Source: Streptomyces sp. 3214.6 (GTDB taxonomy: Bacteria; Actinomycetota; Actinomycetes; Streptomycetales; Streptomycetaceae). Taken from it: DNA of 64,000 nucleotides. The translations under genes were made by a program, and so were the position numbers. The stretch covers positions 558,001-622,000 of the forward strand of contig NZ_LT670819.1 of NCBI RefSeq assembly GCF_900129855.1. The letters run 5' to 3'. Of the stretch, positions 1-64,000 are shown piece by piece; position 1 is the stretch's first letter, and every line of letters begins with the position of its first letter. The notes under the pieces were generated by a model, which saw nothing but the letters and a program-made list of their open reading frames with translations, had not been told where the DNA came from and searched no databases.

Positions 1-116
1 ACCCGGTCCAGGTCTCTCTTGATGCGTTCGGCCTCGCCACGCACCTGGGCGGGCACATCACCGCGTTCGGTGACGAGGCGATGGTAGATCGGAGTGTCGT
101 CGAAGACGGGGATCAC
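1..116 (-). CDS. Small hypothetical protein, N-terminal part (runs off the window)
   Basis: The minus strand reads a GTG-started frame, IPVFDDTPIYHRLVTERGDV and onward, open to the window edge, giving 38 complete codons. An in-frame TGA lies just before the start. The FDDTPIY...ERGDVPAQVRGEAERI pattern resembles a small uncharacterised Streptomyces protein family known to me only from memory. No clear ribosome binding site is seen, so the start is inferred from the stop and the motif. Function unknown; the rest of the gene lies outside the window. Confidence 0.5.
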   Translation of the reverse strand, partial: MIPVFDDTPIYHRLVTERGDVPAQVRGEAERIKRDLDR

Positions 117-368
117 CGGGGCGCTCTGCTTTCATGGACGGTCGCTTCCGAGGCGTCGCCCGACGGCCGGAACAGCGGAACCGTTGACGGCGACAACATC
201 GTATTGTCCCCCATGAGTTCGGCGCGGGTGACCAGGGGACCCGTCGGCCGCGCGCGCAGGGGCCGTGAACTGGCGATTCCCGCCCTGGACGGCTCGGGCG
301 CACGAACTGCCTCCCGACGCCCTGCGCCGGGAGGGCGACATCACCGAAGAGGTGGGGAGGGCCACCGT
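117..368. other. Intergenic region, no gene seen
   Basis: The longer reading frames here look like shadows of GC-rich DNA: no plausible start context and arginine-rich translations. It probably holds the promoter of the leftward gene at 116. A weak inverted repeat, GACAA (192-196) with TTGTC (204-208), could be a regulator site, but its arms are only 5 bp. Confidence 0.4.
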
Positions 369-404
369 CCGGCCGGCCCCGGCTTCAACAGCGGGGCCGG
401 CCGG
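369..404 (-). terminator. Strong stem-loop terminator after gap
   Basis: CCGGCCGGCCCCG at 369-381 pairs perfectly with 392-404 across a 10-nt loop. It starts 7 nt past the stop of the GAPDH gene on the minus strand. There is no U-tract, as is usual for Streptomyces terminators. The stem could work in both directions. Confidence 0.75.
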
Positions 405-411
405 GGTCGCG

Positions 412-1407
412 TCAGCGGGCGAGCAGTTCGAGGGTGTCGACCACGCGGTGGGAGAAGCCCCACTCGTTGTCGTACCAGGCGACGACCTTGATGTGGCGGC
501 CGTCGACGCGGGTGAGTTCCGAGTCGAAGATCGAGGAGGCCGGGTTGCCGACGATGTCGGACGACACCAGCGCGTCCTCGGAGTACTCCAGGATCCCGGC
601 CAGCGGGCCTTCGGCGGCCGTGCGGTAGGCCGCCAGGACCTCCTCGCGGGTCACGTCACGCGCGACGCTCGTGTTGAGCTCGACGATCGAGCCCACCGGG
701 ATCGGCACCCGCAGCGAGTCGCCGGACAGCTTGCCGTCGAGGTTGGGCAGCACCCGGCCGATCGCCTTGGCCGCGCCGGTCGTGGTCGGCGCGATGTTGA
801 CGGCCGCGGCACGGGCCCGGCGGGCGTCGCGGTGCGGGCCGTCCTGCAGGTTCTGCTCCTGCGTGTAGGCGTGCACCGTCGTCATGAACCCGTGCTCGAT
901 GCCGGCCAGGTCGTCCAGGACCGCGGCCAGCGGGGCCAGCGCGTTGGTCGTGCACGAGGCATTGGAGACGATCGTGTGCAGCTCGGCGTCGTATGCGTCG
1001 GTGTTGACGCCGTAGGCCAGGGTGACGTCGGCACCGTCGGAGGGCGCGCTGACCAGCACCTTGCGCGCGCCCGCGTCGAGGTGGGCGCGGGCGGCCTTGG
1101 CAGAGGTGAAGCGACCGGTGGCCTCCAGCACGAGGTCGACGCCGAGTTCGCCCCACGGCAGCCGGCCCGGCTCGCGCTCGGCGAGGACCTTGATGCGCCG
1201 TCCGTCCACGACGAGGGTGTCGCCGTCGACGGTGACCGGACGGCCCAGCCGGCCTGCCGTCGAGTCGAAGGCGAGCAGCCGCGCGAGAGCCGCGGGCTCC
1301 GTGAGGTCGTTGACGGCGACGATCTCCAGGGCGCTGTCGCGCTCCAGAAGCGCACGCAGCACATTGCGTCCGATACGACCGAAACCGTTGATGGCGATGC
1401 GAGTCAT
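412..1407 (-). CDS. gap: Type I glyceraldehyde-3-phosphate dehydrogenase
   Basis: Catalyses NAD(P)-dependent oxidative phosphorylation of glyceraldehyde 3-phosphate in glycolysis. The 331 residues are full length. The N-terminal Rossmann motif is INGFGRIGRN (residues 6-15). The catalytic motif SNASCTTN sits near residue 150, with the usual downstream His in TTVHAYTQEQ. The C-terminal VAWYDNEWGFSHRV block is typical. The ATG at 1407 has an AAGGGA ribosome binding site about 9 nt upstream. It stands alone, with a strong terminator behind it and a GlxA-type regulator gene upstream on the same strand. Streptomyces usually have another gap in a glycolytic operon, so this is probably an accessory copy; that is inference. 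Confidence 0.95.
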   Translation of the reverse strand: MTRIAINGFGRIGRNVLRALLERDSALEIVAVNDLTEPAALARLLAFDSTAGRLGRPVTVDGDTLVVDGRRIKVLAEREPGRLPWGELGVDLVLEATGRFTSAKAARAHLDAGARKVLVSAPSDGADVTLAYGVNTDAYDAELHTIVSNASCTTNALAPLAAVLDDLAGIEHGFMTTVHAYTQEQNLQDGPHRDARRARAAAVNIAPTTTGAAKAIGRVLPNLDGKLSGDSLRVPIPVGSIVELNTSVARDVTREEVLAAYRTAAEGPLAGILEYSEDALVSSDIVGNPASSIFDSELTRVDGRHIKVVAWYDNEWGFSHRVVDTLELLAR

Positions 1408-1530
1408 GAATGGTGTCCCTTCGGTTCAGCACCAGCCTCGCGCGCGACGCCCGCCCGTGACCGGGGCGTGAGCGCCAGGGTTCGCAAGGATCTCGCCAGG
1501 GCCGAGGAGTGGGCGGCCGGCGCTCCCCGG

Positions 1531-2487
1531 CTACTCGCCCCGGGTGAAGGTGCTCCGGTACTCGCTCGGTGTGGTGCCGAGGATCTGCTGGAAGTGCGCC
1601 CGCAGGTTCGCCCCCGTGCCGAGGCCTACGTCGTTCGCGATCTGCTCGATGCCGCGCTCGGAGCGTTCCAGCAGCTCGCGGGCCATGTCGATGCGCGCGC
1701 GCATCACCCACTGCATCGGTGTGTACCCGGTGTCCTCGACGAAGCGTCGCGAGAAGGTGCGCTCCGAGACCGCCGCGTGCCGGGCCAGCGTCTCCAGGGT
1801 GAGGGGTTCGCCGAGCCGGTGCAGCGCCCACTCGCGGGTGGCGGCGAACCGTTCCCCCAGCGGCTCGGGCACGCTGCGCGGCACGTACTGCGCCTGGCCG
1901 CCGCTGCGGTAGGGGGCGGCGACCAGGCGCCGGGCCGCGTGGTTGGACGCGGCCACCCCGAGGTCGCGGCGCAGGATGTGCAGGCACAGGTCGATGCCGG
2001 AGGCGGCTCCGGCCGACGTCAGCACGCTGCCCTCGTCGACGAACAGGACGTTCTCGTCGACCTTCACCTGCGGGTGCTTCGCCGCCAGCGCCCGTGTGTA
2101 GTGCCAGTGCGTCGTGGCCCGTCGGCCGTCGAGCAGGCCGGTGGCGGCGAGCGCGAAGGCCCCCGTCGAGATGGCGGCCAGCCGGGCGCCCCGGGCATGG
2201 GCGGCGAGCAGCGCGCCGACGACGGCTTGCGGCGGGTCGTCGCGGTCGGGGAGCCGATAGCCGGGGATGAAGACGACATCGGCCCAGTCGAGCGCGTCCA
2301 GGCCGTGGGCCACGTGGTACGACAGGCCGTCTCCGCCGGCCACCAGGCCGGGCGCCGCGCCGCACACCCGCACCTCGTAGGGCATGCTCGCGCGGGTCGC
2401 GAACACCTGCGCGGGGATGCCGACGTCGAGCGGCTTGGCGCCGGCCAGCACGAGGACGGCGACGCGTTGAAGGCGGGAGGACGACAC
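1531..2487 (-). CDS. GlxA-family transcriptional regulator (DJ-1/PfpI domain plus AraC HTH)
   Basis: Two domains are visible. Residues 5-170 form a DJ-1/PfpI-like fold (VAVLVLAGAKPLDVGIPAQV near the start, LAAISTGAFALAATGLLDG in the elbow region, where the usual Cys is Thr). Residues 215-312 form an AraC-type double helix-turn-helix ending IEQIANDVGLGTGANLRAHF. I chose the GTG at 2487 because family members start just before this first strand. The frame stays open upstream to 2700 but encodes low-complexity sequence, including a (TGCTGG)n stretch near 2560-2585. The replaced Cys suggests a ligand sensor rather than an enzyme. The adjacent gap gene is a possible target; no operator was recognised. 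Confidence 0.85.
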   Translation of the reverse strand: MSSSRLQRVAVLVLAGAKPLDVGIPAQVFATRASMPYEVRVCGAAPGLVAGGDGLSYHVAHGLDALDWADVVFIPGYRLPDRDDPPQAVVGALLAAHARGARLAAISTGAFALAATGLLDGRRATTHWHYTRALAAKHPQVKVDENVLFVDEGSVLTSAGAASGIDLCLHILRRDLGVAASNHAARRLVAAPYRSGGQAQYVPRSVPEPLGERFAATREWALHRLGEPLTLETLARHAAVSERTFSRRFVEDTGYTPMQWVMRARIDMARELLERSERGIEQIANDVGLGTGANLRAHFQQILGTTPSEYRSTFTRGE

Positions 2488-2727
2488 CCGGGACAGGGTA
2501 CGGGGGTGCGACCCGCGACCGGTGCACCGTCCCGCGTCGGCACCAGCATCGTTCGGGCCCTTGGTGCTGGTGCTGGTGCTGGTACGGGAATTCGTACGGG
2601 CATTGGACAGCCATTGGTATGGACCTGACACCCTGGTCGGGCTAGGCTCTGCCGCGCCACACCTGAGAGCGCTCTCACCCATCCGCTGTTCCACCCCCAC
2701 TCACTGGAACGACGAAGGGCAACTCCC

Positions 2728-3930
2728 ATGAGACGCACAAGGCTCAAGCACGTCTGCCTGGCCGCGTTACTGACGCTCGCCGGGCTCGGCGGCACGGGCA
2801 CACTCCCCGCCGCGGCGAACGGCGGCGAGCCCACGGCCGCGCCCGCCACAACCACCCCCGGCTCCGCTGCCGCCTCCGCTTCGAGTACCGCCCCCGCCGC
2901 CGCGCTGCTCGACGCCATGCGGCAGGACTTAGGGCTGACAGAGGAACAGGCCGCCGCCCGGCTGGACGCCGAGCGGGCCGCCACCGCGCTCGAACCGAAG
3001 GCGCGCCGCACGGCGGGCGCCGCCTACGCGGGGTCCTGGTTCGACGCCGCCGACGGTCGTCTGACGGTCGCCGTCACCTCGCAGGCCACGCGGTCGACCC
3101 GTGCGACGCTGCGCGCCGAGGGGGCCGGTGTCCGTGTCGTCGAGCACAGCGCACGGGCGCTGGACACGGTGAAGTCACGCATTGACCGGCTTTCCGCCCC
3201 CTTTGGGGTGGGGAGTTGGCACGTCGACCCGGAGGCGAACGCCGTCGTGGTCTCCGTCGTCGGCGACCGGCGCTCCGACAACGATGTCCAGCGGTTCCTG
3301 GCGCAGGCCCGCACCGCCGGTCCCGTCACCGTCGAGACCGTCGCCTCGGCTCCGCGCACGTTCGCGGCGGGCACGGTGGGCGGCGACCCCTACTACACGG
3401 GCAACGTGCGCTGTTCCATCGGCTTCTCGGTGTACGGCGGGTTCGTCACCGCCGGCCACTGCGGCCGGGCCGGCGCCGGCGTCTCGGGCTGGGACGGCTC
3501 CTATGTCGGCGCCTTCCAGGGCTCCTCGTTCCCCGACAACGACTACGCCTGGGTGAGCGTGGGCAGTGGCTGGTGGACCGTTCCGGTCGTGCTCGGCTGG
3601 GGCACGGTCTCCGACCAGCTGGTGCGCGGCTCGGCCGAGGCCCCCGTGGGTGCCTCCGTCTGCCTGTCCGGCTCGACCACGCACTGGCACTGCGGGACGG
3701 TGCTGGCGAAAAACGAGACGGTCAACTACAGCGAGGGCGCGGTGCACCAGATGACGAAGACGAACGTCTGTGCCGAAGGGGGCGACTCCGGCGGCTCGTT
3801 CATCAGCGGCGACCAGGCGCAGGGCGTCACCTCCGGCGGCTGGGGCAACTGTTCTTCCGGCGGCGAGACCTGGTTCCAGCCGGTGAACGAGATCCTCAAC
3901 CGCTACGGGCTCACCCTGCACACCTACTGA
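2728..3930 (+). CDS. Secreted S1 serine protease, streptogrisin/alpha-lytic type with prodomain
   Basis: A 400-residue preproenzyme. Residues 1-30 are a Sec signal (RRTRLKH then a hydrophobic core). Residues about 50-210 are an alpha-lytic-type propeptide that acts as a folding chaperone. The mature chymotrypsin-fold domain follows. The triad is His in TAGHCG (about 242), Asp in PDNDYAWV (about 271) and Ser in GGDSGGS (about 353). Three Cys pairs typical of streptogrisins can be picked out. The enzyme degrades extracellular protein after self-cleavage of the prodomain. GTTGCC-type binding sites are absent; the start follows a GAAGGGCAA ribosome site at 2713-2721. A terminator follows the gene, so it is monocistronic. 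Confidence 0.93.
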   Translation: MRRTRLKHVCLAALLTLAGLGGTGTLPAAANGGEPTAAPATTTPGSAAASASSTAPAAALLDAMRQDLGLTEEQAAARLDAERAATALEPKARRTAGAAYAGSWFDAADGRLTVAVTSQATRSTRATLRAEGAGVRVVEHSARALDTVKSRIDRLSAPFGVGSWHVDPEANAVVVSVVGDRRSDNDVQRFLAQARTAGPVTVETVASAPRTFAAGTVGGDPYYTGNVRCSIGFSVYGGFVTAGHCGRAGAGVSGWDGSYVGAFQGSSFPDNDYAWVSVGSGWWTVPVVLGWGTVSDQLVRGSAEAPVGASVCLSGSTTHWHCGTVLAKNETVNYSEGAVHQMTKTNVCAEGGDSGGSFISGDQAQGVTSGGWGNCSSGGETWFQPVNEILNRYGLTLHTY

Positions 3931-3957
3931 CCGTCTCCCCGCGGTCTCCCCGCGCGT

Positions 3958-3990
3958 GGGGGTGGCCCTCTGTCAGGGAGGGCTACCCCC
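3958..3990 (+). terminator. Stem-loop terminator after the serine protease
   Basis: GGGGGTGGCCCTC at 3958-3970 pairs with 3978-3990 with a single G:T-type mismatch across a 7-nt loop, 28 bp after the protease stop. The 230 bp from here to the next start code for nothing I recognise and should hold the promoter of the lipase. Confidence 0.65.
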
Positions 3991-4224
3991 GCCTTCGTCA
4001 GCGCCGTGGGAGCACCGTGGAACGGAACCCCCAGTGGTCCGAACCGGCCGTACACACCGCCTCGGTGGCCGTGGAACGGACATACCCGCCTCGTCGTGGG
4101 ACGCGTTGGCTCCCGGCTCTGGCCCCGGAGACCAACCCGGCGGTATACAAGCCCAGTTGAACGCGACGAGGACCGGACTGGACGGCGTCGTCGGTGGGCG
4201 TGGGCTTCGAGGGGGAGGAACGCG

Positions 4225-5154
4225 ATGCAGGGCGACATACGCACGGGGAGAGTGGCGAGACTGGCCGGTCGTCGCCGAAAGGGCGTCACCTTCTTGGCGG
4301 CGCTGGCAGGTTGTGCCCTGGTCGCCGCTTCGGCCGCGCCCGCGGCGGCGCACGGCGGGGGCGGTGGTGGTGGCGGAAGCCGGTATGTGGCGCTCGGCGA
4401 CTCCTACACCTCCGGCCCCTTCATCCCCCGGCAGGTCGACGCCAACTGCGCCCGCTCCGACCACAACTACCCGTCGCTCGTGGCCGGGCAGCTGCGGGCG
4501 AGCCTGTTCAAGGACGTCAGCTGCAGCGGGGCGACGACCGAGAACATGTGGAAGCCGCAGGGGACGAACGGCCCTCAGCTCGACGCGCTGAGCCGCGACA
4601 GCAGCCTCGTGACCGTCCAGATCGGCGGCAACGACATCGGCTTCGGCTCGATCATCGGCACCTGCGCCCAACTGGCCCCGCAGGATCCGACGGGCAATCC
4701 GTGCCAACGTCACTACGAGTCCTCGGGCGTCGACCAGCTCACGGTCGAGATCGCCAGGACGGCGCCCAAGGTCGCGCGGGTGCTGGCAGCCGTGCACGGC
4801 AGGGCCCCCCGCGCCCGGGTCCTCGTCGTCGGCTACCCCGACCTCCTGCCCGACGACGGCAGCAGCTGTGCGCCCGCCGTGCCGTTCGCGACGCGGGACT
4901 TCCCCTACCTCCGGGACACCGGCAAACGCCTCAACCTGATGCTGCGTCTGGTGGCCCGCTGGATCCACGCCGAGTACGTCGACACCTACGGTCCGACCAT
5001 CGGCCACGACATGTGCAAGCCTCCGGCGGAACGGTGGATCGAGCCGTTGCGGCCCGCCTCGCCGGCCGCTCCGGCCCACCCCAACGCCAAGGGCGAGGAG
5101 GCGATGGCGGGTGCGGTGCTGAAGCGGCTGGCCCACGGGCGGTACGGCCGCTGA
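4225..5154 (+). CDS. Secreted SGNH/GDSL-type lipase/esterase
   Basis: A 309-residue extracellular ester hydrolase. The ATG at 4225 follows a perfect GGGGGAGGAA at 4211-4220. The signal peptide covers residues 1-42, followed by a HGGGGGGGG linker. SGNH block I is GDSYTSG (Ser about 58), block III is GGNDIG (about 134), and the block V His lies in PAHPNAKGEE (about 285). Pairs of Cys in NCARSDHNYP and GTCAQL...NPCQRH match the disulfides of the Streptomyces GDSL lipases of known structure. The frame extends upstream to 4006, but that part is low-complexity and lacks a signal peptide. Confidence 0.92.
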   Translation: MQGDIRTGRVARLAGRRRKGVTFLAALAGCALVAASAAPAAAHGGGGGGGGSRYVALGDSYTSGPFIPRQVDANCARSDHNYPSLVAGQLRASLFKDVSCSGATTENMWKPQGTNGPQLDALSRDSSLVTVQIGGNDIGFGSIIGTCAQLAPQDPTGNPCQRHYESSGVDQLTVEIARTAPKVARVLAAVHGRAPRARVLVVGYPDLLPDDGSSCAPAVPFATRDFPYLRDTGKRLNLMLRLVARWIHAEYVDTYGPTIGHDMCKPPAERWIEPLRPASPAAPAHPNAKGEEAMAGAVLKRLAHGRYGR

Positions 5155-5275
5155 CTCCGGCCGACTCGGCGGGTGGGCCTTCGGACGGACGATCGTGCAC
5201 CCGGAGGTGCCCGTTCGGACCTTTCCCGGTCGGCCTGCGCCTCGGTAGAGAAGGAGGACCGAGGAAAGGTCCGCC

Positions 5276-7396
5276 ATGCGTGCGAAGGAACAGCCCGAGA
5301 AGGACGCCGGCCCACGGCGCGTGCCGAACCCGCCGGGACAGACAGCCGCGGTGGTGCAGCCCGCCGCCGCCCCCATGTCCCCGGCGGCGGTCGCGTCCTT
5401 GCAGCGCACCGCCGGAAACGCGGTGGTGGCACGGATGGTCGAGGAGCGGCGGGGCGACGCCGGCGCGGACCCCGGGCACGAGCAGGCTGTGCAACGGTCC
5501 GCGGTGCACGACGTGCTGCGCTCGACCGGCCGGCCGCTGGACGAGCCGCTGCGCGCCGAGATGGAAGCGCGGCTGGGCAGCGACTTCTCCGACGTGCGCC
5601 TGCACACCGGCGCCGCCGCGCAGCGTTCCGCGGCCTCGGTGGGTGCCCGTGCGTTCACCTCCGGCAATCATGTGGTCATCGGCGACGGCGGGAGCGACAA
5701 GCACACCCTGGCGCATGAGCTGACCCATGTCATCCAGCAACGGCAGGGACCGGTCGCGGGGACGGACGACGGCACCGGGTTGAGCATCTCGGACCCGTCG
5801 GACCGCTTCGAGCGCGAGGCGGAGGCCCGTGCGACCGAAGTCATGCGCGGGGAAGTCGCGCACACCGCGCACACCCCTGCCGCCGCCCCTGCCTCCGCGC
5901 CGGGCGGAGCCGCGGGCGGGACGCCGGCCGCGGCGGTCCAGCGCATGAGGTCGGCCACCCAGGCGCACCTCAATCTCCCTTTCCACAACGCCGAGTTGGA
6001 GGAGACGGGGCAGCACCGGATGGGCGTGCACGGCCGTTTCCTCACGCCTACGCCCGAACTGACGGAGGAACAGGAGCAGGACGGGCGTCTGCGCCGGAAG
6101 ATCACCGGAGAGCAGGCGAAGCAGTACAAGCGGATACAGCAGGACGTGATCGCGAAGGAGGAGGAGCACGGTGGCGACCACTACCCCTTCTTCCACGCCC
6201 AGGATCCCCGTATCCGGGTGGCCCAGGACGTCTACAAGCGGGTCTACTCCCGCCATCACCGCGAGGAAGTGCCGGACGACTTCCACTTCCTGAGGTACCC
6301 GGGGCCGAAGGACACCGACTATTCGCAGTACGAGAACATCTCGCAGTTCTTCGACGCGGACATGAAGCAGAACGGGTTGATCGACGACAACATCACCCCC
6401 ACCAAGTCCAACATCATTTCTGCCAACCTGTCCCTGCACGGCGGCCTGAACCATCCGGGCGAGGAGACCTTCCACTACTTCCAGATCGGCAAGGGGCAGA
6501 CCGAAATCCCCGTGGCAGCGTTCATCAAGGACTTCCTGACCAAGTTCGGCCTGGACACCAGCGGAGTGGAGGAACTCTACGAAGAGGCCGAAAAACTCAA
6601 CGACACAAAAGAAGGCAGCCTCTTCCAGATCCTCGTCCCCAAGAACCTGGCCGACGACGTGGCCTATCTCGCCCATCCGCACGGTCTGCCGCATGACGAC
6701 GAGCTCCTCGACGACCTCCACACGCTGGGTCCCATCCGCTACAACAAGTTCACGGCCGCTTCTCCGGACCAGGTCGAGAAGGAGCGGATCAAGCTCCCCG
6801 TCGACCATGAGCGCGAGAAGATGAACGACGAGATCACCAGAAACCTCGACGCCGTCCGCGCGGTGTGGAACACCGACGTCCAGGAGCCGTCGCCGATTCC
6901 GGGCAGCGACGTCCTCCCGCCCGGCCCTGGCGTCACCGCGGAACAGGTGAAAGCCGCGCGTCCGCAACTCGACGCGCATGCGCAGAATCAACAGCAGTGG
7001 CATCTCAAGCAGCAGGCCACCGCCCTCCACAACAGAACCCTTGAGCGGTTCCACCAGGGCGCATACGCGCCGACCACCCACCTCGACGACTATGTCAACG
7101 ATCCGCAGAAGCTGAGCCACCCGGAACTCGCGAAGCAGCGGGAGCTCGTCAAGAAGAACCCCGAGCATTTCCAGGGGCAGGGAAAGAAGAGCCGCCACGA
7201 GATGATGCGGGTGGCGAACCGGCAGAACTTCATGCAGGCCCGCGTGCTCCTGTCGAAGAACTTCATGCTGAACCCCAAGAGCGGTATCAAGATCGTCCGG
7301 CACACCACCATGGACCCGGAGAACGCCAGGAAATACGAGACGCTGCTCGACAAGTACGTCGAGAAACTCTTCCCCGAGCAGGCCCCGAAGCAGTAG
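5276..7396 (+). CDS. DUF4157 (eCIS-core-like) protein with a large uncharacterised C-terminal region
   Basis: 706 residues. Residues 20-60 hold the LQRTAGNAVV motif that often precedes DUF4157. Residues 80-165 are the DUF4157 domain, with GARAFTSGNHVVIG and the HExxH-type HELTHVIQQ near 147, as in zinc peptidases. A proline/alanine linker (about 190-225) leads to a roughly 480-residue C-terminal part I cannot assign. It is rich in His, Tyr and acidic residues and ends with a lysine-rich segment. Known DUF4157 proteins are often cargo or toxins of contractile injection systems or polymorphic toxins, but no injection-system gene is in this window. Base composition of 6100-7390 is visibly less GC-rich than its neighbours, suggesting transfer. 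RBS GAAGGAGG lies at 5250-5257; the ATG at 5276 is the first good start. Confidence 0.75.
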   Translation: MRAKEQPEKDAGPRRVPNPPGQTAAVVQPAAAPMSPAAVASLQRTAGNAVVARMVEERRGDAGADPGHEQAVQRSAVHDVLRSTGRPLDEPLRAEMEARLGSDFSDVRLHTGAAAQRSAASVGARAFTSGNHVVIGDGGSDKHTLAHELTHVIQQRQGPVAGTDDGTGLSISDPSDRFEREAEARATEVMRGEVAHTAHTPAAAPASAPGGAAGGTPAAAVQRMRSATQAHLNLPFHNAELEETGQHRMGVHGRFLTPTPELTEEQEQDGRLRRKITGEQAKQYKRIQQDVIAKEEEHGGDHYPFFHAQDPRIRVAQDVYKRVYSRHHREEVPDDFHFLRYPGPKDTDYSQYENISQFFDADMKQNGLIDDNITPTKSNIISANLSLHGGLNHPGEETFHYFQIGKGQTEIPVAAFIKDFLTKFGLDTSGVEELYEEAEKLNDTKEGSLFQILVPKNLADDVAYLAHPHGLPHDDELLDDLHTLGPIRYNKFTAASPDQVEKERIKLPVDHEREKMNDEITRNLDAVRAVWNTDVQEPSPIPGSDVLPPGPGVTAEQVKAARPQLDAHAQNQQQWHLKQQATALHNRTLERFHQGAYAPTTHLDDYVNDPQKLSHPELAKQRELVKKNPEHFQGQGKKSRHEMMRVANRQNFMQARVLLSKNFMLNPKSGIKIVRHTTMDPENARKYETLLDKYVEKLFPEQAPKQ

Positions 7397-7710
7397 CCGA
7401 GGGTCCCGTGCAACCGCCGACACGTTCGCGTGTCTTCATCAGCAAAGGGGATGATTTCCACCATCCATTCCGACTCGTTCCAACGGGGGAACACTTCCGG
7501 CGCGAAGGCCGCGGCGCCGCAGACACGTCAGATCGCCTCGTCCGTCCTCGGCAGCGACTGCAAGGTCACCCTGACGGCTCGGTCGGCCGATGACGCCTAC
7601 GCCGCCTCGGTGCGCCAGTTCTCGACCGCCGGACCGGAGCAGCCCAGGCAGGGTCTACGGCGGCTGAGCGGAGGCGGCCGAGGGAGCCCGGTTCCCCCGG
7701 GCCTGGGCGT
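7397..7710. other. Intergenic region without a recognisable gene
   Basis: About 310 bp with short open frames that show no ribosome site, no family motif and arginine/serine-rich translations. The last 20 bp form the promoter side of the toxin-antitoxin operator. I see no convincing terminator for the DUF4157 gene. Confidence 0.4.
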
Positions 7711-7725
7711 GGTACCACTGGTACC
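7711..7725 (+). promoter_or_regulatory. Perfect inverted-repeat operator abutting the antitoxin start
   Basis: GGTACCA-C-TGGTACC is a perfect 7-bp inverted repeat around one central base, ending on the base before the GTG at 7726. TACCAC at 7713-7718 could be a -10 box 7 nt from the GTG, so the message may be leaderless. Binding here would block both polymerase and translation start. Ribbon-helix-helix antitoxins usually bind such short palindromes, so autorepression is the natural reading (inference). Confidence 0.6.
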
Positions 7726-8031
7726 GTGGACTGCATGTCGGAGCCCAAAGCGATGAATCTGCGTTTCCCAGACCCTGAGCAGCGGGCCGCCATCGCCGCC
7801 GCCGCGAAGCAGGAGGGGGTCAGTCTGCAGGAGTACATCCTCTCGGCCGCCTACGCCCGTGCGACCGGCGTCGAAGCGCGGTTCCTGGAGGGCTTCAAGG
7901 AGTCCATGGCCCGCAGCGGTGCGGCGTTCGCGGCCGAACCGAGCGCCGCGGACCCGCGCGCCGAGGAGCGAGCGGCCGAACGCGAAGCGCGGCGGGACCT
8001 CGAGAAGCAGGAGCGAGGGCACGCGGCGTGA
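7726..8031 (+). CDS. Ribbon-helix-helix-type antitoxin
   Basis: 101 residues. The N-terminal third, MNLRFPDPEQRAAIAAAAKQ followed by EGVSLQEYILSAAYARA, fits an Arc/MetJ-type ribbon-helix-helix: a short beta strand (NLRF), helix, turn, helix. The rest is a charged helix rich in Ala, Glu and Arg, the usual toxin-binding tail. GTG 7726 is the first start; ATG 7735 is an in-frame alternative. The stop overlaps the next start (GTGA), so the pair is translationally coupled in the usual antitoxin-first order. It should neutralise the following Fic-like protein and repress the operon. Confidence 0.8.
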   Translation: MDCMSEPKAMNLRFPDPEQRAAIAAAAKQEGVSLQEYILSAAYARATGVEARFLEGFKESMARSGAAFAAEPSAADPRAEERAAEREARRDLEKQERGHAA

Positions 8032-8408
8032 CCCAGCCGGACCACCCGCTGGACGTCACGTTTCTGCTGCATGCCGCCGAGCTGCTCGACGGTGATCCGC
8101 AGGTCGACGACTACGGGCCGCTGTACGCCGCGGTCGCGCGGGTCAACGCCCGGGCACTGGAGCACGACGTCTACGGCTCGCTGCACCTCAAGGCAGGCGC
8201 CCTGCTGCAGACCCTGGCGAAGCTGCCGTGCCTGGAGCACTCGAACGAGGCCTTCGCATGGCATGCCACCGAGGCCTACCTGATCCTCAACGCGCGCAGG
8301 CTCGACTACCCGCCCAAGGCGGCCGTCGCGCTCGTGCGCGACGCCGCTTGCGGAGCTCTCGGTGTCGCCCGGATCGCCCGCCAACTGCGGGACTGGTCCG
8401 TCGCCTGA
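8028..8408 (+). CDS. Fic/Doc-like toxin component with a degenerate Fic motif
   Basis: 126 residues. The first 85 follow the Doc fold pattern: DDYGPLYAAVARV, then EHDVYGSLHLKAGALLQTLA where Doc has YptlxxKAAaLlhslA. The catalytic loop HxFxDGNKR of Doc is replaced by LPCLEHSNE, so the catalytic His, the Gly and the Lys/Arg are all missing. It is therefore unlikely to AMPylate or phosphorylate targets by the usual Fic chemistry. From memory, similar Streptomyces proteins annotated as Fic-family toxin components share LPxLExSNxxFA, so the change looks like a family trait rather than decay. It overlaps the antitoxin by 4 nt. Confidence 0.72.
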   Translation: MTQPDHPLDVTFLLHAAELLDGDPQVDDYGPLYAAVARVNARALEHDVYGSLHLKAGALLQTLAKLPCLEHSNEAFAWHATEAYLILNARRLDYPPKAAVALVRDAACGALGVARIARQLRDWSVA

Positions 8409-8469
8409 TCCCTCACGGGGCGACCCGCCGCGGGCACGTCGGGCCTCGCCGGGTTCGCGGGCGGGCCGT

Positions 8470-8475
8470 TACTGT
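8470..8475 (+). promoter_or_regulatory. -10 box of a leaderless promoter (MFS gene)
   Basis: TACTGT followed by 7 nt and then the ATG at 8483. No ribosome binding site precedes that ATG. The spacing is what Streptomyces leaderless promoters show. Confidence 0.5.
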
Positions 8476-8482
8476 CGCCGGC

Positions 8483-9673
8483 ATGGACCGTGAGCGCCGA
8501 GGATGGCTGCCCTGTGTGCTCGGCGGAGCCGTGTTCGCCGTGTGCATGGCGGGCACCACGCTGCCGACCCCTCTGTACGGCCTCTATCAGGACAAGTTCG
8601 GCTTCTCCGAACTGACGGTCACCGTGGTGTACGCGGTGTACGCCTTCGCAGTGATCGGCGTACTGCTGGTGGCGGGCAACGCCTCGGACACCGTGGGCAG
8701 ACGACCGGTGCTGCTGTGGGGCCTGGGATGCGCGGCGGCAAGCGCCGTCTGCTTCCTGAGCGCCACCGGGCTGGGCTGGCTGTACGCGGGACGGCTGCTT
8801 TCGGGACTGTCCGCCGGTCTGTTCACCGGAGCGGCCACGGCATACGTGATGGACCTGGCGCCGGCCGGCGGCGCCTTGCGGGCCACGTTCGTGGCGACGG
8901 CCGCCAACATGGGCGGCCTGGGCTGCGGGCCGCTGCTCGCCGGGATCCTCGCGCAGTACGCGGCCTGGCCGCTGTACCTGCCGTTCGCCGTGCACCTCGC
9001 CCTGGTCGCCTGCTCGGCCGCGGTCGTGGCGCGCCTTCCGGAGACCGTGCGGGACCGGAGGCCGCCGAGCACCGTACGGCCGCAGCGGCCCGCTCTGCCG
9101 CCACAGGTGCGGACGGTGTTCGGGCCGGCGGCGATCGCCTCGTTCGTGGGGTTCGCGCTGTTCGGGGTGTTCACCTCGGTCAGCCCCGCGTTCCTCGCGC
9201 ACTCCCTCGACGTGAGCAACCACGCCTTGAGCGGTCTGATCGTCGCGTTGGCCTTCTTCGCCTCGACCGCCGGGCAGTTGGCCGTGGGCCGGGTCGGGGT
9301 CGGACGATCGCTGCCTCTGGGGTGCGGGGCGCTGCTGGCCGGGCTGGCGCTGCTCGCGGGCGCGCTGCGATGGGAGGTGCTGTCGCTGGTGGTGCTGAGC
9401 GCGCTCGTCGGCGGGGCCGGGCAGGGGCTGGCCTTCCGCGGTGCGCTGTCGGCGGTGGCCGAGGCGTCTCCCGCCAACCGGCGCGCGGCGGTGATCTCGA
9501 CGCTCTTCGTGGTGGCCTACGCCGGCATCTCGGTGCCGGTGATCGGCGTGGGCGTACTGACGGGCCCGATCGGCCTGGAGGGTGCGGGGCTGGTGTTCAT
9601 CGCCTGCATGGCCGTTCTCGTGTCGACCGCGGCCGCCTACCTGCTGCGGCGGCCGGTGCCGACGAGGGCCTGA
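8483..9673 (+). CDS. MFS transporter, 12 TM segments
   Basis: 396 residues with about 12 hydrophobic segments. The N-terminal half has the MFS motif A variant GNASDTVGRRPVLLWG between TM2 and TM3. A charged central loop (RDRRPPSTVRPQRP) separates the two halves. It opens with MDRERRGWLPCVLGGAVFAV and the sequence GTTLPTPLYGLYQ typical of a drug/metabolite exporter subgroup. The substrate cannot be read from the sequence. The ATG at 8483 is probably leaderless. It lies 74 bp after the toxin-antitoxin pair but appears to have its own promoter. Confidence 0.85.
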   Translation: MDRERRGWLPCVLGGAVFAVCMAGTTLPTPLYGLYQDKFGFSELTVTVVYAVYAFAVIGVLLVAGNASDTVGRRPVLLWGLGCAAASAVCFLSATGLGWLYAGRLLSGLSAGLFTGAATAYVMDLAPAGGALRATFVATAANMGGLGCGPLLAGILAQYAAWPLYLPFAVHLALVACSAAVVARLPETVRDRRPPSTVRPQRPALPPQVRTVFGPAAIASFVGFALFGVFTSVSPAFLAHSLDVSNHALSGLIVALAFFASTAGQLAVGRVGVGRSLPLGCGALLAGLALLAGALRWEVLSLVVLSALVGGAGQGLAFRGALSAVAEASPANRRAAVISTLFVVAYAGISVPVIGVGVLTGPIGLEGAGLVFIACMAVLVSTAAAYLLRRPVPTRA

Positions 9674-9804
9674 GACACCTGGTGAGCCCGGCCCGCCACA
9701 CGCTTGGCCGCGCCCGTACGAGTGGGGTCGATCCGGCGGCGAAGCGACACGGGGCCGACCGGCGTTGTGCAGAGCCCATCCGTCTTCACCGGAAAGGTCC
9801 TTCC

Positions 9805-9894
9805 ATGCGACGTACCGCCCTCTTCGCCGTCTGTGCCCTGGTCAGCGCCGCGGCCATGGGATTCTTCACCACCAGCGCCATCCGCAGCCGCTGA
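9805..9894 (+). CDS. Small single-TM peptide (29 aa)
   Basis: ATG 9805 preceded by GGAAAGG at 9791-9797, followed by MRRTALFAVCALVSAAAMGF and nine more residues ending SAIRSR. It has two N-terminal Arg, one hydrophobic helix of about 16 residues and a basic tail, so it would insert in the membrane. No family is recognised. Support is limited to the ribosome site, the topology pattern and codon use; a chance frame cannot be excluded. Confidence 0.4.
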   Translation: MRRTALFAVCALVSAAAMGFFTTSAIRSR

Positions 9895-10046
9895 CTCACG
9901 GGGCTGGACGACGTCTGCGCTGCGCCTCACGAACAATCCCGTCCGGGGCGGCGCCGTGGCCGCCCCGGACGGGGCGAGGCGGAGCCGCCGGCTCCCCCCG
10001 CCCCGAGTCGGCTCCCCAGGGCGACGGCGCTGTCAGTGGCCCCGGC

Positions 10047-10052
10047 TACGGT
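10047..10052 (+). promoter_or_regulatory. -10 box of a leaderless promoter (HEAT protein)
   Basis: TACGGT, then 6 nt, then the GTG at 10059, with no ribosome binding site. Same arrangement as at 8470, 16929 and 44184. Confidence 0.45.
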
Positions 10053-10058
10053 GGCGTC

Positions 10059-11465
10059 GTGGACAGAGAACAGCTGGTCGAAGCGCTCACCGGTGGTGGG
10101 GAAGACCCCCGGACGGCCCGCGACGCCCTCGTGGTGCGAGGCGCCGAGGTGGTGTTCCCGGTGCTGGAGGTGCTCTGCGACGAGCAGTCGCCCGTCAACT
10201 GGGCCCATCCCGGGGAGGTGTTGAGCCGTATCGGCGAGCCCGCGCTCGTCCCGCTCGTCGACGCCGTCGTCTCGGCCGCTTCGCCCGAAGTGGAGCGCAG
10301 GGCCGGATGGGCATTGGGGGGCCTTCAGGTCGAGGACATGACGGTCTTCCTGCCGCTGCTGGAGCATCCGCACCCCCACGTCCGCGTGAGCGCGCTCTCC
10401 GCCTTTCAGGCCCGGGCGCAGGCAGCGTTGCCGTTCACCGACCGGCTGTTGCCGTCCCTGGGTGACCCTGTGGAGGAGGTCCGGCGGCGGGCCCTGGCTG
10501 CCTGCACGGCCCTGGGCAGCGGCGCGGTCGCCGCCCTGCGGCGGATCCGCCGGGCGCCCGCCCGCGGGCCCCGGCTGCGGGCGGGGGCGTTGGAAGCACT
10601 CGCCGCCATCGGCGGCCCGGCCGCGCTGGACTCCGAAGACCTGGACGCACTGCGCCGGTTGACGCGGATCAAGCAGCACACGGAGGTGCCCGAGGGAATG
10701 CACCTGTGCGGATCCTGGTACGCGGTGCCGTGCGCCGACCCGCGGGCGGTGTTGGACGCCTTCGATCTGGGCGACGGCCAGTCGGTCACCCTGCGCACCG
10801 GCGCGGCCGCCTGGAACCACGACCGCCACAACTGGCGCCGGGCCCACGGACACGAAGCCTGCGCCCGGGCGTTCGTCAGCCCGGTGCTGGACGGCTGGAC
10901 CCTGGTCTTCGGCCAGCCCTCGCAGGACGCCCACCGCATGGAGGACGCCGACGACGCCTGTCGCGACGAGATCATGGCGGGTGTGGTGCGCGAGCGGTGT
11001 GCGGAGCTCAGCGACCGGTTCGGGGCGGCCCAGTGGTACGGGATGAGCTGCGGGGACAGCTGGACCGCCTGGTGCATCGCCGAGGCCGGTGAAGTGGTGC
11101 GTTTCTACGACGCGTTCAGCGCCGAAGAAGCCGGCGACGAAGAAGGCGGCCACGAACTGGGCGACCGGCAACCGGGTCACCCCGCCGAAGCCGGATACCT
11201 GCTGCCGCATCAGAGAGGCTCCTTCCCCGACGACCTCTTCGACGGGGTGGACCCTTCGGACATCGCCGCGCTCGACGCCAGATACCGCCAGGTGAAAGAG
11301 GAACTCGGCATCCCCGACACCTGTTACGCCGTCGACGTGGCCGCCCGGCTGTCGGTCGATCCCGGCTCCCTCGGCCCCGGGACGACAGTCGCCGGGCACG
11401 GCGTACTCGCTCTCACCGCATGCGGCCGGGAACACGGCCACCCGGCCGGAGCACTGCCGATCTGA
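10059..11465 (+). CDS. HEAT-repeat protein of unknown function
   Basis: 468 residues. Residues 1-200 show tandem amphipathic helix pairs of HEAT/PBS-lyase type (PALVPLVDAVVSAASPEVER, HPHVRVSALSAFQARAQAAL, DPVEEVRRRALAACTALG). The second half is globular with several Trp and Cys (GSWYAVPCADP, GMSCGDSWTAWC). Residues about 361-373 are rich in Glu and Gly. Such combinations occur in Streptomyces proteins without assigned function; the HEAT part suggests protein binding. The frame is open upstream to 9582 but crosses the small peptide gene, so the leaderless GTG at 10059 is preferred. It converges on the next gene. Confidence 0.7.
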   Translation: MDREQLVEALTGGGEDPRTARDALVVRGAEVVFPVLEVLCDEQSPVNWAHPGEVLSRIGEPALVPLVDAVVSAASPEVERRAGWALGGLQVEDMTVFLPLLEHPHPHVRVSALSAFQARAQAALPFTDRLLPSLGDPVEEVRRRALAACTALGSGAVAALRRIRRAPARGPRLRAGALEALAAIGGPAALDSEDLDALRRLTRIKQHTEVPEGMHLCGSWYAVPCADPRAVLDAFDLGDGQSVTLRTGAAAWNHDRHNWRRAHGHEACARAFVSPVLDGWTLVFGQPSQDAHRMEDADDACRDEIMAGVVRERCAELSDRFGAAQWYGMSCGDSWTAWCIAEAGEVVRFYDAFSAEEAGDEEGGHELGDRQPGHPAEAGYLLPHQRGSFPDDLFDGVDPSDIAALDARYRQVKEELGIPDTCYAVDVAARLSVDPGSLGPGTTVAGHGVLALTACGREHGHPAGALPI

Positions 11466-11541
11466 CGCAGCGGCCGAGGACCGCCGGCGTGAGCGAGCGG
11501 GGTGGTTCCGGCGCGACCGGGGTCTCCCGCGCTCCCGTTCG

Positions 11542-11958
11542 TCACTCCGGCTGAGTCACCGTCAGCGCCCATCGGACGGACTCCGACGAGGCGTCCACAG
11601 CGATGGTGAAGGAGCCCGGTCGGACGACGCCGGCGGGCATGGTCGCCGAGCCGACTCCGGTGCTCCCCGCCGGGCAGTCGACCGAGAAGTCGGCCACCTC
11701 CGCCTCCTGCGACTGCATCGTCACGCGCACGCTGCCGTCGCCCTCGCACGCCACCGTGAGGACGGTCGGCAGGCCGTCCCAGGCGCCGCCCGACGCGACG
11801 CCGCCGTCACCGGTCCGTTCCTCCACCCACACCAGGCCGTCCGGGCCGGGGTGGGGCAACAGAGGACCGTCGGCTGCGGCGGCGGGCCCCGCCCCGACGC
11901 CCGCCAACGCACAGGCGGCCAGCGCCGTCACGGTCAGCGCTCTGCTCGTTCGACTCAC
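11542..11958 (-). CDS. Small secreted protein of unknown function
   Basis: 138 residues starting at a GTG preceded by GAGGAG 6 nt upstream (rather than the ATG at 11982, which has no ribosome site). Residues 1-28 are a Sec signal ending GAGPAAA-ADG. The mature part of about 110 residues is beta-rich with two Cys (VACEGDG, VDCPAGST), probably one disulfide. It resembles small Ig-like exported Streptomyces proteins with no known role. A strong palindrome lies 60 bp upstream in the divergent region shared with the GH25 gene. Confidence 0.6.
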   Translation of the reverse strand: MSRTSRALTVTALAACALAGVGAGPAAAADGPLLPHPGPDGLVWVEERTGDGGVASGGAWDGLPTVLTVACEGDGSVRVTMQSQEAEVADFSVDCPAGSTGVGSATMPAGVVRPGSFTIAVDASSESVRWALTVTQPE

Positions 11959-12017
11959 GTTCGCTCCTCGGTGATCCGTCATGGACCCCGGAGTCTGCCG
12001 GGTTGATCGCTTCCGTT

Positions 12018-12037
12018 GCTGAGTACGCGTACTCAGC
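12018..12037. promoter_or_regulatory. Perfect 20-bp palindrome in a divergent promoter region
   Basis: GCTGAGTACGCGTACTCAGC is its own reverse complement over all 20 bases. It lies between the leftward secreted-protein gene (start 11958) and the rightward GH25 gene (start 12245). A dimeric regulator controlling one or both genes is the likely reader; the regulator is not in the vicinity and I do not recognise the site with certainty. Confidence 0.55.
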
Positions 12038-12244
12038 AGCCATCAGGTTGGCCGAAACCGGCCCTCCGAGGCTCGAACGGCTGATGCCGGACTCCGGGGA
12101 GCCTGCCACACCCCGCTTCTGCGGCATGATCGGCCCGGGCAGGCCCCGGGGCCGCGCGGTGCAGGGACGCGGGCGCTCCAGGGGCGGGCGCCTCATGCCG
12201 ACGAAAGCCGTCCGGCCCGTCGACCAATTCTTCAGGAGGAACGG

Positions 12245-13594
12245 ATGCGACCGAGGACGCTTCGCCGAGGTCTGGCCCTCACGAGTGCCCTGATCATGCT
12301 CGGGGTCGGGTCTGCGGCGGCCGACGCGGCGGAGAGCGACGCCACGGCCGCGATCGCCGTATGCGGTCACACCGCCGAACAGCCGCTGCTGCGGCAGGGA
12401 TCCACCGGGCCGGCGGCGCTCGAAGCGCAGTGCGAGCTCAACCTGGCCACCAAGCACGGCAGTTACTCGCCGACCGCGGTGGACGGGAGTTTCGGGCCCG
12501 GCACCGCGGAACGGGTCCAGACATTTCAGCGGTGTGCGGGACTGACCGCCGACGGCGAGATCGGCCCCCTCACCTGGGCCGCGCTCAACACCTGGTCCGC
12601 GCACCCGCGTTCGTGCCCGCCCGGAGGGACACCGGGCGTCGCGCAGACGTCCGTGTGCGGGCACACCGACACCCGACCCACGCTGCGCCGGGGCGCGAAA
12701 GGCGTCGAGGTCAAGGAGGTGCAGTGTCGTCTCAACCTGGCGATGGAGCCGGGCCACTACCCGCCGCTGTCCATCGACGGCGACTTCGGCGGCGGGACCG
12801 AGAACCGGGTCGTCGAGTTCCAGATGTGCGCAGGCCTGAGCGCGGACGGAGTGGTCGGGCCGAACACCTGGGCCAGACTCGCCGACTGGTCCAGCCGGAA
12901 CGTGTACTGCACACCGCCCCGGCCGGCCGGCTATCCGATCGACGGTCTGGACACCGCCAAGTACCAGCATCCGAACGGCGCCCCCATCGACTGGTCCGCG
13001 GTGCGGGCCTCCGGCGTCGAGTTCGCCACCGTCAAGGCCACCCGGGGCCTCAACGTGACCGACGAATACCTCGCCACCGATCTGGAAAGCGCCAGGGCGG
13101 TGGGACTCGCCGTCGCGCCCTACCACTTCTACACCGCCTCCTCCCCCGACACCGGAACCGCCCAGGCCGACCGGTTCATCGCCGCGGTACGCGCGGTCGG
13201 CTACACCGGGCAGCGTCCCGGCGACCTGCCGCCGGTCTTCGACCTGGAGCGGATGGACGACGGCAGGGAGGGCTGTCCCACCTATGCCTCGGTCTCCGAC
13301 GCCAAGGCCTGGCTCGACACGGTGGAAGCGGCGTTCGGCCGGAAGCCCGTCATCTACACCCAGAAGTCGTTCCTCGACGACTGCCTGGGCTCGACCACCG
13401 CCTTCGCCGCGTATCCCCTCCAGCTCGCCGACTACCGTCGGTCGATCACCGAGCCGCCGCTGCCGAACGGTTCCAGCACCTGGCTCATGTGGCAGTACAC
13501 CGACGCCGCGCTCTTCGACGGCATCGCGGCCCCGGCCACCGCGGACGTCTTCAACGGCACCCAGGCCGACCTCGACCGTCTGGCCAACCGGTGA
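12245..13594 (+). CDS. Secreted GH25 muramidase with two peptidoglycan-binding domains
   Basis: 449 residues. Signal peptide 1-28. Two PG_binding_1-type repeats (about 40-110 and 140-215), each with an ICGH/VCGH start, a GSFGPGTAERVQTFQ-like core, a GPLTWAAL end and conserved Cys. The GH25 barrel covers about 230-449: GLDTAKYQ at strand 1 and the catalytic DLE in PPVFDLERMD (about 332-334), plus AYPLQLADY and WLMWQYT. It cleaves the beta-1,4 bond of peptidoglycan. AGGAGGAACGG directly precedes the ATG. It may act in cell-wall turnover or against competitors. Confidence 0.92.
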   Translation: MRPRTLRRGLALTSALIMLGVGSAAADAAESDATAAIAVCGHTAEQPLLRQGSTGPAALEAQCELNLATKHGSYSPTAVDGSFGPGTAERVQTFQRCAGLTADGEIGPLTWAALNTWSAHPRSCPPGGTPGVAQTSVCGHTDTRPTLRRGAKGVEVKEVQCRLNLAMEPGHYPPLSIDGDFGGGTENRVVEFQMCAGLSADGVVGPNTWARLADWSSRNVYCTPPRPAGYPIDGLDTAKYQHPNGAPIDWSAVRASGVEFATVKATRGLNVTDEYLATDLESARAVGLAVAPYHFYTASSPDTGTAQADRFIAAVRAVGYTGQRPGDLPPVFDLERMDDGREGCPTYASVSDAKAWLDTVEAAFGRKPVIYTQKSFLDDCLGSTTAFAAYPLQLADYRRSITEPPLPNGSSTWLMWQYTDAALFDGIAAPATADVFNGTQADLDRLANR

Positions 13595-13697
13595 GCCGTT
13601 GAACCGGTGAGCCATTGACCGATGAAGCCTGTCCCCCGGCACGGCGGCGGAGCGGCCCGAGGTGCGCGCCGGTCCTGCCGGGGGGAAGCTGACGATC

Positions 13698-14639
13698 ATG
13701 GCACGCAAGGGTGGGCGGCCCGCCGAGGGGCACGACGTGGAGAGGCTTCTCGACGAGCTCTACGCCACGCCGCCGTCCGGCTTCGTCTCCCGGCGTGAGG
13801 AGCTGGCCGCCGAGGCCAGGACGGCCGGCCGCGCAGAGGACGCCCGCCGGATCCGTGCCGCCCGCCGCCCCACGCTCGCCGCCTGGGCCGCCAACCTGCT
13901 GCTGCGCTCGCAGCCGCGGGAGAGCCGGCGGTTCCTGGAGCTGGGGCGGGCACTGCGCGAGGCGTACCGGACCCTGGACGCCGACGGGATCAGGGAGCTG
14001 TCCGAGCAGCGCCGCACGGTCGTCGCCGCGCTGTCCCGGCAGGCCGCCGAGCTGGCCCGGGACGCCGGGCACCGGCTGTCGGACACAGCCCAGCGGGACC
14101 TCGAAGCCACCCTGCGGGCCGTGCTCGCCGATCAGGCGGCCGCCGACCGGTGGGCCGGCGGCCGCCTGGAGAGCACCCTCACCCCGCCTGCGGACTTTCC
14201 CTCAGGCGACGCCGAGGCGGCCGGCCCGACGCCCGTGCCGGCCCGGACGGCGGCTACGGCGCCCTCGCCGCGGTCGCGGGCGAAGGACGAACTCACCGAG
14301 CGGCGCCGTCTGCGGCAGGAGCAGCTCGCTCAGGCCCGCCGGGCGGCCGAGGCCGCTGACCAGCGGCTCCGTGAGGTGCACGCCGAGCAGGCGGACGCCG
14401 AAGCGGCGCTGCGACAGGCCCGTGAGCGGCTCGACCAGGTCGCTCGGCAGGAGTCCGCCGCCGAGCAGCGGCTGCGCCAGGCACGCCAGGAGCTCCGGCG
14501 GGCCGACCAGGAACGCAACGAGGCCGAGAAACGGCTTCGGGCGAGCGCCGACGCCGTGTCCCGGGCCGGACAGGCGGCCCGGGACACCGCACGGGAGGTG
14601 GCACGTCTGTCCGGAGCCCACCGGCAGGCCTCCCGGTGA
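13698..14639 (+). CDS. Conserved actinobacterial coiled-coil protein
   Basis: 313 residues from the ATG in CATGGCACGCAAG; the frame is open 12 codons earlier. Residues 20-150 form a helical domain with LDELYATPPSGFVSRREEL and RRIRAARRPTLAAWAANLLL, a pattern I recall from uncharacterised Streptomyces proteins. Residues 205-310 are a long coiled coil of Gln/Arg/Glu/Ala heptads without breaks. No enzyme motif is present. It may be a cytoplasmic scaffold or DNA-associated protein; function unknown. Confidence 0.65.
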   Translation: MARKGGRPAEGHDVERLLDELYATPPSGFVSRREELAAEARTAGRAEDARRIRAARRPTLAAWAANLLLRSQPRESRRFLELGRALREAYRTLDADGIRELSEQRRTVVAALSRQAAELARDAGHRLSDTAQRDLEATLRAVLADQAAADRWAGGRLESTLTPPADFPSGDAEAAGPTPVPARTAATAPSPRSRAKDELTERRRLRQEQLAQARRAAEAADQRLREVHAEQADAEAALRQARERLDQVARQESAAEQRLRQARQELRRADQERNEAEKRLRASADAVSRAGQAARDTAREVARLSGAHRQASR

Positions 14640-14777
14640 CGTACCCCTCGGTGACCCGCGAAAATTCCGCCGGCCTGACAGGTCGTACCCCGGGGGCGTG
14701 CCACCTGGTGAGGGGCGTCCTGTGGTGCGACGCTGGAGGCAGGAGGGCGTCCGACAAGGGACGAGCCGGGAGGGCCG

Positions 14778-16256
14778 ATGGGACGCGACGTCCCGGCGCT
14801 GGTCTTCACCCGCGAGGACCGGCGCCGGTACCGGATCAAGATGCAGGAGTGCCTCGAGGTGTTCGCGCAGATGCTGCGCGAGTCGCGGTTCGAGTCCGAG
14901 CGGCCCCAGGTCGGCCTGGAGATCGAGCTGAACCTGGTCGACGACGAGGCCGAGCCGGCGATGCGCAACAGCGACGTCCTCGACGCGATAGCAGACCCTG
15001 CCTGGTCCACTGAGCTGGGCCGCTTCAACCTCGAGATCAACGTTCCGCCCCGCCGCCTGACACAGGGCGGCCCCGACGCCTGGGAGTCCGAGATCCGCGC
15101 CGCGCTCAACCACGCCGAGCAGCGCGCCAGATCGGTCGGCGCCCATCTGATCATGGTCGGCATCCTCCCCACCCTGCGGCAGGAGGACGTCGGCGAGGGG
15201 GCGCTGTCGGAGAACGCCCGCTACCGACTGCTCAACGACCAGGTGTTCGCGGCGCGGGGTGAGGACCTTCGTATCGAGCTGGACGGTGTCGACCGGCTGC
15301 GGACCTACGCCGACACCATCACCCCGGAGGCCGCCTGCACCAGCACCCAGTTCCATCTTCAGGTCTCCCCCGAGGAGTTCGCCGCCTACTGGAACGCGGC
15401 GCAGGCGATCGCCGGTGTCCAGGTCGGACTGGCGGCCAACTCGCCTTTCCTGTTCGACAGGGAGTTGTGGCACGAGACCCGGATCCCGCTGTTCGAGCAG
15501 GCCACCGACACCCGCCCGCAGGAGATCAAGGTGCAGGGAGTACGGCCCCGGGTGTGGTTCGGAGAGCGGTGGATCACCAGCGTCTTCGACCTGTTCGAGG
15601 AGAACCTGCGGTACTTCCCCGCGCTGCTGCCGCTGTGCGACGAACAGGACCCGCGCGAGACGCTGGCGCGGGGAGACGTCCCCGAGCTCGCGGAGCTGAC
15701 CCTGCACAACGGCACGATCTACCGCTGGAACCGCCCGGTCTACGCCGTCGCCCACGACCGGCCGCACGTGCGCGTGGAGAACCGCTGTCTGCCGGCCGGT
15801 CCGACGGTCGCCGACACCCTCGCCAACGGCGCGTTCTACTACGGCCTCACCCGCGCCCTGGTGGAGGAGGAGCGGCCGGTGTGGTCACGGATGTCCTTCC
15901 AGGCCGCCGAGGACAATCTGCACACCGCAGCGCGGCACGGGATCGAGGCCCGGCTGTACTGGCCCGGGATGGGCGAGGCGCCGGTGCCCGAGCTCGTCCT
16001 GCGGCGTCTGCTGCCGCTGGCGCACCGGGGACTGGAGCTCTCCGGCATGGACGCGGCCTGGCGGGAGCCGTTGCTCGGCATCATCGAGCAGCGCTGTGTG
16101 ACCGGCCGCAACGGGGCCGTCTGGCAGAAGGAGACGTTCCACCGCATCACCGCCTCCGCCCACGCCGGTCGCCACGAGGCGCTGCGGCGGATGACGCAGC
16201 TCTACATCGACTACATGCACCTCAACGCCCCCGCGCACACCTGGCCGGTCGACTGA
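14778..16256 (+). CDS. Glutamate-cysteine ligase family (GCS2) ATP-dependent ligase
   Basis: 492 residues. QVGLEIELNLVDDEAEP (about 55) is the Mg-ATP binding strand of the glutamine-synthetase-like ligase fold, followed by LGRFNLEINVPPRRL. Later blocks are STQFHLQVS, LAANSPFLF and HNGTIYRWNRPVYA. These fit the GCS2 family, which joins glutamate (or a similar acid) to an amine. Actinobacteria use mycothiol rather than glutathione, so true gamma-glutamylcysteine synthesis is doubtful; the substrate is unknown. The ATG at 14778 follows GGGAGGG at 14769-14775. A GC-rich hairpin (about 16261-16274) follows. Confidence 0.8.
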   Translation: MGRDVPALVFTREDRRRYRIKMQECLEVFAQMLRESRFESERPQVGLEIELNLVDDEAEPAMRNSDVLDAIADPAWSTELGRFNLEINVPPRRLTQGGPDAWESEIRAALNHAEQRARSVGAHLIMVGILPTLRQEDVGEGALSENARYRLLNDQVFAARGEDLRIELDGVDRLRTYADTITPEAACTSTQFHLQVSPEEFAAYWNAAQAIAGVQVGLAANSPFLFDRELWHETRIPLFEQATDTRPQEIKVQGVRPRVWFGERWITSVFDLFEENLRYFPALLPLCDEQDPRETLARGDVPELAELTLHNGTIYRWNRPVYAVAHDRPHVRVENRCLPAGPTVADTLANGAFYYGLTRALVEEERPVWSRMSFQAAEDNLHTAARHGIEARLYWPGMGEAPVPELVLRRLLPLAHRGLELSGMDAAWREPLLGIIEQRCVTGRNGAVWQKETFHRITASAHAGRHEALRRMTQLYIDYMHLNAPAHTWPVD

Positions 16257-16328
16257 CCGACCCCCGCCCGGGGGCCGACACGGGACCCGCTGTGTGGCGG
16301 CACTCCCTGGACCGTGCAGGATAGGGGT

Positions 16329-16826
16329 ATGACGAGCAAGGTCTATTTCGACATCACCATCAACGACGAGCCCGCAGGGCGCATCAACTTCAACCTGTAC
16401 GACGACGTCGTCCCCAAGACGGCGGAGAACTTCCGCGCGCTGGCCACCGGCGAGAAGGGCTTCGGCTACGCCGGCTCCTCCTTCCACCGGGTCATCCCCG
16501 CCTTCATGCTCCAGGGCGGCGACTTCACCCGCGGTAACGGCACCGGCGGCAAGAGCATCTACGGCGAGAAGTTCGCCGACGAGAACTTCTCCCTCAAGCA
16601 CGACCGGCCGGGGCTGCTGTCCATGGCCAACGCCGGCCCGAACTCCAACGGCTCGCAGTTCTTCATCACCACGGTCGTGACCGACTGGCTGGACGGCAAG
16701 CACGTGGTGTTCGGCGAGGTCGCCGACGACGAGAGCATGGCCGTCGTCAAGAAGATCGAGGCGCTCGGCTCCCGCAACGGCGCGACGTCGGCGAAGATCA
16801 CCATCGCGGCGTCCGGTCAGCTCTGA
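16329..16826 (+). CDS. cypA: Cyclophilin-type peptidyl-prolyl isomerase
   Basis: A 165-residue single-domain cytosolic cyclophilin. The active-site residues are all visible: [15 protein letters not shown] (Arg, Phe, Met, Gln of the catalytic core), [13 protein letters not shown], and [12 protein letters not shown] (the Trp and His of the cyclosporin site). It is much closer to eukaryotic cyclophilin A than to the periplasmic E. coli type, as known for a Streptomyces cyclophilin. It accelerates Xaa-Pro isomerisation in folding. CAGGAT sits 6 nt before the ATG, so the message may be leaderless. Confidence 0.93.
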
Positions 16827-16849
16827 CCTCGGATTGAACCGCCCACCTG

Positions 16850-16876
16850 CCGGCCGGGGTCCCGCCCCGGCCGGCT
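16850..16876 (+). terminator. Terminator after the cyclophilin gene
   Basis: GCCGGCCGGGG at 16850-16860 and CCCCGGCCGGC at 16866-16876 pair perfectly over 11 bp around a 5-nt loop, 24 nt after the stop. Confidence 0.75.
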
Positions 16877-16928
16877 GCGCCGGTGCACGGCGGGGGCGAA
16901 ATCGGTCGCCGTGGGGGCAGCGCGCTGT

Positions 16929-16934
16929 TAGCTT
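16929..16934 (+). promoter_or_regulatory. -10 box of a leaderless promoter
   Basis: TAGCTT, 6 nt, then GTG at 16941, without a ribosome binding site between. Confidence 0.45.
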
Positions 16935-16940
16935 GCGGGC

Positions 16941-17603
16941 GTGGATCTCTTCTCGCGCTCTTGGGCGGCGTTGCGCACGGCGGTCGCCGATCTCCCGGAC
17001 GAGGACTTCTCACGCCCCTCGGGTTGCGTCGGCTGGCTCGTGCGGGATTTGGTGTGCCATCTGATCGTCGACGCGCAGGACGTCCTGATCACCCTGGTCA
17101 CGCCCGCCGAAGCGGAACCGACCCGGGACGCGGTGACCTATTGGAACCTCGTCGAAGCCCCCACCGGTGACGATCCGCTCGACGCGCTGACCGTCCGGCT
17201 GGCCGCCGCGTACGAAGAGCCGTGGCTGCTCAAGTTCCACCTGGACGACGTCGGTTCCGCGGCCGGTCGTGCCGCCGAACTCGCGGACCCGTCGGTCCGG
17301 GTCGGCACCCGGGACATGGTGCTGACCACAGGTGACTACCTCGCCGCGTACGTCCTGGAATGGACGCTGCACCACCTCGACCTGATCGCGCACCTCCCGG
17401 ACGCGGTGGAACCGCCCCCCGAAGGGCTCGCCCGGTCCCGCGAGCTGCTGGAGAAGATCGCCGGGGCCGCGTTTCCCCCGTCGTTCTCCGACACGGACGC
17501 CTTGCTGATCGGCACCGGTCGGCGTGCCCCGTCCGAAGCGGAGCAGGCCGAGCTGGGTGAGCTGGGTCAGCCGGCCCCGAAGCTTCCCCTCGTCCTCGGT
17601 TGA
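16941..17603 (+). CDS. DinB/maleylpyruvate isomerase-type N-terminal domain protein
   Basis: 220 residues starting at a leaderless GTG. SWAALRTAVADLPDEDFSRP then GCVGWLVRDLVCHLIVDAQD is the first helix pair of the mycothiol-dependent maleylpyruvate isomerase/DinB four-helix bundle, with a metal-binding His in DLVCHL. A second His pair lies in LEWTLHHLDLIAHLPD. Family members are metal-dependent, often mycothiol-linked transferases or isomerases. The exact reaction cannot be told. It precedes the YCII-type gene by about 75 bp and may be co-transcribed. Confidence 0.7.
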   Translation: MDLFSRSWAALRTAVADLPDEDFSRPSGCVGWLVRDLVCHLIVDAQDVLITLVTPAEAEPTRDAVTYWNLVEAPTGDDPLDALTVRLAAAYEEPWLLKFHLDDVGSAAGRAAELADPSVRVGTRDMVLTTGDYLAAYVLEWTLHHLDLIAHLPDAVEPPPEGLARSRELLEKIAGAAFPPSFSDTDALLIGTGRRAPSEAEQAELGELGQPAPKLPLVLG

Positions 17604-17677
17604 CCGGCGCCGACAGAGGTCACCGCTGCCGGAAAGTCGGTTGATCTGCCGTCGCGTGTCGAAGAGGGTCTGTGGAC

Positions 17678-18223
17678 ATGGAGTACTTCTGTTACCACCG
17701 CGACCGGCCCGGCTCCGGCGCGTTGCGCGACAAGCTGGTGGAAGAGCACTGGTCGTACATGGACCGGTACACGGCGGAGTTGATCGCTCGCGGCCCGACC
17801 TTCGCCGACGACGACACCTGCACGGGCAGCGTGCACATCGTCGACCTGCCGGATCCCGCCGCCGCCCGCGCGTTCGCCTTCGACGAGCCCAACTACCAGG
17901 CCGGCGCCTACCGGGACGTGCTGGTGCGCCGGTGGCGCAACCTGCTGGGACGCACCATGTGGGACTTCCCCGGCGGCCGGACCGGCGGCGACCGGTTCCT
18001 GGTGCTCGGCCTCGGCTCGGGTGCCGCCGCCGACCTCGTCCTGCCGTCCGACCAGGACGACCTGATCGCGTACGGGCCGCTGCTGTCCGACGACGGCGCC
18101 GGCTGGCTGGGGACGGCGGTGCTGCTCCGGGCCTCGGACCCGGACTCGGCACGCGCCGTCCTGACCCCGGACCGCTATGCCGACATCGAGGTCCACAGCT
18201 GGGAGTTCGGCGGACGACGGTGA
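17678..18223 (+). CDS. Protein with YCII-related domain(s)
   Basis: 181 residues, ATG with AGAGGG 9 nt upstream (an in-frame GTG at 17672 is too close). The first 90 residues follow the YCII ferredoxin-like pattern: YFCYHRDRPGS, WSYMDRYTAELIARGPTFAD with the His and Asp region of YCII, then FDEPNYQAGAYRDVLVRRW. The second half repeats the shape weakly (DDLIAYGPLLSDDGAGW, TPDRYADIEVHSWEFGGRR). This suggests two fused or duplicated YCII-like modules. Function unknown; related domains occur in dehalogenase-like enzymes. It converges on ligA with a 49-bp gap. Confidence 0.7.
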   Translation: MEYFCYHRDRPGSGALRDKLVEEHWSYMDRYTAELIARGPTFADDDTCTGSVHIVDLPDPAAARAFAFDEPNYQAGAYRDVLVRRWRNLLGRTMWDFPGGRTGGDRFLVLGLGSGAAADLVLPSDQDDLIAYGPLLSDDGAGWLGTAVLLRASDPDSARAVLTPDRYADIEVHSWEFGGRR

Positions 18224-18272
18224 CGAGACAAGGCCGCACCCACCTCGGCCGGGTCAGAGGCGGCCCGCCGTC

Positions 18273-20393
18273 TCATCCGGCATCGAGGTAGTCGGCGACG
18301 AGCGCCGCGAACTCGTCGGGGGTGGCAAGCCGGATGCCCAGGGTCTCGGCCTTGGCCCGTTTGGAGCCGGCGCCTTCTCCGGCGACGACCAGGGTGGTCT
18401 TCTTGGAGACGCTGGAAGAGGAGCGGCCGCCGGCCCGTTCGACAAGCTCGTTCATCTGGTTGCGGCTGAGTTTCTCCAGCGCCCCGGTCATCGCCCCGGT
18501 GACCACCACCGCCATGCCGGCCAGCGGCCCGCCTGTCGCCTCCGCGACCCCCGTGACCTCCGTGATCTCCGTGGCCTCCCCACCGTCGGTGGTGTCGCCG
18601 GCTGTCCGGGCGAGCGGGGTCGCGCCTGGCTCCGTCATGTTCACACCGGCCGCGGCGAGCTTGTCGATGAGCGGGGCCAGCTCGGCGAGTTCGGCGACGA
18701 TGGACGGGGCCTTCTCGGTGCCGATGCCCTCGACCTGCTGGATCGTCTCGGCGTCGGCGGCGCGGAGGTCGTCCATGGTGGCGAAGTACCGGGCGATGCG
18801 GCGGGACATGGAACGCCCGGTGCCGCGCACGCCGAGTGCGCACAGCACTCTCGACAGCGGCTGCGCCTTGGCCGCGGCGATGGCGGCGAGAAGGTTGTCG
18901 GTACTGGTCTCCCCCATCCGCTCCAGCCCCAGCAACTGGTCGCGGGTGAGGGCGAACAGGTCGGCGAGGTCCTTGACGAGGCCCGCGTCGACCAGTTGGA
19001 CGACCCGGGTGTGGCCGAGGCCTTCGATGTCGAGCTGGTCGCGTCCGGCGGCGTAGGAGAGGGCGGCGACGAGATGGCAGTTACGGCCGTTGGTGCAGCG
19101 CCAGCGCTGCTCGCTGGTGTCGATGCCCGATCCGCACCGCGGGCAGGACTCGGGGAAGACGATGGGCTGTTCCTCGCCGGTGCGCAGATGGACGACGGGG
19201 GCTTCGACGCGGGGAATGACGTCCCCGGCCCGGTGGACCATGACCGGGTCGCCGAGGCGCAGGTCGCGGCGGGTGATGTCGGCCGGGTTGTGCAGGGTGG
19301 CGTAGGTGATGGTGGAGCCGTCGATCTCCACCGGCTCCAGGACGGCCCGGGGCGCGATGATGCCGGTGCGGCCCACGTTCCACTCCACCGCCAGCAGCCG
19401 GGTGATCTTCTCCACGGCCCGCAGTTTGAAGGCGATCGCCCAGCGCGGGGCCCGCGACCCCGATCCGGCTGCCCGCTGGTCCGCGGCCAGGTCGGCCTTG
19501 ACGACGATCCCGTCGATCCCGAACGGCAGCGAGGGGCGCAGTGCCGCGATCTCGGCCACGCGGTCCAGGACCCCCTCCACCGTATCGGCGGTGCTGCCGG
19601 GCACCGCGGTGCTCGCGGTGGTGTTCACCCCGTACGCGACGGCACGCTTCATGAGGTCGCTGTGCGGGCACTCGCCCAGTTCCCCGGCCTGCGCCGGATC
19701 GGTGTCGGCGAGGGGCAGCAGGCCGTAGGCGAAGAACGTCATCGGCACCGTGTAGGCGCGCTCCCTGGCCCGCAGGGTGCCTGCTGCCGCGTTGCGCGGG
19801 TTCGCGAACGGCGCACCGCCGTGCGCGGTGCGGACCTCGTTGGCGTGCTCGAACTGGGCGGTCGTCATGAGGACTTCGCCGCGCACCTCCACGGTGACCG
19901 GCTCCGCCAGTTCGCCGGGCAGACCCTCGATGGTGCCGATGGCGTGCGAGACGTCCTCCCCGGCCGTCCCGTCGCCTCGCGTGATCAGCCGCGTCAGACG
20001 GCCGCGGGTGTAGCGGGCCGCTATCGCCAGACCGTCCAGCTTCGGCTCCACGCTGTACCGGGTGACGTCATGACCGAGACGCCGGGCGAGCGACGCGGTC
20101 CACGCGGTGAACTCCTCCGCCGAGAACACGTTGTCGAGGCTGAGCATCGCCACGGTGTGCGGGACATCGCCCTGCACCGCTCCGCCGGCCACCTTCCCGG
20201 TCGGGGAACCCGCCAGCACCTGTTCGGGGTGCTCCGCCTCCCACGCCGCGATGGCGCGCACCAGACGGTCGTAGGCGTCGTCGTCCAGCACCGAGGTGCC
20301 GGCCCCGTAGTAGGCGGCCGACGCCTTCACCGCATCCTCGACCGCCTGCGCGTAGGCGACGGCATCCACGATCACTGCACCGCGTGTTGTCAT
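18273..20393 (-). CDS. ligA: NAD-dependent DNA ligase
   Basis: 706 residues, seals nicks in duplex DNA using NAD. Domain Ia holds the NMN-binding YYG segment near residue 30. The adenylation motif [15 protein letters not shown] (Lys about 116) follows, then the OB fold, the zinc finger CPRCGSG...[10 protein letters not shown], the HhH array ([26 protein letters not shown]) and a C-terminal BRCT domain ([13 protein letters not shown]). The linker before BRCT is rich in Thr, Glu and Val. ATG 20393 has AGG 9 nt upstream; ATG 20402 is possible. Streptomyces usually encode a 735-residue LigA elsewhere, so this is likely the second ligase. Confidence 0.93.
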
Positions 20394-20513
20394 ACGTGAC
20401 ATCCTGCCTGCCACCACTGACAACGCCCGGCCCTCGCCGGCGTGCACGCCGTCCGCCACCGGGTGGCGAGGGTCGCCGACAGGGTCACGGCATCCGCGTC
20501 GACGCCGCTGAAG

Positions 20514-20972
20514 TCAGTGGGCGGCGGGCGGCCGCCGCTTCGTCGCCCGGCGCAGCCGCAGCGCCAACAGCAGGGCCGAGCCGCCGAAGAGCACGGCGGT
20601 GATCACCAGCCAGTGGGCGAGGAATCCGTCCGGCGAGAGTCCGGTGGCCGACCGGTAGCGCTGGTCCACCCTGCCGGCGATCAGCGGGAACCACACGAGC
20701 AGCAGCAGACCGGAGAGGGCCGCGGGGACACGGACGTACATCGTCCACTCCCGGTGGCCCGCCGCCCCGAGCCCCCGCGCGAGCACCCGGTCGGCCGACG
20801 CGTACAGGGGCAGCAGGACGAGGTCGTGCAGCAGCGCGGCGCCCACGATCCACAGGGCGACGCCGAACCAGTCGTCCTCGAGGAGCCGTACGCCGACATA
20901 GGCGGCGAGCGCGAACGAACAGGCGAGCAACAGCAGTTGGAAGGGGCTGCCCCAGGGGATCGGGCGTCGCAT
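20514..20972 (-). CDS. Small integral membrane protein coupled to the molybdoenzyme
   Basis: 152 residues with four hydrophobic segments: FQLLLLACSFALAAYVGVRL, WIVGAALLHDLVLLPLYASA, VPAALSGLLLLVWFPLIAG and WLVITAVLFGGSALLLALRL. A His in LLHDLVLLPLY could ligate haem but this is speculation. The start ATG shares one base with the stop TGA of the molybdopterin oxidoreductase upstream, so translation is coupled and it probably works with that enzyme. It may be a membrane partner or assembly factor; no family is recognised. Confidence 0.65.
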   Translation of the reverse strand: MRRPIPWGSPFQLLLLACSFALAAYVGVRLLEDDWFGVALWIVGAALLHDLVLLPLYASADRVLARGLGAAGHREWTMYVRVPAALSGLLLLVWFPLIAGRVDQRYRSATGLSPDGFLAHWLVITAVLFGGSALLLALRLRRATKRRPPAAH

Positions 20973-22201
20973 CACAGGTCTCCGAACGTCATCCGGGCCA
21001 CCCACTTGGTGTTCAGCACACCGGGCGCGGCGGGCACGATCACCCGCGCCGGGTGGCCGTGGTCGGGGGACAGCTCCTCGCCGTTGACGTACAGGGCAAG
21101 CAGGGACCGCGGGTCTTCGACCTGGTCGGCACGCAGGGCGGCGTGCCGGAAGGCGCCGTGTCGCTGGAGGGACTCCACGAACAGGTCCGGCGGGTCGTCC
21201 TCGTACCCGACGAGCGCGGCGAGGTCGCGCAGCCGTACGCCGCGCCACCACTGGTCGGACGTCGACCAGCCCTCGACGCAGGCGATGGGCAACGCCGAGC
21301 TGTGCAACGGCAGTTCCGCGAGCCGGGCCCGGCTGAGGCGGACGGTGCCCGTGCGTCCGGTGACCACCAGACGCCAGGCGTCCGCGCTCGTCTCGGCCGG
21401 GTCGATGGCGGCGTACGCGGCGGTCTTGTTGATCTGGAAGCCGTTCGGGCCGCTGCCCGGGTCGGCTCCGCCGTGCGGGGCGAGGAGGGCCGTGCGGCGC
21501 AGGCCGTCGAAGTTCTGCCCCACCGTCGTCAGGAACAGCAGCAGTGAGCCACCCCCGACGAACCGCAGGGCGCCACGCCGGGAGACGGTCGGCGGGCCGG
21601 GACGCGGCGACACCAGGTCGTCCCGCTCCGCGCGCAGGTGCCGCACGCTGCGCAGTGCCTTGGGCGTCTTCAGGACGGCATGGGCGACGAACGCGGCGAA
21701 GAACACCCACGCGCCGTAGAAGTGCAGGCGGTAGAACGAGCCGGGGAAGACGTAGTCGAGCTGGACGTTGAGGACGCCGGTCGTGAACTCGAACAGTCCA
21801 CCGCCGACCAGCAACAACAGCGAGATCCGCTCCAGGGCGTGGGCGAGCGAGCGAGCCGGCGGCAGCGCGAACAGCCTCGGCACCACCGACCACAGCTTGG
21901 CCAGCAGGACGGGGACCAGGGTGATGCCGAGGGTGACGTGCACACCCTGGTTCAGCCGGTACAGCCAGTGGGGGTTCGTCGGCCAGGCGAACAGGTAGAA
22001 GCCGAGGATCCCCTTGTCCGGGGTCTGATCGTTCACCGGCGAGAGGTCCGGGTTGTAGGCGGCGTAGGAGACCAGTCCCGTCACGAACAGCATGGTGACG
22101 CCGACGAGCAGGACCAGGCCGAGCACCGAGGTGAACCAGGGGCCGCGCAGAGGGCTGCGCCAGAAACCGGGAGAGGTGGGGAGCCGTGAGTCGTCGCGCA
22201 T
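20972..22201 (-). CDS. Membrane-anchored molybdopterin-dependent oxidoreductase (cytochrome b-like N-terminus, sulfite-oxidase fold)
   Basis: 409 residues. The N-terminal 200 contain about five TM segments with His residues placed as in cytochrome b561-like anchors (NPHWLYRLNQGVHVTLGI, LHFYGAWVFFAAFVAHAVLK). After a SRRGALRFVGGG stretch, the C-terminal 200 residues have the sulfite-oxidase Mo-cofactor fold, with the Mo-ligand Cys in ALPIACVEGWS (about 307) and WRGVRLRDLAALVG after it. The C-terminus NTKWVARMTFGD is typical of this group. Electrons would pass between the Mo centre and the membrane quinone pool. The start at 22201 is chosen by the first TM; the frame is open far upstream. The substrate is not known. 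Confidence 0.82.
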   Translation of the reverse strand: MRDDSRLPTSPGFWRSPLRGPWFTSVLGLVLLVGVTMLFVTGLVSYAAYNPDLSPVNDQTPDKGILGFYLFAWPTNPHWLYRLNQGVHVTLGITLVPVLLAKLWSVVPRLFALPPARSLAHALERISLLLLVGGGLFEFTTGVLNVQLDYVFPGSFYRLHFYGAWVFFAAFVAHAVLKTPKALRSVRHLRAERDDLVSPRPGPPTVSRRGALRFVGGGSLLLFLTTVGQNFDGLRRTALLAPHGGADPGSGPNGFQINKTAAYAAIDPAETSADAWRLVVTGRTGTVRLSRARLAELPLHSSALPIACVEGWSTSDQWWRGVRLRDLAALVGYEDDPPDLFVESLQRHGAFRHAALRADQVEDPRSLLALYVNGEELSPDHGHPARVIVPAAPGVLNTKWVARMTFGDL

Positions 22202-22526
22202 GCCCCGACCGTAGGCCGGGACACCCCGCCCAGACGGTGCGCGACCCATGACGAAACGCTGACGTCCGGCCCGCAGAGCGCCCCACGGCCCGCCACTCGG
22301 CCTAGTTGCCCCGCGCACCGGCACCGACAAGCCACCGTCGATTCCCTGTGAGGACGTCCTGCCGGCGGTCGTGATGGTGGTTGTACGGGACCGCCTGGTC
22401 GGCTGCCCTGGCAGGGCCTGCTCGCGGCGTCGCGGCCGCGTGAGCGGTCGGGTGGGGGCTGTCGGGTGTGGATCCCGGCGGCGTCGCGGGAACCCGGTGA
22501 CGGGGACCGGGACTGCGCCGGCTGCG
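22202..22526. other. Intergenic region between the molybdoenzyme gene and the insertion sequence
   Basis: About 325 bp without a credible gene. It should contain the leftward promoter of the molybdoenzyme operon. The stretch next to the IS was presumably the region downstream of the lacI gene before insertion. Confidence 0.4.
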
Positions 22527-22531
22527 CTCAG
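22527..22531. repeat. Left target-site duplication of the IS
   Basis: CTCAG directly outside the left inverted repeat; the same five bases follow the right inverted repeat at 24733-24737. The match can be read as up to 8 bp (GCTCAGCT), because the ends of the inverted repeat share bases with it. Confidence 0.6.
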
Positions 22532-22542
22532 CTTGTTCTTTA
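22532..22542 (+). repeat. Left terminal inverted repeat of the IS
   Basis: CTTGTTCTTTA, matching the complement of 24722-24732 at all 11 positions. The two ends diverge inward from here (TGG against ACC). Confidence 0.75.
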
Positions 22543-24000
22543 TGGTGTGAGTCGGTTTCGTTCGGTGATGCTCTCGGGTCGTTTCACGGTCTTGCCCACG
22601 TCGTAGTGGGTGGCGGGCCGCCGGTTCTTCGAGCCAAGTGGCCGTCCCGGGCCGGGTGTTGAGGGTTTTGGTGCACGGGCCGGGCAGTGCAGGTGCGGGC
22701 GGAGGTTCCGAAACCCCCGGCGGACTCGGGCCGGGGTGAGCCGGCCGGGCTCGGCGGGCCTCTCCCACGGCCGCCGCAGGTCGGCGGTTGCCCCGCGCAG
22801 GAGGCGGATCTGGGTGTGCGCGGCGATGATCAGCCAGGTCCAGCGCTCGCCGGCCTCGGGGGTTCGCAGCCTCGGACGGGTCCAGCCGAGGGTCTGTTTC
22901 ATCAGCCTGAAGAGGTGCTCGATGTCGAACCTGCGCAGGAACGCCTGCCAGCGCACGTCGACGTCCTCGCTGTCCAGGCCGGTGGCGGACGACCAGAGCC
23001 AGAGCGGGAGCGGGTCGCCTCCGCCGGGCAGGCGGTCGACCTGGAGGCGGATCAGCGTGCCTTCGATGATGGGGAGTTCGCCGGTGTGATCGATCCAGGC
23101 GGAGCGGGTGGTCAGGCGGGGGTGGATGCGGTCCCAGGCCATCGCGTGGGTGGTGCCGTACCGGTCGGTGACCTGCGTCGTGGCCGCGTCCGGCTCACCC
23201 CAGGTGTCCGGCTTGGCGAAGCGGAACTCCTTGCCGTGCTTCGGCGGCCGCCCGCCCTGCGGGTAGGCCAGGGCGTACTCCTTGAGCGTGGGCGTCGGCC
23301 GTCGCATGACGCGGTCGGAGCGCATCCGTCCGAGTACTTCGACCGGGAGGCCGGTCAGGAGGTGGGCCATGCGCGGGGCGTCGTAGCCGGCGTCGAAGAC
23401 GATGAGGATGTTGCGGTCGCCGACGTGCCAGCGGCCCATCTCGATCAGGTCCTCGACCACACGGCGGAGCTGGGCGGCGGTGACCTCGGCGACGTCGTCC
23501 TCGGGGCCGAGACGGACGGCGTCCAGGAGCTGGCACCAGGACGTCCGGCCCGATTCGAGGGCGGCGACGAAGGAGTACGGCCAGCCGGGGATGAACTGGT
23601 CCGAGGACCGTCCGCTGCGACCGTAGACGTGGCAGAACAGGCGGTCCGCGCTGGTCGGCGCGTCGGGGCGGAGCCAGTTGCTGACGTCGACCGCCAGGAC
23701 CAGGCGGCCGTCGGCGGCCTGCGGCATCGGCAACCCGGCCAGCACCTGCCGCAGCCGGGGCACGTCCACGTTCCCGCAGTTCAGCGCCTCGTACATCGCG
23801 CCGTGCCCGCGCCGGTGCTCGGCCACCAGCGTCAGGTCCACCGGCGAGGTCACCGGCCCGTCCGCGCACAGCAACGCGTCCGTGAGGTCGAACAGTTCGT
23901 CCCCGCGCGCGGTCAGACAGTCGAATAAGTCCTCCCGGAAGCGTGACGCTTGCGCGAACGCCTCCGCCGGAACAGCATCAGGCAGCAGACTCACCTTCAC
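22540..24000 (-). CDS. DDE-type IS transposase (IS4/IS701-like)
   Basis: About 486 residues from the GTG at 24000; GTG at 23994 has better ribosome-site spacing, and the frame is open upstream to 24432. RNase-H-like transposase features: VLAVDVSNWLRPDA (first Asp), NILIVFDAGYDAPRM (second Asp), then a C-terminal WQAFLRRFDIEHLFRLMKQT (catalytic Glu within the DIEHLFR helix) and TWLIIAAHTQIRLLR. The tail is basic (PLGSKNRRPATHYDVGK). It cuts and joins the element's ends. The open frame looks intact, so the element may still be active. Confidence 0.85.
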   Translation of the reverse strand: MKVSLLPDAVPAEAFAQASRFREDLFDCLTARGDELFDLTDALLCADGPVTSPVDLTLVAEHRRGHGAMYEALNCGNVDVPRLRQVLAGLPMPQAADGRLVLAVDVSNWLRPDAPTSADRLFCHVYGRSGRSSDQFIPGWPYSFVAALESGRTSWCQLLDAVRLGPEDDVAEVTAAQLRRVVEDLIEMGRWHVGDRNILIVFDAGYDAPRMAHLLTGLPVEVLGRMRSDRVMRRPTPTLKEYALAYPQGGRPPKHGKEFRFAKPDTWGEPDAATTQVTDRYGTTHAMAWDRIHPRLTTRSAWIDHTGELPIIEGTLIRLQVDRLPGGGDPLPLWLWSSATGLDSEDVDVRWQAFLRRFDIEHLFRLMKQTLGWTRPRLRTPEAGERWTWLIIAAHTQIRLLRGATADLRRPWERPAEPGRLTPARVRRGFRNLRPHLHCPARAPKPSTPGPGRPLGSKNRRPATHYDVGKTVKRPESITERNRLTP

Positions 24001-24125
24001 GGCCTTCGTACTGGTCAAGTGCCTCTTTGGTCGGAGCACATGATCGTGCGGAGGCCGCCCGCACGTCCGCCGAACAGCGGAAGCAGAGATCAAGTTCGAG
24101 TGCCGTTCGGACGCTGGTAAGCAGG

Positions 24126-24626
24126 TCAGGCGGCAACCAGTGAGGCGTGGATCCGGCTGACGGCACGCAGGATCTCGTCTCGGTTCTTCGCCCTCTTGAT
24201 CCATGCCGGAAGACGGGCCACCAAGGTCATCTTCTGTCCGGTGTCGTACCAGGGCGCTCGTTCCCGCAGCGACGCCTGGACGAAACGACGGATCAAGTCG
24301 AGATGTTCGAGGTTGTACGCCCACAACCACCCGTGCCGGGTCTCGACCTGGAGCCACAGCGGCATACCGAAGTACGGATCCGTCGCTGGTTGAGCTGTGC
24401 CGGCAGAGAGCGTGACAAGGCGGCCGCTCCACACCCGCGACAGTCCGCAGCCATGACAGACCAGGCGCCGCGGCGTGAACAGAATCCGCCCCCCAGGACT
24501 GGCGTCTTCGGGCGCCGGAACGACACGGGCGGCCTTCTCACAACCGGGGCACCGCACCATGATCAAGGTGATGAAGTCGTACTCGGTGCTGCGCGGGTCC
24601 CGGAACCGAGCAGAGAACGTGGCCAT
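24126..24626 (-). CDS. Zinc-ribbon protein carried inside the IS
   Basis: 166 residues. Two CxxC knuckles (VRCPGCEKAARV near 25 and LVCHGCGLSRVW near 57) make a TFIIB/rubredoxin-like zinc ribbon. The rest is basic with several aromatic residues: PLWLQVETRHGWLWAYNLEH, then LRERAPWYDTGQKMTLVARL and a helical tail. From memory, related Streptomyces proteins are uncharacterised. It has no known transposition function. It sits between the transposase start and the right end, 95 bp from the inverted repeat, in the same orientation as the transposase, so it is a passenger or accessory gene. Confidence 0.7.
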   Translation of the reverse strand: MATFSARFRDPRSTEYDFITLIMVRCPGCEKAARVVPAPEDASPGGRILFTPRRLVCHGCGLSRVWSGRLVTLSAGTAQPATDPYFGMPLWLQVETRHGWLWAYNLEHLDLIRRFVQASLRERAPWYDTGQKMTLVARLPAWIKRAKNRDEILRAVSRIHASLVAA

Positions 24627-24721
24627 GCGGTGAGTATGCAACTGCCTTGCAGAACAGCGCATCCCGATTCGACCGCTCATGCTCAGGCCCGCCAGCCACC
24701 CTGCCAGGGCCAGACGGAGGT

Positions 24722-24732
24722 TAAAGAACAAG
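24722..24732 (-). repeat. Right terminal inverted repeat of the IS
   Basis: TAAAGAACAAG on the plus strand, the complement of the left end. Followed by the CTCAG duplication at 24733-24737, which contains the lacI stop codon (complement TGA at 24734-24736). Confidence 0.75.
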
Positions 24733-24733
24733 C

Positions 24734-25753
24734 TCAGCTGGACTCGCGCACCACCAGCCGGCACGGCACGGTGTGCACGCCGGGCCGTGGCTCGGTGTCG
24801 ATCGCCCGGAGCAGTTCCAGGGCCGCGATCCGGCCGATCTCGGTGAGGTTGGTGTCGATGGTGGTGAGGGGCGGGCGGCTGGCCAGCGCCATGGTGTCCC
24901 AATTGTCGTAGCCGACCACGGCGATGTCGCCGGGGACCGACACTCCGCGCTCGCGCAGCGCGTCCGCCACGCCCCGGGCGATCTGGTCGTTGCCGCAGAA
25001 GAACGCGTCGGTGTCGGGGGCGGTGCGCAGTACGGCGTCGGCCGCGCGCCGGCCCCAGGCCTCGCTCCACTCACCGAAGTGGATCCGTCCGGTCGACGGT
25101 TCGAGTGAGGCGCTCGCCAGTTGCCCGACCGCGTACTGGGCGCGTTCGCGGGCGGCGGCGTGGTGTTCCGGGCCGGTGACGTGGGCGATCCGGGTGCGTC
25201 CGGTGGCCACCAGGTGCTCGATCGCCAATCGCGCGCCGCCTCGGTCATCGGTGACGACGGAGGTGTCGCGGGGGTCGGTGGACGGGGACAGCGCGTAGAC
25301 GACGGGGACGGACTCGACGCCGGGCAGGGGCGGCCGGGGGTCCGTGCGGCGGCCGGTGACGATGATGCCGTCCACCCTGCGGTCCATGAGGTTGCGCAGA
25401 TGGTGCTGCTCGCGGATGGCGTCACCCCGGGTGTCGCACAGCAGGACGGAGATCTTCCCGGCGCCCAGCGCGTCCTCCGCGCCGAGCAGTACGGGTGTGC
25501 TGAACCGGCCTATCCCGTCGGTCGTCATCAGGCCGACCGTCCAGCTGCGGCCACTGTGCAGGCTCTGCGCGTGCTGATTGGGCCTGAATCCCAGCTCCGC
25601 GACCGCGTCCAGCACCCGTTGACGCGTCTCGGGACGCATCCGTCCGCCGCCGTTCAACGCCTTGGAGGCCGTGCCGACGCTGACGCCGGCGAGGGCGGCG
25701 ACATCGGTCAGCCGGGCCCGGCCGTCAGGGAGAGAGCCTGGAGCAGAGGTCAC
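24734..25753 (-). CDS. LacI-family repressor of the GH127 operon
   Basis: 339 residues. GTG start with AAAGG 7 nt upstream. The N-terminal LacI HTH is LTDVAALAGVSVGTASKALN, with a hinge helix near RPNQHAQSLHSGRS. The periplasmic-binding-protein-like core ends VPCRLVVRESS. It diverges from the GH127/ABC operon and two LacI-type half-palindromes lie between them, so it should repress that operon until an arabinose-containing sugar binds. An IS is inserted exactly at its stop codon, but the duplication regenerates the stop and the protein is intact. Confidence 0.9.
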   Translation of the reverse strand: MTSAPGSLPDGRARLTDVAALAGVSVGTASKALNGGGRMRPETRQRVLDAVAELGFRPNQHAQSLHSGRSWTVGLMTTDGIGRFSTPVLLGAEDALGAGKISVLLCDTRGDAIREQHHLRNLMDRRVDGIIVTGRRTDPRPPLPGVESVPVVYALSPSTDPRDTSVVTDDRGGARLAIEHLVATGRTRIAHVTGPEHHAAARERAQYAVGQLASASLEPSTGRIHFGEWSEAWGRRAADAVLRTAPDTDAFFCGNDQIARGVADALRERGVSVPGDIAVVGYDNWDTMALASRPPLTTIDTNLTEIGRIAALELLRAIDTEPRPGVHTVPCRLVVRESS

Positions 25754-25843
25754 GGGCAAACCTTTTCCTCGATGCCTCGATGATACGGACGCCCGACATG
25801 GTGGCAGGCGGCGGAGCCTTACGCCAGCCCGCGGGAAAAACGA

Positions 25844-25855
25844 AAAAACTCTTGC
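25844..25855. promoter_or_regulatory. Candidate LacI operator O1 (weaker)
   Basis: AAAAACTCTTGC, a partial match to the LacI/GalR pattern GNAANC-GNTTNC. It lies upstream of a TTGACC -35-like box (25864-25869). Confidence 0.4.
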
Positions 25856-25902
25856 GGCGTCTCTTGACCGGATAGGTCCACTGCCCTCTACTTTCACGAC
25901 GA

Positions 25903-25914
25903 GAAAACGGTTGC
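25903..25914. promoter_or_regulatory. Candidate LacI operator O2
   Basis: GAAAACGGTTGC fits the LacI/GalR pseudo-palindrome GNAANC-GNTTNC with the central CG; TTGCGCAA overlaps it on the right. It lies downstream of the TTGACC box at 25864 and a weak TACTTT (25889-25894), in the expected place for a blocking operator of the GH127 operon. Confidence 0.55.
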
Positions 25915-25973
25915 GCAAAACAAGCCCCGACGAGCTCGTCGCTCACCCTCGGCGCCCTCACCCCCGGAGAGTC

Positions 25974-27908
25974 ATGCCCCGCACCCGCTCCACCCCGCCC
26001 GCCCCGGGACCGGTCCGCCTCGGCCCCGAAGCCCAGGCCGCGCTGCGCCCCGCCGCCGTCGGCATCGACACGGGTTTCTGGCACCACCGCCGTACGACCA
26101 ACGCGCACGTCTCCCTTCCGCAGGGACCCGGTCTGCTGGAGTCCGCGGGGAACCTGCACAACCTGCGGCTCGCGGCCGGCGCCGCCGAGGGCGAGTTCCG
26201 GGGCGCGTACCCCTTCGTGGACACGGATGTCTACAAGTGGCTGGAGGCGGCCTCCTGGCAGCTCGCCCAGGCCCCGGACGCCGAACTCGCCGCCGAACTC
26301 GCCGCCGAGGTCTCCCGGATCGTCGACCTGGTCGCCGCCGCCCAGCAGCCCGACGGCTATCTCAACACCTGGTTCCAGCTGGTCAAGGACGGGCAGCGCT
26401 ACCAGGACCTGCGCTGGGGCCACGAGTTGTACTGCGCGGGCCATCTCATCCAGGCCGCGGTCGCCCACCACCGCACCACCGGACGCCGCGAACTCCTCGA
26501 CGTGGCGGTCCGGTTCGCCGACCAGGTCGACTCCGTCTTCGGCCCGCCCGGCAGCGGCAAACCCATCGACGGCGTCGACGGTCACCCCGAGGTCGAGACC
26601 GCTCTGGTGGAGCTGTACCGGGAGACCGGGGAGCGCCGCTACCTGGAGCTGGCCGGCTACTTCGTCGACCGGTACGGTCACGGTCTGCTGGGCGGCGAGG
26701 CCTACTGCCAGGACCGGGTTCCGCTGCGTGAGGCGACCAACGTCGAGGGGCACGCCGTACGGCAGTTGTATCTGCTGGCGGGAGCGGCCGACCTGGCGAC
26801 GGAGACCGGGGACGCCGAACTGCGGGCGGCGGGCGAGCGGTTGTGGCGGGCGATGACCGCGACCAAGACCCACCTCACCGGCGGCCTCGGCGCGCACCAC
26901 GACGAGGAGGACTTCGGGGACCCGTACGAGCTGCCCAACGAGCGCGCCTACTGCGAGACCTGCGCCGCCATCGCCTCGGTCCAGTGGAGCTGGCGGATGG
27001 CCCTGCTCACGGGGGAGGCCCGCTACTCCGACCTGATCGAACGCACCCTGTACAACGGCTTCCTGGCGGGTGTCTCCCTGGACGGCGAGCGCTGGCTGTA
27101 CGTCAACCCGCTCCAGGTCCGCGACGGTCACACCGACACCGGCGGCGACCAGTCGGCCCGCCGCACCCGCTGGTTCCGCTGCGCCTGCTGCCCGCCCAAC
27201 GTGATGCGGCTGCTGGCGAGCCTGGAGCACTACCTGGCCAGCACCGACGACACGGGCCTGCAGATCCACCAGTACGTCGCCGGGCGCTACACCGCCGAGG
27301 GCGTCGCCGTACGCGCCGAGACCGAGTACCCCTGGCAGGGCACCGTCCGCCTCACCGTCGAGGAGACCCCCGTCGACCGTCCCTGGACGCTGTCCCTGCG
27401 CGTCCCGCAGTGGTGCCGCGACTTCCGGGTGCGCTGCGGGGAGCAGACGTACGACACGGCGGTGTCGGACGGCTGGCTGCGTCTGGAGCGCACCTGGGCG
27501 CCCGGCGACGAAGTGGTCCTGGAGCTGGGGCTGGAACCCCGGCTGACCACGGCCGACCCCCGGGTGGACGCGGTACGCGGCTGTGTCGCGATCGAGCGCG
27601 GGCCGCTCGTGTACTGCCTGGAGCAGGCCGACCACCCGGGCGGTGGCCTGGACGACCTCGTCCTCGACCCGACCCGGCCGCTCGCCGTGAAGCACCGCCC
27701 GGACCTGCTCGGTGGTGTCACCACGGTCGTGGCGGCCGGCCACCGGCGCACCGTGCCCGAGCGGGACTGGTGGCCGTACACCCCCACGGACACCGCGCGG
27801 GCCGCCGGGCCCGCCGCCGGCGATCCCGTAGAGCTGACCGCCGTCCCCTACTACGCGTGGGCCAACCGTGAGGACGGCAGCATGCGCGTCTGGCTGCCCC
27901 TCTCCTGA
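25974..27908 (+). CDS. GH127 beta-L-arabinofuranosidase-like glycoside hydrolase
   Basis: 644 residues, cytosolic (no signal peptide). The alpha/alpha barrel is recognisable from AQQPDGYLNTWFQL, RWGHELYCAGHLIQAAVAHH and GHAVRQLYLLAGAADLA. The zinc/cysteine centre of GH127 is present: ERAYCETCA (Glu and Cys ligands, about 323-330) and FRCACCPPNVMRLL (Cys-Cys, one of them the nucleophile, about 402-405). Known members release beta-L-arabinofuranose from arabino-oligosaccharides. The ATG at 25974 has GGAGAG just upstream; the frame stays open to 25662 through the operator region. First gene of an operon with the ABC importer. Confidence 0.9.
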   Translation: MPRTRSTPPAPGPVRLGPEAQAALRPAAVGIDTGFWHHRRTTNAHVSLPQGPGLLESAGNLHNLRLAAGAAEGEFRGAYPFVDTDVYKWLEAASWQLAQAPDAELAAELAAEVSRIVDLVAAAQQPDGYLNTWFQLVKDGQRYQDLRWGHELYCAGHLIQAAVAHHRTTGRRELLDVAVRFADQVDSVFGPPGSGKPIDGVDGHPEVETALVELYRETGERRYLELAGYFVDRYGHGLLGGEAYCQDRVPLREATNVEGHAVRQLYLLAGAADLATETGDAELRAAGERLWRAMTATKTHLTGGLGAHHDEEDFGDPYELPNERAYCETCAAIASVQWSWRMALLTGEARYSDLIERTLYNGFLAGVSLDGERWLYVNPLQVRDGHTDTGGDQSARRTRWFRCACCPPNVMRLLASLEHYLASTDDTGLQIHQYVAGRYTAEGVAVRAETEYPWQGTVRLTVEETPVDRPWTLSLRVPQWCRDFRVRCGEQTYDTAVSDGWLRLERTWAPGDEVVLELGLEPRLTTADPRVDAVRGCVAIERGPLVYCLEQADHPGGGLDDLVLDPTRPLAVKHRPDLLGGVTTVVAAGHRRTVPERDWWPYTPTDTARAAGPAAGDPVELTAVPYYAWANREDGSMRVWLPLS

Positions 27909-27955
27909 ACTCCCCCTGCTTCTGCGCCACTTCTCTACGACAACGAGGTCACCCC

Positions 27956-29200
27956 GTGATACCGACCCGCCGTACCCTCCTCGCCGCGCTCGCCGCGGTC
28001 GGCACTCTCGCCTCCCTCACCGCCTGTTCAAGCGGCTCCGACGGCTCGGGATCCTCCGACGCAGCCGGCGGGACCTACACCTTCTGGGACCCGTACCCGC
28101 AGTTCGACGCGTCCTCGCCGTGGGGCAAGCGCGTCGGCGAGTGCGGGACGAAGGCGGGCGTCACCGTCAAGCGAACCGCGTACGACACCACCGACCTCGG
28201 CAACAAGGCGCTGCTCGCCGCCCAGCAGGGCAACGCGCCCGATGTGATGCTGGTGGACAACCCGGTCGTCTCCACGCTGGTCGAGGCGGGCATCCTCAAC
28301 AAGACGAGCGACCTCGGCCTCGACACCAAGTCGATCCAGCAGAACATCATCGGCGCGGGCACCATCGACAACGCCTCCTACGGCATCCCGATCGGAGCCA
28401 ACACCCTCGCCCTCTACTACAACAAGAAGGTGCTGACCGCGGCCGGTGTCGACCCGGCCTCCGTCAAGGACTGGGCCTCCCTCACCGCGGCCCTGAAGAA
28501 GGTCAAGGCGGCCGGGAAGAAGGGCATCACCTTCTCCGCGATCGGCACCGAGGAGGGCAGCTTCCAGTTCCTGCCGTGGTTCTGGGGCGCGGGCGGGGAC
28601 CTGACCAAGCTGGACTCGGCGAAGGGCGTGGCCGCGCTGTCACTGTGGAAGGGGTGGGTGGACGACGGGCTGGCCCCCAAGGACGTCCTGCAGAACACCC
28701 AGACCACCAGCTGGCAGGAGTTCGCCACCGGCGAGTACGCGTTCGGCGAGAACGGCACCTGGCAGCTCGGCAACGCCGACAAGGCCGGCTTCGAGTACGG
28801 CATCGTCAGCGTCCCGGCTGAGAACGGCGGTTCGGCACCGGTGCCGACGGGCGGTGAGTTCGTCACCATGCCCGTCCAGAAGGACACCGCGCGCTATGAC
28901 GTCACCAAGAAGATCGTCACCTGTCTGACCAGCGACGCCAACCTGCTCGCCAGCGACACGACGCTGACGTATGTCGCGCCCACCGCCGCCGTCCAGGCCG
29001 AGCAGGTGAAGCAGAACCCGAAGCTCAAGCCGTGGGTGGACGCGGTGGCCGCGGCGCGCGGGCGCACCAGCGGCGGTCTGGGCACCAAGTACCCGACCAT
29101 CTCGCAGCAGATGTGGACCGCCGTGCAGGCCGCGCTGTCGGGGAGCAAGAGCCCCAAGGACGCTCTCGGCACGGCCCAGTCGAGCGCGCAGAAGGGCTAG
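27956..29200 (+). CDS. ABC transporter sugar-binding lipoprotein
   Basis: 414 residues starting at GTG. Lipobox LTAC-S near residue 24 after a twin-Arg-free Sec signal. Family 1 solute-binding fold: YTFWDPYPQFD, LLAAQQGNAPDVMLVDNPVV and GIPIGANTLALYYNKKVL. It binds an oligosaccharide outside the membrane and delivers it to the two permeases that follow. Given the neighbouring GH127, the ligand is probably an arabinose-containing oligosaccharide (inference). No ATPase gene is in the operon; Streptomyces commonly share the MsiK ATPase. Confidence 0.9.
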   Translation: MIPTRRTLLAALAAVGTLASLTACSSGSDGSGSSDAAGGTYTFWDPYPQFDASSPWGKRVGECGTKAGVTVKRTAYDTTDLGNKALLAAQQGNAPDVMLVDNPVVSTLVEAGILNKTSDLGLDTKSIQQNIIGAGTIDNASYGIPIGANTLALYYNKKVLTAAGVDPASVKDWASLTAALKKVKAAGKKGITFSAIGTEEGSFQFLPWFWGAGGDLTKLDSAKGVAALSLWKGWVDDGLAPKDVLQNTQTTSWQEFATGEYAFGENGTWQLGNADKAGFEYGIVSVPAENGGSAPVPTGGEFVTMPVQKDTARYDVTKKIVTCLTSDANLLASDTTLTYVAPTAAVQAEQVKQNPKLKPWVDAVAAARGRTSGGLGTKYPTISQQMWTAVQAALSGSKSPKDALGTAQSSAQKG

Positions 29201-29209
29201 GCGCCGGAC

Positions 29210-30178
29210 ATGACCATCGCCCGTGTCGACCGCCCGCGGCGGCCGTCGGCGGTGGTGAAGGCGAGCGGTTCCGGCTTGCTGCCGCTGCCCCGTCGGCAGC
29301 GGTGGCGAGGCCGCCTGGCCGCGTTCGCCTTCGTCGCCCCGCTGATCGTCTATCTCGCCGCCTTCTACCTCTATCCGCTGTACCGCAACCTCGACCTGAG
29401 CCTGCGCGACTACACGGTCCGCTCCTTCGTCGCCGGCGACGCCCCGTTCACCGGCTGGGACAACTTCCAGCGGGTCCTGGACGACCCCACGTTCGGCCCG
29501 GCACTGCGCCACACCATGGTCTTCACGTTCGTGTCGATCGCCTTCCAGTACGTCATCGGGCTCGCTCTCGCCGTCTTCTTCAACCGGCACTTCCGGCTGG
29601 CCCCGACCCTGCGGGCCCTGTTCCTGATCCCCTGGCTGCTGCCCCTCATCGTCTCGGCGTCCACCTGGTCGTGGATGTTCAACAGCGAGTCGGGCGTGGT
29701 GAACTACTTCCTGCATCTTTTCGGGGCGGACCCGGTCGGCTGGCTCACCTCGCCGGACTGGGCGCTGACCTCGGTGATTGTCGCCAACATCTGGATCGGC
29801 ATCCCGTTCAACCTGGTGATCCTCTACAGCGGTCTGCAGAACATCCCCGTGGAGCTGTACGAGGCGGCGGCCCTGGACGGGGCGGGCGCGTGGCAGCAGT
29901 TCCGGCGCATCACCTTCCCGCTGCTGCGGCCGGTGTCGGCGATCACGCTGCTGCTGGGGCTGGTCTACACGCTGAAGGTGTTCGACCTGATCTGGATCAT
30001 GACCAAGGGCGGGCCGGGGGACGCCTCCTCGACGCTGGCGACCTGGTCGTACCAGCTCGGCTTCGGCACGTTGCTGCCGAAGTTCGGTCCCGGCGCCGCG
30101 GTCGGCAACATCCTCATCCTCATCGCGCTCGTCTTCGGGCTCCTGTACATCCGTGTCCAGAGGAGGCAGGAAGCGTGA
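29210..30178 (+). CDS. ABC sugar transporter permease (MalF type)
   Basis: 322 residues, about six TM segments after a basic N-terminus. The EAA loop that docks the ATPase is ELYEAAALDGAGAWQQFRRI. Start ATG 9 nt after the binding-protein stop. The stop overlaps the next start (GTGA). Inner-membrane half-channel for the imported sugar. Confidence 0.9.
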   Translation: MTIARVDRPRRPSAVVKASGSGLLPLPRRQRWRGRLAAFAFVAPLIVYLAAFYLYPLYRNLDLSLRDYTVRSFVAGDAPFTGWDNFQRVLDDPTFGPALRHTMVFTFVSIAFQYVIGLALAVFFNRHFRLAPTLRALFLIPWLLPLIVSASTWSWMFNSESGVVNYFLHLFGADPVGWLTSPDWALTSVIVANIWIGIPFNLVILYSGLQNIPVELYEAAALDGAGAWQQFRRITFPLLRPVSAITLLLGLVYTLKVFDLIWIMTKGGPGDASSTLATWSYQLGFGTLLPKFGPGAAVGNILILIALVFGLLYIRVQRRQEA

Positions 30179-30996
30179 AGTCCCGTACCGGCTCCCGCCG
30201 TTACACCGTGATCGGGCTGGTCCTCACGGCGCTGATGCTGTTCCCGGTGTACTGGATGCTGAACGTGTCCCTCACCCCGCAGCAGGACATGCGCAAGTCC
30301 CCGCCCGACCTGTTCCCGCTGCATCCGACCTTCGAGGGCTATCGGGCAGTCCTGGACGACCAGTTGCCCTATCTGGGCACCAGCCTCCTCATCGGCCTCG
30401 GGACGGTCGCCCTCACCCTGCTGCTGGCTGCGCCGGCCGGCTACTCGCTGGCGAAGCTCCGCCCGCGCGGCGGCGGCGCCCTCGGGCTGTTCCTGCTGGT
30501 CGCGCAGATGATCCCGGGCATCGTCATGGCGATGGGCTTCTACGGCATCTTCCTCGACCTCGGTCTGCTGAACTCCTGGTGGGGGCTGATCGTCGCGGAC
30601 TCCACCATCGCCGTGCCGTTCGGCGTCATGATCTTCACGGCGTTCATGTCGGGCATCCCCGGCGAGCTGATCGCCGCCTCCCGCATCGACGGCGCGGGCA
30701 CCTTCCGCACGTTCTGGTCGGTCGTCCTGCCGGTGAGCCGCAACGCCGTCGTCACCGTCTCGCTCTTCTCCTTCCTGTGGGCCTGGTCCGACTTCGTCTT
30801 CGCCAACACCCTGGACGGCGGCGGCGATCTGAGGCCGATCACCCTCGGCATCTACAAGTACATCGGCAACAACAACCAGGAGTGGAACGCGATCATGGCC
30901 ACCGCCGTGGTCGCCTCCGTCCCCGCAGCGGTCCTGCTGGTACTCGCCCAGCGTTACGTGGCCGCGGGCGTCACCGCCGGCGCGGTCAAGGACTGA
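30175..30996 (+). CDS. ABC sugar transporter permease (MalG type)
   Basis: 273 residues, GTG start overlapping the previous stop by 4 nt, preceded by AGGAGG. Six TM segments; EAA loop variant ELIAASRIDGAGTFRTFWSV. Ends AAGVTAGAVKD, the usual C-terminus of MalG-type sugar permeases. It pairs with the preceding permease. Confidence 0.9.
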   Translation: MKSRTGSRRYTVIGLVLTALMLFPVYWMLNVSLTPQQDMRKSPPDLFPLHPTFEGYRAVLDDQLPYLGTSLLIGLGTVALTLLLAAPAGYSLAKLRPRGGGALGLFLLVAQMIPGIVMAMGFYGIFLDLGLLNSWWGLIVADSTIAVPFGVMIFTAFMSGIPGELIAASRIDGAGTFRTFWSVVLPVSRNAVVTVSLFSFLWAWSDFVFANTLDGGGDLRPITLGIYKYIGNNNQEWNAIMATAVVASVPAAVLLVLAQRYVAAGVTAGAVKD

Positions 30997-31036
30997 CACC
31001 CCTCCATTCCCTCCCTCCGTGAGGAGAACTCCCTTG

Positions 31037-32788
31037 ATGAGCCGCACCAGACCACGCCTGTCCGGCCGCCTCACCGCAGCCGTCGGCGCCACCGCTCTCA
31101 CCGCTGCCGCACTCGCCGCGGCGGTCCCCGCCGACGCCGCGCCGACGACAGCCACCACCCTGGTCGTCAACGCCAACCAGACCCTCCGGCCGGTCACGCA
31201 CGTCGCGACCGGCAGTCTCTACGGCCTCGCGGACAACAGCACGCCCGCCGACAGCGTGGTCAACGCGCTCAAGCCGAACACCTTCGTCCAGATGGCCCCG
31301 GGCGGCTCCCAACTGCCCAACGGCGAGCCCAAGCCGGCCGGGGACGCCCTCGTCGTCGCGCCGAAGGCGGCCCGCGCCGGCGCCAAGGTCGTCGTACGGA
31401 TGCCGGACTGGTACCCGAACTTCCCCTACAAATGGGTGAGTTGGGCCGACTGGCTGTCCGCTGTCGACAAGCAGGTCGCCTCCGTGCAGTCCTCGGGCGC
31501 GACGAACATCAGCGCGTACGAGCTGTGGAACGAACCCGACTGGACCTGGGACACCGCCAGCGCGGGAGCGTTCAACGCGGGCTGGGCGCGCACGTTCAAG
31601 GAGGTCCGCGCCAAGGACACCAGGACGCCGATCCAGGGCCCGAGCCACTCGGCGTGGAACCAGTCCTGGATGAGCTCCTTCCTCACCGACGCCAAGGCGA
31701 GCGGCACCGTCCCCGACGTCATCGCCTGGCACGAGCTGCAGGGCAGCAAGGACATCGCCGCCCATGTCGCCGCTTACCGCTCCCTGGAGTCGAGTCTCGG
31801 CATCAGTGCGCGCCCGATCGCCATCGAGGAGTACGGAACTCCCGACGAGATGGGCAACTCGGGCGCCCTCATCGGCTACGCCGCCAAGTTCGAACGGGCC
31901 GGGGTGCGTGACGCCGAGCTCGCCTTCTGGAACCACTACGGCACCCTCGGCGACACGCTCATCGACACCGGCGGCTCGCCCAACGGTTCCTACTGGACGT
32001 ACAAGTGGTACGGCGACATGTCGGGGAACATGCTGGTCACCACGCCGCCCACGCAGACCGGCATCGACGGACTCGCCTCCCTGAACGGCGCGGGCAACCA
32101 GATCAGCGTCGTGACCGGGGGCTGCACCGGCTCCTGCGCCGTGACCGTGAACGGTCTCTCCTCGCTGTCGGCCTTCGGCAGCACGGTCCACGTCAAGCTG
32201 GAGTACAGCCCGCACACCGGCCGACTCGCCGCCTCCCCCGGCCCGATCACCGTCTCGGACGCGGACTACGCCGTCAGCAACGGCTCGATCACCGTGCCCG
32301 TCACGATGAACGCCTCCGACGGCTACCACCTGGTGATCACTCCGAGCGGCGCCTCCACGTCGCTCGCCGGGCGCTACCAGATCACCAACAAGAACAGCGG
32401 TCTCGCCCTGGACACCGTGAACGCGGGCACGGCCCAGGGCACTTCGGTGGTCCAGTCGACGTCCACGACGGGAACGGACCAGAATTGGACCCTGGTCGCG
32501 GCGGGCTCGGGCCTGTACAAAATCGTCAACCAGAAGAGCGGACTGCTGCTGGGCATCAACAACATGAGCACCGCCGCCGGCGGCACGGCGCTGATCTGGG
32601 GTGACAACGGCACCGCCGACCACCTCTGGCAGCTCATTCCGGCCCGCGACGGCTTCTACAAGATCGCCAACTACAACAGCGGGCTCCTGCTCGGCGTGAA
32701 CGGGATGAGCACCTCGTCCGGCGCGCAGGTCCTGCAGTGGACCGACAACGGCACGGCGGACCACCTCTGGAAACTGACCGCACGCTGA
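31037..32788 (+). CDS. Secreted clan GH-A glycoside hydrolase (GH39-like) with ricin-type beta-trefoil
   Basis: 583 residues, signal peptide 1-35 ending ADAA. The catalytic barrel (about 40-335) has SAYELWNEPDWTWD (acid/base Glu about 165), VIAWHELQG and IAIEEYGTP (nucleophile about 263), as in GH39 and its relatives. A beta-sandwich follows to about 445. The last 140 residues are a ricin/CBM13-type trefoil with three QxW-like repeats (LVAAGSGLYKIVNQKSGLLL, TADHLWQLIP, TADHLWKLTA). Last gene of the arabinoside operon, so it probably releases the oligosaccharide that is imported. The start follows GAGGAG. Confidence 0.8.
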   Translation: MSRTRPRLSGRLTAAVGATALTAAALAAAVPADAAPTTATTLVVNANQTLRPVTHVATGSLYGLADNSTPADSVVNALKPNTFVQMAPGGSQLPNGEPKPAGDALVVAPKAARAGAKVVVRMPDWYPNFPYKWVSWADWLSAVDKQVASVQSSGATNISAYELWNEPDWTWDTASAGAFNAGWARTFKEVRAKDTRTPIQGPSHSAWNQSWMSSFLTDAKASGTVPDVIAWHELQGSKDIAAHVAAYRSLESSLGISARPIAIEEYGTPDEMGNSGALIGYAAKFERAGVRDAELAFWNHYGTLGDTLIDTGGSPNGSYWTYKWYGDMSGNMLVTTPPTQTGIDGLASLNGAGNQISVVTGGCTGSCAVTVNGLSSLSAFGSTVHVKLEYSPHTGRLAASPGPITVSDADYAVSNGSITVPVTMNASDGYHLVITPSGASTSLAGRYQITNKNSGLALDTVNAGTAQGTSVVQSTSTTGTDQNWTLVAAGSGLYKIVNQKSGLLLGINNMSTAAGGTALIWGDNGTADHLWQLIPARDGFYKIANYNSGLLLGVNGMSTSSGAQVLQWTDNGTADHLWKLTAR

Positions 32789-32809
32789 CCTCACACTGAC
32801 CCACGAGCC

Positions 32810-32848
32810 CCTGTGTCCCTGGCCGATGTCGGCGGCCGGGGACACAGG
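32810..32848 (+). terminator. Terminator of the GH127/ABC/GH39-like operon
   Basis: CCTGTGTCCC at 32810-32819 pairs with GGGACACAGG at 32839-32848; the inner GGCCG/CGGCC can extend the stem. It begins 21 nt after the operon's last stop. Confidence 0.7.
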
Positions 32849-33004
32849 CATGAGCCGCCGAAGAAGGCCCGTCGGTTTCAGGCCACGGGCCCCGCTCCGG
32901 GCCGGCTCCCTCGCGCCATACAGAGAGACGCGAAGACAGGGCAACCCATGGGGCGATCCGGTTGTCTCAGTTGATGTCCGCCACACAAATCCTTGGGGGA
33001 GATC

Positions 33005-33577
33005 ATGGTGCGAAGCAGAACCATCTGGGCCACCGCCGCCCTCCTGACCGCCACGCTCGGTGTGGCCGCGGTCCCGGCCGAAGCGGCGCCGGCCGGCGCG
33101 GCCCGGACCGCTGCGGCCTGTCCCACCGGCTGGGGGAGCCTGGACAAGACGTTCGTCACCAGCACGGCGACCCCGGTCACGAACGTCAGGACCGGCGCCC
33201 ACGACTGCTACGACCGTTTCGTCATCGACGTCCCGGGCGCGGGCAGCGACGCGCTCGGATTCTCTGTGGGCTACGTCGACGTGCTCGAACAGGACGGTTC
33301 CGGCCGCCCCATCCCCGTCCGCGGCGGCGCCATCCTGGACGTCCGGGTGAACGCGCCCGCCTACAACCCCGAGACCGGCGTCCCCACCTACCCCGGACGG
33401 GTGGCGCAACCGCTGCCGGGCGTGGACCTCACCGGCTACCGCGCCTTCCAGGACACCCGGTACGCCGGGAGCTTCGAGGGCGTGACGCAGTTCGGGCTCG
33501 GCGTGCGCGCACGTCTGCCCTTCCGTGTGCTGCGGCTGGCCGACCACCTCGTGCTGGACGTCGCACACAGCTGGTGA
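33005..33577 (+). CDS. Secreted AMIN-like domain protein
   Basis: 190 residues, GGGGGAG ribosome site and ATG at 33005. Signal peptide ends VPAEAAPAG. The mature part opens CPTGWGSLDK, then FVTSTATPVTNVRTGAHDCY and DRFVIDVPG, the pattern of small exported Streptomyces proteins with an AMIN-like beta domain. Two Cys probably form a disulfide. Function unknown; AMIN domains in other proteins bind cell wall, so a wall-associated role is possible. Confidence 0.7.
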   Translation: MVRSRTIWATAALLTATLGVAAVPAEAAPAGAARTAAACPTGWGSLDKTFVTSTATPVTNVRTGAHDCYDRFVIDVPGAGSDALGFSVGYVDVLEQDGSGRPIPVRGGAILDVRVNAPAYNPETGVPTYPGRVAQPLPGVDLTGYRAFQDTRYAGSFEGVTQFGLGVRARLPFRVLRLADHLVLDVAHSW

Positions 33578-33599
33578 TATCCACGGGCACTGCACCTCT

Positions 33600-33649
33600 G
33601 CGCGGCGCCCCGGCGCCCGGCCTCATCGGGCCGGCACCGGGCGCCGCGC
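33600..33649 (+). terminator. Large stem-loop after the AMIN-like gene
   Basis: GCGCGGCGCCC (33600-33610) pairs with GGGCGCCGCGC (33639-33649); inner CCCGGCC/GGGCCGG segments extend the hairpin. It starts 22 nt after the stop codon. Confidence 0.65.
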
Positions 33650-33718
33650 GTCCGTAGGCCGGCAGCCGCCGCTCGTTCGCCTCCCACCGACACCCCCACG
33701 CGCCCCCCGGAGGACCGG

Positions 33719-35650
33719 ATGCAGATCTTCAGACCTGCCAGACTTGTCAAGTACCTGACAGCACTTGCCACGGTCCTCGCCACCCTGACCCCGGCACCCT
33801 CCGCGGTCGCCGCCACCCGGGCCGCTGCCGCCTCCGAGGCCGCCGCCCAGGCCACTCCCCCGGCGGCCGACACCTGGCAGCCACCGCTGTCCACCCGCGG
33901 CCGCTACATCGTCGACGCCCAGGGCCGCCGCTTCCGCCTGAAGTCGGCCAACTGGGACGGCGCACAGGGCTCGTGGACGGGAAACGGCGATGCCGCCGAT
34001 CCCGCCGACCACCACGCGGGCCAGGACTCCTACGGCATCCCCCTCGGCCTGGACCGAGCCCCGCTGCCCGCGTTGCTCGCCGACTTCCACGCCCTCGGCA
34101 TCAACAGCGTGCGGCTGCCGTTCTCCAACGAGATGATCCACGCCACGGCCCCCGTGCCGGACGCCGCGGTCACGGCCAACCCGCAGCTGCGCGGCAGGAC
34201 ACCCCTGCAGATCTACGACGCCGTCGTGGCCGCCCTCACCCACGACGGGTTCGCGGTCGTCCTCAACAACCACACCAACACCTCCCGTTGGTGCTGCGGC
34301 GTCGACGGCAACGAACGCTGGAACAGCGGCCGGTCCACTCGGCAGTGGACCGACGACTGGGTCTTCATGGCCCGCCGCTATGCCGCCGATCCCCGGGTCG
34401 TGGGCGCGGACCTCTACAACGAAGTACGCCGTGACGTGCTGGACGACCCCAACTGGGGCCTGGGCGACGACCACGACTGGTACGCCGCTGCCCAGCTCGC
34501 CGCGGACCGCATCCTCACCGAGGGCAATCCGGGCCTGCTGATCGTCGTCGAGGGCATCAACTGGACCGGTCTGCCCGTCGACGGCCTGCCGCACGGCCGC
34601 CCCACCCTCACCCCCGTGCGCACGCTGTCGCACACCCTGGTGGACGCCCACAAGCTGGTCTACTCCGCCCACTTCTACGGCTACACCGGCCCCCGGCACA
34701 GCGGCGCCACCGGAATCGGCGAGACCCACGACGCCCGCTACCAGGACCTCTCCCGCGACCAGCTGTACCAAGCCCTCACCGACCAGGCCTTCTTCGTCAC
34801 CACGGAAGGACAGCACTACACGGCACCCGTGTGGATCAGCGAGTTCGGCATCGGCGCCCAGGAGACGGGCAGCGCCGCCCGCACCTGGTTCGGAAACATC
34901 ACCGACTACTTCGCCGACCGGGACGCCGACTTCGCCTACTGGCCCCTGGTCGGCTGGGAGGGCCACGACGACTGGGCGCTGCTGCGCTACGACAGCGCGG
35001 GGCGACGGTACGGGATCCTCGACCCGGGCGACTGGCGCGGCACGGCCTGGGAGCACCTGATGACGTCTCCGACCCGCACCGGCCCCGTCGCGCCGGAGCC
35101 TGTCTGGCGCATGCTCACCACCGACCACGGCGACGCCGTGCAGTCCCTGCGGGTGCGGGCGGGCGGCGACTGGGACACGGGAGCCGCCAAGGCCGCCTGC
35201 CCCGACGGCCTGCGGTTGACCGGCCTCAGCCACACCGGCGGGCGTGGCCTGTGCACCGACACGAGCGGCGGCGATCTGCGCGCTGCGGGCAACGCCCAGA
35301 CGGTCGTCACCGACGAACGCCATGTCCCGGCGGGCGGCGACTGGGCCGGCGGGTACACCAAACTCCAGTGCCCCACCGGCCAGTTCCTCGTCGGCTTCAG
35401 CCGGCGCGGCGACCGGGTGTCGGCGGCGCTGTGCGTGCCGTCCCGCACCGCGCTGGGCCGCCCGGGACGGACCGTCTGGTTCGACCGGTCCGACAACCGG
35501 CCCTCCGGTGACCCCGGCGGCGAATTCGCCCAGGGCCGCTACAAGGGCCAGTGCGCCGCCGACGAGTACGCCGCCGGCATCGCCTTCACCACCCGCCTCG
35601 GCAGCACGCCGGGCCCCGCGGCTCTGCTGTGCGGCCCGCTGCGGACCTGA
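33719..35650 (+). CDS. Secreted GH5-family glycoside hydrolase with triplicated C-terminal Cys repeats
   Basis: 643 residues. CGGAGGA precedes the ATG. Signal peptide 1-32. The GH5 barrel (about 50-455): GINSVRLPFSNEM, VVLNNHTNTS, VGADLYNEVRRD (acid/base Glu about 234; Val replaces the usual Pro), SAHFYGYTGP and VWISEFGIG (nucleophile about 375). From about 480 there are three repeats of 40-60 residues, each opening GGDW or GGEF, with K-x-x-C and a closing LC. They are not a carbohydrate-binding family I know. The enzyme probably acts on a plant beta-glycan; specificity cannot be told. Confidence 0.78.
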   Translation: MQIFRPARLVKYLTALATVLATLTPAPSAVAATRAAAASEAAAQATPPAADTWQPPLSTRGRYIVDAQGRRFRLKSANWDGAQGSWTGNGDAADPADHHAGQDSYGIPLGLDRAPLPALLADFHALGINSVRLPFSNEMIHATAPVPDAAVTANPQLRGRTPLQIYDAVVAALTHDGFAVVLNNHTNTSRWCCGVDGNERWNSGRSTRQWTDDWVFMARRYAADPRVVGADLYNEVRRDVLDDPNWGLGDDHDWYAAAQLAADRILTEGNPGLLIVVEGINWTGLPVDGLPHGRPTLTPVRTLSHTLVDAHKLVYSAHFYGYTGPRHSGATGIGETHDARYQDLSRDQLYQALTDQAFFVTTEGQHYTAPVWISEFGIGAQETGSAARTWFGNITDYFADRDADFAYWPLVGWEGHDDWALLRYDSAGRRYGILDPGDWRGTAWEHLMTSPTRTGPVAPEPVWRMLTTDHGDAVQSLRVRAGGDWDTGAAKAACPDGLRLTGLSHTGGRGLCTDTSGGDLRAAGNAQTVVTDERHVPAGGDWAGGYTKLQCPTGQFLVGFSRRGDRVSAALCVPSRTALGRPGRTVWFDRSDNRPSGDPGGEFAQGRYKGQCAADEYAAGIAFTTRLGSTPGPAALLCGPLRT

Positions 35651-35698
35651 ACACCGTGCCGTGCGCGTGCGTCCCGGAACCTCCGCGAAATTGTCCGT

Positions 35699-35717
35699 GA
35701 TCCGTAACAGACGGATC
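35699..35717. repeat. Inverted repeat upstream of the deacetylase
   Basis: GATCCGT-AACAG-ACGGATC, perfect 7-bp arms, between the GH5 stop and the deacetylase start. It is too AT-rich and weak for a terminator and may be an operator. Confidence 0.4.
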
Positions 35718-35785
35718 CCTTCCCGCTCTTTGCCCGTCCTGACAGCTGCAGGTGGTTCCAGCGACTCGACGAGGACAGGGCAGAC

Positions 35786-36574
35786 ATGGCGCGGCATGGC
35801 GGGCGGGGATGGTACGGCCGGGTACTCGCGGCGGCGGTCGGAGTGACGGCGGTGGCAGCCGCCACCTCGGTGTGGACGGCGCAGGCCGGCCAGTCCGACG
35901 ATCCGCGGGCGGCAGCAGGCGTATCGGCGCGTCCCTCCGCCTCGGGCGCCGCCGGCCGGGCGCCGGCGGCGGTGGCCGTGGAGATCGCCCACGCGTCGGA
36001 CGCCGGCGCCCATGGCGTCAACATCACCATCGACGACGGGCCGGACCCGGTCTGGACCCCGCAGGTCCTCCGGGTGCTGGAGGAGAACGGGGTGAAGGCG
36101 ACCTTCTGCATGGTGGGCACGCAGGCCCAGGCCCACCCGGACCTGGTCAAGGCGGTGGTGGCGGCCGGGCACCGGCTGTGCGACCACACCGTGTCGCACG
36201 ACACGACCATGGACACCAAGTCCGAGGCCTACCAGTCGCAGCAGATCCTGGACGCCGAGCGCATGATCACCGAAGCCTCGGGGGGCGTGCGGCCCCTGTA
36301 CTACCGCGCCCCCGGCGGCGCCTTCACCCCCTACAGCCGCACCCTCGCCGCGTCCCACGGAATGCGGCCGCTGGGCTGGAACGTCGACACCAAGGACTTC
36401 GAGCACCCCGGCGCCGCGGCGATCGTCGCCACCGTCAAGAAAGAAGTCTCCAACGGCCCGACCATCCTCTTCCACGACGCCGGCGGGGACCGCGCCCAGA
36501 CCGTCGCCGCCCTGCGCGAGGTCCTGCCGTGGCTGAAGCAGCAGGGGTATTCGTTCGGCTTCCCGGTCCGTTGA
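35786..36574 (+). CDS. Secreted polysaccharide deacetylase (NodB domain, CE4)
   Basis: 262 residues. N-terminal signal/anchor (WYGRVLAAAVGVTAVAAATS). The NodB domain starts near 75: motif 1 ITIDDGPDP (catalytic Asp and metal Asp about 82), motif 2 HTVSHDT (metal His pair about 134 and 138), motif 3 RAPGG, motif 4 GWNVDTKDF, motif 5 ILFHDAGG. It removes N- or O-acetyl groups from chitin, peptidoglycan or xylan; which one cannot be told. All catalytic residues are present. Confidence 0.9.
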   Translation: MARHGGRGWYGRVLAAAVGVTAVAAATSVWTAQAGQSDDPRAAAGVSARPSASGAAGRAPAAVAVEIAHASDAGAHGVNITIDDGPDPVWTPQVLRVLEENGVKATFCMVGTQAQAHPDLVKAVVAAGHRLCDHTVSHDTTMDTKSEAYQSQQILDAERMITEASGGVRPLYYRAPGGAFTPYSRTLAASHGMRPLGWNVDTKDFEHPGAAAIVATVKKEVSNGPTILFHDAGGDRAQTVAALREVLPWLKQQGYSFGFPVR

Positions 36575-36873
36575 GGCGAGGTAATTCGGTTGTGGGGCGG
36601 GGAGACCGTCCGTAGGGTGCGTCGGGTGACGAGCCCCGAGTCGGACAGAGCGGAGCCGCCGGTCGCCCGGCGGCGGGTCGGCTGACCGGTCGACGACCGG
36701 TCGGTGCTCGACCCTGTTTCCGGTGACCGGACGCGCGCTCCGCGTGTCTCGTCCCGTTTCTGCTCTCGCCTCGGCCGGTCGTAGGTGACGCAGGTCGTAG
36801 ATGGCGCAGGTCGATGTCGACGTATGACGCGCGGATGCTTCTGACCACGCATTCCGACGCTGGAGTCGATCCC
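36575..36873 (+). promoter_or_regulatory. Leader region of the chloramphenicol-type exporter, with candidate leader peptide
   Basis: About 300 bp without a conserved gene. A nested short frame runs from GTG 36785 or ATG 36824 to TGA 36842-36844, ending MTRGCF, about 30 nt before the exporter start. ACCGGTCG repeats near 36680-36705 can form a hairpin. Antibiotic-exporter genes are sometimes controlled through ribosome stalling in such leaders; here that is only a suggestion. Confidence 0.3.
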
Positions 36874-38046
36874 TTGCCTGTGTTCGTCCACATCCTCGGC
36901 CTTGCTGTTTTCGCCCAGGGAACCTCCGAGTTCATGCTCTCCGGTCTCGTGCCGGGAATCGCCCGGGACCTGTCCGTGTCGGTGGGTGCCGCCGCGAGTC
37001 TGACGTCCGCGTACGCCATCGGGATGGTCGTGGGCGCACCCGTGATGGCCGCGCTCGGCGCGCGTTGGCCACGCCGTCGCGCGCTCGCCGCGTTCCTGGC
37101 CGCTTTCGTCGTCGTGCATGCCGTCGGCGCCGTCACGACGGGCTTCCCCGTGCTGTTCGGTACCCGGGTCGTCGCCGCGATCGTCAACGCCGGTTTCCTG
37201 GCGGTCGCCATGTCCGTGGCGACCGCTCTGACCCACCCCGCCAAGCAGACCAGGGCCACTGCCGTCCTGTTGTCGGGCGTGACACTGTCATGCGTCGTGG
37301 GCGTGCCTGCGGGCGCGCTGCTCGGTGACTGGTCCGGCTGGCGGGCCGCGTTCTGGGCGGTCGCCGCGCTGTGCCTGCCTGCCCTGACGCTGGTCTTTCG
37401 GTCCGCGCCGGCCGACGCGGCCCGTCCGCGGGAGGTGTCGATCCGGAACGAGGCGCGGGCACTGAGGTCACGGGCGGTGCGGTCGGCGCTGGTCCTCGCG
37501 GCCCTGGTCAACGGGGCGACGTTCGCGACGTACGCCTATCTCGCCGTCCTTGCCACGGAGGTCGCCCACCTCCCCGAAGGCGCCGCTGCCGGGCTGCTCG
37601 CCGGGTTCGGGGGCGGAGCCTTCGTCGGGGTGACGGTCGCCGGGCGGACGGGCGACGGACGGATGCGGCGCGGCCTGGTACGCGCCCTGTGCGCGCTGCC
37701 GGTCGGCTGGGCGGCGCTGGCCGTCGCCGGCGCGGACGCGGTCCCGCTGTTCGTGCTGTCGGTCGTCCAGGGCGGGCTGTCCTTCGGTGTCGGATCGGCT
37801 CTCGTCGGCCGCGTGATGCGCGTCGCGTCCCACGCGCCGTCCCTGGGCGGGGCGTTCGCCACCGTCGCGTTGAACGTCGGCGCGTTCCTGGGACCGCTGC
37901 TGGCCGGCGCCGCGACCGGCGCCGCAGACGACTACCGGAGCGCCGCCTGGGTCAGCGCCGCCTTGGCCGCGGCGGCGACGGCGATCACCGTCACCGCCGC
38001 TTCACGCGCCCGCAGCCGCGCACGCGTGCGGGAGCAGACGATGTAG
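36874..38046 (+). CDS. MFS exporter of the Cmx/CmlR chloramphenicol-efflux type
   Basis: About 390 residues from the TTG at 36874 (GGAG 8 nt upstream), which puts the start at LPVFVHILGLAVFAQGTSEF as in the family; an ATG 60 bp upstream is possible. Motif A variant near APVMAALGARWPRRRALAAF and motif C-like GVTLSCVVGVPAGALLGDW are as in actinobacterial chloramphenicol exporters. Twelve TM segments. It probably pumps out chloramphenicol or a similar drug; substrate not proven. It ends 8 bp from the convergent TIM-barrel gene. Confidence 0.8.
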   Translation: MPVFVHILGLAVFAQGTSEFMLSGLVPGIARDLSVSVGAAASLTSAYAIGMVVGAPVMAALGARWPRRRALAAFLAAFVVVHAVGAVTTGFPVLFGTRVVAAIVNAGFLAVAMSVATALTHPAKQTRATAVLLSGVTLSCVVGVPAGALLGDWSGWRAAFWAVAALCLPALTLVFRSAPADAARPREVSIRNEARALRSRAVRSALVLAALVNGATFATYAYLAVLATEVAHLPEGAAAGLLAGFGGGAFVGVTVAGRTGDGRMRRGLVRALCALPVGWAALAVAGADAVPLFVLSVVQGGLSFGVGSALVGRVMRVASHAPSLGGAFATVALNVGAFLGPLLAGAATGAADDYRSAAWVSAALAAAATAITVTAASRARSRARVREQTM

Positions 38047-38054
38047 ACGCCGGT

Positions 38055-39185
38055 TCAGCGCGGTGTGCCCGGGGTGCGGTCGGCGTAGTGGCGGGCCAGG
38101 GCGTGGAAGGCCTGCTTGGGTTCCCAGTGCCAGCCCGCCTCCGGATGCCCCGGGCGTTTCTGCACGGTCTTGGTGACGGCGTAGGACGCCATGTCGATGT
38201 CGAAACGAGGGTTGTCCGCGCGGTGGGGGGCGTCGGGGGTGACGAACTCGAAGGCCATCGCCGCGTACAGTCCCATCGACTCGAAGACCCGTAGGAGAGC
38301 GGTGACGTAGTCGGCCTGGGTGCGTTCGCTGCGGACCAGGTGTCCCTTGATCTCCTCGGGGTCCTTGTCGTAGTCGACCACGTCCCAGCCCATGCCGCCC
38401 GTCTGCGGCGCTCCCACATAGGCGCAGGTGCCGAACTCCGTGATGGCCAGGGGCTTGCCCCAGCGCAGAAAGCGGCGCAGTTCCTTCACGTAGTCGGCGG
38501 GTCGAGGGAAGAAGGAGTAGTAGTCGATGCCGACGATGTCGAACAGCGACCAGTCGACCTGGTCGTCCTGCGCGGCGGCATAGCTGAGCCGGCCGTCGAA
38601 GACCGCGCGGCCGGTCCTGGCCGCGCGGGCCGTGAAGGCGTCGAGCCGGCGCTGGGTCACCACGGGGTCGTAGGTGCCGTTCTGCAGGTTGCGTATGCGC
38701 TCCAGCGCGGTCGCCCCCGGCAGGATGCCGGGCACGAACAGCCAGAACTCGCAGCCCACGCTGAGGTCGACGCTCGCGCCCTGCCTGCGCAGCCGCTGCG
38801 CGATGCGGCCCGTCTCCGCGAGGTGTTCGAGGATGTCCCGCTGCGGGACGTCGCCCAGGGTGGGCTGCAGCCATACGTGCAGGCCCTGCTCGGCCGCCTC
38901 GGCCGCGGTCGCCGCGAGGCGTTCCACTCCGTCGCCGGTGACGTCCACCGTGTCGGCGTGCAAGTCCTGGCGGATGGCCCGGATGTCCGCCCGCATCCGC
39001 TTGGCGTTCCAGCCCGTGGCCGGCGTCTCACCCTCCCCCACGGTGTAGACGACGCCCCGGTGCCTGAGTCCGCGCCGCCGTCCCGTGGCCTGTGCCCGCC
39101 CCGCAGGGCCGAGCGCGCCCGCGGCGCCGATCGCCGCCATCCCGGCCAGGAACCCGGCCCGACTGATCCGATTCGTTTCCGCCAT
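38055..39185 (-). CDS. Exported TIM-barrel (glycosidase-like) protein
   Basis: 376 residues. The N-terminus MAETNRISRAGFLAGMAAIG looks like a weakened Tat signal (one Arg of the pair lost), ending near GRAQA. The body follows a clan GH-A barrel: HRGVVYTVGEGETPATGWNA, WLQPTLGDVPQRDILEHLAE, SVGCEFWLFVPG (Glu at the acid/base position, no NEP) and KPLAITEFGTCAYVG (nucleophile-like Glu). The final TVQKRPGHPEAGWHWEPKQA is unknown to me. I recall relatives labelled abortive-infection protein without functional proof. Probably a sugar-active enzyme. Confidence 0.55.
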   Translation of the reverse strand: MAETNRISRAGFLAGMAAIGAAGALGPAGRAQATGRRRGLRHRGVVYTVGEGETPATGWNAKRMRADIRAIRQDLHADTVDVTGDGVERLAATAAEAAEQGLHVWLQPTLGDVPQRDILEHLAETGRIAQRLRRQGASVDLSVGCEFWLFVPGILPGATALERIRNLQNGTYDPVVTQRRLDAFTARAARTGRAVFDGRLSYAAAQDDQVDWSLFDIVGIDYYSFFPRPADYVKELRRFLRWGKPLAITEFGTCAYVGAPQTGGMGWDVVDYDKDPEEIKGHLVRSERTQADYVTALLRVFESMGLYAAMAFEFVTPDAPHRADNPRFDIDMASYAVTKTVQKRPGHPEAGWHWEPKQAFHALARHYADRTPGTPR

Positions 39186-39329
39186 GCCCCTACCGTGCCG
39201 GAGCCGGACGCGAGGCGCAGTCGGCCGATGGTCTGCCGCACGGCGACGAAGGTGGGTGAAGGGGGCGGGCATACGGTCGTTTCGGCGGCCGGGGACGCAT
39301 CCGAAAGACGGCGCCCGCCCCCCTCCCCC

Positions 39330-39517
39330 CTCAGCCGATCACGGCCTGACCGTTTGCTTCCGGCAGGCCGCAGCCCGAACTCGACGGCTCGCCGCCGCGT
39401 CGCCTCCGACCGGCCTTCGGCCGGCCACCAGAGCCTGGCTCCCGCCGCCACGGCCTGCGCCGCGACACGCGCTCCCATGGCTCCCGGGTGCAGAATCCCC
39501 ACGTCTCGATGCCCCAT
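39330..39517 (-). pseudogene. N-terminal remnant of an NAD(P)-dependent hydroxyacid-dehydrogenase-like gene
   Basis: From an ATG at 39517 the minus strand reads HRDVGILHPGAMGARVAAQA and continues AGARLWWPAEGRSEATRRRA to about residue 55. This is the Rossmann start (GxMG) of the 6-phosphogluconate/3-hydroxyisobutyrate dehydrogenase superfamily, which is normally about 290 residues. After roughly GLRP the resemblance stops and the frame continues without motifs. Only the first fifth of the gene is left, between the DHA2 exporter and the TIM-barrel gene. Confidence 0.55.
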
Positions 39518-39602
39518 GTGCGGACACTAACCGGCCGGACTGCTTCGTTACGGCCGGACCGGTCCGCGTAGTTGCTCCTCGTCCCCCGTCGCGCCTGCGG
39601 GA

Positions 39603-41153
39603 TCAGACGCCGCCCGGGGCCGTGCCGCCCTTGAGGCGCTCCAGGTCGGAGGGGCGGACCTGGATCACCACGACCGCGATCAGCGCGGCCAGGACCGTGA
39701 AGATCGCCGCCATGACGAAGGCGGCCGAGACACCGGCGGTGAGGATCTCGTCGGACCAGGGGGCGGGAAGCCGCCCGGTGCGCCGGAAGCGCAGGCGTTC
39801 GGCCGGGGTCGCCTGGGCCAGGTAGGCGGGGATCTGCCGGTTCGCCTCGTTGCGGCTGGCCGTGCCGTACATCGTGACCAGGATGGACAGACCGAGCGAA
39901 CCGCCCACCTGCTGGGTGGCGTTGAGGAGTCCGGAGGCCGCGCCGGTCTCCTGCGGGGGCACGTTGGACAGCGCCATCAGGGTCAGGGAGACGAACTCCA
40001 TGCCCATGCCGAGACTGAAGACGAGGATCGGGCCGAGCACACTGCCCGCATAGGTGGAATGGATGTCGGTCAGGGTCAGCCAGGACAGGCCGGCCGCCGC
40101 GAGGATCGCACCCACCACCATGAAGGGCTTGGGGCCGAACCGGGGCAGGAACCGTGAGGCCAACCCGGCGCCGACCGCGATGACCGCGCTGACCGGCAGA
40201 AAGGCGAAGCCGGTCGCCAGCGGGCTGAAGCCGAGGACGTTCTGCACGAAGAGCGTGAGGAAGAAGAACATGCCGAAGATCGCGGCGGCGAGGCACAGCA
40301 TGATCCCGTACGTGCCCGCCCGGTTGCGGTCGGCGAACATGTGCAGCGGCGTGATCGGCTGCCTGGACCGCCGTTCGACCAGGACGAACAGCGCGAGGAC
40401 GACGACGGCCGCGCCGAACGAGGCCAGTGTGAACGCGTCCCGCCACCCTTCCTGCGCGGCCCTGATGAACCCGTACACCAGAAGGACCATGCCCACGGTG
40501 GAGGTCAGCGCGCCGGTGAGGTCGAAGTGCCCGGGGTGGCGTTCGGATTCCCTGATCCAGCGGGGTGTGGCGAGGGCGATGAGCAGTCCGATGGGGACGT
40601 TGACGAAGAGCACCCACCGCCAGTTCAGCCACTCGACGAGCACGCCACCGGCGAGCAGACCGATCGCGCCGCCGCCCGCCGAGACCGCGGCGAAGACCCC
40701 GAAGGCCCGGTTGCGCTCGGGACCTTCGCGGAAGGTCGTGCTGACCAGGGAGAGCGCGGTCGGGGAGGCGATGGCGCCGCCGATGCCCTGCAGGGCGCGT
40801 GCGGCGAGGAGTTGGGCCTCGTTCTGGGCAAGTCCGCCGAGCAGGGAGGCGAGCACGAACAGCAGCACTCCGAAGACGAACATGCGCCGTCTGCCGAGGA
40901 TGTCGCCGGTCCGGCCGCCGAGCAGCAGCAGGCCGCCGAAGGTGAGGGTGTAGGCGTTGACCACCCACGCCAGGCTCGTGGTGGAGAAGCCCAGAGAGCG
41001 CTGGATGTCCGGCAGCGCGATGTTCACGATGGTGATGTCCAGGACCACCATGAGCTGGCACGACGCGATGACCAGCAGCGCCATCACGTTACCGCCACCG
41101 TCCTGCCGGACGGTGGCCTCGGGTGCCGAGGTCGGTTGCGGAACGCTGCTCAT
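39603..41153 (-). CDS. DHA2-type MFS drug exporter (14 TM, EmrB/QacA-like)
   Basis: 516 residues. LMVVLDITIVNIALPDIQ (motif D1), GGRTGDILGRRRMFVFG (motif A) and the motif C region SAGGGAIGLLAGGVLVEWLN identify the 14-TM DHA2 branch. It exports hydrophobic or cationic drugs by proton exchange; substrate unknown. Downstream of the AraC-type regulator gene on the same strand but separated by repeats and a terminator, so transcription is probably separate. Confidence 0.88.
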   Translation of the reverse strand: MSSVPQPTSAPEATVRQDGGGNVMALLVIASCQLMVVLDITIVNIALPDIQRSLGFSTTSLAWVVNAYTLTFGGLLLLGGRTGDILGRRRMFVFGVLLFVLASLLGGLAQNEAQLLAARALQGIGGAIASPTALSLVSTTFREGPERNRAFGVFAAVSAGGGAIGLLAGGVLVEWLNWRWVLFVNVPIGLLIALATPRWIRESERHPGHFDLTGALTSTVGMVLLVYGFIRAAQEGWRDAFTLASFGAAVVVLALFVLVERRSRQPITPLHMFADRNRAGTYGIMLCLAAAIFGMFFFLTLFVQNVLGFSPLATGFAFLPVSAVIAVGAGLASRFLPRFGPKPFMVVGAILAAAGLSWLTLTDIHSTYAGSVLGPILVFSLGMGMEFVSLTLMALSNVPPQETGAASGLLNATQQVGGSLGLSILVTMYGTASRNEANRQIPAYLAQATPAERLRFRRTGRLPAPWSDEILTAGVSAAFVMAAIFTVLAALIAVVVIQVRPSDLERLKGGTAPGGV

Positions 41154-41271
41154 GACATGTCGCCCGCTCGGACGCGGGCCCTGGGGAGAGGTCAGTGAAC
41201 GGGCGCGTCCACTGTCGGGTCCACCGTTCGACGGTACGCCCGGGGCCGGGTCGTCACCACTCGATCACCCA

Positions 41272-41314
41272 TGTACGGCGTGCGTCGTCGGCCGTGTACG
41301 GCGTGCGTCGTCGG
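41272..41314. repeat. 23-bp tandem repeat, two copies
   Basis: TGTACGGCGTGCGTCGTCGG occurs at 41272-41291 and 41295-41314, separated by CCG, so the period is 23 bp. It is in the noncoding stretch between the DHA2 and AraC genes. A GTGCC triplication follows directly. Confidence 0.6.
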
Positions 41315-41327
41315 GGGCCCGTGCCGT

Positions 41328-41362
41328 GCCGTGCCAGGACTCCCCTGTTGTCCTGGCACGGC
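41328..41362 (-). terminator. Terminator after the AraC-type gene
   Basis: GCCGTGCCAGGA (41328-41339) and TCCTGGCACGGC (41351-41362) form a perfect 12-bp stem with an 11-nt loop, 34 nt beyond the AraC stop on the minus strand. Confidence 0.75.
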
Positions 41363-41396
41363 CTCGGCTGTCGCGGCGGTCGGCGTTCACCGCGGA

Positions 41397-42551
41397 TCAC
41401 CAGGATGCGGGAGGGACGCCCGGTGTGTCGTTGGCCGACCGTCCACGCCTGCTTGGCGGAGCGTCCACTCCGGTCTCCACTCCGGTCTCCACCCCTGTCT
41501 CCACCTCTGCATCCACCGCTGCGCCCTGCGCCGTGTCCACCGCCGATGCCGTGGGCGGCGGGGCTGAGCGCGCCGGGGGCTGCGCCTCGTTGAGCGCCTG
41601 TTCGCGCAGTTGGCTGGGCGGGAGGCCGTAGGCGGTGCGGAACGCCCGGGTGAACTCGGCGGCGCGGGGGAAGCCCCAGCGGGCGGCGACGGCGTGGATG
41701 GGCAGCGCGCGCAGCCGCGGGTCGGCGAGCTCGCGGCGGGCGTTTTCCAGTCGCTGGTCCCGGATGTACGAGGCGACGGTAAGGCCTTCGGCCTGGAACA
41801 GGCGGTAGAGGTAGCTGCGGGAGATGTGGTGTGCGCCGGCGACCATCGCGGGGGTCAGGTCCGGGTCGCCGAGGTGTCGGCGGATGAAGGTCTTGGCCTG
41901 GAGGGTGAGGGTGCGGCCGTGGATCTCCGGCGGGAGCGGGAGGTCGGCGTCCGCGGCGTGCGCGAAGAGGGCCGTGACCAGGTCCGAGACGACCGTGCCC
42001 AACCGGGGCGCGTCCGTGGGCTGGTAGGGCGAGGTGTCCGCGACGAGTTGGAGGAGGAACTGCGAGAGCAGTGCGCCGATCCCTTCCCGGCCCGACAGGA
42101 GAGTCCCCAGCATCCGGTCGGCTCGGTGCCCGGGCACGGCCACCAGGGCACGCGGGACCTCCAGGCCGACGATGGTCACGGAATTGGTGCCGGTGAGGAC
42201 CTCCCACGACCGGGAGGAGGAGTTGATGTGGAAGTCGTTCATCCGGTAGGCGGCCTGTTGTCTGCCCCAGTCGGCGGCCCCCTCGCCCTTCAGCAGCAGG
42301 GAGAGGTGGTAGGTCTCGGGATCGGACTGGCGGACGAGTTTCGGCGTACGGCGGAAGACCAGGTGGTCGAAGGTGGCCGGCCACACCGTCACATCGCCCA
42401 GCCCGATCACGCGTTGGTGGCCGTGGTAGTCCGCGGTGCGCTCGCTGGTGAGGTGCATGGGCGCGTGGGTGTTGCCCATGCGCTCCGCCCACGCCTCGAA
42501 CCGATCGCCCACCGGCAGGTCCGTGGTGCGGAACACCGACTCGTGCAACAC
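41397..42551 (-). CDS. AraC-family regulator with AraC-binding-like N-terminal domain
   Basis: 384 residues from GTG 42551, which gives LHESVFRTTDLPVGDRFEAW, the usual opening; GTG 42569 is the alternative. Residues 1-200 match the AraC-binding-like domain (HLSLLLKGEGAADWGRQQ). The HTH lies at about 215-320: LTPAMVAGAHHISRSYLYRL and AVAARWGFPRAAEFTRAF. The last 60 residues are low complexity with VETGVETGVETG from 12-bp DNA repeats. It diverges from the lipase gene and may control it; the leftward DHA2 exporter is another possible target. Confidence 0.85.
   Translation of the reverse strand: MLHESVFRTTDLPVGDRFEAWAERMGNTHAPMHLTSERTADYHGHQRVIGLGDVTVWPATFDHLVFRRTPKLVRQSDPETYHLSLLLKGEGAADWGRQQAAYRMNDFHINSSSRSWEVLTGTNSVTIVGLEVPRALVAVPGHRADRMLGTLLSGREGIGALLSQFLLQLVADTSPYQPTDAPRLGTVVSDLVTALFAHAADADLPLPPEIHGRTLTLQAKTFIRRHLGDPDLTPAMVAGAHHISRSYLYRLFQAEGLTVASYIRDQRLENARRELADPRLRALPIHAVAARWGFPRAAEFTRAFRTAYGLPPSQLREQALNEAQPPARSAPPPTASAVDTAQGAAVDAEVETGVETGVETGVDAPPSRRGRSANDTPGVPPASW
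41464..41511. repeat. Four 12-bp tandem units inside the AraC C-terminus
   Basis: TCCACTCCGGTC twice exactly, then two diverged copies. In frame with the protein, so it encodes repeated VETG and copy-number changes would not shift the frame. Confidence 0.65.
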
Positions 42552-42569
42552 GGAGCAAGTCAACCACAC

Positions 42570-42831
42570 CGCGTGAGCGGGCCTGATCGCCGATGCGACA
42601 GCTTCGGGCTTGCTACCGGAGAGTCATATTACCGAACCGTAACCTACCGGCCGCTACCCGAGGTAACCGAACCACCGCTACGGTCCTGACAGTTCGTCTA
42701 AGAGCGGTGCGGGGCTGCGGTGGGCGACCGCGGTCGCGTGCCGCTCGGTCGTCACGGTCCGTACCCCACCGGGCCGTCCGCCACCCGAGCCGCAGACGAA
42801 GGCTCGGCCTCCCCCTTCCCGGAGGTCCGCC
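42570..42831. promoter_or_regulatory. Divergent promoter region between AraC regulator and lipase
   Basis: The segment 42627-42680 is AT-richer and repeats ACCGAACC and GTAACC (ACCGAACCGTAACC at 42632-42645, GTAACCGAACC at 42663-42673). These direct repeats are suitable AraC-type sites for control of the lipase. No coding sequence. Confidence 0.4.
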
Positions 42832-44157
42832 ATGCCCACCCCCACCCGCCTGCTGGCCGCAGCCGTCACCGCGGCCGCCTGCCTCGGCGTCACCGCCGTA
42901 CCCGCCGACGCCACAGCGCAGTCGGACGCCGTGGTCTCGCGCGGCGTCACCATCCCCACGTTCTACAACCCGCCCGCCACGCTCCCGGCGGCCGACGGCG
43001 CCCTGGTCCGCTCCGAACCACTGCCCCTCGCGCTGAGCCTGCCGGGCGTCGACGGACCGCTGCCCGGCACCGCGACCCGGCTGATGTACAAGTCCACGGA
43101 CTCCGCCGGCCGGCCCATGGCGGTCACCGGCGCCTACATCGAGCCGTCGGCCCGCTGGAAGGGCGGTGGAGCACGGCCGCTGGTCGCCGTGGCACCCGGC
43201 ACCATGGGCCAGGGCGACCAGTGCTCGGCCTCCCTCGGCCTGGAACACCCGCTCCTGGTCAACGGCCAGACGCTGTCCGTAGGTTACGAGGACCTGGCGA
43301 TCTACCGTCTCCTCGCGCGGGGCATCGCCGTCGTCGTCACGGACTACACGGGGCTGGGCTCGACGGACCGGCTGCACACCTACGTCAACCGGGTCGACGA
43401 GGCGCACGCCGTACTGGACGCCGTCCGCGCGGCCCGTGCCCTCGACGGTACATCGCTCACGGCCGCCTCCCGGGTGGCGCTGTTCGGCTACAGCCAGGGC
43501 GGCGGGGCCACAGCGGCCGCCGCCGAACTGCAACCCTCCTACGCCCCCGACGTCACCCTCGCCGGAACCTACACAGGGGCCCCGCCCGCCGACCTGGTCT
43601 CCGTCACCAGGGCCATCGACGGCAGTGATCTTGCCGGAGCGCTGGGCTGGGCGGTGAACGGGTTTCTGGAGTCCGACCCCGCCCTCGAGCCAATCGCCGA
43701 CGCGCACCTCAACGCGGCCGGCCGCGCCGCGCTCAAGGACCTGTCGACGATGTGCGTCGGCGACGCCCTCCTCGCCTACAACTCGGCGCGCAGCACAGCC
43801 TGGACGACGGACGGGCGGTCCATCGGCGACGTCGTCCAGTCGGAGCCGGCGCTGAAGGCGTTCCTGGCCGACCAGCGCATCGGCGCCCTCGAACCGACGT
43901 CTCCGGTGCGGCTGGCGACCGGCACCGCCGACGATCTGGTGCCGCACGCGCAGGCGCGCTCGCTCGCCGCGGCCTGGTGCGCCAAGGGCGCCGACGTCAC
44001 GTACAAGCCGGTGATCCTGCCGAGCGTGGGCCGGGCCCTGATCAACCACTTCACGCCGTTGCTCGTCGACCAGGGCGACGCGATCTCCTGGCTCACCGAC
44101 CGGCTCAACGGGCGCCCCGCCCACTCCAACTGCGCCGCCCTCCCCCTCCTGCCCTGA
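42832..44157 (+). CDS. Secreted alpha/beta-hydrolase lipase (secretory lipase LIP-like)
   Basis: 441 residues. Signal peptide ends VPADATAQS. Alpha/beta-hydrolase fold with GYSQGGGA (nucleophile Ser about 221), TGTADDLVPH (acid about 366) and LINHFTP (His about 405). The N-terminal FYNPPATLPAADGALVRSEP is typical of fungal/actinobacterial secretory lipases (triacylglycerol lipases). GGAGG precedes the ATG. Extracellular ester or triglyceride hydrolysis. Confidence 0.85.
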   Translation: MPTPTRLLAAAVTAAACLGVTAVPADATAQSDAVVSRGVTIPTFYNPPATLPAADGALVRSEPLPLALSLPGVDGPLPGTATRLMYKSTDSAGRPMAVTGAYIEPSARWKGGGARPLVAVAPGTMGQGDQCSASLGLEHPLLVNGQTLSVGYEDLAIYRLLARGIAVVVTDYTGLGSTDRLHTYVNRVDEAHAVLDAVRAARALDGTSLTAASRVALFGYSQGGGATAAAAELQPSYAPDVTLAGTYTGAPPADLVSVTRAIDGSDLAGALGWAVNGFLESDPALEPIADAHLNAAGRAALKDLSTMCVGDALLAYNSARSTAWTTDGRSIGDVVQSEPALKAFLADQRIGALEPTSPVRLATGTADDLVPHAQARSLAAAWCAKGADVTYKPVILPSVGRALINHFTPLLVDQGDAISWLTDRLNGRPAHSNCAALPLLP

Positions 44158-44183
44158 CCCGCCGAGCCGGGCGGCGCCGCGCT

Positions 44184-44189
44184 TAGGCT
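44184..44189 (+). promoter_or_regulatory. -10 box of a leaderless promoter (MOSC gene)
   Basis: TAGGCT, 6 nt, then ATG 44196, without a ribosome site. Confidence 0.5.
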
Positions 44190-44195
44190 GGTTCC

Positions 44196-44705
44196 ATGAC
44201 CGAGGTCGAGGTGGTGGAGCTGCTGGTGTCGGCGTCGCACCGGTTCGCGGGGCGCCCCGCGGACGGGCCGTCGGACGGCCCGGACGACGAGCTCGTGCGG
44301 GAGGTTCAGGTCCGTCGCGGTCTCGGGCTGGTCGGCGACCGCTACTTCGGCCGCCCGGCCCATCGGGACGCGTCGGTGACCCTCATGGCCGCGGAGAACC
44401 TCCCGCGGCACATCGACGCGGCCGTGGGTCTCCGGCAGACGCGCCGGAACGTCCTGCTGCGGGGCGTCGACATCGACGCCTATGTCGGCTCGACCGTCGT
44501 CCTCGACGGCGCGGCCGGTCCCGTGGCGTTCGCCGTGAACCGTCCGGCGCGCCCCTGCGCGTGGCTGGACGTCACCATCGGCCCCGGCGCCCAGCGCGCC
44601 CTGCGCGGCAAAGGCGGCGTGCGGTGTACGCCGTTGTCGGACGGTGTGCTCGTCCTGGGCCGGGCTACGTTCGAGGTCGTCGACGCGTCTGCCGTCCGGG
44701 CCTGA
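44196..44705 (+). CDS. MOSC-domain protein
   Basis: 169 residues. GLVGDRYFGRPAHRDASVTL, then RRNVLLRGVDIDAYVGSTVV and RPCAWLDV with the conserved Cys of the MOSC fold. MOSC domains handle sulfur or molybdenum cofactor, as in the C-terminus of MoCo sulfurase and YiiM. The protein is a stand-alone MOSC unit in the cytosol. It is separate from the molybdoenzyme at 21-22 kb. Leaderless start. Confidence 0.82.
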   Translation: MTEVEVVELLVSASHRFAGRPADGPSDGPDDELVREVQVRRGLGLVGDRYFGRPAHRDASVTLMAAENLPRHIDAAVGLRQTRRNVLLRGVDIDAYVGSTVVLDGAAGPVAFAVNRPARPCAWLDVTIGPGAQRALRGKGGVRCTPLSDGVLVLGRATFEVVDASAVRA

Positions 44706-44726
44706 GGCGGGAAGCGGCGGGACGCC

Positions 44727-45203
44727 TCATCGTGCGTCGGTCAGGCCGAGTCGGGCGACGATCCGTTTGCCCACCGGCACCCGTACGACCTCGAATTCCT
44801 CCGCCACGGCCCGCACGATCTCCAGGCCGTGCTGGCCGACCCGCGTCGGATCCGGTGCGCAGGGTGCCGGCAGCACCGGATCGCTGTCCCAGACGGCGAT
44901 CTCCACCGTGCCACCGCTGACACGCAGTTGCAGCAGGACCGGCCCGGGCGCGTATCTGAGCGCGTTGGTGACCAGCTCGCTCACCACGAGCTGGGAAAGG
45001 TCCACGGCCCCCACCGACACGGGCGGACCGCCCGGGCGCCGCACGCGGGTGAGGAAGTCGCCCGTGAGCTGCCGCGCCCGGGCGATACAACCGTCCTTGC
45101 CGTCAAGTGCCACCGTCGTCTCGGCAGGGGTCCCGTCGGATGCGGAGAAACGCTGGTCGGGCGGGACACCTGCCATCCGGACCGCCTTCACTACCCCGTT
45201 CAT
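44727..45203 (-). CDS. RsbW-like histidine-kinase-fold ATP-binding protein (anti-sigma type)
   Basis: 158 residues. N-box SELVTNALRYA, G1-like IAVWDSDPVLPA and G2-like RVGQHGLEIVRA form a HATPase_c_2 domain as in the many Streptomyces RsbW homologues. These bind a sigma factor or anti-sigma antagonist and phosphorylate the latter. It diverges from the ECF sigma gene 196 bp away, but ECF factors are not the usual RsbW partners, so a functional link is unproven. Confidence 0.82.
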   Translation of the reverse strand: MNGVVKAVRMAGVPPDQRFSASDGTPAETTVALDGKDGCIARARQLTGDFLTRVRRPGGPPVSVGAVDLSQLVVSELVTNALRYAPGPVLLQLRVSGGTVEIAVWDSDPVLPAPCAPDPTRVGQHGLEIVRAVAEEFEVVRVPVGKRIVARLGLTDAR

Positions 45204-45398
45204 ATCCGCGCGACTACCCGAGAACCCGCCCCCTACGCCCCAAGCGCACCACTCACCCGCCGCGCTCGGCGCGCCTACGCGAACCTGGCCGGCACGGCTG
45301 GGGTTCCACCTTCTGTCGTCGACGTCTGTAACGCTTTTCGCGCCTCATTCCAAGAACAGGTGTAGTGCGTGTGACGAACCCGGTGGAAGGAGACGCCT

Positions 45399-46046
45399 GT
45401 GGCCGGCGCGGAACGGTTACCGAGTGGGCCCGCCGCGGCGGTGCGCGACCCGGAGCTCTTCGAGGAGTTCTACCGGCGCCACGTGGACGCGGTGCTGCGT
45501 TTCGTGGCGCGCCGGGTCGACGACCCGCACACCGCGGCCGACCTGACGGCGGAGATCTTCCTGACCGTCCTGCACTCGGCCCACTCCTACCGGCCGCACC
45601 TCGGCAGTGAGACGGCCTGGCTGTTCGGCATCGCCCGCAATGTGGTGTCGTCGGAGCGTCGCCGGGTCGCGCGGGAGGCGGAGCGCGATCTGCGTTTCTC
45701 CGGGCGGAGGCTGCTGGAGGCCGACGACATCGTCCGTATCGAGGACAGACTCGACGCGGAGAGCCCGGGGCGGCGCGCCCTGGCCGCGCTGGCACGGCTC
45801 CCCGAGGGCGAGCGGGCCGTCATGGAGCTGATCGCGGTGGACCAGCTGACGGTCACCGAGGCGGCGGCTGCGCTGGGCATACGCCAGGTCACGGCCCGCG
45901 TACGACTGCACCGGGCGCGCAAGACGCTGCGCAAGGAGGCGGACGTCGAGGCCGCGGACGCGAACCCGACGGCCGCGGGAACGAGCTCCACGCACGCCAC
46001 GACGCCGGACGCATCGACGCTGTACATCGCAAGGGGGGAAGCATGA
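45399..46046 (+). CDS. ECF-type RNA polymerase sigma factor
   Basis: 215 residues, GTG with GGAAGGAG upstream. Region 2: FEEFYRRHVDAVLRFVARRV, then DLTAEIFLTVLHSAHSY and AWLFGIARNVV. Region 4: ALARLPEGERAVMELIAVDQ then LTVTEAAAALGIRQVTARVR. Linker and tail are typical of ECF factors; the 30-residue Ala/Thr tail is not. It should direct polymerase to its own regulon. It overlaps the next gene by 4 nt (ATGA), marking that gene as its likely partner. Confidence 0.88.
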   Translation: MAGAERLPSGPAAAVRDPELFEEFYRRHVDAVLRFVARRVDDPHTAADLTAEIFLTVLHSAHSYRPHLGSETAWLFGIARNVVSSERRRVAREAERDLRFSGRRLLEADDIVRIEDRLDAESPGRRALAALARLPEGERAVMELIAVDQLTVTEAAAALGIRQVTARVRLHRARKTLRKEADVEAADANPTAAGTSSTHATTPDASTLYIARGEA

Positions 46047-46669
46047 GCACCAGGCCGACGTTCGAGGACCGGCTCCTGGACGAGCTCAAGAGGGAGATCG
46101 AGCTGCGCGAGGCCGGGGCGTGCCGGACCGAACCGACCGAGGTCGGACCGGGCCGGGGCTGGACAAGGGCTTCCGTGCGCTCTCTGCTCGCTCCTCGCCG
46201 GATCGCCTTCGTCGCGACGGCCTGCGCGATGGCCTGGCTCGGCGTGGCGGTCGTACCCGGCTCGTCGGCCGGCCCGTCGGCCGACACGGCGGCGTTCGCG
46301 GCGGAGCTACAGGGGGACGGCACAGTCGAGCTCACCGTCAAGGATCAGGCCATCGGGATCGACGCCCAGCGCGAACTGGCGAGGAAGGTGCGTCCGTGGG
46401 GCATCGAGGTGACGATTGATGTGCTGGCTCCCGGCTATGTCTGCGAGCGCAGCAGGTTCACCCCGTTCCCGGTGATCGAAAGGCGAACCGGGAACGTGGT
46501 CCCCGGCATTGCGATCAAGGCCGGCTGGGACTTCACCTTGCGCCGGGGCAATGTGCTGGCCTTCGAGAACATGAAAGGCATGTCGCGGCCGCGCGCTGTC
46601 GAGCTCTACGCGAGCAAGAGCGAGGCCAAGCCCTGCGTTCCGCTGAAGCTCACGCTGCCCGACGAGTAG
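46043..46669 (+). CDS. Single-TM membrane protein, candidate anti-sigma factor
   Basis: 208 residues. Cytoplasmic N-terminus of about 50 residues (RPTFEDRLLDELKREIELRE), one TM near 52-72 (RIAFVATACAMAWLGVAVVP) and an exported domain of about 130 residues with CERSRFTPFP and KPCVPLK (one Cys each). The 4-nt overlap with the sigma gene and the topology fit an anti-sigma factor or sigma-associated sensor. No zinc-finger anti-sigma motif (HxxxCxxC) is present. Function inferred only from context. Confidence 0.55.
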   Translation: MSTRPTFEDRLLDELKREIELREAGACRTEPTEVGPGRGWTRASVRSLLAPRRIAFVATACAMAWLGVAVVPGSSAGPSADTAAFAAELQGDGTVELTVKDQAIGIDAQRELARKVRPWGIEVTIDVLAPGYVCERSRFTPFPVIERRTGNVVPGIAIKAGWDFTLRRGNVLAFENMKGMSRPRAVELYASKSEAKPCVPLKLTLPDE

Positions 46670-46770
46670 GGACTGTCCCCGCTCACGGCACACCTCAGCG
46701 ACCACTTCACCGCACACCTCACCTCATCTCACCTCAGCGAACACCTCGCCGCACAGAACCCGGTCTTCCC

Positions 46771-48048
46771 ATGGAACCCCCGCCCGTCATCCGCCCATCC
46801 CTACAGCCGTCACCCTCCGCGATCGCCCGGTCACCCGCCTCCCGTCTGGGCTGGCTCGACGCGTTGCGCGGCATCGCCGCACTCGTCGTGGTGCTCGACC
46901 ACTCGTCGGCGGCGTTCCTGCCGGAGTTCCGGCAGGAAGTGATGCCGCAGTTCAACCTCGGCCGGTACGGCATCATGGTGTTCTTCCTGGTGAGCGGCTA
47001 TATCATCCCCGCGTCGCTGGAGCGCCGGGGCTGTGTCCGGTCCTTCTGGATCGGACGGGTCTTCCGCGTGTACCCGCTGTGGGCGGCGGCCGTCACCGGG
47101 GTCCTCGTCCTGAATCTGCTGGGCATCGCCGAGCTGCGTGACGGTCTGGGCCGACAGAGCCTCACCGCCGTGGCCGTCGCCCATGTCACCCTGCTCCAAG
47201 AGCTGCTGGGGACGCCGAGCGTCCTGCTCGTCCTGTGGACGCTCTCCTACGAGATGGCCTTCTATCTGCTGGTCGTCGCCCTCTTCACGGCCGGTCGGCA
47301 CCAGCGGTCGGCGGCGGTCGCCGTCACCCTCGCCGGGTTCGCCGCCGTGAGCGCGACAGCGGGGGTCACCCTGCCGGCCTCGGCGCTCTCCGGCGCGGTC
47401 GGTACCGGCCCGCTGATCGCGCTCACCTCGGTCGCCATGGTGCTCGCCGTCTGCTGGGCGAGCGCCGGGTCACCCGCACTGCGGGTGGTCGGCGGGGTGC
47501 TGGGCGGGGTGTCGGCGCTCGTCCTGGTCGTCTTCAACGGCACGGTGCCCCTGTGGGAGGGGCTGGTGATCCTCTCCGTGATGTTCCTCGGCACCGCCGT
47601 CCACCGGGCCGAGCACGGCCGGAGCAGTTGGCGGCGCGCGGCCGTCACCGCCGCCGTGGTGCTCGGGTGCGCCGTGGGGAGCGCGTACGGCCAGGGCGAC
47701 GACGCCCACTTCACCCGGCGCGGCTGGATCCTGGCGTTCCTGCTGGCCGCGCTCACCTTCGGAGTGGGACTGGCCGCGCGCCACCGGCGCGTACCACGCG
47801 AGCTGATCGGACTGGGAGCGACCAGCTACTCGGTCTATCTGCTGCATCCCGTGCTGCTGGCGGTGACCGACGGCACGATCGGCCGGTGGCGACAGGACAG
47901 TCCGACGCTCGAGCTGGCGTTCTTCGCCGTGCTGCTGCCGTTGTGCGTACTGACCCACCGTTACATCGAAGTGCCGGGCCAGGCATGGGGCCGCAGGCTG
48001 GCACGACGTCGTCGGCCGGACTCGCGCAGAGCCGCTCAGCCGATGTGA
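46771..48048 (+). CDS. Membrane acyltransferase family 3 (OafA/YrhL-like)
   Basis: 425 residues, about ten TM segments. LGWLDALRGIAALVVVLDHS holds the catalytic His of the family; IMVFFLVSGYIIPASLERR and FWIGRVFRVYPLWAA are the conserved second block; YSVYLLHPVLLAVTDG the late block. Transfers acyl (often acetyl) groups to sugars of extracellular polymers or to antibiotics. Substrate unknown. Its 3' end overlaps the convergent chitosanase gene by 13 nt. Confidence 0.88.
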   Translation: MEPPPVIRPSLQPSPSAIARSPASRLGWLDALRGIAALVVVLDHSSAAFLPEFRQEVMPQFNLGRYGIMVFFLVSGYIIPASLERRGCVRSFWIGRVFRVYPLWAAAVTGVLVLNLLGIAELRDGLGRQSLTAVAVAHVTLLQELLGTPSVLLVLWTLSYEMAFYLLVVALFTAGRHQRSAAVAVTLAGFAAVSATAGVTLPASALSGAVGTGPLIALTSVAMVLAVCWASAGSPALRVVGGVLGGVSALVLVVFNGTVPLWEGLVILSVMFLGTAVHRAEHGRSSWRRAAVTAAVVLGCAVGSAYGQGDDAHFTRRGWILAFLLAALTFGVGLAARHRRVPRELIGLGATSYSVYLLHPVLLAVTDGTIGRWRQDSPTLELAFFAVLLPLCVLTHRYIEVPGQAWGRRLARRRRPDSRRAAQPM

Positions 48049-48911
48049 TAGCTGTCGCCGTACACCTTCCAGTCCAGGGGCGGGTCGAGGTCGAGGTTGC
48101 CCTTGCGCAGGAACACGCGCTGGGCCGTGTCGACGCGACTGGTGTCGCTGTGTGCCTCCTCCTGTTTCATGGCCCAGACCCGGGCGTCGAGGAAGGCGTT
48201 CAGATACTTCGTCTCGTCGCCGCCCTGGGCCGGCGGCTTCGCCTTGGTCAGCGCGCGCCGCCGGATGTTGCGGAAACTGGTGGAGTCGGTGCCGTCACCG
48301 TGCATGACGATGGCGTCGTAGTAGGCGAACTGGCCCAGAACGCGCAGTCCGTCCGTCTTGCCCTGCTGGACGGCCGGGTTGAAGTAGACGCGGTCGCGTT
48401 CGTCGTTCTGGGCCTGCTGGAACGCCGTGTCCTGGGCGGCCTTGCGCCAGTCCTTCGGGTAGTTCGGGTCGAGGCCGGCGTGCGAGTCGGTGCCGTTGAC
48501 GGCGCGCAGGGCGGGCAGGTACTTGGCGAGGACGTTGCCGGGCTTGCGGTCGGTGTAGAGCTGTACGAGGTCGAGCATGTCGCCGGTGCCGGAGCAGAAA
48601 CCGATGATGCCCGCGGTGTAGCCGCGGCCGTCGCCGATGTCCTCGATGTACCGGTACTGGGCCTTCCAGTCGAGCGAGGAGTTCTCCGCGCTCGACACCA
48701 GCTTCATGGCGATCTCCTTCTTCGCCGGGTCGTCGAGGCCCTTGGCGGTGGGGGCCGCGGTCGCCGGGAGGGCGTCGAGGAGGGAGGCTGCCGCCAGGGC
48801 GCCGGTGAGGGCGAGGAAGAGGCGGCGGGAGGTGGGAGCGGGGGTGGGGGTGGGGGTGGGGGTGGGGGTGGGGGTGGGGGTAGGCATGGGGCCGTCGATC
48901 GGCCGGGACAT
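48036..48911 (-). CDS. csnA: Tat-exported GH46 chitosanase
   Basis: About 291 residues from ATG 48911 (GTG 48917 and ATG 48887 are alternatives; GGAG lies at 48926-48929). After a (Pro-Thr)n stretch comes a Tat signal TSRRLFLALTGALAAASLLD. The GH46 catalytic Glu is in SSAENSSLDW (about 75) and Asp in EDIGDGRGYTAG (about 92), 17-18 apart as in known chitosanases; GIIGFCSGTGDML and AYYDAIVMHGDG also fit. It cleaves chitosan outside the cell. The Tat route matches what is known for a Streptomyces chitosanase. A palindromic operator lies 60 bp upstream. Confidence 0.9.
   Translation of the reverse strand: MSRPIDGPMPTPTPTPTPTPTPTPAPTSRRLFLALTGALAAASLLDALPATAAPTAKGLDDPAKKEIAMKLVSSAENSSLDWKAQYRYIEDIGDGRGYTAGIIGFCSGTGDMLDLVQLYTDRKPGNVLAKYLPALRAVNGTDSHAGLDPNYPKDWRKAAQDTAFQQAQNDERDRVYFNPAVQQGKTDGLRVLGQFAYYDAIVMHGDGTDSTSFRNIRRRALTKAKPPAQGGDETKYLNAFLDARVWAMKQEEAHSDTSRVDTAQRVFLRKGNLDLDPPLDWKVYGDSYHIG
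48840..48881. repeat. Hexanucleotide microsatellite (GGGGGT)7
   Basis: Seven exact copies of GGGGGT on the plus strand; on the coding strand they give the (Pro-Thr) repeat before the Tat motif. Six-base units keep the frame. G-runs of five could fold into G-quadruplexes in the non-template strand sense of the plus strand. Confidence 0.85.
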
Positions 48912-48970
48912 GTGCACCACAGTGGCTCCAGGTGAGGAGTGGGGGTGGGGTGGCTCTGCGCTGCAACTGA

Positions 48971-48985
48971 TAGGAAGGTTTCCTA
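48971..48985. promoter_or_regulatory. Candidate chitosanase operator
   Basis: TAGGAA-GGT-TTCCTA, perfect 6-bp arms around 3 bases, 60-74 bp upstream of the chitosanase start. From memory it resembles the AGGAAA/TTTCCT palindrome bound by the ROK repressor CsnR at Streptomyces chitosanase genes. Confidence 0.6.
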
Positions 48986-49068
48986 CCAGAGGCCGGTGAC
49001 AGAAGTAACCCATCGAAGCCACGTTCGTGCGATCGAACAAACTGACCCGCCGTCACGCGGGCCGGGAG

Positions 49069-49407
49069 TCAGAGGAGTCGGACCATGACGGAGATCAGGA
49101 ACCCGGTGAGGCCGATATGGAAGATGACCATGCAGATCCACTGCGACACCGACATGCGCCAGGACGTCGCATTGAGGATCTCCCACTCACTCACCGCGAA
49201 GGCGGCCAGCACCAGGGCGAGCACCTCCCACAGCACGTACCACCAGCCCGAGGGGGTCGCCCCCGTCGTACCGTCCAACGCGGCCGGGATGCGGGTCGCG
49301 CGACCCAGCAGGAAGAGGCCGAACAGCAGCTTGTGCCAGCCGTGACGGACCGCCGGTGCGGTGGTCGCCGCACGAGTGGCGGATGTGGATCCTGTAGACA
49401 TTCGCAC
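49069..49407 (-). CDS. Small membrane protein of unknown function
   Basis: 112 residues from a GTG with GGGAGG about 10 nt upstream. Three hydrophobic stretches: KLLFGLFLLG, WWYVLWEVLALVLAAFAVSE and WICMVIFHIGLTGFLISVMV. Several Trp at membrane edges. No family recognised. It lies between the chitosanase promoter and the atropopeptide-like locus and points away from the latter; nothing shows it belongs to it. Confidence 0.5.
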   Translation of the reverse strand: MRMSTGSTSATRAATTAPAVRHGWHKLLFGLFLLGRATRIPAALDGTTGATPSGWWYVLWEVLALVLAAFAVSEWEILNATSWRMSVSQWICMVIFHIGLTGFLISVMVRLL

Positions 49408-49420
49408 ATTTGATCACCCT

Positions 49421-49660
49421 CCCGCGATGGAAGCCACCGTTCCGGTCCCCGGGAGCGCAAGGAGTGCAGCGCGGACGACGGCATGAACATCATCGACATG
49501 CGAATGCACATGAACTTCGGTGACGCACAGATCTGAAACAGCATCGAATAGGGCCGCTTATTTATCCGAGAGTGCACGGCCTTTTGACTGGCAGTGCACA
49601 CCCGTTTTCACACCTTCGAAAGGCATTCTGGCGTGATCACATCGCGTGTTTCCAATCACC
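49421..49660. promoter_or_regulatory. AT-richer regulatory region upstream of the RiPP precursor, with direct repeats
   Basis: This stretch is clearly less GC-rich than its surroundings. AGTGCAC occurs at 49571-49577 and 49593-49599, start to start 22 bp (two helical turns), 136-165 bp before the precursor start. A 17-codon frame at 49483-49536 lacks a usable ribosome site and is not called. Confidence 0.4.
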
Positions 49661-49661
49661 G

Positions 49662-49691
49662 TTGACGCCTCATCGGCCCGGCGGCTCTACT
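49662..49691 (+). promoter_or_regulatory. Candidate promoter of the RiPP precursor
   Basis: TTGACG at 49662-49667, 18-bp spacer, TCTACT at 49686-49691; about 36-40 nt of 5' untranslated sequence before the ribosome site. The -35 is good, the -10 imperfect. Confidence 0.45.
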
Positions 49692-49734
49692 CGATTCCGA
49701 TTCAGCGTCACTTCCCTTGCTATGGAGGTATTCC

Positions 49735-49815
49735 ATGAAGATGTTCGGGGCACTGAAAAGGAAGATCGTCGGCGAGAAGAGCCTCAAGGCGTACGCCTGG
49801 TACCTCTGGTACTGA
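49735..49815 (+). CDS. Atropopeptide (tryptorubin-type) RiPP precursor peptide, core AWYLWY
   Basis: A 26-residue gene missed by ordinary ORF cut-offs. GGAGG at 49724-49728 is 6 nt before the ATG. The leader starts MKMFGALKRK and is basic; the C-terminus reads KSLKAYAWYLWY followed directly by the stop. The last six residues AWYLWY differ from the tryptorubin A core AWYIWY only by Leu for Ile. Tryptorubin precursors are similarly short with a basic leader and the core at the very end. The adjacent P450 gene would join the Trp and Tyr side chains; a protease must then remove the 20-residue leader. No protease or exporter gene is adjacent. Confidence 0.88.
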   Translation: MKMFGALKRKIVGEKSLKAYAWYLWY

Positions 49816-49840
49816 GCCGCCGTTGAGCAGGTGAGAAAGC

Positions 49841-49884
49841 GCGTGCGCCCGCCGTCGCCGGTGACGGAGACGGCGGGCGCACGC
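49841..49884 (+). terminator. Perfect 16-bp stem-loop between precursor and P450
   Basis: GCGTGCGCCCGCCGTC at 49841-49856 pairs with GACGGCGGGCGCACGC at 49869-49884 without mismatch, loop 12 nt. It starts 25 nt after the precursor stop and ends 35 nt before the P450 start. It would act as a partial terminator or RNA stabiliser, giving more precursor than enzyme message. Confidence 0.8.
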
Positions 49885-49919
49885 CACCTAAGGTCAAGTC
49901 GCTTCGATGTGGAGACACC

Positions 49920-50966
49920 ATGCCGTCGTCGCCCTCTCTCACCCAGCGTCGCAGGGTCGAATTCGCCCCGCGAATCCGTTCCCTGCTGGACGATCACCTC
50001 GGGGAAAAGGTGTTCCGACTCGATCCCGGCACGGTGGGCGTCGGTTGCGCCGGACTCATCGAGCAGGTCATGGCGACCCGGCCGGCGAACGACTTCGAAC
50101 GGCCCACCTTCAAGCCCCTGCTCGGCCGGGCGATCCCGCGGACCGAGGCCTCGGCCTTGATGCGGGCCGTGGGCCAGGACGTACGTGCGGCGCTCGCCGA
50201 ACCCACCGATCTGTCCACCGACCTCTCCGGGACCTGGCCGCGGATGGCGCACACCTATCTGCGGGACACCGTCTTCGGGCGTGACCCGCGCCGGCTCAAG
50301 GTGCTCGTCGACCGGCGGCTGGAGTGGACGCCCAAGCTGACCTGGACAGTCATCGGCGTGGGGGCCGCATTGCCGGGGCGCGGCGGGGCGCTCGCGCGGA
50401 CCTCGCGGCTCGGCGCGTGCACGGCCGAGGCTGCGACATACGCAGAACGGCGGCACGCCATGGGCATGTACCGCCGGGCCGCGGCTCCGGTGTGTTTCAC
50501 GGTCGCGGCGCTGGTCGCGAACGCGCTGTGGCTCGGGGCTCCCTTCCCTCCCGGCACGCCGAACCGGCACATCATCCACGAGTCGCTGCGGCTGTTGCCG
50601 GTGTCCTGGAACGTGTTGCGGGTCGCCTCCCCCGAGTTCACCGCCCTCGACGAGCGCATCGGCGCCGACGACGACGTCCTGATGCTGCCGCTGCTGTCCC
50701 ACCGGGACCCCGCGCTGTGGGACGACCCCCATGTCTTCCGCCCCGAGCGGTGGCACGACCTCGACCCGGACACCGCTCCCGGATACCTCCCCTTCGGGCA
50801 TGCGAGCGAACGCTGCTGGGGGCGCCACATGGTGCTGCCGCTGGCCGAGCGGCTGCTCGACATCGCCCGGCACAACGGACTCGCACCCGACCCCCGGCAG
50901 ACGGCGGCCAGGGTTCCGCTGGCCGGCCTGATGGGTGTGGTCGACGTCCGCATGCTCTCCAGGTAG
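49920..50966 (+). CDS. Short cytochrome P450, candidate atropopeptide cross-linking enzyme
   Basis: 348 residues, shorter than the usual 400. The I-helix region is poorly conserved (VCFTVAALVANALWLG; no clear acid-Thr pair). ExxR motif in HESLRLLP (Glu 221, Arg 224), PERW segment FRPERWHD, and haem loop FGHASERCWG with the Cys ligand at 299. GGAG at 49911-49914 precedes the ATG by 5 nt. Known atropopeptide clusters consist of a small precursor gene and one P450 that makes the C-C and C-N bonds between aromatic side chains, so this role is inferred from the neighbour. Electron-transfer partners are not nearby. Confidence 0.85.
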   Translation: MPSSPSLTQRRRVEFAPRIRSLLDDHLGEKVFRLDPGTVGVGCAGLIEQVMATRPANDFERPTFKPLLGRAIPRTEASALMRAVGQDVRAALAEPTDLSTDLSGTWPRMAHTYLRDTVFGRDPRRLKVLVDRRLEWTPKLTWTVIGVGAALPGRGGALARTSRLGACTAEAATYAERRHAMGMYRRAAAPVCFTVAALVANALWLGAPFPPGTPNRHIIHESLRLLPVSWNVLRVASPEFTALDERIGADDDVLMLPLLSHRDPALWDDPHVFRPERWHDLDPDTAPGYLPFGHASERCWGRHMVLPLAERLLDIARHNGLAPDPRQTAARVPLAGLMGVVDVRMLSR

Positions 50967-50999
50967 CGAAAAGCAGGGGGAGTTCACGGGCCGGGTGGT

Positions 51000-51272
51000 T
51001 CACGGGGTGCCCGGGGCGTCGCCGCGCCAGTCGAACCGGCGGTCGGCGGTGCCTCGCCGCTCGTACAGGGCGTGGCCGCCGGGCCCGTAGCGGCCTATCT
51101 CCGTGGTCAGCGCCACTTCGCGCAGCTCGTGGTCGGAGCGGTCCGTGATGTCCAGCAGCAGCCCGTCCAGCGGGCCGCCCACCAGGTGCGCGTACCGGCG
51201 GTCCGGGCGGGGGCCGGCGTCGTCGTGGTCGGCGCCGTAGACCCGGCCCCGCAAGAACTCAACCTCGTCCAT
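51000..51272 (-). CDS. Small hypothetical protein
   Basis: About 90 residues from ATG 51272 (the frame is open to 51449, and GTGs near 51293 are possible). DEVEFLRGRVYGADHDDAGP, then AHLVGGPLDGLLLDITDRSD and IGRYGPGGHALYERR, ending FDWRGDAPGTP. Similar short proteins with a GGPLDG motif are scattered in Streptomyces without function. It converges on the P450 with a 33-bp gap. Confidence 0.5.
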   Translation of the reverse strand: MDEVEFLRGRVYGADHDDAGPRPDRRYAHLVGGPLDGLLLDITDRSDHELREVALTTEIGRYGPGGHALYERRGTADRRFDWRGDAPGTP

Positions 51273-51442
51273 GACCAGCAGCCTGTCATCCACCACTGAC
51301 AACGGCCCGGCGCCCTCGCGCTGCGGCCCCTGTCGGCGTTCTTCGGCCAAGCCGGTGGCGGAAACGTGGCGTCCAAGGGCATGCCCCGACTCAGCGGGTA
51401 TCCACTCCATACACGTCGTTGTGTGAGGGGTGGGGGGCCCTG

Positions 51443-52147
51443 ATGGCACGCAGGCGGGAGCGGGCGTCAGCCGGTGAGTCGGCGTGGGCCAGGCGTCGGC
51501 GGACCGTGCGAGAGCTGCGGGCCTCGGGCCGCGACGGGCCTCGATTACGCGAAGTGCTGCCGGCCCTCGCCGCCCTGCTCGCCGTCACGTGCGCCGCGGT
51601 CGCGGGACTCGCGCTGGTCTCCCGCGCGTTCGGCGGCCGGGCCGGCGCGCTGCTCCTCGTGCCCCTCGCGGTCGTCGCCGTCATCGTACGGCGTCGGTCC
51701 CGGCGGCCGGCCCGGCGGCGCGGTGGGTACTACACCGCCGAGGAGCTGGCCGAGTTGGACATGCCCGCGCTGGTGGTCGCGGTGGCCCGGATGCTCCGGC
51801 GGGACGGCTGGCGGGTGCTGCCGCCCCCTCGGCACGACACCCTCCATCTCGCCGCTCGTGACGGCCGGGGTCTGCTGCTCGACGTGGCGTTCCGTCCGGT
51901 GGCCGAGCCGCTGCCCGACGAGGAGTCGGCCTGCTCCTGCCGGGCCCGGATGCCGGCGCGGGGCCGGGCCGGTCCGCCGCTGCGACTCGTCGTGCACCGG
52001 GGCACGTTCACGCATCGGGACGAGGTGTGGGCCGCGCGCGAGGGCCGCACGTATCTGATCGACGGTCCCCGGCTTCGGCTGTGGGCGCGCGGCACGCCCC
52101 TGGCCCAGGTCGCGGGCGGAGTCGTCCCCACGCCCAGGCGTATGTGA
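51443..52147 (+). CDS. Membrane-anchored protein with degenerate Mrr-like (restriction-endonuclease-fold) domain
   Basis: 234 residues. Basic N-terminus, two TM segments (about 40-85), then a domain starting YTAEELAELDMPALVVAVAR, LRRDGWRVLPPP and later RLVVHRGTFTHRDEVWAARE plus TYLIDGPRLRLWARG. This is the order of the Mrr catalytic fold (start helix, VQCK strand, TxGxFT, LIDGxxL). The D-ExK catalytic residues are not evident: the middle strand reads LLLDVAFRPV. So it is probably non-nucleolytic, a sensor or structural relative. Function unknown. Confidence 0.55.
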   Translation: MARRRERASAGESAWARRRRTVRELRASGRDGPRLREVLPALAALLAVTCAAVAGLALVSRAFGGRAGALLLVPLAVVAVIVRRRSRRPARRRGGYYTAEELAELDMPALVVAVARMLRRDGWRVLPPPRHDTLHLAARDGRGLLLDVAFRPVAEPLPDEESACSCRARMPARGRAGPPLRLVVHRGTFTHRDEVWAAREGRTYLIDGPRLRLWARGTPLAQVAGGVVPTPRRM

Positions 52148-52193
52148 GGCCCGGCGGCCTCGGCCGCCCGGCTGCACCGTCCGCGGACACGCG

Positions 52194-52227
52194 CCGCCGC
52201 CCGGGCCTCGTGAGACCCGGGCGGCGG
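52194..52227. terminator. Bidirectional terminator between convergent genes
   Basis: CCGCCGCCCGGG (52194-52205) and CCCGGGCGGCGG (52216-52227), perfect 12-bp stem, 10-nt loop, between the Mrr-like gene and the 3' end of the M4 protease gene. Confidence 0.78.
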
Positions 52228-52244
52228 TGTCAGGCGGTCTGCTG

Positions 52245-54515
52245 TCAGGGAGTGAGCTGCCAGCGCTGGATGTAGCCCGTGTCGATGGACGCACGGTCCT
52301 GGACGCGCAGCTTCCAGGTGCCGTTGACGGGTTGGGCGGAGGCGTCGACCGTGAAGGTCTGGTCGACGTTGTCGGCGGAGCCGCCGCTGCGGTTGAGCAG
52401 GGAGTAGACGGTGCCGTTGGGCCCGACGAGGTCGACGGTCAGGTCACCGCGGTAGGTGTGCACGATGTTGACGTAGACCGAGGTGGTGGCGGAGGCGTTG
52501 CCGTCGCGGCCCGCGATGGTGACCGGCGACTCCACGGCGGCGCCGTTGTCCGGGATGTCGACGCGGGTGGCGTTGGCGTAGATGTAGGCGATCCGCCAGG
52601 TGAAGGTGTCCGAGACGGACGCGCCGGTGCTGTCGGTGACCTTGAGGGTCACGTCGCTGCTGCCGAGGGTGGTCGGCGTGCCGGAGATCAGTCCGCTCGG
52701 GCTGATGCTCAGACCGTCGGGCAGCCCGGTCGCCTCGTAGGTGAGGCCGGCGCCGGTGTTGGTGGTGTAGGCGTCCACCTGCAGGCTGACGGCCTGGCCG
52801 ACACCGCTGACCTGGTCGGCGATCGGGGCGACGTTGACACCGAGGGCTATGCGGCTGCCGACGTTGATGGCGGCCCAGGCGTCGGCGACGGCGAGGTAGG
52901 TGGGGCTGTAGGCGCCGAAGAGGTCGGCCGCGGCCGACAGGGTGGCGGTGCGGGCGCTCGCGTAGTTGGTCGACGAGGTCATGTATGTCGTCAGCGCCCG
53001 GTACCAGATGGCGGCGGCGTTCTCGATGCCGATGCCGGTGACGGCCTGGCCGTCGTAGGTCGGGCTGTCGTAGGCGACGCCGTTGACGGTCTTGGCGCCG
53101 CTGCCCTCGGAGAGCAGGTAGAAGAAGTGGTTCGCGGGACCCGAGGAGTAGTGGACGTCGAGGCCGCCCAGGCTCGAACTCCAGTTGTCGGCGGAGTCAC
53201 CGTCCTTGGAGGGCTTGTCCATGTAGCGCAGCGGGGTGCCGTCGCCGTTGATGTCGATCTTCTCGCCGACGAGGTAGTCGCCGGGGTCGGCGGCGAGGTT
53301 CGAGTGGAACTCGACGGCGGCGGCGAAGATGTCCGAGGTCGCCTCGTTCAGACCGCCGGACTCGCCCGAGTAGGTCAGGTTGGCGGTGGCGGCGGTGACG
53401 CCGTGGCTCATCTCGTGGGCGGCCACGTCGAGGGCGGTCAGCGGGTGCGTGTTGCCTGAGCCGTCGCCGTAGGTCATGCAGAAGCAGCTGTCCTGCCAGA
53501 AGGCGTTGACGTAGCTGCTGCCGTAGTGGGCGCGGCTGTAGGCGGCGACGCCGTCGTTGCGGATGCCGTTGCGGCCGTACACGTCCTTGTAGTAGTCCCA
53601 GGTGGCCGCGGCGCCGAAGGCCACGTCGACACCGGCGGTCTGGCGGTTGGACGGTGTGCCGTCGCCCCAGACATCGTTGTCGTCGGTGAAGAGGGTGCCG
53701 GTGCCGGAGGTGCCCTGGTTGAGGTCGTACGTCTTGTGTCCGGCGCGGCCGCCGTCGGTGAGCTGGTACCTCGATCCCGACAGGGTCGTGCCGAGCGGGA
53801 CCGTGCCGGTGTACTGGCCGGTGCCGGTGCCGGTCTCCACCTGCTCGGCGGCGAGGAGCTGCTTGCCGGTGGCCGCGTCGGTGACCACCTGGAGTTCGCT
53901 CGGTGTGCCGTCCTGCTGGACGCCCCCGACGACCGTCTCCCAGGCCAGGACGGGCTTGCCGGCGCCGGCCCAGACGACGAGGCGGGGCGCGTTCGCGGTC
54001 GCGGAGCCCTTGACCTCGGCGCTCTTGGCGGCCGCGAGGGCCTTGCCGGTGGCGTTCGCGGCGGAGAGCTTCGGGGTGAGGGAGGGCACGGTGAGGGTCG
54101 CCCCGCTCGCCTTGGAGACGGTGGTGCGGCCGCTCTTGTGGTGGACGACCAGGTCGCCGCCGAGGACGGGCAGTCCGGCGTAGGTGCGCTCGTAGCGGGT
54201 GTGGGTGGTGCCGTCGGCGTCCTGGATGACGTCCTTCACGACGAGCTTCTCTTGGGCGCCGAGGGCGAGCTGCCGGGCCGTGGTGCCGGACGTGGTCTGC
54301 GCGCTCTTGATCAGCGAGGCGCGGCGGGCCGGTGACAGGGGTGTCGCGGCGGCGCCCGCGCGGGGCGTGGCGGTGATCCTGGACGGGCCCGGGTCGGCCG
54401 GAGCCGCACCGGCGGTGCCGGTGGGGGCGCCCAGGGCCAGCAGGGTCCCGATGGTCGTCAACGCGAGGGCGGTGGCGCGTCTGCGCCGGAGGGTGGGGCG
54501 GTGTCGCCGGGGCAA
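52245..54515 (-). CDS. Secreted M4 thermolysin-family metalloprotease with C-terminal Ig-like and P domains
   Basis: 756 residues from a TTG with AAGGAG 6 nt upstream. Signal peptide to about residue 32, FTP/PepSY propeptide to about 230. Catalytic domain: AAHEMSHGVTAATANL (zinc HExxH, about 367) and GGLNEATSDIFAAAVEF (third ligand Glu, about 390). A putative Ig domain at about 540-630 (GLTYEATGLPDGLSISPSGL) and a proprotein-convertase P domain from about 640 (ATRVDIPDNG, VNIVHTYRGDLTVDLVGPNG) follow. Degrades extracellular protein; the P domain aids folding or stability. An emfourin-like gene lies 2.8 kb away. Confidence 0.92.
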   Translation of the reverse strand: MPRRHRPTLRRRRATALALTTIGTLLALGAPTGTAGAAPADPGPSRITATPRAGAAATPLSPARRASLIKSAQTTSGTTARQLALGAQEKLVVKDVIQDADGTTHTRYERTYAGLPVLGGDLVVHHKSGRTTVSKASGATLTVPSLTPKLSAANATGKALAAAKSAEVKGSATANAPRLVVWAGAGKPVLAWETVVGGVQQDGTPSELQVVTDAATGKQLLAAEQVETGTGTGQYTGTVPLGTTLSGSRYQLTDGGRAGHKTYDLNQGTSGTGTLFTDDNDVWGDGTPSNRQTAGVDVAFGAAATWDYYKDVYGRNGIRNDGVAAYSRAHYGSSYVNAFWQDSCFCMTYGDGSGNTHPLTALDVAAHEMSHGVTAATANLTYSGESGGLNEATSDIFAAAVEFHSNLAADPGDYLVGEKIDINGDGTPLRYMDKPSKDGDSADNWSSSLGGLDVHYSSGPANHFFYLLSEGSGAKTVNGVAYDSPTYDGQAVTGIGIENAAAIWYRALTTYMTSSTNYASARTATLSAAADLFGAYSPTYLAVADAWAAINVGSRIALGVNVAPIADQVSGVGQAVSLQVDAYTTNTGAGLTYEATGLPDGLSISPSGLISGTPTTLGSSDVTLKVTDSTGASVSDTFTWRIAYIYANATRVDIPDNGAAVESPVTIAGRDGNASATTSVYVNIVHTYRGDLTVDLVGPNGTVYSLLNRSGGSADNVDQTFTVDASAQPVNGTWKLRVQDRASIDTGYIQRWQLTP

Positions 54516-54959
54516 CGGGTTCTCCTTCTGTGCGACGGTCGGCCGGTGATGGGGCCGAGGTGGGGCGGGCCGGCGGGGTGGGGCCGGTCCGGAGCGCTGC
54601 ACGACAGGCGGGTGGAAGGAGGTGGGGGGTGAATGACAGGTGCGCCGCATGATGCGGGCGTGAAGGAATGGTGAACTTCGGCAGCAGAGTGGCACTCCGT
54701 GCACAGCTTTGTCATGGGAATGCCAAAACAACGGCTTGAATTGACCATGACCTTCTGGGGATTCGGTCTGCTAGGCGCACGTTTTCAGCCGGGGTGCACA
54801 CCCGGCTCCCCCGGCCCGACGAACCGTTTCCGTCGTCGCAGGGCCGGAGCGACGGCGCGTTCGAGTGGTCGCGCCGCGTTCGTCGTCGTAGCGTCGGTAG
54901 AGAACGTCACCGGGGCGCGGCACACCGGCGGGTCCCGGGCCGGGCGGGCGGGAGCGGAG
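54516..54959. promoter_or_regulatory. Divergent promoter region of M4 protease and small secreted protein
   Basis: 444 bp with no gene of its own. Two AT-richer stretches (54680-54780). TTGACC at 54741 is a possible rightward -35, without a convincing -10 at 17-18 bp. No clear operator. Confidence 0.35.
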
Positions 54960-55427
54960 ATGCGACACACGACGAGAACAGCGGTCATGCTGTGTGCGGC
55001 GCTGGGCCTCACGGCGGCCGTCGGCTCGGCCTCGGCGGCACCGGCCGCGTCACCGCCCACGGTGCGCGAGGCCGCGGTGCACAAGGCAACGGATCCCGTC
55101 CTGGTCGACTGCTTCTTGCACACACAGGTACGGCCGAGGGACTTCATCCTGGCGTGCGGCGACGGCAACAGCCGTCTCGTCTCACTGCACTGGAACAGTT
55201 GGGGCTCGAACTCGGCGCGGGCCACGGGAGTCAACGTCGTCAACGACTGCGACCCGTACTGCGCGGCGGGCACCTTCCACCCGTACGCCGTCGTGGTGAA
55301 GCTCGACCGGCCGCAGTCCTGGAAGAAGAACCCGCAGGTGCGGCACTACAGCCGGATCAGCCTGACCTACCCCGGGGCCAGGCCGGCGCAGTTCGCACGT
55401 GTCGTGACGTATCCGCTGTGGAACTGA
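54960..55427 (+). CDS. Small secreted protein of unknown function
   Basis: 155 residues. ATG preceded by GGAG. Signal peptide RTAVMLCAALGLTAAVGSAS ending near AAPA. The mature part has four Cys (VDCFLHTQ, ILACGDGN, NDCDPYCAAG) and reads DFILACGDGNSRLVSLHWNS, then GTFHPYAVVVKLDRPQSW. This resembles exported Streptomyces proteins of 140-160 residues without known role. Compact disulfide-bonded beta protein. Confidence 0.6.
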   Translation: MRHTTRTAVMLCAALGLTAAVGSASAAPAASPPTVREAAVHKATDPVLVDCFLHTQVRPRDFILACGDGNSRLVSLHWNSWGSNSARATGVNVVNDCDPYCAAGTFHPYAVVVKLDRPQSWKKNPQVRHYSRISLTYPGARPAQFARVVTYPLWN

Positions 55428-55479
55428 GCCCGGGCCGGCCGTCCTGCCCTACCCGCCTGCCGTGATCCACCGCGGCCGG

Positions 55480-55932
55480 TCAGTCCAGCAGGCCGGCCGC
55501 CACCGTCGCCCCCAGTTCCCAGGCGGCCGCCAGGTCCGACTTGCCCGGTTCCCCGGTGACCGTGACCGGCTCGGCCGCGCGACGCCAGCCCAGGCCCGTG
55601 GTGATGGCCTCGATGCCGCGTACCGCGCCGGTGACGTCGTTGCCCCCGTGCACGTAGTAGCCGAAGGGCCGGCCGCGGGTCGTGTCGAGGCACGGGTAGT
55701 ACACCTGGTCGAAGAAATGCTTGAGCGCGCCCGCCATGTAGCCGAGGTTGGCCGGGGTGCCCAGCAGGTAGGCGTCGGCGGCCAGGACGTCGGAGGCGGT
55801 CGCGGCGAGGGCCGCCCGCCGTTCGACGCGGACGCCCTCGATCTCGGGAGCCTTCGCGCCCGAGACGACCGCTTCGAAGAGCGCCTGGCAGTTGGGCGAG
55901 GGGGTGTGATGGACGATCAGCAAGGTGGCCAC
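55480..55932 (-). CDS. Flavodoxin-like NAD(P)H-dependent oxidoreductase
   Basis: 150 residues from GTG 55932; upstream extension to 55998 is low complexity. TLLIVHHTPSPNCQALFEAV is the FMN phosphate loop; AYLLGTPANLGYMAGALKHF then FDQVYYPCLD is the second FMN contact block; FGYYVHGGND a third. Short flavodoxin fold, cytosolic. Substrate unknown. It is 62 bp from the end of the DUF2264 pseudogene on the same strand. Confidence 0.78.
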   Translation of the reverse strand: MATLLIVHHTPSPNCQALFEAVVSGAKAPEIEGVRVERRAALAATASDVLAADAYLLGTPANLGYMAGALKHFFDQVYYPCLDTTRGRPFGYYVHGGNDVTGAVRGIEAITTGLGWRRAAEPVTVTGEPGKSDLAAAWELGATVAAGLLD

Positions 55933-55994
55933 GGCACGGAACCCTGCCCGCTCCCCGGGCCGGCCGCAAGCGGCGACGCGCGCGGCGCCGACGT

Positions 55995-57064
55995 TCACCC
56001 CGGACCGGCCGGCGGGGTGACGGCCTCGGTGGCGCCGTCCGGGAAGAAGCGGATCTCCAGGGCGCCGTCGGCGAAAGGGACGGCATGGGCGCCCGCCCGG
56101 TGGTCCGCCGGGAGAAGCGGGTCGGCGGAGAGGACCACCAGCGTCGCCAGGAGCAGCGTGCCGCCCGGGTGCGGTGTGGTGAGGAGCGGGACCGCCGAGT
56201 GCTCGCCGTAGGCGCTGTGGCCGCGGGCCCGCGCCACCTCGGCGGTGGCGTCGTCCCAGCCGAGCAGGCCGACGAGGGCGGAGGTCAGGCCGTCGGCACG
56301 GCGGGCCTGCGCCCAGACCTCACCGGTCTGCGCGGCGGGCGGAGCGTCGTCGCAGGCCACCGCCCAGCCGCCTTCGCGGACCGGCGTGCCGGCGGGCGCG
56401 GCGACGCGGTGCACCCGGACCTCCCACGGTCCGTGGACCACACTCACGGTGGTGAGGTGCGGGCGCTCGTCGCCGTCCGGGCCGAGCGGAGTGTGCCAGG
56501 ACGCGGCGCGCCGGCCGGACGCGTACAGCGGGTGGATACGGCCGCGGCGGGAGGGGCCGCTCGGGGTCAGCAGAGCGATGCGGTTGTCGGGTCCTGGTGG
56601 TTCGCCGGGGGGTGGGGTCTGGGGCGCGGTGGCGGAGGAGTAGGCGAAGCCCGTGTAGTGCGGGCTGTCGTCGGACGCGGCGGGCGGGGGGGAAGCCGGT
56701 CGGCGCCGTAGTTGACGAGGCGGACGATTCCATCGGCGGCCGTGGAGTGCAGCAGCCATCCCGGGGCGGGCAGGGCCAGGCGCCGGTCGGCGGTGTCGAC
56801 GGGCCCCGCTTCCTCGCGTGCCGTCCACACGGGGTGGTCGGCGGGCAGGAGCAGACCGAGGAAGGCCTTGCTCGCCCAGTACGGGGACGCCGGTCCCGAG
56901 TACGGCTGGGTGACGTGCGTGAAGGCCACCGCGTCCGGCGAGCGGCGCACCCCGACGTCCCGCCCCGCCTCGGCCGCCCGTGCCGGCGCCCCGCCCGTCA
57001 GCGCCGGACCTGTCACGGCGACGAACCCCCGGCGTCCGATCTTCCGCACCTCGGTCATGTCCAC
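55995..57064 (-). pseudogene. Chimeric, frameshifted DUF2264-type gene remnant
   Basis: Frame 1 (from 57064) has a Tat-like start (RKIGRRGFVAVTGPA), then at about residue 50 switches to VTQPYSGPASPYWASKAFLG and LPADHPVWT, which is the C-terminal part of DUF2264 proteins; their first ~350 residues are missing. At a G7 run (56686-56692) the frame shifts: the continuation DDSPHYTGFAYSSATAPQ to the end at 55995 is in another frame. One repair base would join the two. The N-terminal signal seems borrowed from another secreted-protein gene. Both defects argue for a pseudogene, although a sequencing error at G7 could explain the shift alone. Confidence 0.65.
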
Positions 57065-57311
57065 TCCCCTCCGACGGCCATTCGACCCTCGTCCGTCGTG
57101 TTCGGCGACAGCGACCAGTGCCGGGAAACGGGCGGCAGGTCAGTGGGCCGAGGACGTGGATCGGGGGGTGCTGAATGCACCTGCCGCGACTCGACCGTGT
57201 CGAGCGGATGGCCGTCCGGGTGGGACAGTCCTTCCTTGCAGACGGCGGAACTCACAGCATGGCACCCTGACATGACGGTTGTTCAGGTGTCGACGAGGCG
57301 AGGAGTGCGTG

Positions 57312-57887
57312 GTGCTCACCCGGAGTTCGGCGATGGTGTGCGCGGTCGGTGTGCTGGTCCTGGTCGGCTGCTCCTCCGAGGGCGGCGAGGGTTCGGCGGA
57401 GCCTGCGGACACCGGGCACCCCACAGTGACCGCCGCCTCCGCACCGCCGCCGTCGACCTCTCCCGGTTCCCCGCCGTCGCCCTCGCCCTCCCTCTCCCCC
57501 TCCGCTTCGGCGCCGGCGTCCACGAGGCCGTCGCCGGTGCCGGTCACCGGCCCGGATCAGAAGCTGGTGACCATGACCGTCAGCGGCGGCTTCGCCGGGG
57601 TGAACCGGGAGGTCGTGCTGCGGGGCGACGGCACCGTCCGGACCGCCGACCGGGGCGGGTCCGCGGTGCGCCGCACCACGACGGCCCAGTTCACGAGCCT
57701 GCGCACCCTGCTCGGTGATCCCGGGCTCGCCGACGTCCCAGCGGTCACCAGGAACACGGGGGCGGCCGACATGTTCCAGTACACGCTTCGGTTCGGCGGC
57801 CGTACGGTCATGACGGACCGCTCCGCCGAGGAGCCCGCGCTCGACCGTCTCATCGACGCCCTGGAGAAGTGGCTGCCGGCGAACTGA
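57312..57887 (+). CDS. Emfourin-like lipoprotein (candidate M4 protease inhibitor)
   Basis: 191 residues from GTG 57312 (AGGAG 6 nt upstream; GTG 57309 also possible). Lipobox VLVGC-SS near residue 19. A Pro/Ser-rich linker of about 50 residues leads to a domain of about 105: MTVSGGFAGVNREVVLRGDG, then TTAQFTSLRTLLGDPGL, DMFQYTLRFGGR and EPALDRLIDALEKWLPAN. SGGFAG followed by a late FQYT strand and a C-terminal helix matches the emfourin fold, which inhibits thermolysin-type proteases. It would guard the cell surface, perhaps against the M4 protease 2.8 kb away. Confidence 0.65.
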   Translation: MLTRSSAMVCAVGVLVLVGCSSEGGEGSAEPADTGHPTVTAASAPPPSTSPGSPPSPSPSLSPSASAPASTRPSPVPVTGPDQKLVTMTVSGGFAGVNREVVLRGDGTVRTADRGGSAVRRTTTAQFTSLRTLLGDPGLADVPAVTRNTGAADMFQYTLRFGGRTVMTDRSAEEPALDRLIDALEKWLPAN

Positions 57888-57920
57888 CTTCCGTGTTGGT
57901 CACGGATGCGTCCCCGACTC

Positions 57921-57949
57921 TTGACGACCGTCGTATGACTGCGTAGACA
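57921..57949 (+). promoter_or_regulatory. Promoter of the second lacI gene
   Basis: TTGACG (57921-57926), 17-bp spacer, TAGACA (57944-57949). The -10 overlaps the first copy of a 14-bp tandem repeat. Confidence 0.6.
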
Positions 57950-57973
57950 TGACAGCGCAGACATGACAGCGCA
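57946..57973. repeat. 14-bp tandem repeat, likely LacI operator
   Basis: GACATGACAGCGCA occurs twice back to back, followed by GTCATG. The second copy creates TGACAGCGCAGTCA, close to the palindromic sites of actinobacterial LacI proteins. Placed over the -10 and start region, it suits autorepression. Confidence 0.5.
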
Positions 57974-58031
57974 GTCATGCAGTCGGCGTCTGTCATCATC
58001 GGTATGAACATCCGGCCGTACGGGAGACACC

Positions 58032-59174
58032 ATGACGCGAGGAACAGGGCGGGGCGGGAGTTCCGCCGCGCCGCGCAGCGTGGACGTGGCCCGCCTGGCC
58101 GGCGTCTCCCAGAAGACGGTCTCGCGGGTTTTCAACGACGAGCAGTACGTCTCCGCCGATGTGCGCCGACGCGTCCTGGAAGCCGCGGAAACACTTGGCT
58201 ACCGGCGCAACAACGCCGCCCGTGCCCTGGCGTCGGGGCGCACCCGCTCCATCGGCGTGGTGACGCTGGGCACGGCCCTGTACGGCCCCGCCACCCTGCT
58301 CATGGGCGTCGAGCGGGCCGTCCGGGACACCGGATACGCACTCCGTGTGGTCAACACGGTGGAGGGCGACCCCGCGGGCATCGCGGGAGCCGTGGACTCG
58401 CTCCTCGACCAGGGCGTGGACGGCATCGTCATCTCCGAGCCGATCGACGAGCAGACGGACGACGGTCAGGTCACCCTCCGCGTCGACGTGCCCGTCCTCG
58501 TCCTCGGCGCGCCGTCCCCCGTCGAGGCACCCATGGTGCTGACCGCGGGCGACGGAGCCGACCAGATGGCCCGCGCCGCCACCGAACACCTGCTGGCCCT
58601 CGGCCATATGACGGTCCATCACCTCGCCGGACCACAGCGCTGGTATGCCGCCCGGGACCGGCTGGAAGGCTGGCGGAGGACGCTGACCGCCCATGGCAGG
58701 GACGTACCGCAGGTCGTCGAGGGCGACTGGTCGGCCGCGTCCGGTTACGCGGCGGGACGCGCACTGGCCGCGGACGGCGACGTCACCGCGGTGTTCGCCG
58801 CCAACGACGACATGGCGATCGGTCTGATCCGCGCGCTGACGGAGGCCGGGCGGCGGGTGCCGGAGGACGTCAGCGTGGTCGGATTCGACGACATTCCGGT
58901 CGCCGCCTATGTGTCTCCTCCGCTGACCACGGTGCCTCAGCCCTTCGACGCCGTGGCGCAGGAGGGACTCAAGCGTCTGCTGCACGCCATCGAGAACCCG
59001 GACGCCGAGCCCTTGCCGGCGAGCGACCCACCGGTCGACCTCGTCGTCCGCACCTCGACCGCGCCTCCCGCGCACCGGACGACCCCGGCGCGCGGACGGC
59101 GTCCCGCCTCCCGGTCGCGCAGAGGCACGTCCAGCGAGCCGCTACCGAACGGAGGATCCTCCACCGGGCACTGA
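58032..59174 (+). CDS. LacI-family regulator of the beta-galactoside ABC operon
   Basis: 380 residues. HTH RSVDVARLAGVSQKTVSRVF with hinge helix NNAARALASGRTRS, then the sugar-binding core, ending near DLVVRTS; a 40-residue basic Ser/Arg/Pro tail follows, which is unusual for the family. ATG 58032 is preceded by GGGAGACACC. It lies upstream of and in the same direction as the ABC/GH42 genes and is expected to repress them and itself. Confidence 0.88.
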   Translation: MTRGTGRGGSSAAPRSVDVARLAGVSQKTVSRVFNDEQYVSADVRRRVLEAAETLGYRRNNAARALASGRTRSIGVVTLGTALYGPATLLMGVERAVRDTGYALRVVNTVEGDPAGIAGAVDSLLDQGVDGIVISEPIDEQTDDGQVTLRVDVPVLVLGAPSPVEAPMVLTAGDGADQMARAATEHLLALGHMTVHHLAGPQRWYAARDRLEGWRRTLTAHGRDVPQVVEGDWSAASGYAAGRALAADGDVTAVFAANDDMAIGLIRALTEAGRRVPEDVSVVGFDDIPVAAYVSPPLTTVPQPFDAVAQEGLKRLLHAIENPDAEPLPASDPPVDLVVRTSTAPPAHRTTPARGRRPASRSRRGTSSEPLPNGGSSTGH

Positions 59175-59499
59175 AGAACACGGATCGGCCCGACCGAGGC
59201 CGGCCGAACGCACCCAGCAACCAGCACCCATGGCCGTGCGCGTGATCCGAAAGCGAGCCGCCGTACCCCTCGCGCCCGCGTCCTCCCCGAGCGCCCCGTC
59301 GCCCGCACCACATCGGGCCGCACCGAGCCGCCGCCCCTGAACGCAGCGGGCCCCGAGCAAGGTCCTTCGCACCTTCGCTCCCCCTCTCCTCGCAGCACGT
59401 CTCTCAGCACGTCTTGCCTGTCTTCCCTCCCTGCTTCACCACGCCCCCGCACGCCGTCGCCAGGCGTGCCGTGACATTCGCCTCCGGCGGGAGTTCACC
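59175..59499. promoter_or_regulatory. Region between lacI and the ABC operon
   Basis: 325 bp, no gene. GCACGCC (59449-59455) and GGCGTGC (59463-59469) form an inverted repeat 30 bp before the binding-protein start; it could be an operator or a weak terminator. No LacI consensus found. Confidence 0.4.
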
Positions 59500-60897
59500 A
59501 TGCCCAGAATCACGTCCTCACCCCTGTCCGGCAGCTCCGCGATGAGCCGTCGGCTGTTCCTCACCACGGCCGGCGCCCTGTCGCTCGGCGCCGCCCTGAC
59601 CTCCTGCGGCGGTGACGACTCGGGCGGCTCCTCCGCCGCCGGCAAGCCGGTCGGCCAGGCCGACATCGACAAGGCGATGAAGACGCCGACCGAGCTGACG
59701 TTCTGGACCTGGGTCCCGAACATCGACAAGGAGGTCGCGCTCTTCGAGGCGAAATACCCGGCCGTCAAGGTCAAGGTCGTCAACGCCGGCCAGGGCACCC
59801 CGCAGTACACCAAGCTGCGTACGGCGCTGAAGGCCGGCAGCGGGGCCCCCGACATGGTGCAGATCGAGTACCAGGCCATCCCGACCTTCACGATCACGGG
59901 CAGCCTGCTGGACCTGCGGCCCTACGGCGCCTCCGCGCTCAAGTCCACGTTCGTCGACTGGACGTGGGGTCAGGTCAGCGGAACGAACGGCGAGATCTGG
60001 GCGATCCCCCAGGACACCGGCCCGATGGGCATGCTGTACCGGCAGGACATCTTCGACGCGCACGGCATCCAGGTGCCCAAGACCTGGGACGAGTTCGCCG
60101 AGGCGGCCCGCAAGCTGCACAAGGCCGACCCGGACGTCTACCTCACCAACCTCGCGGCCAACCAAGTGGCCGCCTGGCACGGCCTGTTGTGGCAGGCGGG
60201 CGCGAAGCCCTACGTCACGTCGGGGAAGAGCGACATCACGATCAGCGTCGACGACGCCGCCTCCAAGAAGCTCGGCGCGTACTGGGGCGGGCTCGCCAAG
60301 GAAGGGGTCATCGGCGTCGAGCCGGACTTCACCGACTCCTGGTACGCGGCCCTCAACAAGGGCAAGTACGCCACCTGGATCACCGCCGCCTGGGGGCCCG
60401 TGTTCCTCTCCGGTTCCGCCAAGGCCACCGCGGGCAAGTGGCGGGCGGCCCCGCTGCCACAGTGGGACACCGCCAAGCCCAGCTCGGGCAACTGGGGCGG
60501 CTCCACCACCGCGGTCATCCGCTCGACCAAGAACCCGATCGCGGCGGCGATGTTCGCGCAGTTCCTCAACAGCGACCCGGCGAGCGCGAAGATGTTCGCC
60601 ACCGAGCAGTTCTTCTTCCCGGCGACCAAGGCACTCCTCACGGACGCCCAGTTCACCGGCGACGCGCCCGCGTTCTACGGCGGCCAGAAGGTCAACCAGG
60701 TCTTCGCCGACATCAGCTCCACGGTCAACTCCTCCTTCCAGTGGCCCCCGTTCCTCGACCAGGCGGCGACCGACTGGACCGAGACCGTCGGCAAGTCCCT
60801 CGCCGACAAGTCCGACACCGTCGCCGCGCTCGGCGCCTGGCAGTCACGGCTCACCACGTACGCCAAGGGCCAGGGCTTTACGGTCAAGGGGAGTTGA
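59500..60897 (+). CDS. ABC sugar-binding lipoprotein (second importer)
   Basis: 465 residues. GGGAG precedes ATG 59500; the in-frame ATG at 59542 gives SRRLFLTTAGALSLGAALTS followed by Cys, a combined Tat-type signal and lipobox. Solute-binding protein family 1: LTFWTWVPNIDKEVALFEAK, GNWGGSTTAVIRSTKNPIAA. Given the GH42 downstream it probably binds beta-galactosides or galacto-oligosaccharides. Two nucleotides separate its stop from the permease start. Confidence 0.9.
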   Translation: MPRITSSPLSGSSAMSRRLFLTTAGALSLGAALTSCGGDDSGGSSAAGKPVGQADIDKAMKTPTELTFWTWVPNIDKEVALFEAKYPAVKVKVVNAGQGTPQYTKLRTALKAGSGAPDMVQIEYQAIPTFTITGSLLDLRPYGASALKSTFVDWTWGQVSGTNGEIWAIPQDTGPMGMLYRQDIFDAHGIQVPKTWDEFAEAARKLHKADPDVYLTNLAANQVAAWHGLLWQAGAKPYVTSGKSDITISVDDAASKKLGAYWGGLAKEGVIGVEPDFTDSWYAALNKGKYATWITAAWGPVFLSGSAKATAGKWRAAPLPQWDTAKPSSGNWGGSTTAVIRSTKNPIAAAMFAQFLNSDPASAKMFATEQFFFPATKALLTDAQFTGDAPAFYGGQKVNQVFADISSTVNSSFQWPPFLDQAATDWTETVGKSLADKSDTVAALGAWQSRLTTYAKGQGFTVKGS

Positions 60898-60898
60898 G

Positions 60899-61768
60899 AT
60901 GAGCCGTCGTCGGGCGGCAGGACCGCTGTTCGTCGCACCCTTCATGGTGCTGTTCCTCCTGCTCTTCCTCGCCCCGCTCGCCTACGCCGCCTACCTCAGC
61001 CTCTTCCAGGAGCGGCTGATCGGCGGAACCGTCTTCGTCGGCCTCGACAACTACGTCCAGGCCCTGAAGGACCCCCAACTCCTGCACGGCGTGGGCCGCG
61101 TGGCCCTGTTCTTCCTCATCCAGGTGCCGGTGATGCTGCTGCTGGCGCTGCTGTTCGCGCTCGCGCTCGACAGCGGGCTGCTGCGGCTCGCCCGGGTGAT
61201 CCGGCTGGGCATCTTCGTGCCGTACGCCGTCCCGAGCGTGGTCGCCGCGCTCATGTGGGGCTACCTGTACGGGCCCGACTTCGGCCCGTTCGCCCAGCTC
61301 GGCCGGAAACTGGACCTCCCGGTCCCCGACTTCCTCGGTGACAGCTGGATGCTCGCCAGCCTGGCGAACATCGTGACCTGGGAGTTCGTCGGCTACAACA
61401 TGATCATCCTGTATGCCGCGCTGCGCACCGTCCCCGGCGAGCTGTACGAGGCGGCCGCGATGGACGGCGCCGGCGCCTGGCGCATCGCCTGGTCGATCAA
61501 GCTGCCGGCGTTGCGCCCGGCGCTCCTGCTCACCCTGCTGTTCTCCGTCATCGGCAGCTTCCAGCTCTTCAACGAGCCGAACCTGCTGATGAAGATCGCG
61601 CCGGACGTCATCAGCAGTTCCTACACCGCCAACCTCTACGCCTACACGCTCGCCTTCACCGGCCAGCAGGTCAACTACGCGGCCACGGTGTCCTTCCTCC
61701 TCGGCCTCGTCATCGTGGTCGCCTCCTACGCCGTCCTGCTCACCGCGAACCGCCGGAGGACCCCGTGA
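60899..61768 (+). CDS. ABC sugar permease (MalF type, second importer)
   Basis: 289 residues, six TM segments. EAA loop ELYEAAAMDGAGAWRIAWSI. Its stop overlaps the next start by 4 nt (GTGA). Transmembrane half of the sugar importer. Confidence 0.9.
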   Translation: MSRRRAAGPLFVAPFMVLFLLLFLAPLAYAAYLSLFQERLIGGTVFVGLDNYVQALKDPQLLHGVGRVALFFLIQVPVMLLLALLFALALDSGLLRLARVIRLGIFVPYAVPSVVAALMWGYLYGPDFGPFAQLGRKLDLPVPDFLGDSWMLASLANIVTWEFVGYNMIILYAALRTVPGELYEAAAMDGAGAWRIAWSIKLPALRPALLLTLLFSVIGSFQLFNEPNLLMKIAPDVISSSYTANLYAYTLAFTGQQVNYAATVSFLLGLVIVVASYAVLLTANRRRTP

Positions 61769-62694
61769 CGACGACAACGCCGGCGACACCGGTGGCACCG
61801 ACGGCGGCCGTGCCGACGGCCGGCGTTCCCTCGAAAAGGCGCGCGGCCCGCCGCAGCACCCCCCTGACCATCGCCATGCTGGCCGCCCTGGCCTACTTCC
61901 TCCTCCCCCTGTGCTGGCTGCTGATCGCCTCCACCAAGAGCACCCAGGACCTGTTCAACAGCTTCGGTCTGTGGTTCTCGCACGCCCCGCAACTGCTGAC
62001 GAACATCAGGCAGACCCTCACCCAGGACGACGGCGTCTTCGTGCACTGGCTGCTCAACACGGTGATGTACGCCGGGGTCAGCGCGCTCGGGGCCGCGCTG
62101 CTCGCGGCCGCCGGCGGGTACGGGTTCGCCAAGTTCCGCTTCCGCGGCGACCGGGCCGCCTTCAACCTGGTCCTGGGCGCGGTCATGGTGCCGACCACCG
62201 CCCTGGCCATCCCGACCTACCTGCTCTTCGCGAAGGCGGGGCTGGTCAACACCCCCTGGGCCATCATCCTGCCCTCGCTCGTCAACCCGTTCGGCCTCTA
62301 CCTGATGCGTATCTACGCCCAGGACGCCGTCCCCGACAGCCTGCTGGAGGCCGCCCGCATCGACGGCGCCGGGGAGGCCCGGATCTTCTTCCGGATCGCG
62401 CTGCGGCTGCTGGGCCCCGGTCTGGTGACGGTGCTGCTGTTCACGCTGGTGGCGACCTGGAACAACTACTTCCTGCCGCTGATCATGCTGAACGACCCGG
62501 ACCTGTACCCCGTCACCGTCGGCCTCTCCTCCTGGGCCGCGCAGGCACAGAACGGCGGAGCCGGCACCAGCAGCGACATGCTCGCCCTGGTCGTGACCGG
62601 CTCCATGCTGTCGATCATCCCGCTCGTCGTGGCGTTCCTGCTGCTCCAGCGGTACTGGCAGAGCGGCCTGGCCGCCGGCGGCGTCAAGCAGTAA
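61765..62694 (+). CDS. ABC sugar permease (MalG type, second importer)
   Basis: 309 residues, GTG start overlapping the previous stop. A Thr/Ala/Pro-rich cytoplasmic N-terminus of about 35 residues precedes six TM segments. EAA loop LLEAARIDGAGEARIFFRIA. Ends AAGGVKQ. No ATPase gene follows; a shared MsiK-type ATPase elsewhere is likely. Confidence 0.9.
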   Translation: MTTTTPATPVAPTAAVPTAGVPSKRRAARRSTPLTIAMLAALAYFLLPLCWLLIASTKSTQDLFNSFGLWFSHAPQLLTNIRQTLTQDDGVFVHWLLNTVMYAGVSALGAALLAAAGGYGFAKFRFRGDRAAFNLVLGAVMVPTTALAIPTYLLFAKAGLVNTPWAIILPSLVNPFGLYLMRIYAQDAVPDSLLEAARIDGAGEARIFFRIALRLLGPGLVTVLLFTLVATWNNYFLPLIMLNDPDLYPVTVGLSSWAAQAQNGGAGTSSDMLALVVTGSMLSIIPLVVAFLLLQRYWQSGLAAGGVKQ

Positions 62695-62731
62695 CCCCCC
62701 TCACGTCACTTCTCCTCCGGAGGTCCCCTTC

Positions 62732-64000
62732 ATGGCGGAACTGCCCGCCCGCGTCCTGTTCGGCGCCGCTTACTACCACGAGTACCAGCCCTGTGAACGG
62801 CCGGGCGAACGCCTCAAGACCGACCTCGACCTGATGGCCGACGCGCATGTCACCGTCATCCGGGTCGGTGAGTCCGTCTGGTCGACCTGGGAGCCCGAGA
62901 ACGACGTCTTCGACCTCGACTGGCTCCAGCCGGTCCTCGACGGCGCCCATGAGCGGGGCATCTCCGTCGTGCTCGGGACCCCGACGTACGCCGTCCCGCC
63001 GTGGCTGGCCCGCCAGTACCCGGAGATCACCGGTGAGCGGCGCACCGGTGAGCGGATCGGCTGGGGCGCCCGGCAGGAGGTCGACTTCACCCACCCGGCG
63101 TTCCGCTTCCACGCCGAGCGGGTCATCCGGAAGATCGTCGCCCGGTACGCCGACCACCCCGCGGTGATCGGCTTCCAGGTGGACAACGAGCCGGGCAATG
63201 AACTCCTGCACAACCACGGCGTCTTCCAGCGCTTCGTGGACCATCTGCGCGAGAGGTACGGCGACGTCGAGACCCTCAACCGCGAGTGGGGGCTCGTGTA
63301 CTGGTCCCACCGCCTGTCCAGCTGGTCGGACCTGTGGACCCCGGACGGCAACGCACAGCCCCAGTACGACGTCGCCTGGCGCGCCTTCCAGGCCCGTCAG
63401 GTCACGGAGTTCATCGGCTGGCAGGCCGACATCGTCCGTGAGTACGCCCGCCCCGAGCAGTTCGTCACCACCTGCATCTCCTACACCCGCCCCGCGGTGG
63501 AGGACGACGAGCTGACCGACCCGCTCGACATCGCCTCCGGCAACCCGTACTACGGCATGCAGGACGCGCTGCAACTGCCCGACCCCACGCCCGACGGCCA
63601 TGAGCAGATCTGGCAGACCACCGGCACCTGGGCGCTGTACCAGACCGCCGACTGGATGTTCTCCTCCCGCCAGGAGCCGTTCCTGGTCACCGAGACCAAC
63701 GCCGGGTCCATCGGCTTCCCCTGGGACAACCGGCCGGCCTACGACGGCCAGTGGCGGCAGGCCGCCTGGGCGCTGGTCGCGCGTGGCGCACGCATGATCG
63801 AGTACTGGCACTGGCACACGCTGCACTTCGGCGCGGAGACCTACTGGGGCGGCATCCTCCCGCACACCGGCCGGCCGGGCCGGACGTACGCCGAACTCGC
63901 CCGGCTGGGCGCGGAGTTCGAGGCGGCGGGCCCGCTCGTCGCCGGGCTCGAACCGGACGCCGACATCACGATGGTCTACTCGACGCCCAGCAAGTGGCTC
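62732..64000 (+). CDS. GH42 beta-galactosidase, N-terminal 423 residues (cut by the window end)
   Basis: GGAGG at 62719-62723 and ATG 62732. No signal peptide, so cytosolic. The TIM barrel is clear: VLFGAAYYHEYQPCERPG, VIRVGESVWSTWEPEN, PPWLARQYPEI, FQVDNEPGNE (acid/base Glu about 153), ISGNPYYG-like ASGNPYYGMQD, and LVTETNAGSIG (nucleophile about 320). Full-length GH42 enzymes have about 670 residues, so the accessory domains lie beyond the window. It hydrolyses terminal beta-galactosides imported by the preceding transporter. Reading frame intact to the last base. Confidence 0.93.
   Translation, partial: MAELPARVLFGAAYYHEYQPCERPGERLKTDLDLMADAHVTVIRVGESVWSTWEPENDVFDLDWLQPVLDGAHERGISVVLGTPTYAVPPWLARQYPEITGERRTGERIGWGARQEVDFTHPAFRFHAERVIRKIVARYADHPAVIGFQVDNEPGNELLHNHGVFQRFVDHLRERYGDVETLNREWGLVYWSHRLSSWSDLWTPDGNAQPQYDVAWRAFQARQVTEFIGWQADIVREYARPEQFVTTCISYTRPAVEDDELTDPLDIASGNPYYGMQDALQLPDPTPDGHEQIWQTTGTWALYQTADWMFSSRQEPFLVTETNAGSIGFPWDNRPAYDGQWRQAAWALVARGARMIEYWHWHTLHFGAETYWGGILPHTGRPGRTYAELARLGAEFEAAGPLVAGLEPDADITMVYSTPSKWL

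Follow-up and report, generated by a model that had tools for sequence, protein, structure and literature searches.

A likely two-gene atropopeptide cluster in Streptomyces sp. 3214.6 with a recurrent hairpin between the precursor and P450 genes

The window analyzed here (the whole stretch of 64,000 nucleotides of Streptomyces sp. 3214.6) contains a very short gene whose product ends in KAYAWYLWY, followed by a gene for a cytochrome P450. The initial annotation had read this pair as a tryptorubin-type atropopeptide cluster. This raises the question whether the assignment withstands comparison with related loci, which genes belong to the cluster, and what the conspicuous inverted repeat between the two genes may do.

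The precursor gene and the P450 gene

The following features were located in the window:

49724..49729, + strand, ribosome-binding site (RBS) of the precursor gene, GGAGGT, 5 nt upstream of the ATG (sequence)
49735..49815, + strand, predicted atropopeptide precursor gene, 26 residues, ATG at 49735 and TGA at 49813-49815 (match to NF038372)
49841..49884, + strand, hairpin, a perfect inverted repeat of 16 bp whose 12 central nt also form pairs (CCG/CGG), with no T-run after it (sequence)
49911..49914, + strand, probable RBS of the P450 gene, GGAG, outside the hairpin (sequence)
49920..50966, + strand, predicted atropopeptide-class cytochrome P450, 348 residues (Pfam, homologues, tree, AlphaFold model)

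Both reading frames and the GGAGGT are seen in the sequence as initially described. The locus had, however, been taken to begin at 49662, where no feature begins; the ATG of the precursor gene is at 49735. The product of the reading frame 49735-49815, MKMFGALKRKIVGEKSLKAYAWYLWY, carries the motif KSLK at residues 15-18, and a hexapeptide core, AWYLWY, occupies residues 21-26. With 48.3 bits against a cut-off of 33, the precursor passed the NCBIfam model NF038372 (tryptorubin_fam). It was the single match to this model in the 9.4-Mb genome (E 1.3e-10), and none of 14 control genomes contained a match. The expectation that automatic annotation would miss the gene is only partly right, as the NCBI model NF038372 now catches the precursor; in the S. 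clavuligerus record, whose gene table is known to be incomplete, no gene stands at the place of the precursor.

The P450 gene starts 104 nt past the precursor stop codon. Its product matched PF00067 (Pfam) with 54.9 bits (cut-off 22.8), a match that covers only residues 218-304. The gene is not truncated, since the best 120 listed of 433 matching proteins are 336-376 amino acids long and cover 93-100% of the P450, at 61-97% identity. Cys299, located in PFGHASERCWG, and the pair E221/R224 occupy invariant columns in an alignment of 33 sequences; the cysteine is the heme ligand of P450s, and the glutamate and arginine are the ExxR pair. The P450s at the head of the alignment are 97, 86, 82, 83, 78, 75 and 75% identical. 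The AlphaFold model reached a mean pLDDT of 76.8 and a pTM of 0.79, and the solved chains matched in a profile search were other P450s, spanning at most residues 207-339 among the matches listed.

A codon comparison with the relative at locus L183 (86% identical) shows selection acting on the P450, with a dN of 0.079 and a dS of 0.453 by NG86 (dN/dS about 0.18) and values of 0.066 and 1.45 by YN00. The two precursors, that of L183 being MKMLGSLKKKITGEKSLKAYAWYIWF, differ by six non-synonymous and three synonymous codon changes of 26, so that purifying selection on the precursor is not shown by this pair.

Assignment to the atropopeptide family

According to PMC11450843, in which 683 clusters are reported, atropopeptides are defined by a P450 of the class, a KSLK motif in the leader and a Trp at core position 2. 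The P450 of the window, at 348 amino acids, shares a clade with those of Amycolatopsis xylanica, the species of amyxirubin, and S. clavuligerus, its class being judged by this nesting in the tree. KSLK is present at residues 15-18 of the precursor (17-20 in the numbering of PMC11450843, whose published classifier is AtropoFinder), and the core A-W-Y-L-W-Y has Trp at position 2. A second Trp at core position 5 completes the pattern xWxxWx of the bitryptide subfamily.

A 60-row tree places the window P450 among the 50 rows of atropopeptide type, and a long branch (SH-aLRT 99) separates the remaining 10 rows, which are other P450s; a quick method and long outgroup branches make the exact root of this tree unsure. 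The clade of the window P450 includes A. xylanica (L094), S. clavuligerus (L157), S. sp. SPB074, Tu6071, Xanthomonas and Luteibacter. The P450 belongs to a subclade of eight rows (support 100), of which no characterised member is known to us.

The association of the two genes was followed in both directions. When genome contigs were searched with the P450, 101 relatives were confirmed and the best 80 kept; at each of these 80 a precursor homologue lies beside the P450 (77 found by pattern, three by eye with an altered motif). A P450 is likewise present at 50 of 50 loci that were found through the precursor, one of which (L054) ends at the contig edge. Within the bacterial family, NF038372 scored above cut-off in 49 of 394 genomes, and a second match, below cut-off, occurred in one genome. 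Neither of the two outcomes named in the initial annotation as refuting it was obtained: the P450 does not group with unrelated families, and the precursor has homologues next to related P450s. The precursor model, the P450 tree and the three published criteria all support the initial reading, and we are highly confident that the precursor gene and the adjacent P450 gene together are an atropopeptide cluster of two genes. Its P450 would likely join aromatic residues within the core AWYLWY by cross-links. The cluster adds to a known kind, of which more than 680 have already been published.

Three of the precursors beside atropopeptide P450s (L058, EKNLKSYAWYIWY; L116, RTSLKDNAWALWY; L118, ARSFKRVAWYHWY) carry a motif outside the published list, and a rule demanding the published motifs would miss them. 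QSLK forms of the precursor occur too.

Counting the window, the core AWYLWY was found at 20 of 108 distinct loci, with AWYIWY ahead at 27; three loci missed by the pattern were left out of these counts, and L006-L054 had been selected through the precursor. Among these sequences AWYLWY is a common core, not a special one. On a fast tree AWYLWY showed at least nine state changes and AWYIWY 15, in line with the remark in PMC11450843 on a possible repeated origin of the tryptorubin core.

Known clusters resemble the locus to different degrees. The tryptorubin A cluster (trp) also consists of two genes, precursor then P450, with a KSLK leader (PMC11450843). Its core, given initially as AWYIWY, has Ile in place of the Leu of the window, and the window P450 lies in a separate subclade. 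A P450 from Streptomyces sp. Tu6071, which we take to be a tryptorubin strain, is 62% identical to that of the window over 342 columns. The A. xylanica (L094) and S. clavuligerus (L157) strains, presumably the published producers of amyxirubin and clavorubin, have a KSLK precursor before the P450 (64 and 62% identical to the window P450, respectively) and a hairpin between the genes. In contrast to the window, the amyxirubin/clavorubin core AWYIWW ends in Trp instead of Tyr and has Ile instead of Leu at position 4. The scabrirubin cluster of E. scabrispora shares the family features, and the P450 of an Embleya relative (L158), whose precursor ends in TWFIWYS, is 59% identical. Scabrirubin differs from the window in the length and sequence of the core (TWFIWYS), and its product has a single C-N link (PMC11450843). 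LauA has the core WYIWY, and co-expression of LauA and LauB1 yields tryptorubin B (PMC12352619, PMC11450843).

Extent of the cluster

Ten neighbour genes were tested for recurrence at 81 loci (L055-L134 and L183). Seven of them recur in L183, and none has relatives near more than four of the 81 loci, L183 included; the cluster is therefore taken to consist of the two genes. Two candidate tailoring genes identified with Pfam were rejected on this basis: relatives of the acyltransferase-3 gene (46771-48048) lie near none of the 81 loci, and those of the GH46 chitosanase gene (48036-49040) near four only. The M4 metalloprotease gene (52245-54731) also has relatives near only four loci, and its role as a cluster protease is unsupported. 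This gene, located 1.3 kb from the P450 gene, encodes a thermolysin-type enzyme with a P-domain and an FTP propeptide.

In the 86% relative L183 the flanks are 76-91% identical at the DNA level over most of the compared stretch, and the outer arms of the hairpin are kept. From this comparison the cluster looks inherited in place in the two genomes. L183 lacks a block of the window at 44177-48031 that holds a sigma-factor gene and an acyltransferase-3 gene, and has 0.7 kb in its place. A plasmid home was also considered, as most of the P450 is present in 18 plasmid records, but the locus lies here in a single 9.4-Mb contig.

Predicted product and integrity of the cluster

By analogy with the model for tryptorubin, the basic leader (helix and KSLK) would bind to the P450 so that the core is threaded into its active site, where Trp2, Tyr3 and Trp5 are predicted to be joined through C-C and C-N bonds. 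The outcome would be a tryptorubin-type cage, with three bonds and four hydrogens lost, or at the minimum a single Trp-Trp link, with two hydrogens lost. The leader would probably be cleaved by a host protease encoded outside the cluster. On this analogy the product is likely a small cage-like peptide and an isomer of tryptorubin A, and the cluster adds a further likely source of a tryptorubin-like cage.

The initial annotation had proposed a mass of the hexapeptide minus two hydrogens per bond, which overcounts for the tryptorubin type: three new bonds cost varsorubin B1 four hydrogens (PMC11450843). We infer by analogy that tryptorubin A follows the same count. The computed [M+H]+ values minus four hydrogens are 897.393 for AWYLWY and 826.356 for WYLWY; the predicted single-link forms have values of 899.409, 828.372 and, for WYLW, 665.308. 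As Leu and Ile are isomeric, mass alone cannot separate the product from tryptorubin A. The bonding pattern, too, is not readable from sequence, because the single P450 SvaB makes two patterns (the varsorubins; PMC11450843) and ScaB makes mainly single links (PMC12352619). The authors of PMC11450843 state that P450 phylogeny may guide poorly to structural novelty.

Two alternatives bear on this prediction. That the pair belongs to another P450-RiPP family, such as the biarylitides, the aminopyruvatides (ApyO) or the WxxH sister family described below, is very improbable. ApyO is the top NCBIfam model for the P450, and a short precursor gene near a P450 also occurs in other P450-RiPP families (PMC13417212), but the score of 65.9 bits compares with a cut-off of 525 for this model (NF050147). 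Biarylitide precursors are pentapeptides (PMC13417212), compared with 26 residues here, and the sister P450s are just 39-41% identical, with precursors that lack KSLK. It is also unlikely that the cluster is decayed or silent, with the genes there and no product. No sigma-70 consensus promoter was found, an absence that says little in this genus, and another genome (G728) carries a fragmentary relative. Against decay, both frames are open and preceded by an RBS, Cys299 and E221/R224 are kept, the P450 shows the dN/dS of about 0.18 (NG86), and the hairpin arms are retained in L183, the 86% relative. We keep to the reading of the locus as an atropopeptide cluster.

In the fragment from G728 (L188; contig 22, 3794-4216), recognisable sequence of an atropopeptide-type P450, at 75% identity, is limited to about its C-terminal 144 residues, which lie within a longer open frame. 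L188 is possibly a decayed cluster.

The intercistronic hairpin

The 16-bp repeat between the two genes is the longest perfect inverted repeat (loop of 3-20 nt) of the 64-kb window. The second-longest, at 9938-9973, has 15 bp and a 6-nt loop. By the T-run rule no terminator-like site is present in the precursor-P450 spacer, a result on which a classic intrinsic terminator there was rejected, and no Rfam match to the spacer hairpin was obtained up to an E of 1. As the hairpin lacks a T-run, full termination is unlikely.

To place this structure in the family, 108 distinct precursor-P450 spacers were folded, after removal of identical spacers, of one false pattern match and of loci at which no precursor was found by pattern. 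Sixty of them fold with z < -3, and 50 contain a perfect stem of at least 10. Spacers from the same loci served as controls, the control genes being called by a simple codon-position rule; the corresponding numbers were 19 and 19 of 192 co-directional, 24 and 25 of 67 convergent, and 2 and 2 of 80 divergent spacers. Spacers from related loci are not independent observations. When each P450 cluster (75% identity) was represented once, the hairpin reached -25 kcal/mol or lower in 24 of 25 spacers and -35 kcal/mol or lower in 20 of 25. At these thresholds the co-directional controls gave 108 and 52 of 192 and the divergent controls 47 and 15 of 80, and the convergent controls, with 60 and 44 of 67, showed no difference from the precursor-P450 spacers. 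The threshold of -25 kcal/mol (24/25 vs 108/192) separates less well than that of -35 kcal/mol. Five of the 108 spacers (L013, L062, L071, L100 and L117) fold no better than z -1, and the 49-nt spacers of L062 and L071 have no hairpin.

Conservation of the pairing was assessed in three sets of spacers. A2 and A4 hold all members of a cluster (14 of 14 and 9 of 9, respectively), neither set being picked; A3 holds 12 members from more than one P450 cluster and leans towards structure, since these were picked for similar hairpins. In A2, changes affect both partners in 13 of the 16 pairs, with 48 cells compared with 16.9 in shuffles, and slid versions of the pairing dropped from 89.7% paired to 39-43%. 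Both sides changed in 5 of 13 pairs in A3 and in 6 of 18 in A4, where 18 of 22 pairs were counted and a small second stem was left out. The covariation score was higher than in 500 of 500 shuffles in each of the three sets. At least as many pairs changed on both sides were seen in 0, 14 and 4 of 500 shuffles, and at least as many further pair types in 0, 149 and 107 of 500 (A2, A3 and A4, respectively), tests that are favoured because the structures come from RNAalifold on the same spacers. Whole-spacer alignments of the largest clusters gave five consensus pairs for L006 and none for L007. The covariation points to a hairpin whose pairing survives sequence change.

Such a hairpin would cause most transcripts to end, or to gain protection, past the precursor gene, resulting in far more precursor than P450, and the ratio of precursor to P450 is probably set in this way. 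The function that we infer and favour is partial termination, or protection of the precursor 3' end. It is possible, if rather unlikely, that the hairpin is instead a plain terminator combined with a separate P450 promoter, or a by-product of high G+C. The similar hairpins of convergent spacers, which are terminator sites, speak for this explanation (44/67 at -35 kcal/mol or lower). However, dinucleotide shuffles fold weaker, the co-directional (52/192) and divergent (15/80) spacers are weaker at the same threshold, and the precursor-P450 spacers are so short (median 100 nt) that little room is left for a promoter past the hairpin.

A comparable layout exists in lasso peptide operons, many of which have a terminator-like inverted repeat between the precursor and processing genes, and where replacement of the spacer led to higher yield (PMC5974421). 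The enzymes and peptides of these operons are unrelated to those discussed here; the likeness is an analogy of layout, not kinship. A search of the main texts of two atropopeptide papers, PMC11450843 and PMC12352619, found no mention of a precursor-P450 hairpin. In the sva cluster an RBS placed before svaB increased the yield 100-fold (PMC11450843). Alongside this gain, the hairpin that recurs upstream of the P450 gene suggests a testable explanation for limited native expression of the P450.

A putative sister family of P450-RiPPs with a Trp-x-x-His core

A genus-level P450 search (392 genomes) returned four distant P450s that are 40-41% identical to the window P450 over nearly their whole length. 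Each is preceded by a gene for a peptide of the form MK-x-x-KA-x-V-x-x-FK-x-DEDLA-x-HAWVLHVI. The 394 genomes of the bacterial family contributed 19 more loci, resulting in 23 sister loci (L184-L187 and L189-L207) with P450s 39-41% identical to that of the window. At all 23 a precursor of ~27 residues ends in (A/S)-W-x-x-H-x-I, mostly AWVLHVI, and a relative of the JmjC-domain protein of L184 is encoded downstream (tblastn). PF08007 (Pfam) matched the JmjC protein of L184, the sole one examined. The features of L184 are as follows:

near 2764, stop of the sister precursor gene
2661-4041, P450 frame
4198-5205, JmjC gene

Within 140 nt past the precursor, 15 of the 23 sister loci have a perfect stem of at least 10, and 10 of the 23 fold with z < -3. 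No NCBIfam model matched the precursor of L185, the sole sister precursor examined. Since the sister precursors lack KSLK and have His for the second aromatic residue, the published rule excludes them from the atropopeptides. Text searches of the literature on the AWVLH-type sequence and on RiPP with JmjC, Trp, His and P450 found no description of the sister family, the two papers returned for the former being unrelated by title; Nam et al. (cited in PMC13417212) reportedly sorted the P450-RiPP classes, and the family may be listed there. A P450-RiPP with a Trp-x-x-His core is not described in the consulted text of PMC11450843 and PMC12352619.

Combining these observations, we lean slightly towards a joint reading. 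A hairpin under selection throughout the family would fix the substrate:enzyme ratio, and the same layout would mark a larger superfamily that includes an undescribed sister RiPP family, with a 27-residue precursor ending in HAWVLHVI, a P450 of its own and a JmjC oxygenase for which a further modification of the cross-linked Trp-x-x-His core is predicted. Neither the hairpin nor the sister family would be anticipated by a specialist at an atropopeptide locus, and the sister family offers a lead to P450-RiPPs with a Trp-x-x-His core. JmjC relatives (37-43%) were also found within 10 kb of three PSLK-type atropopeptide loci (L120, L123 and L133).
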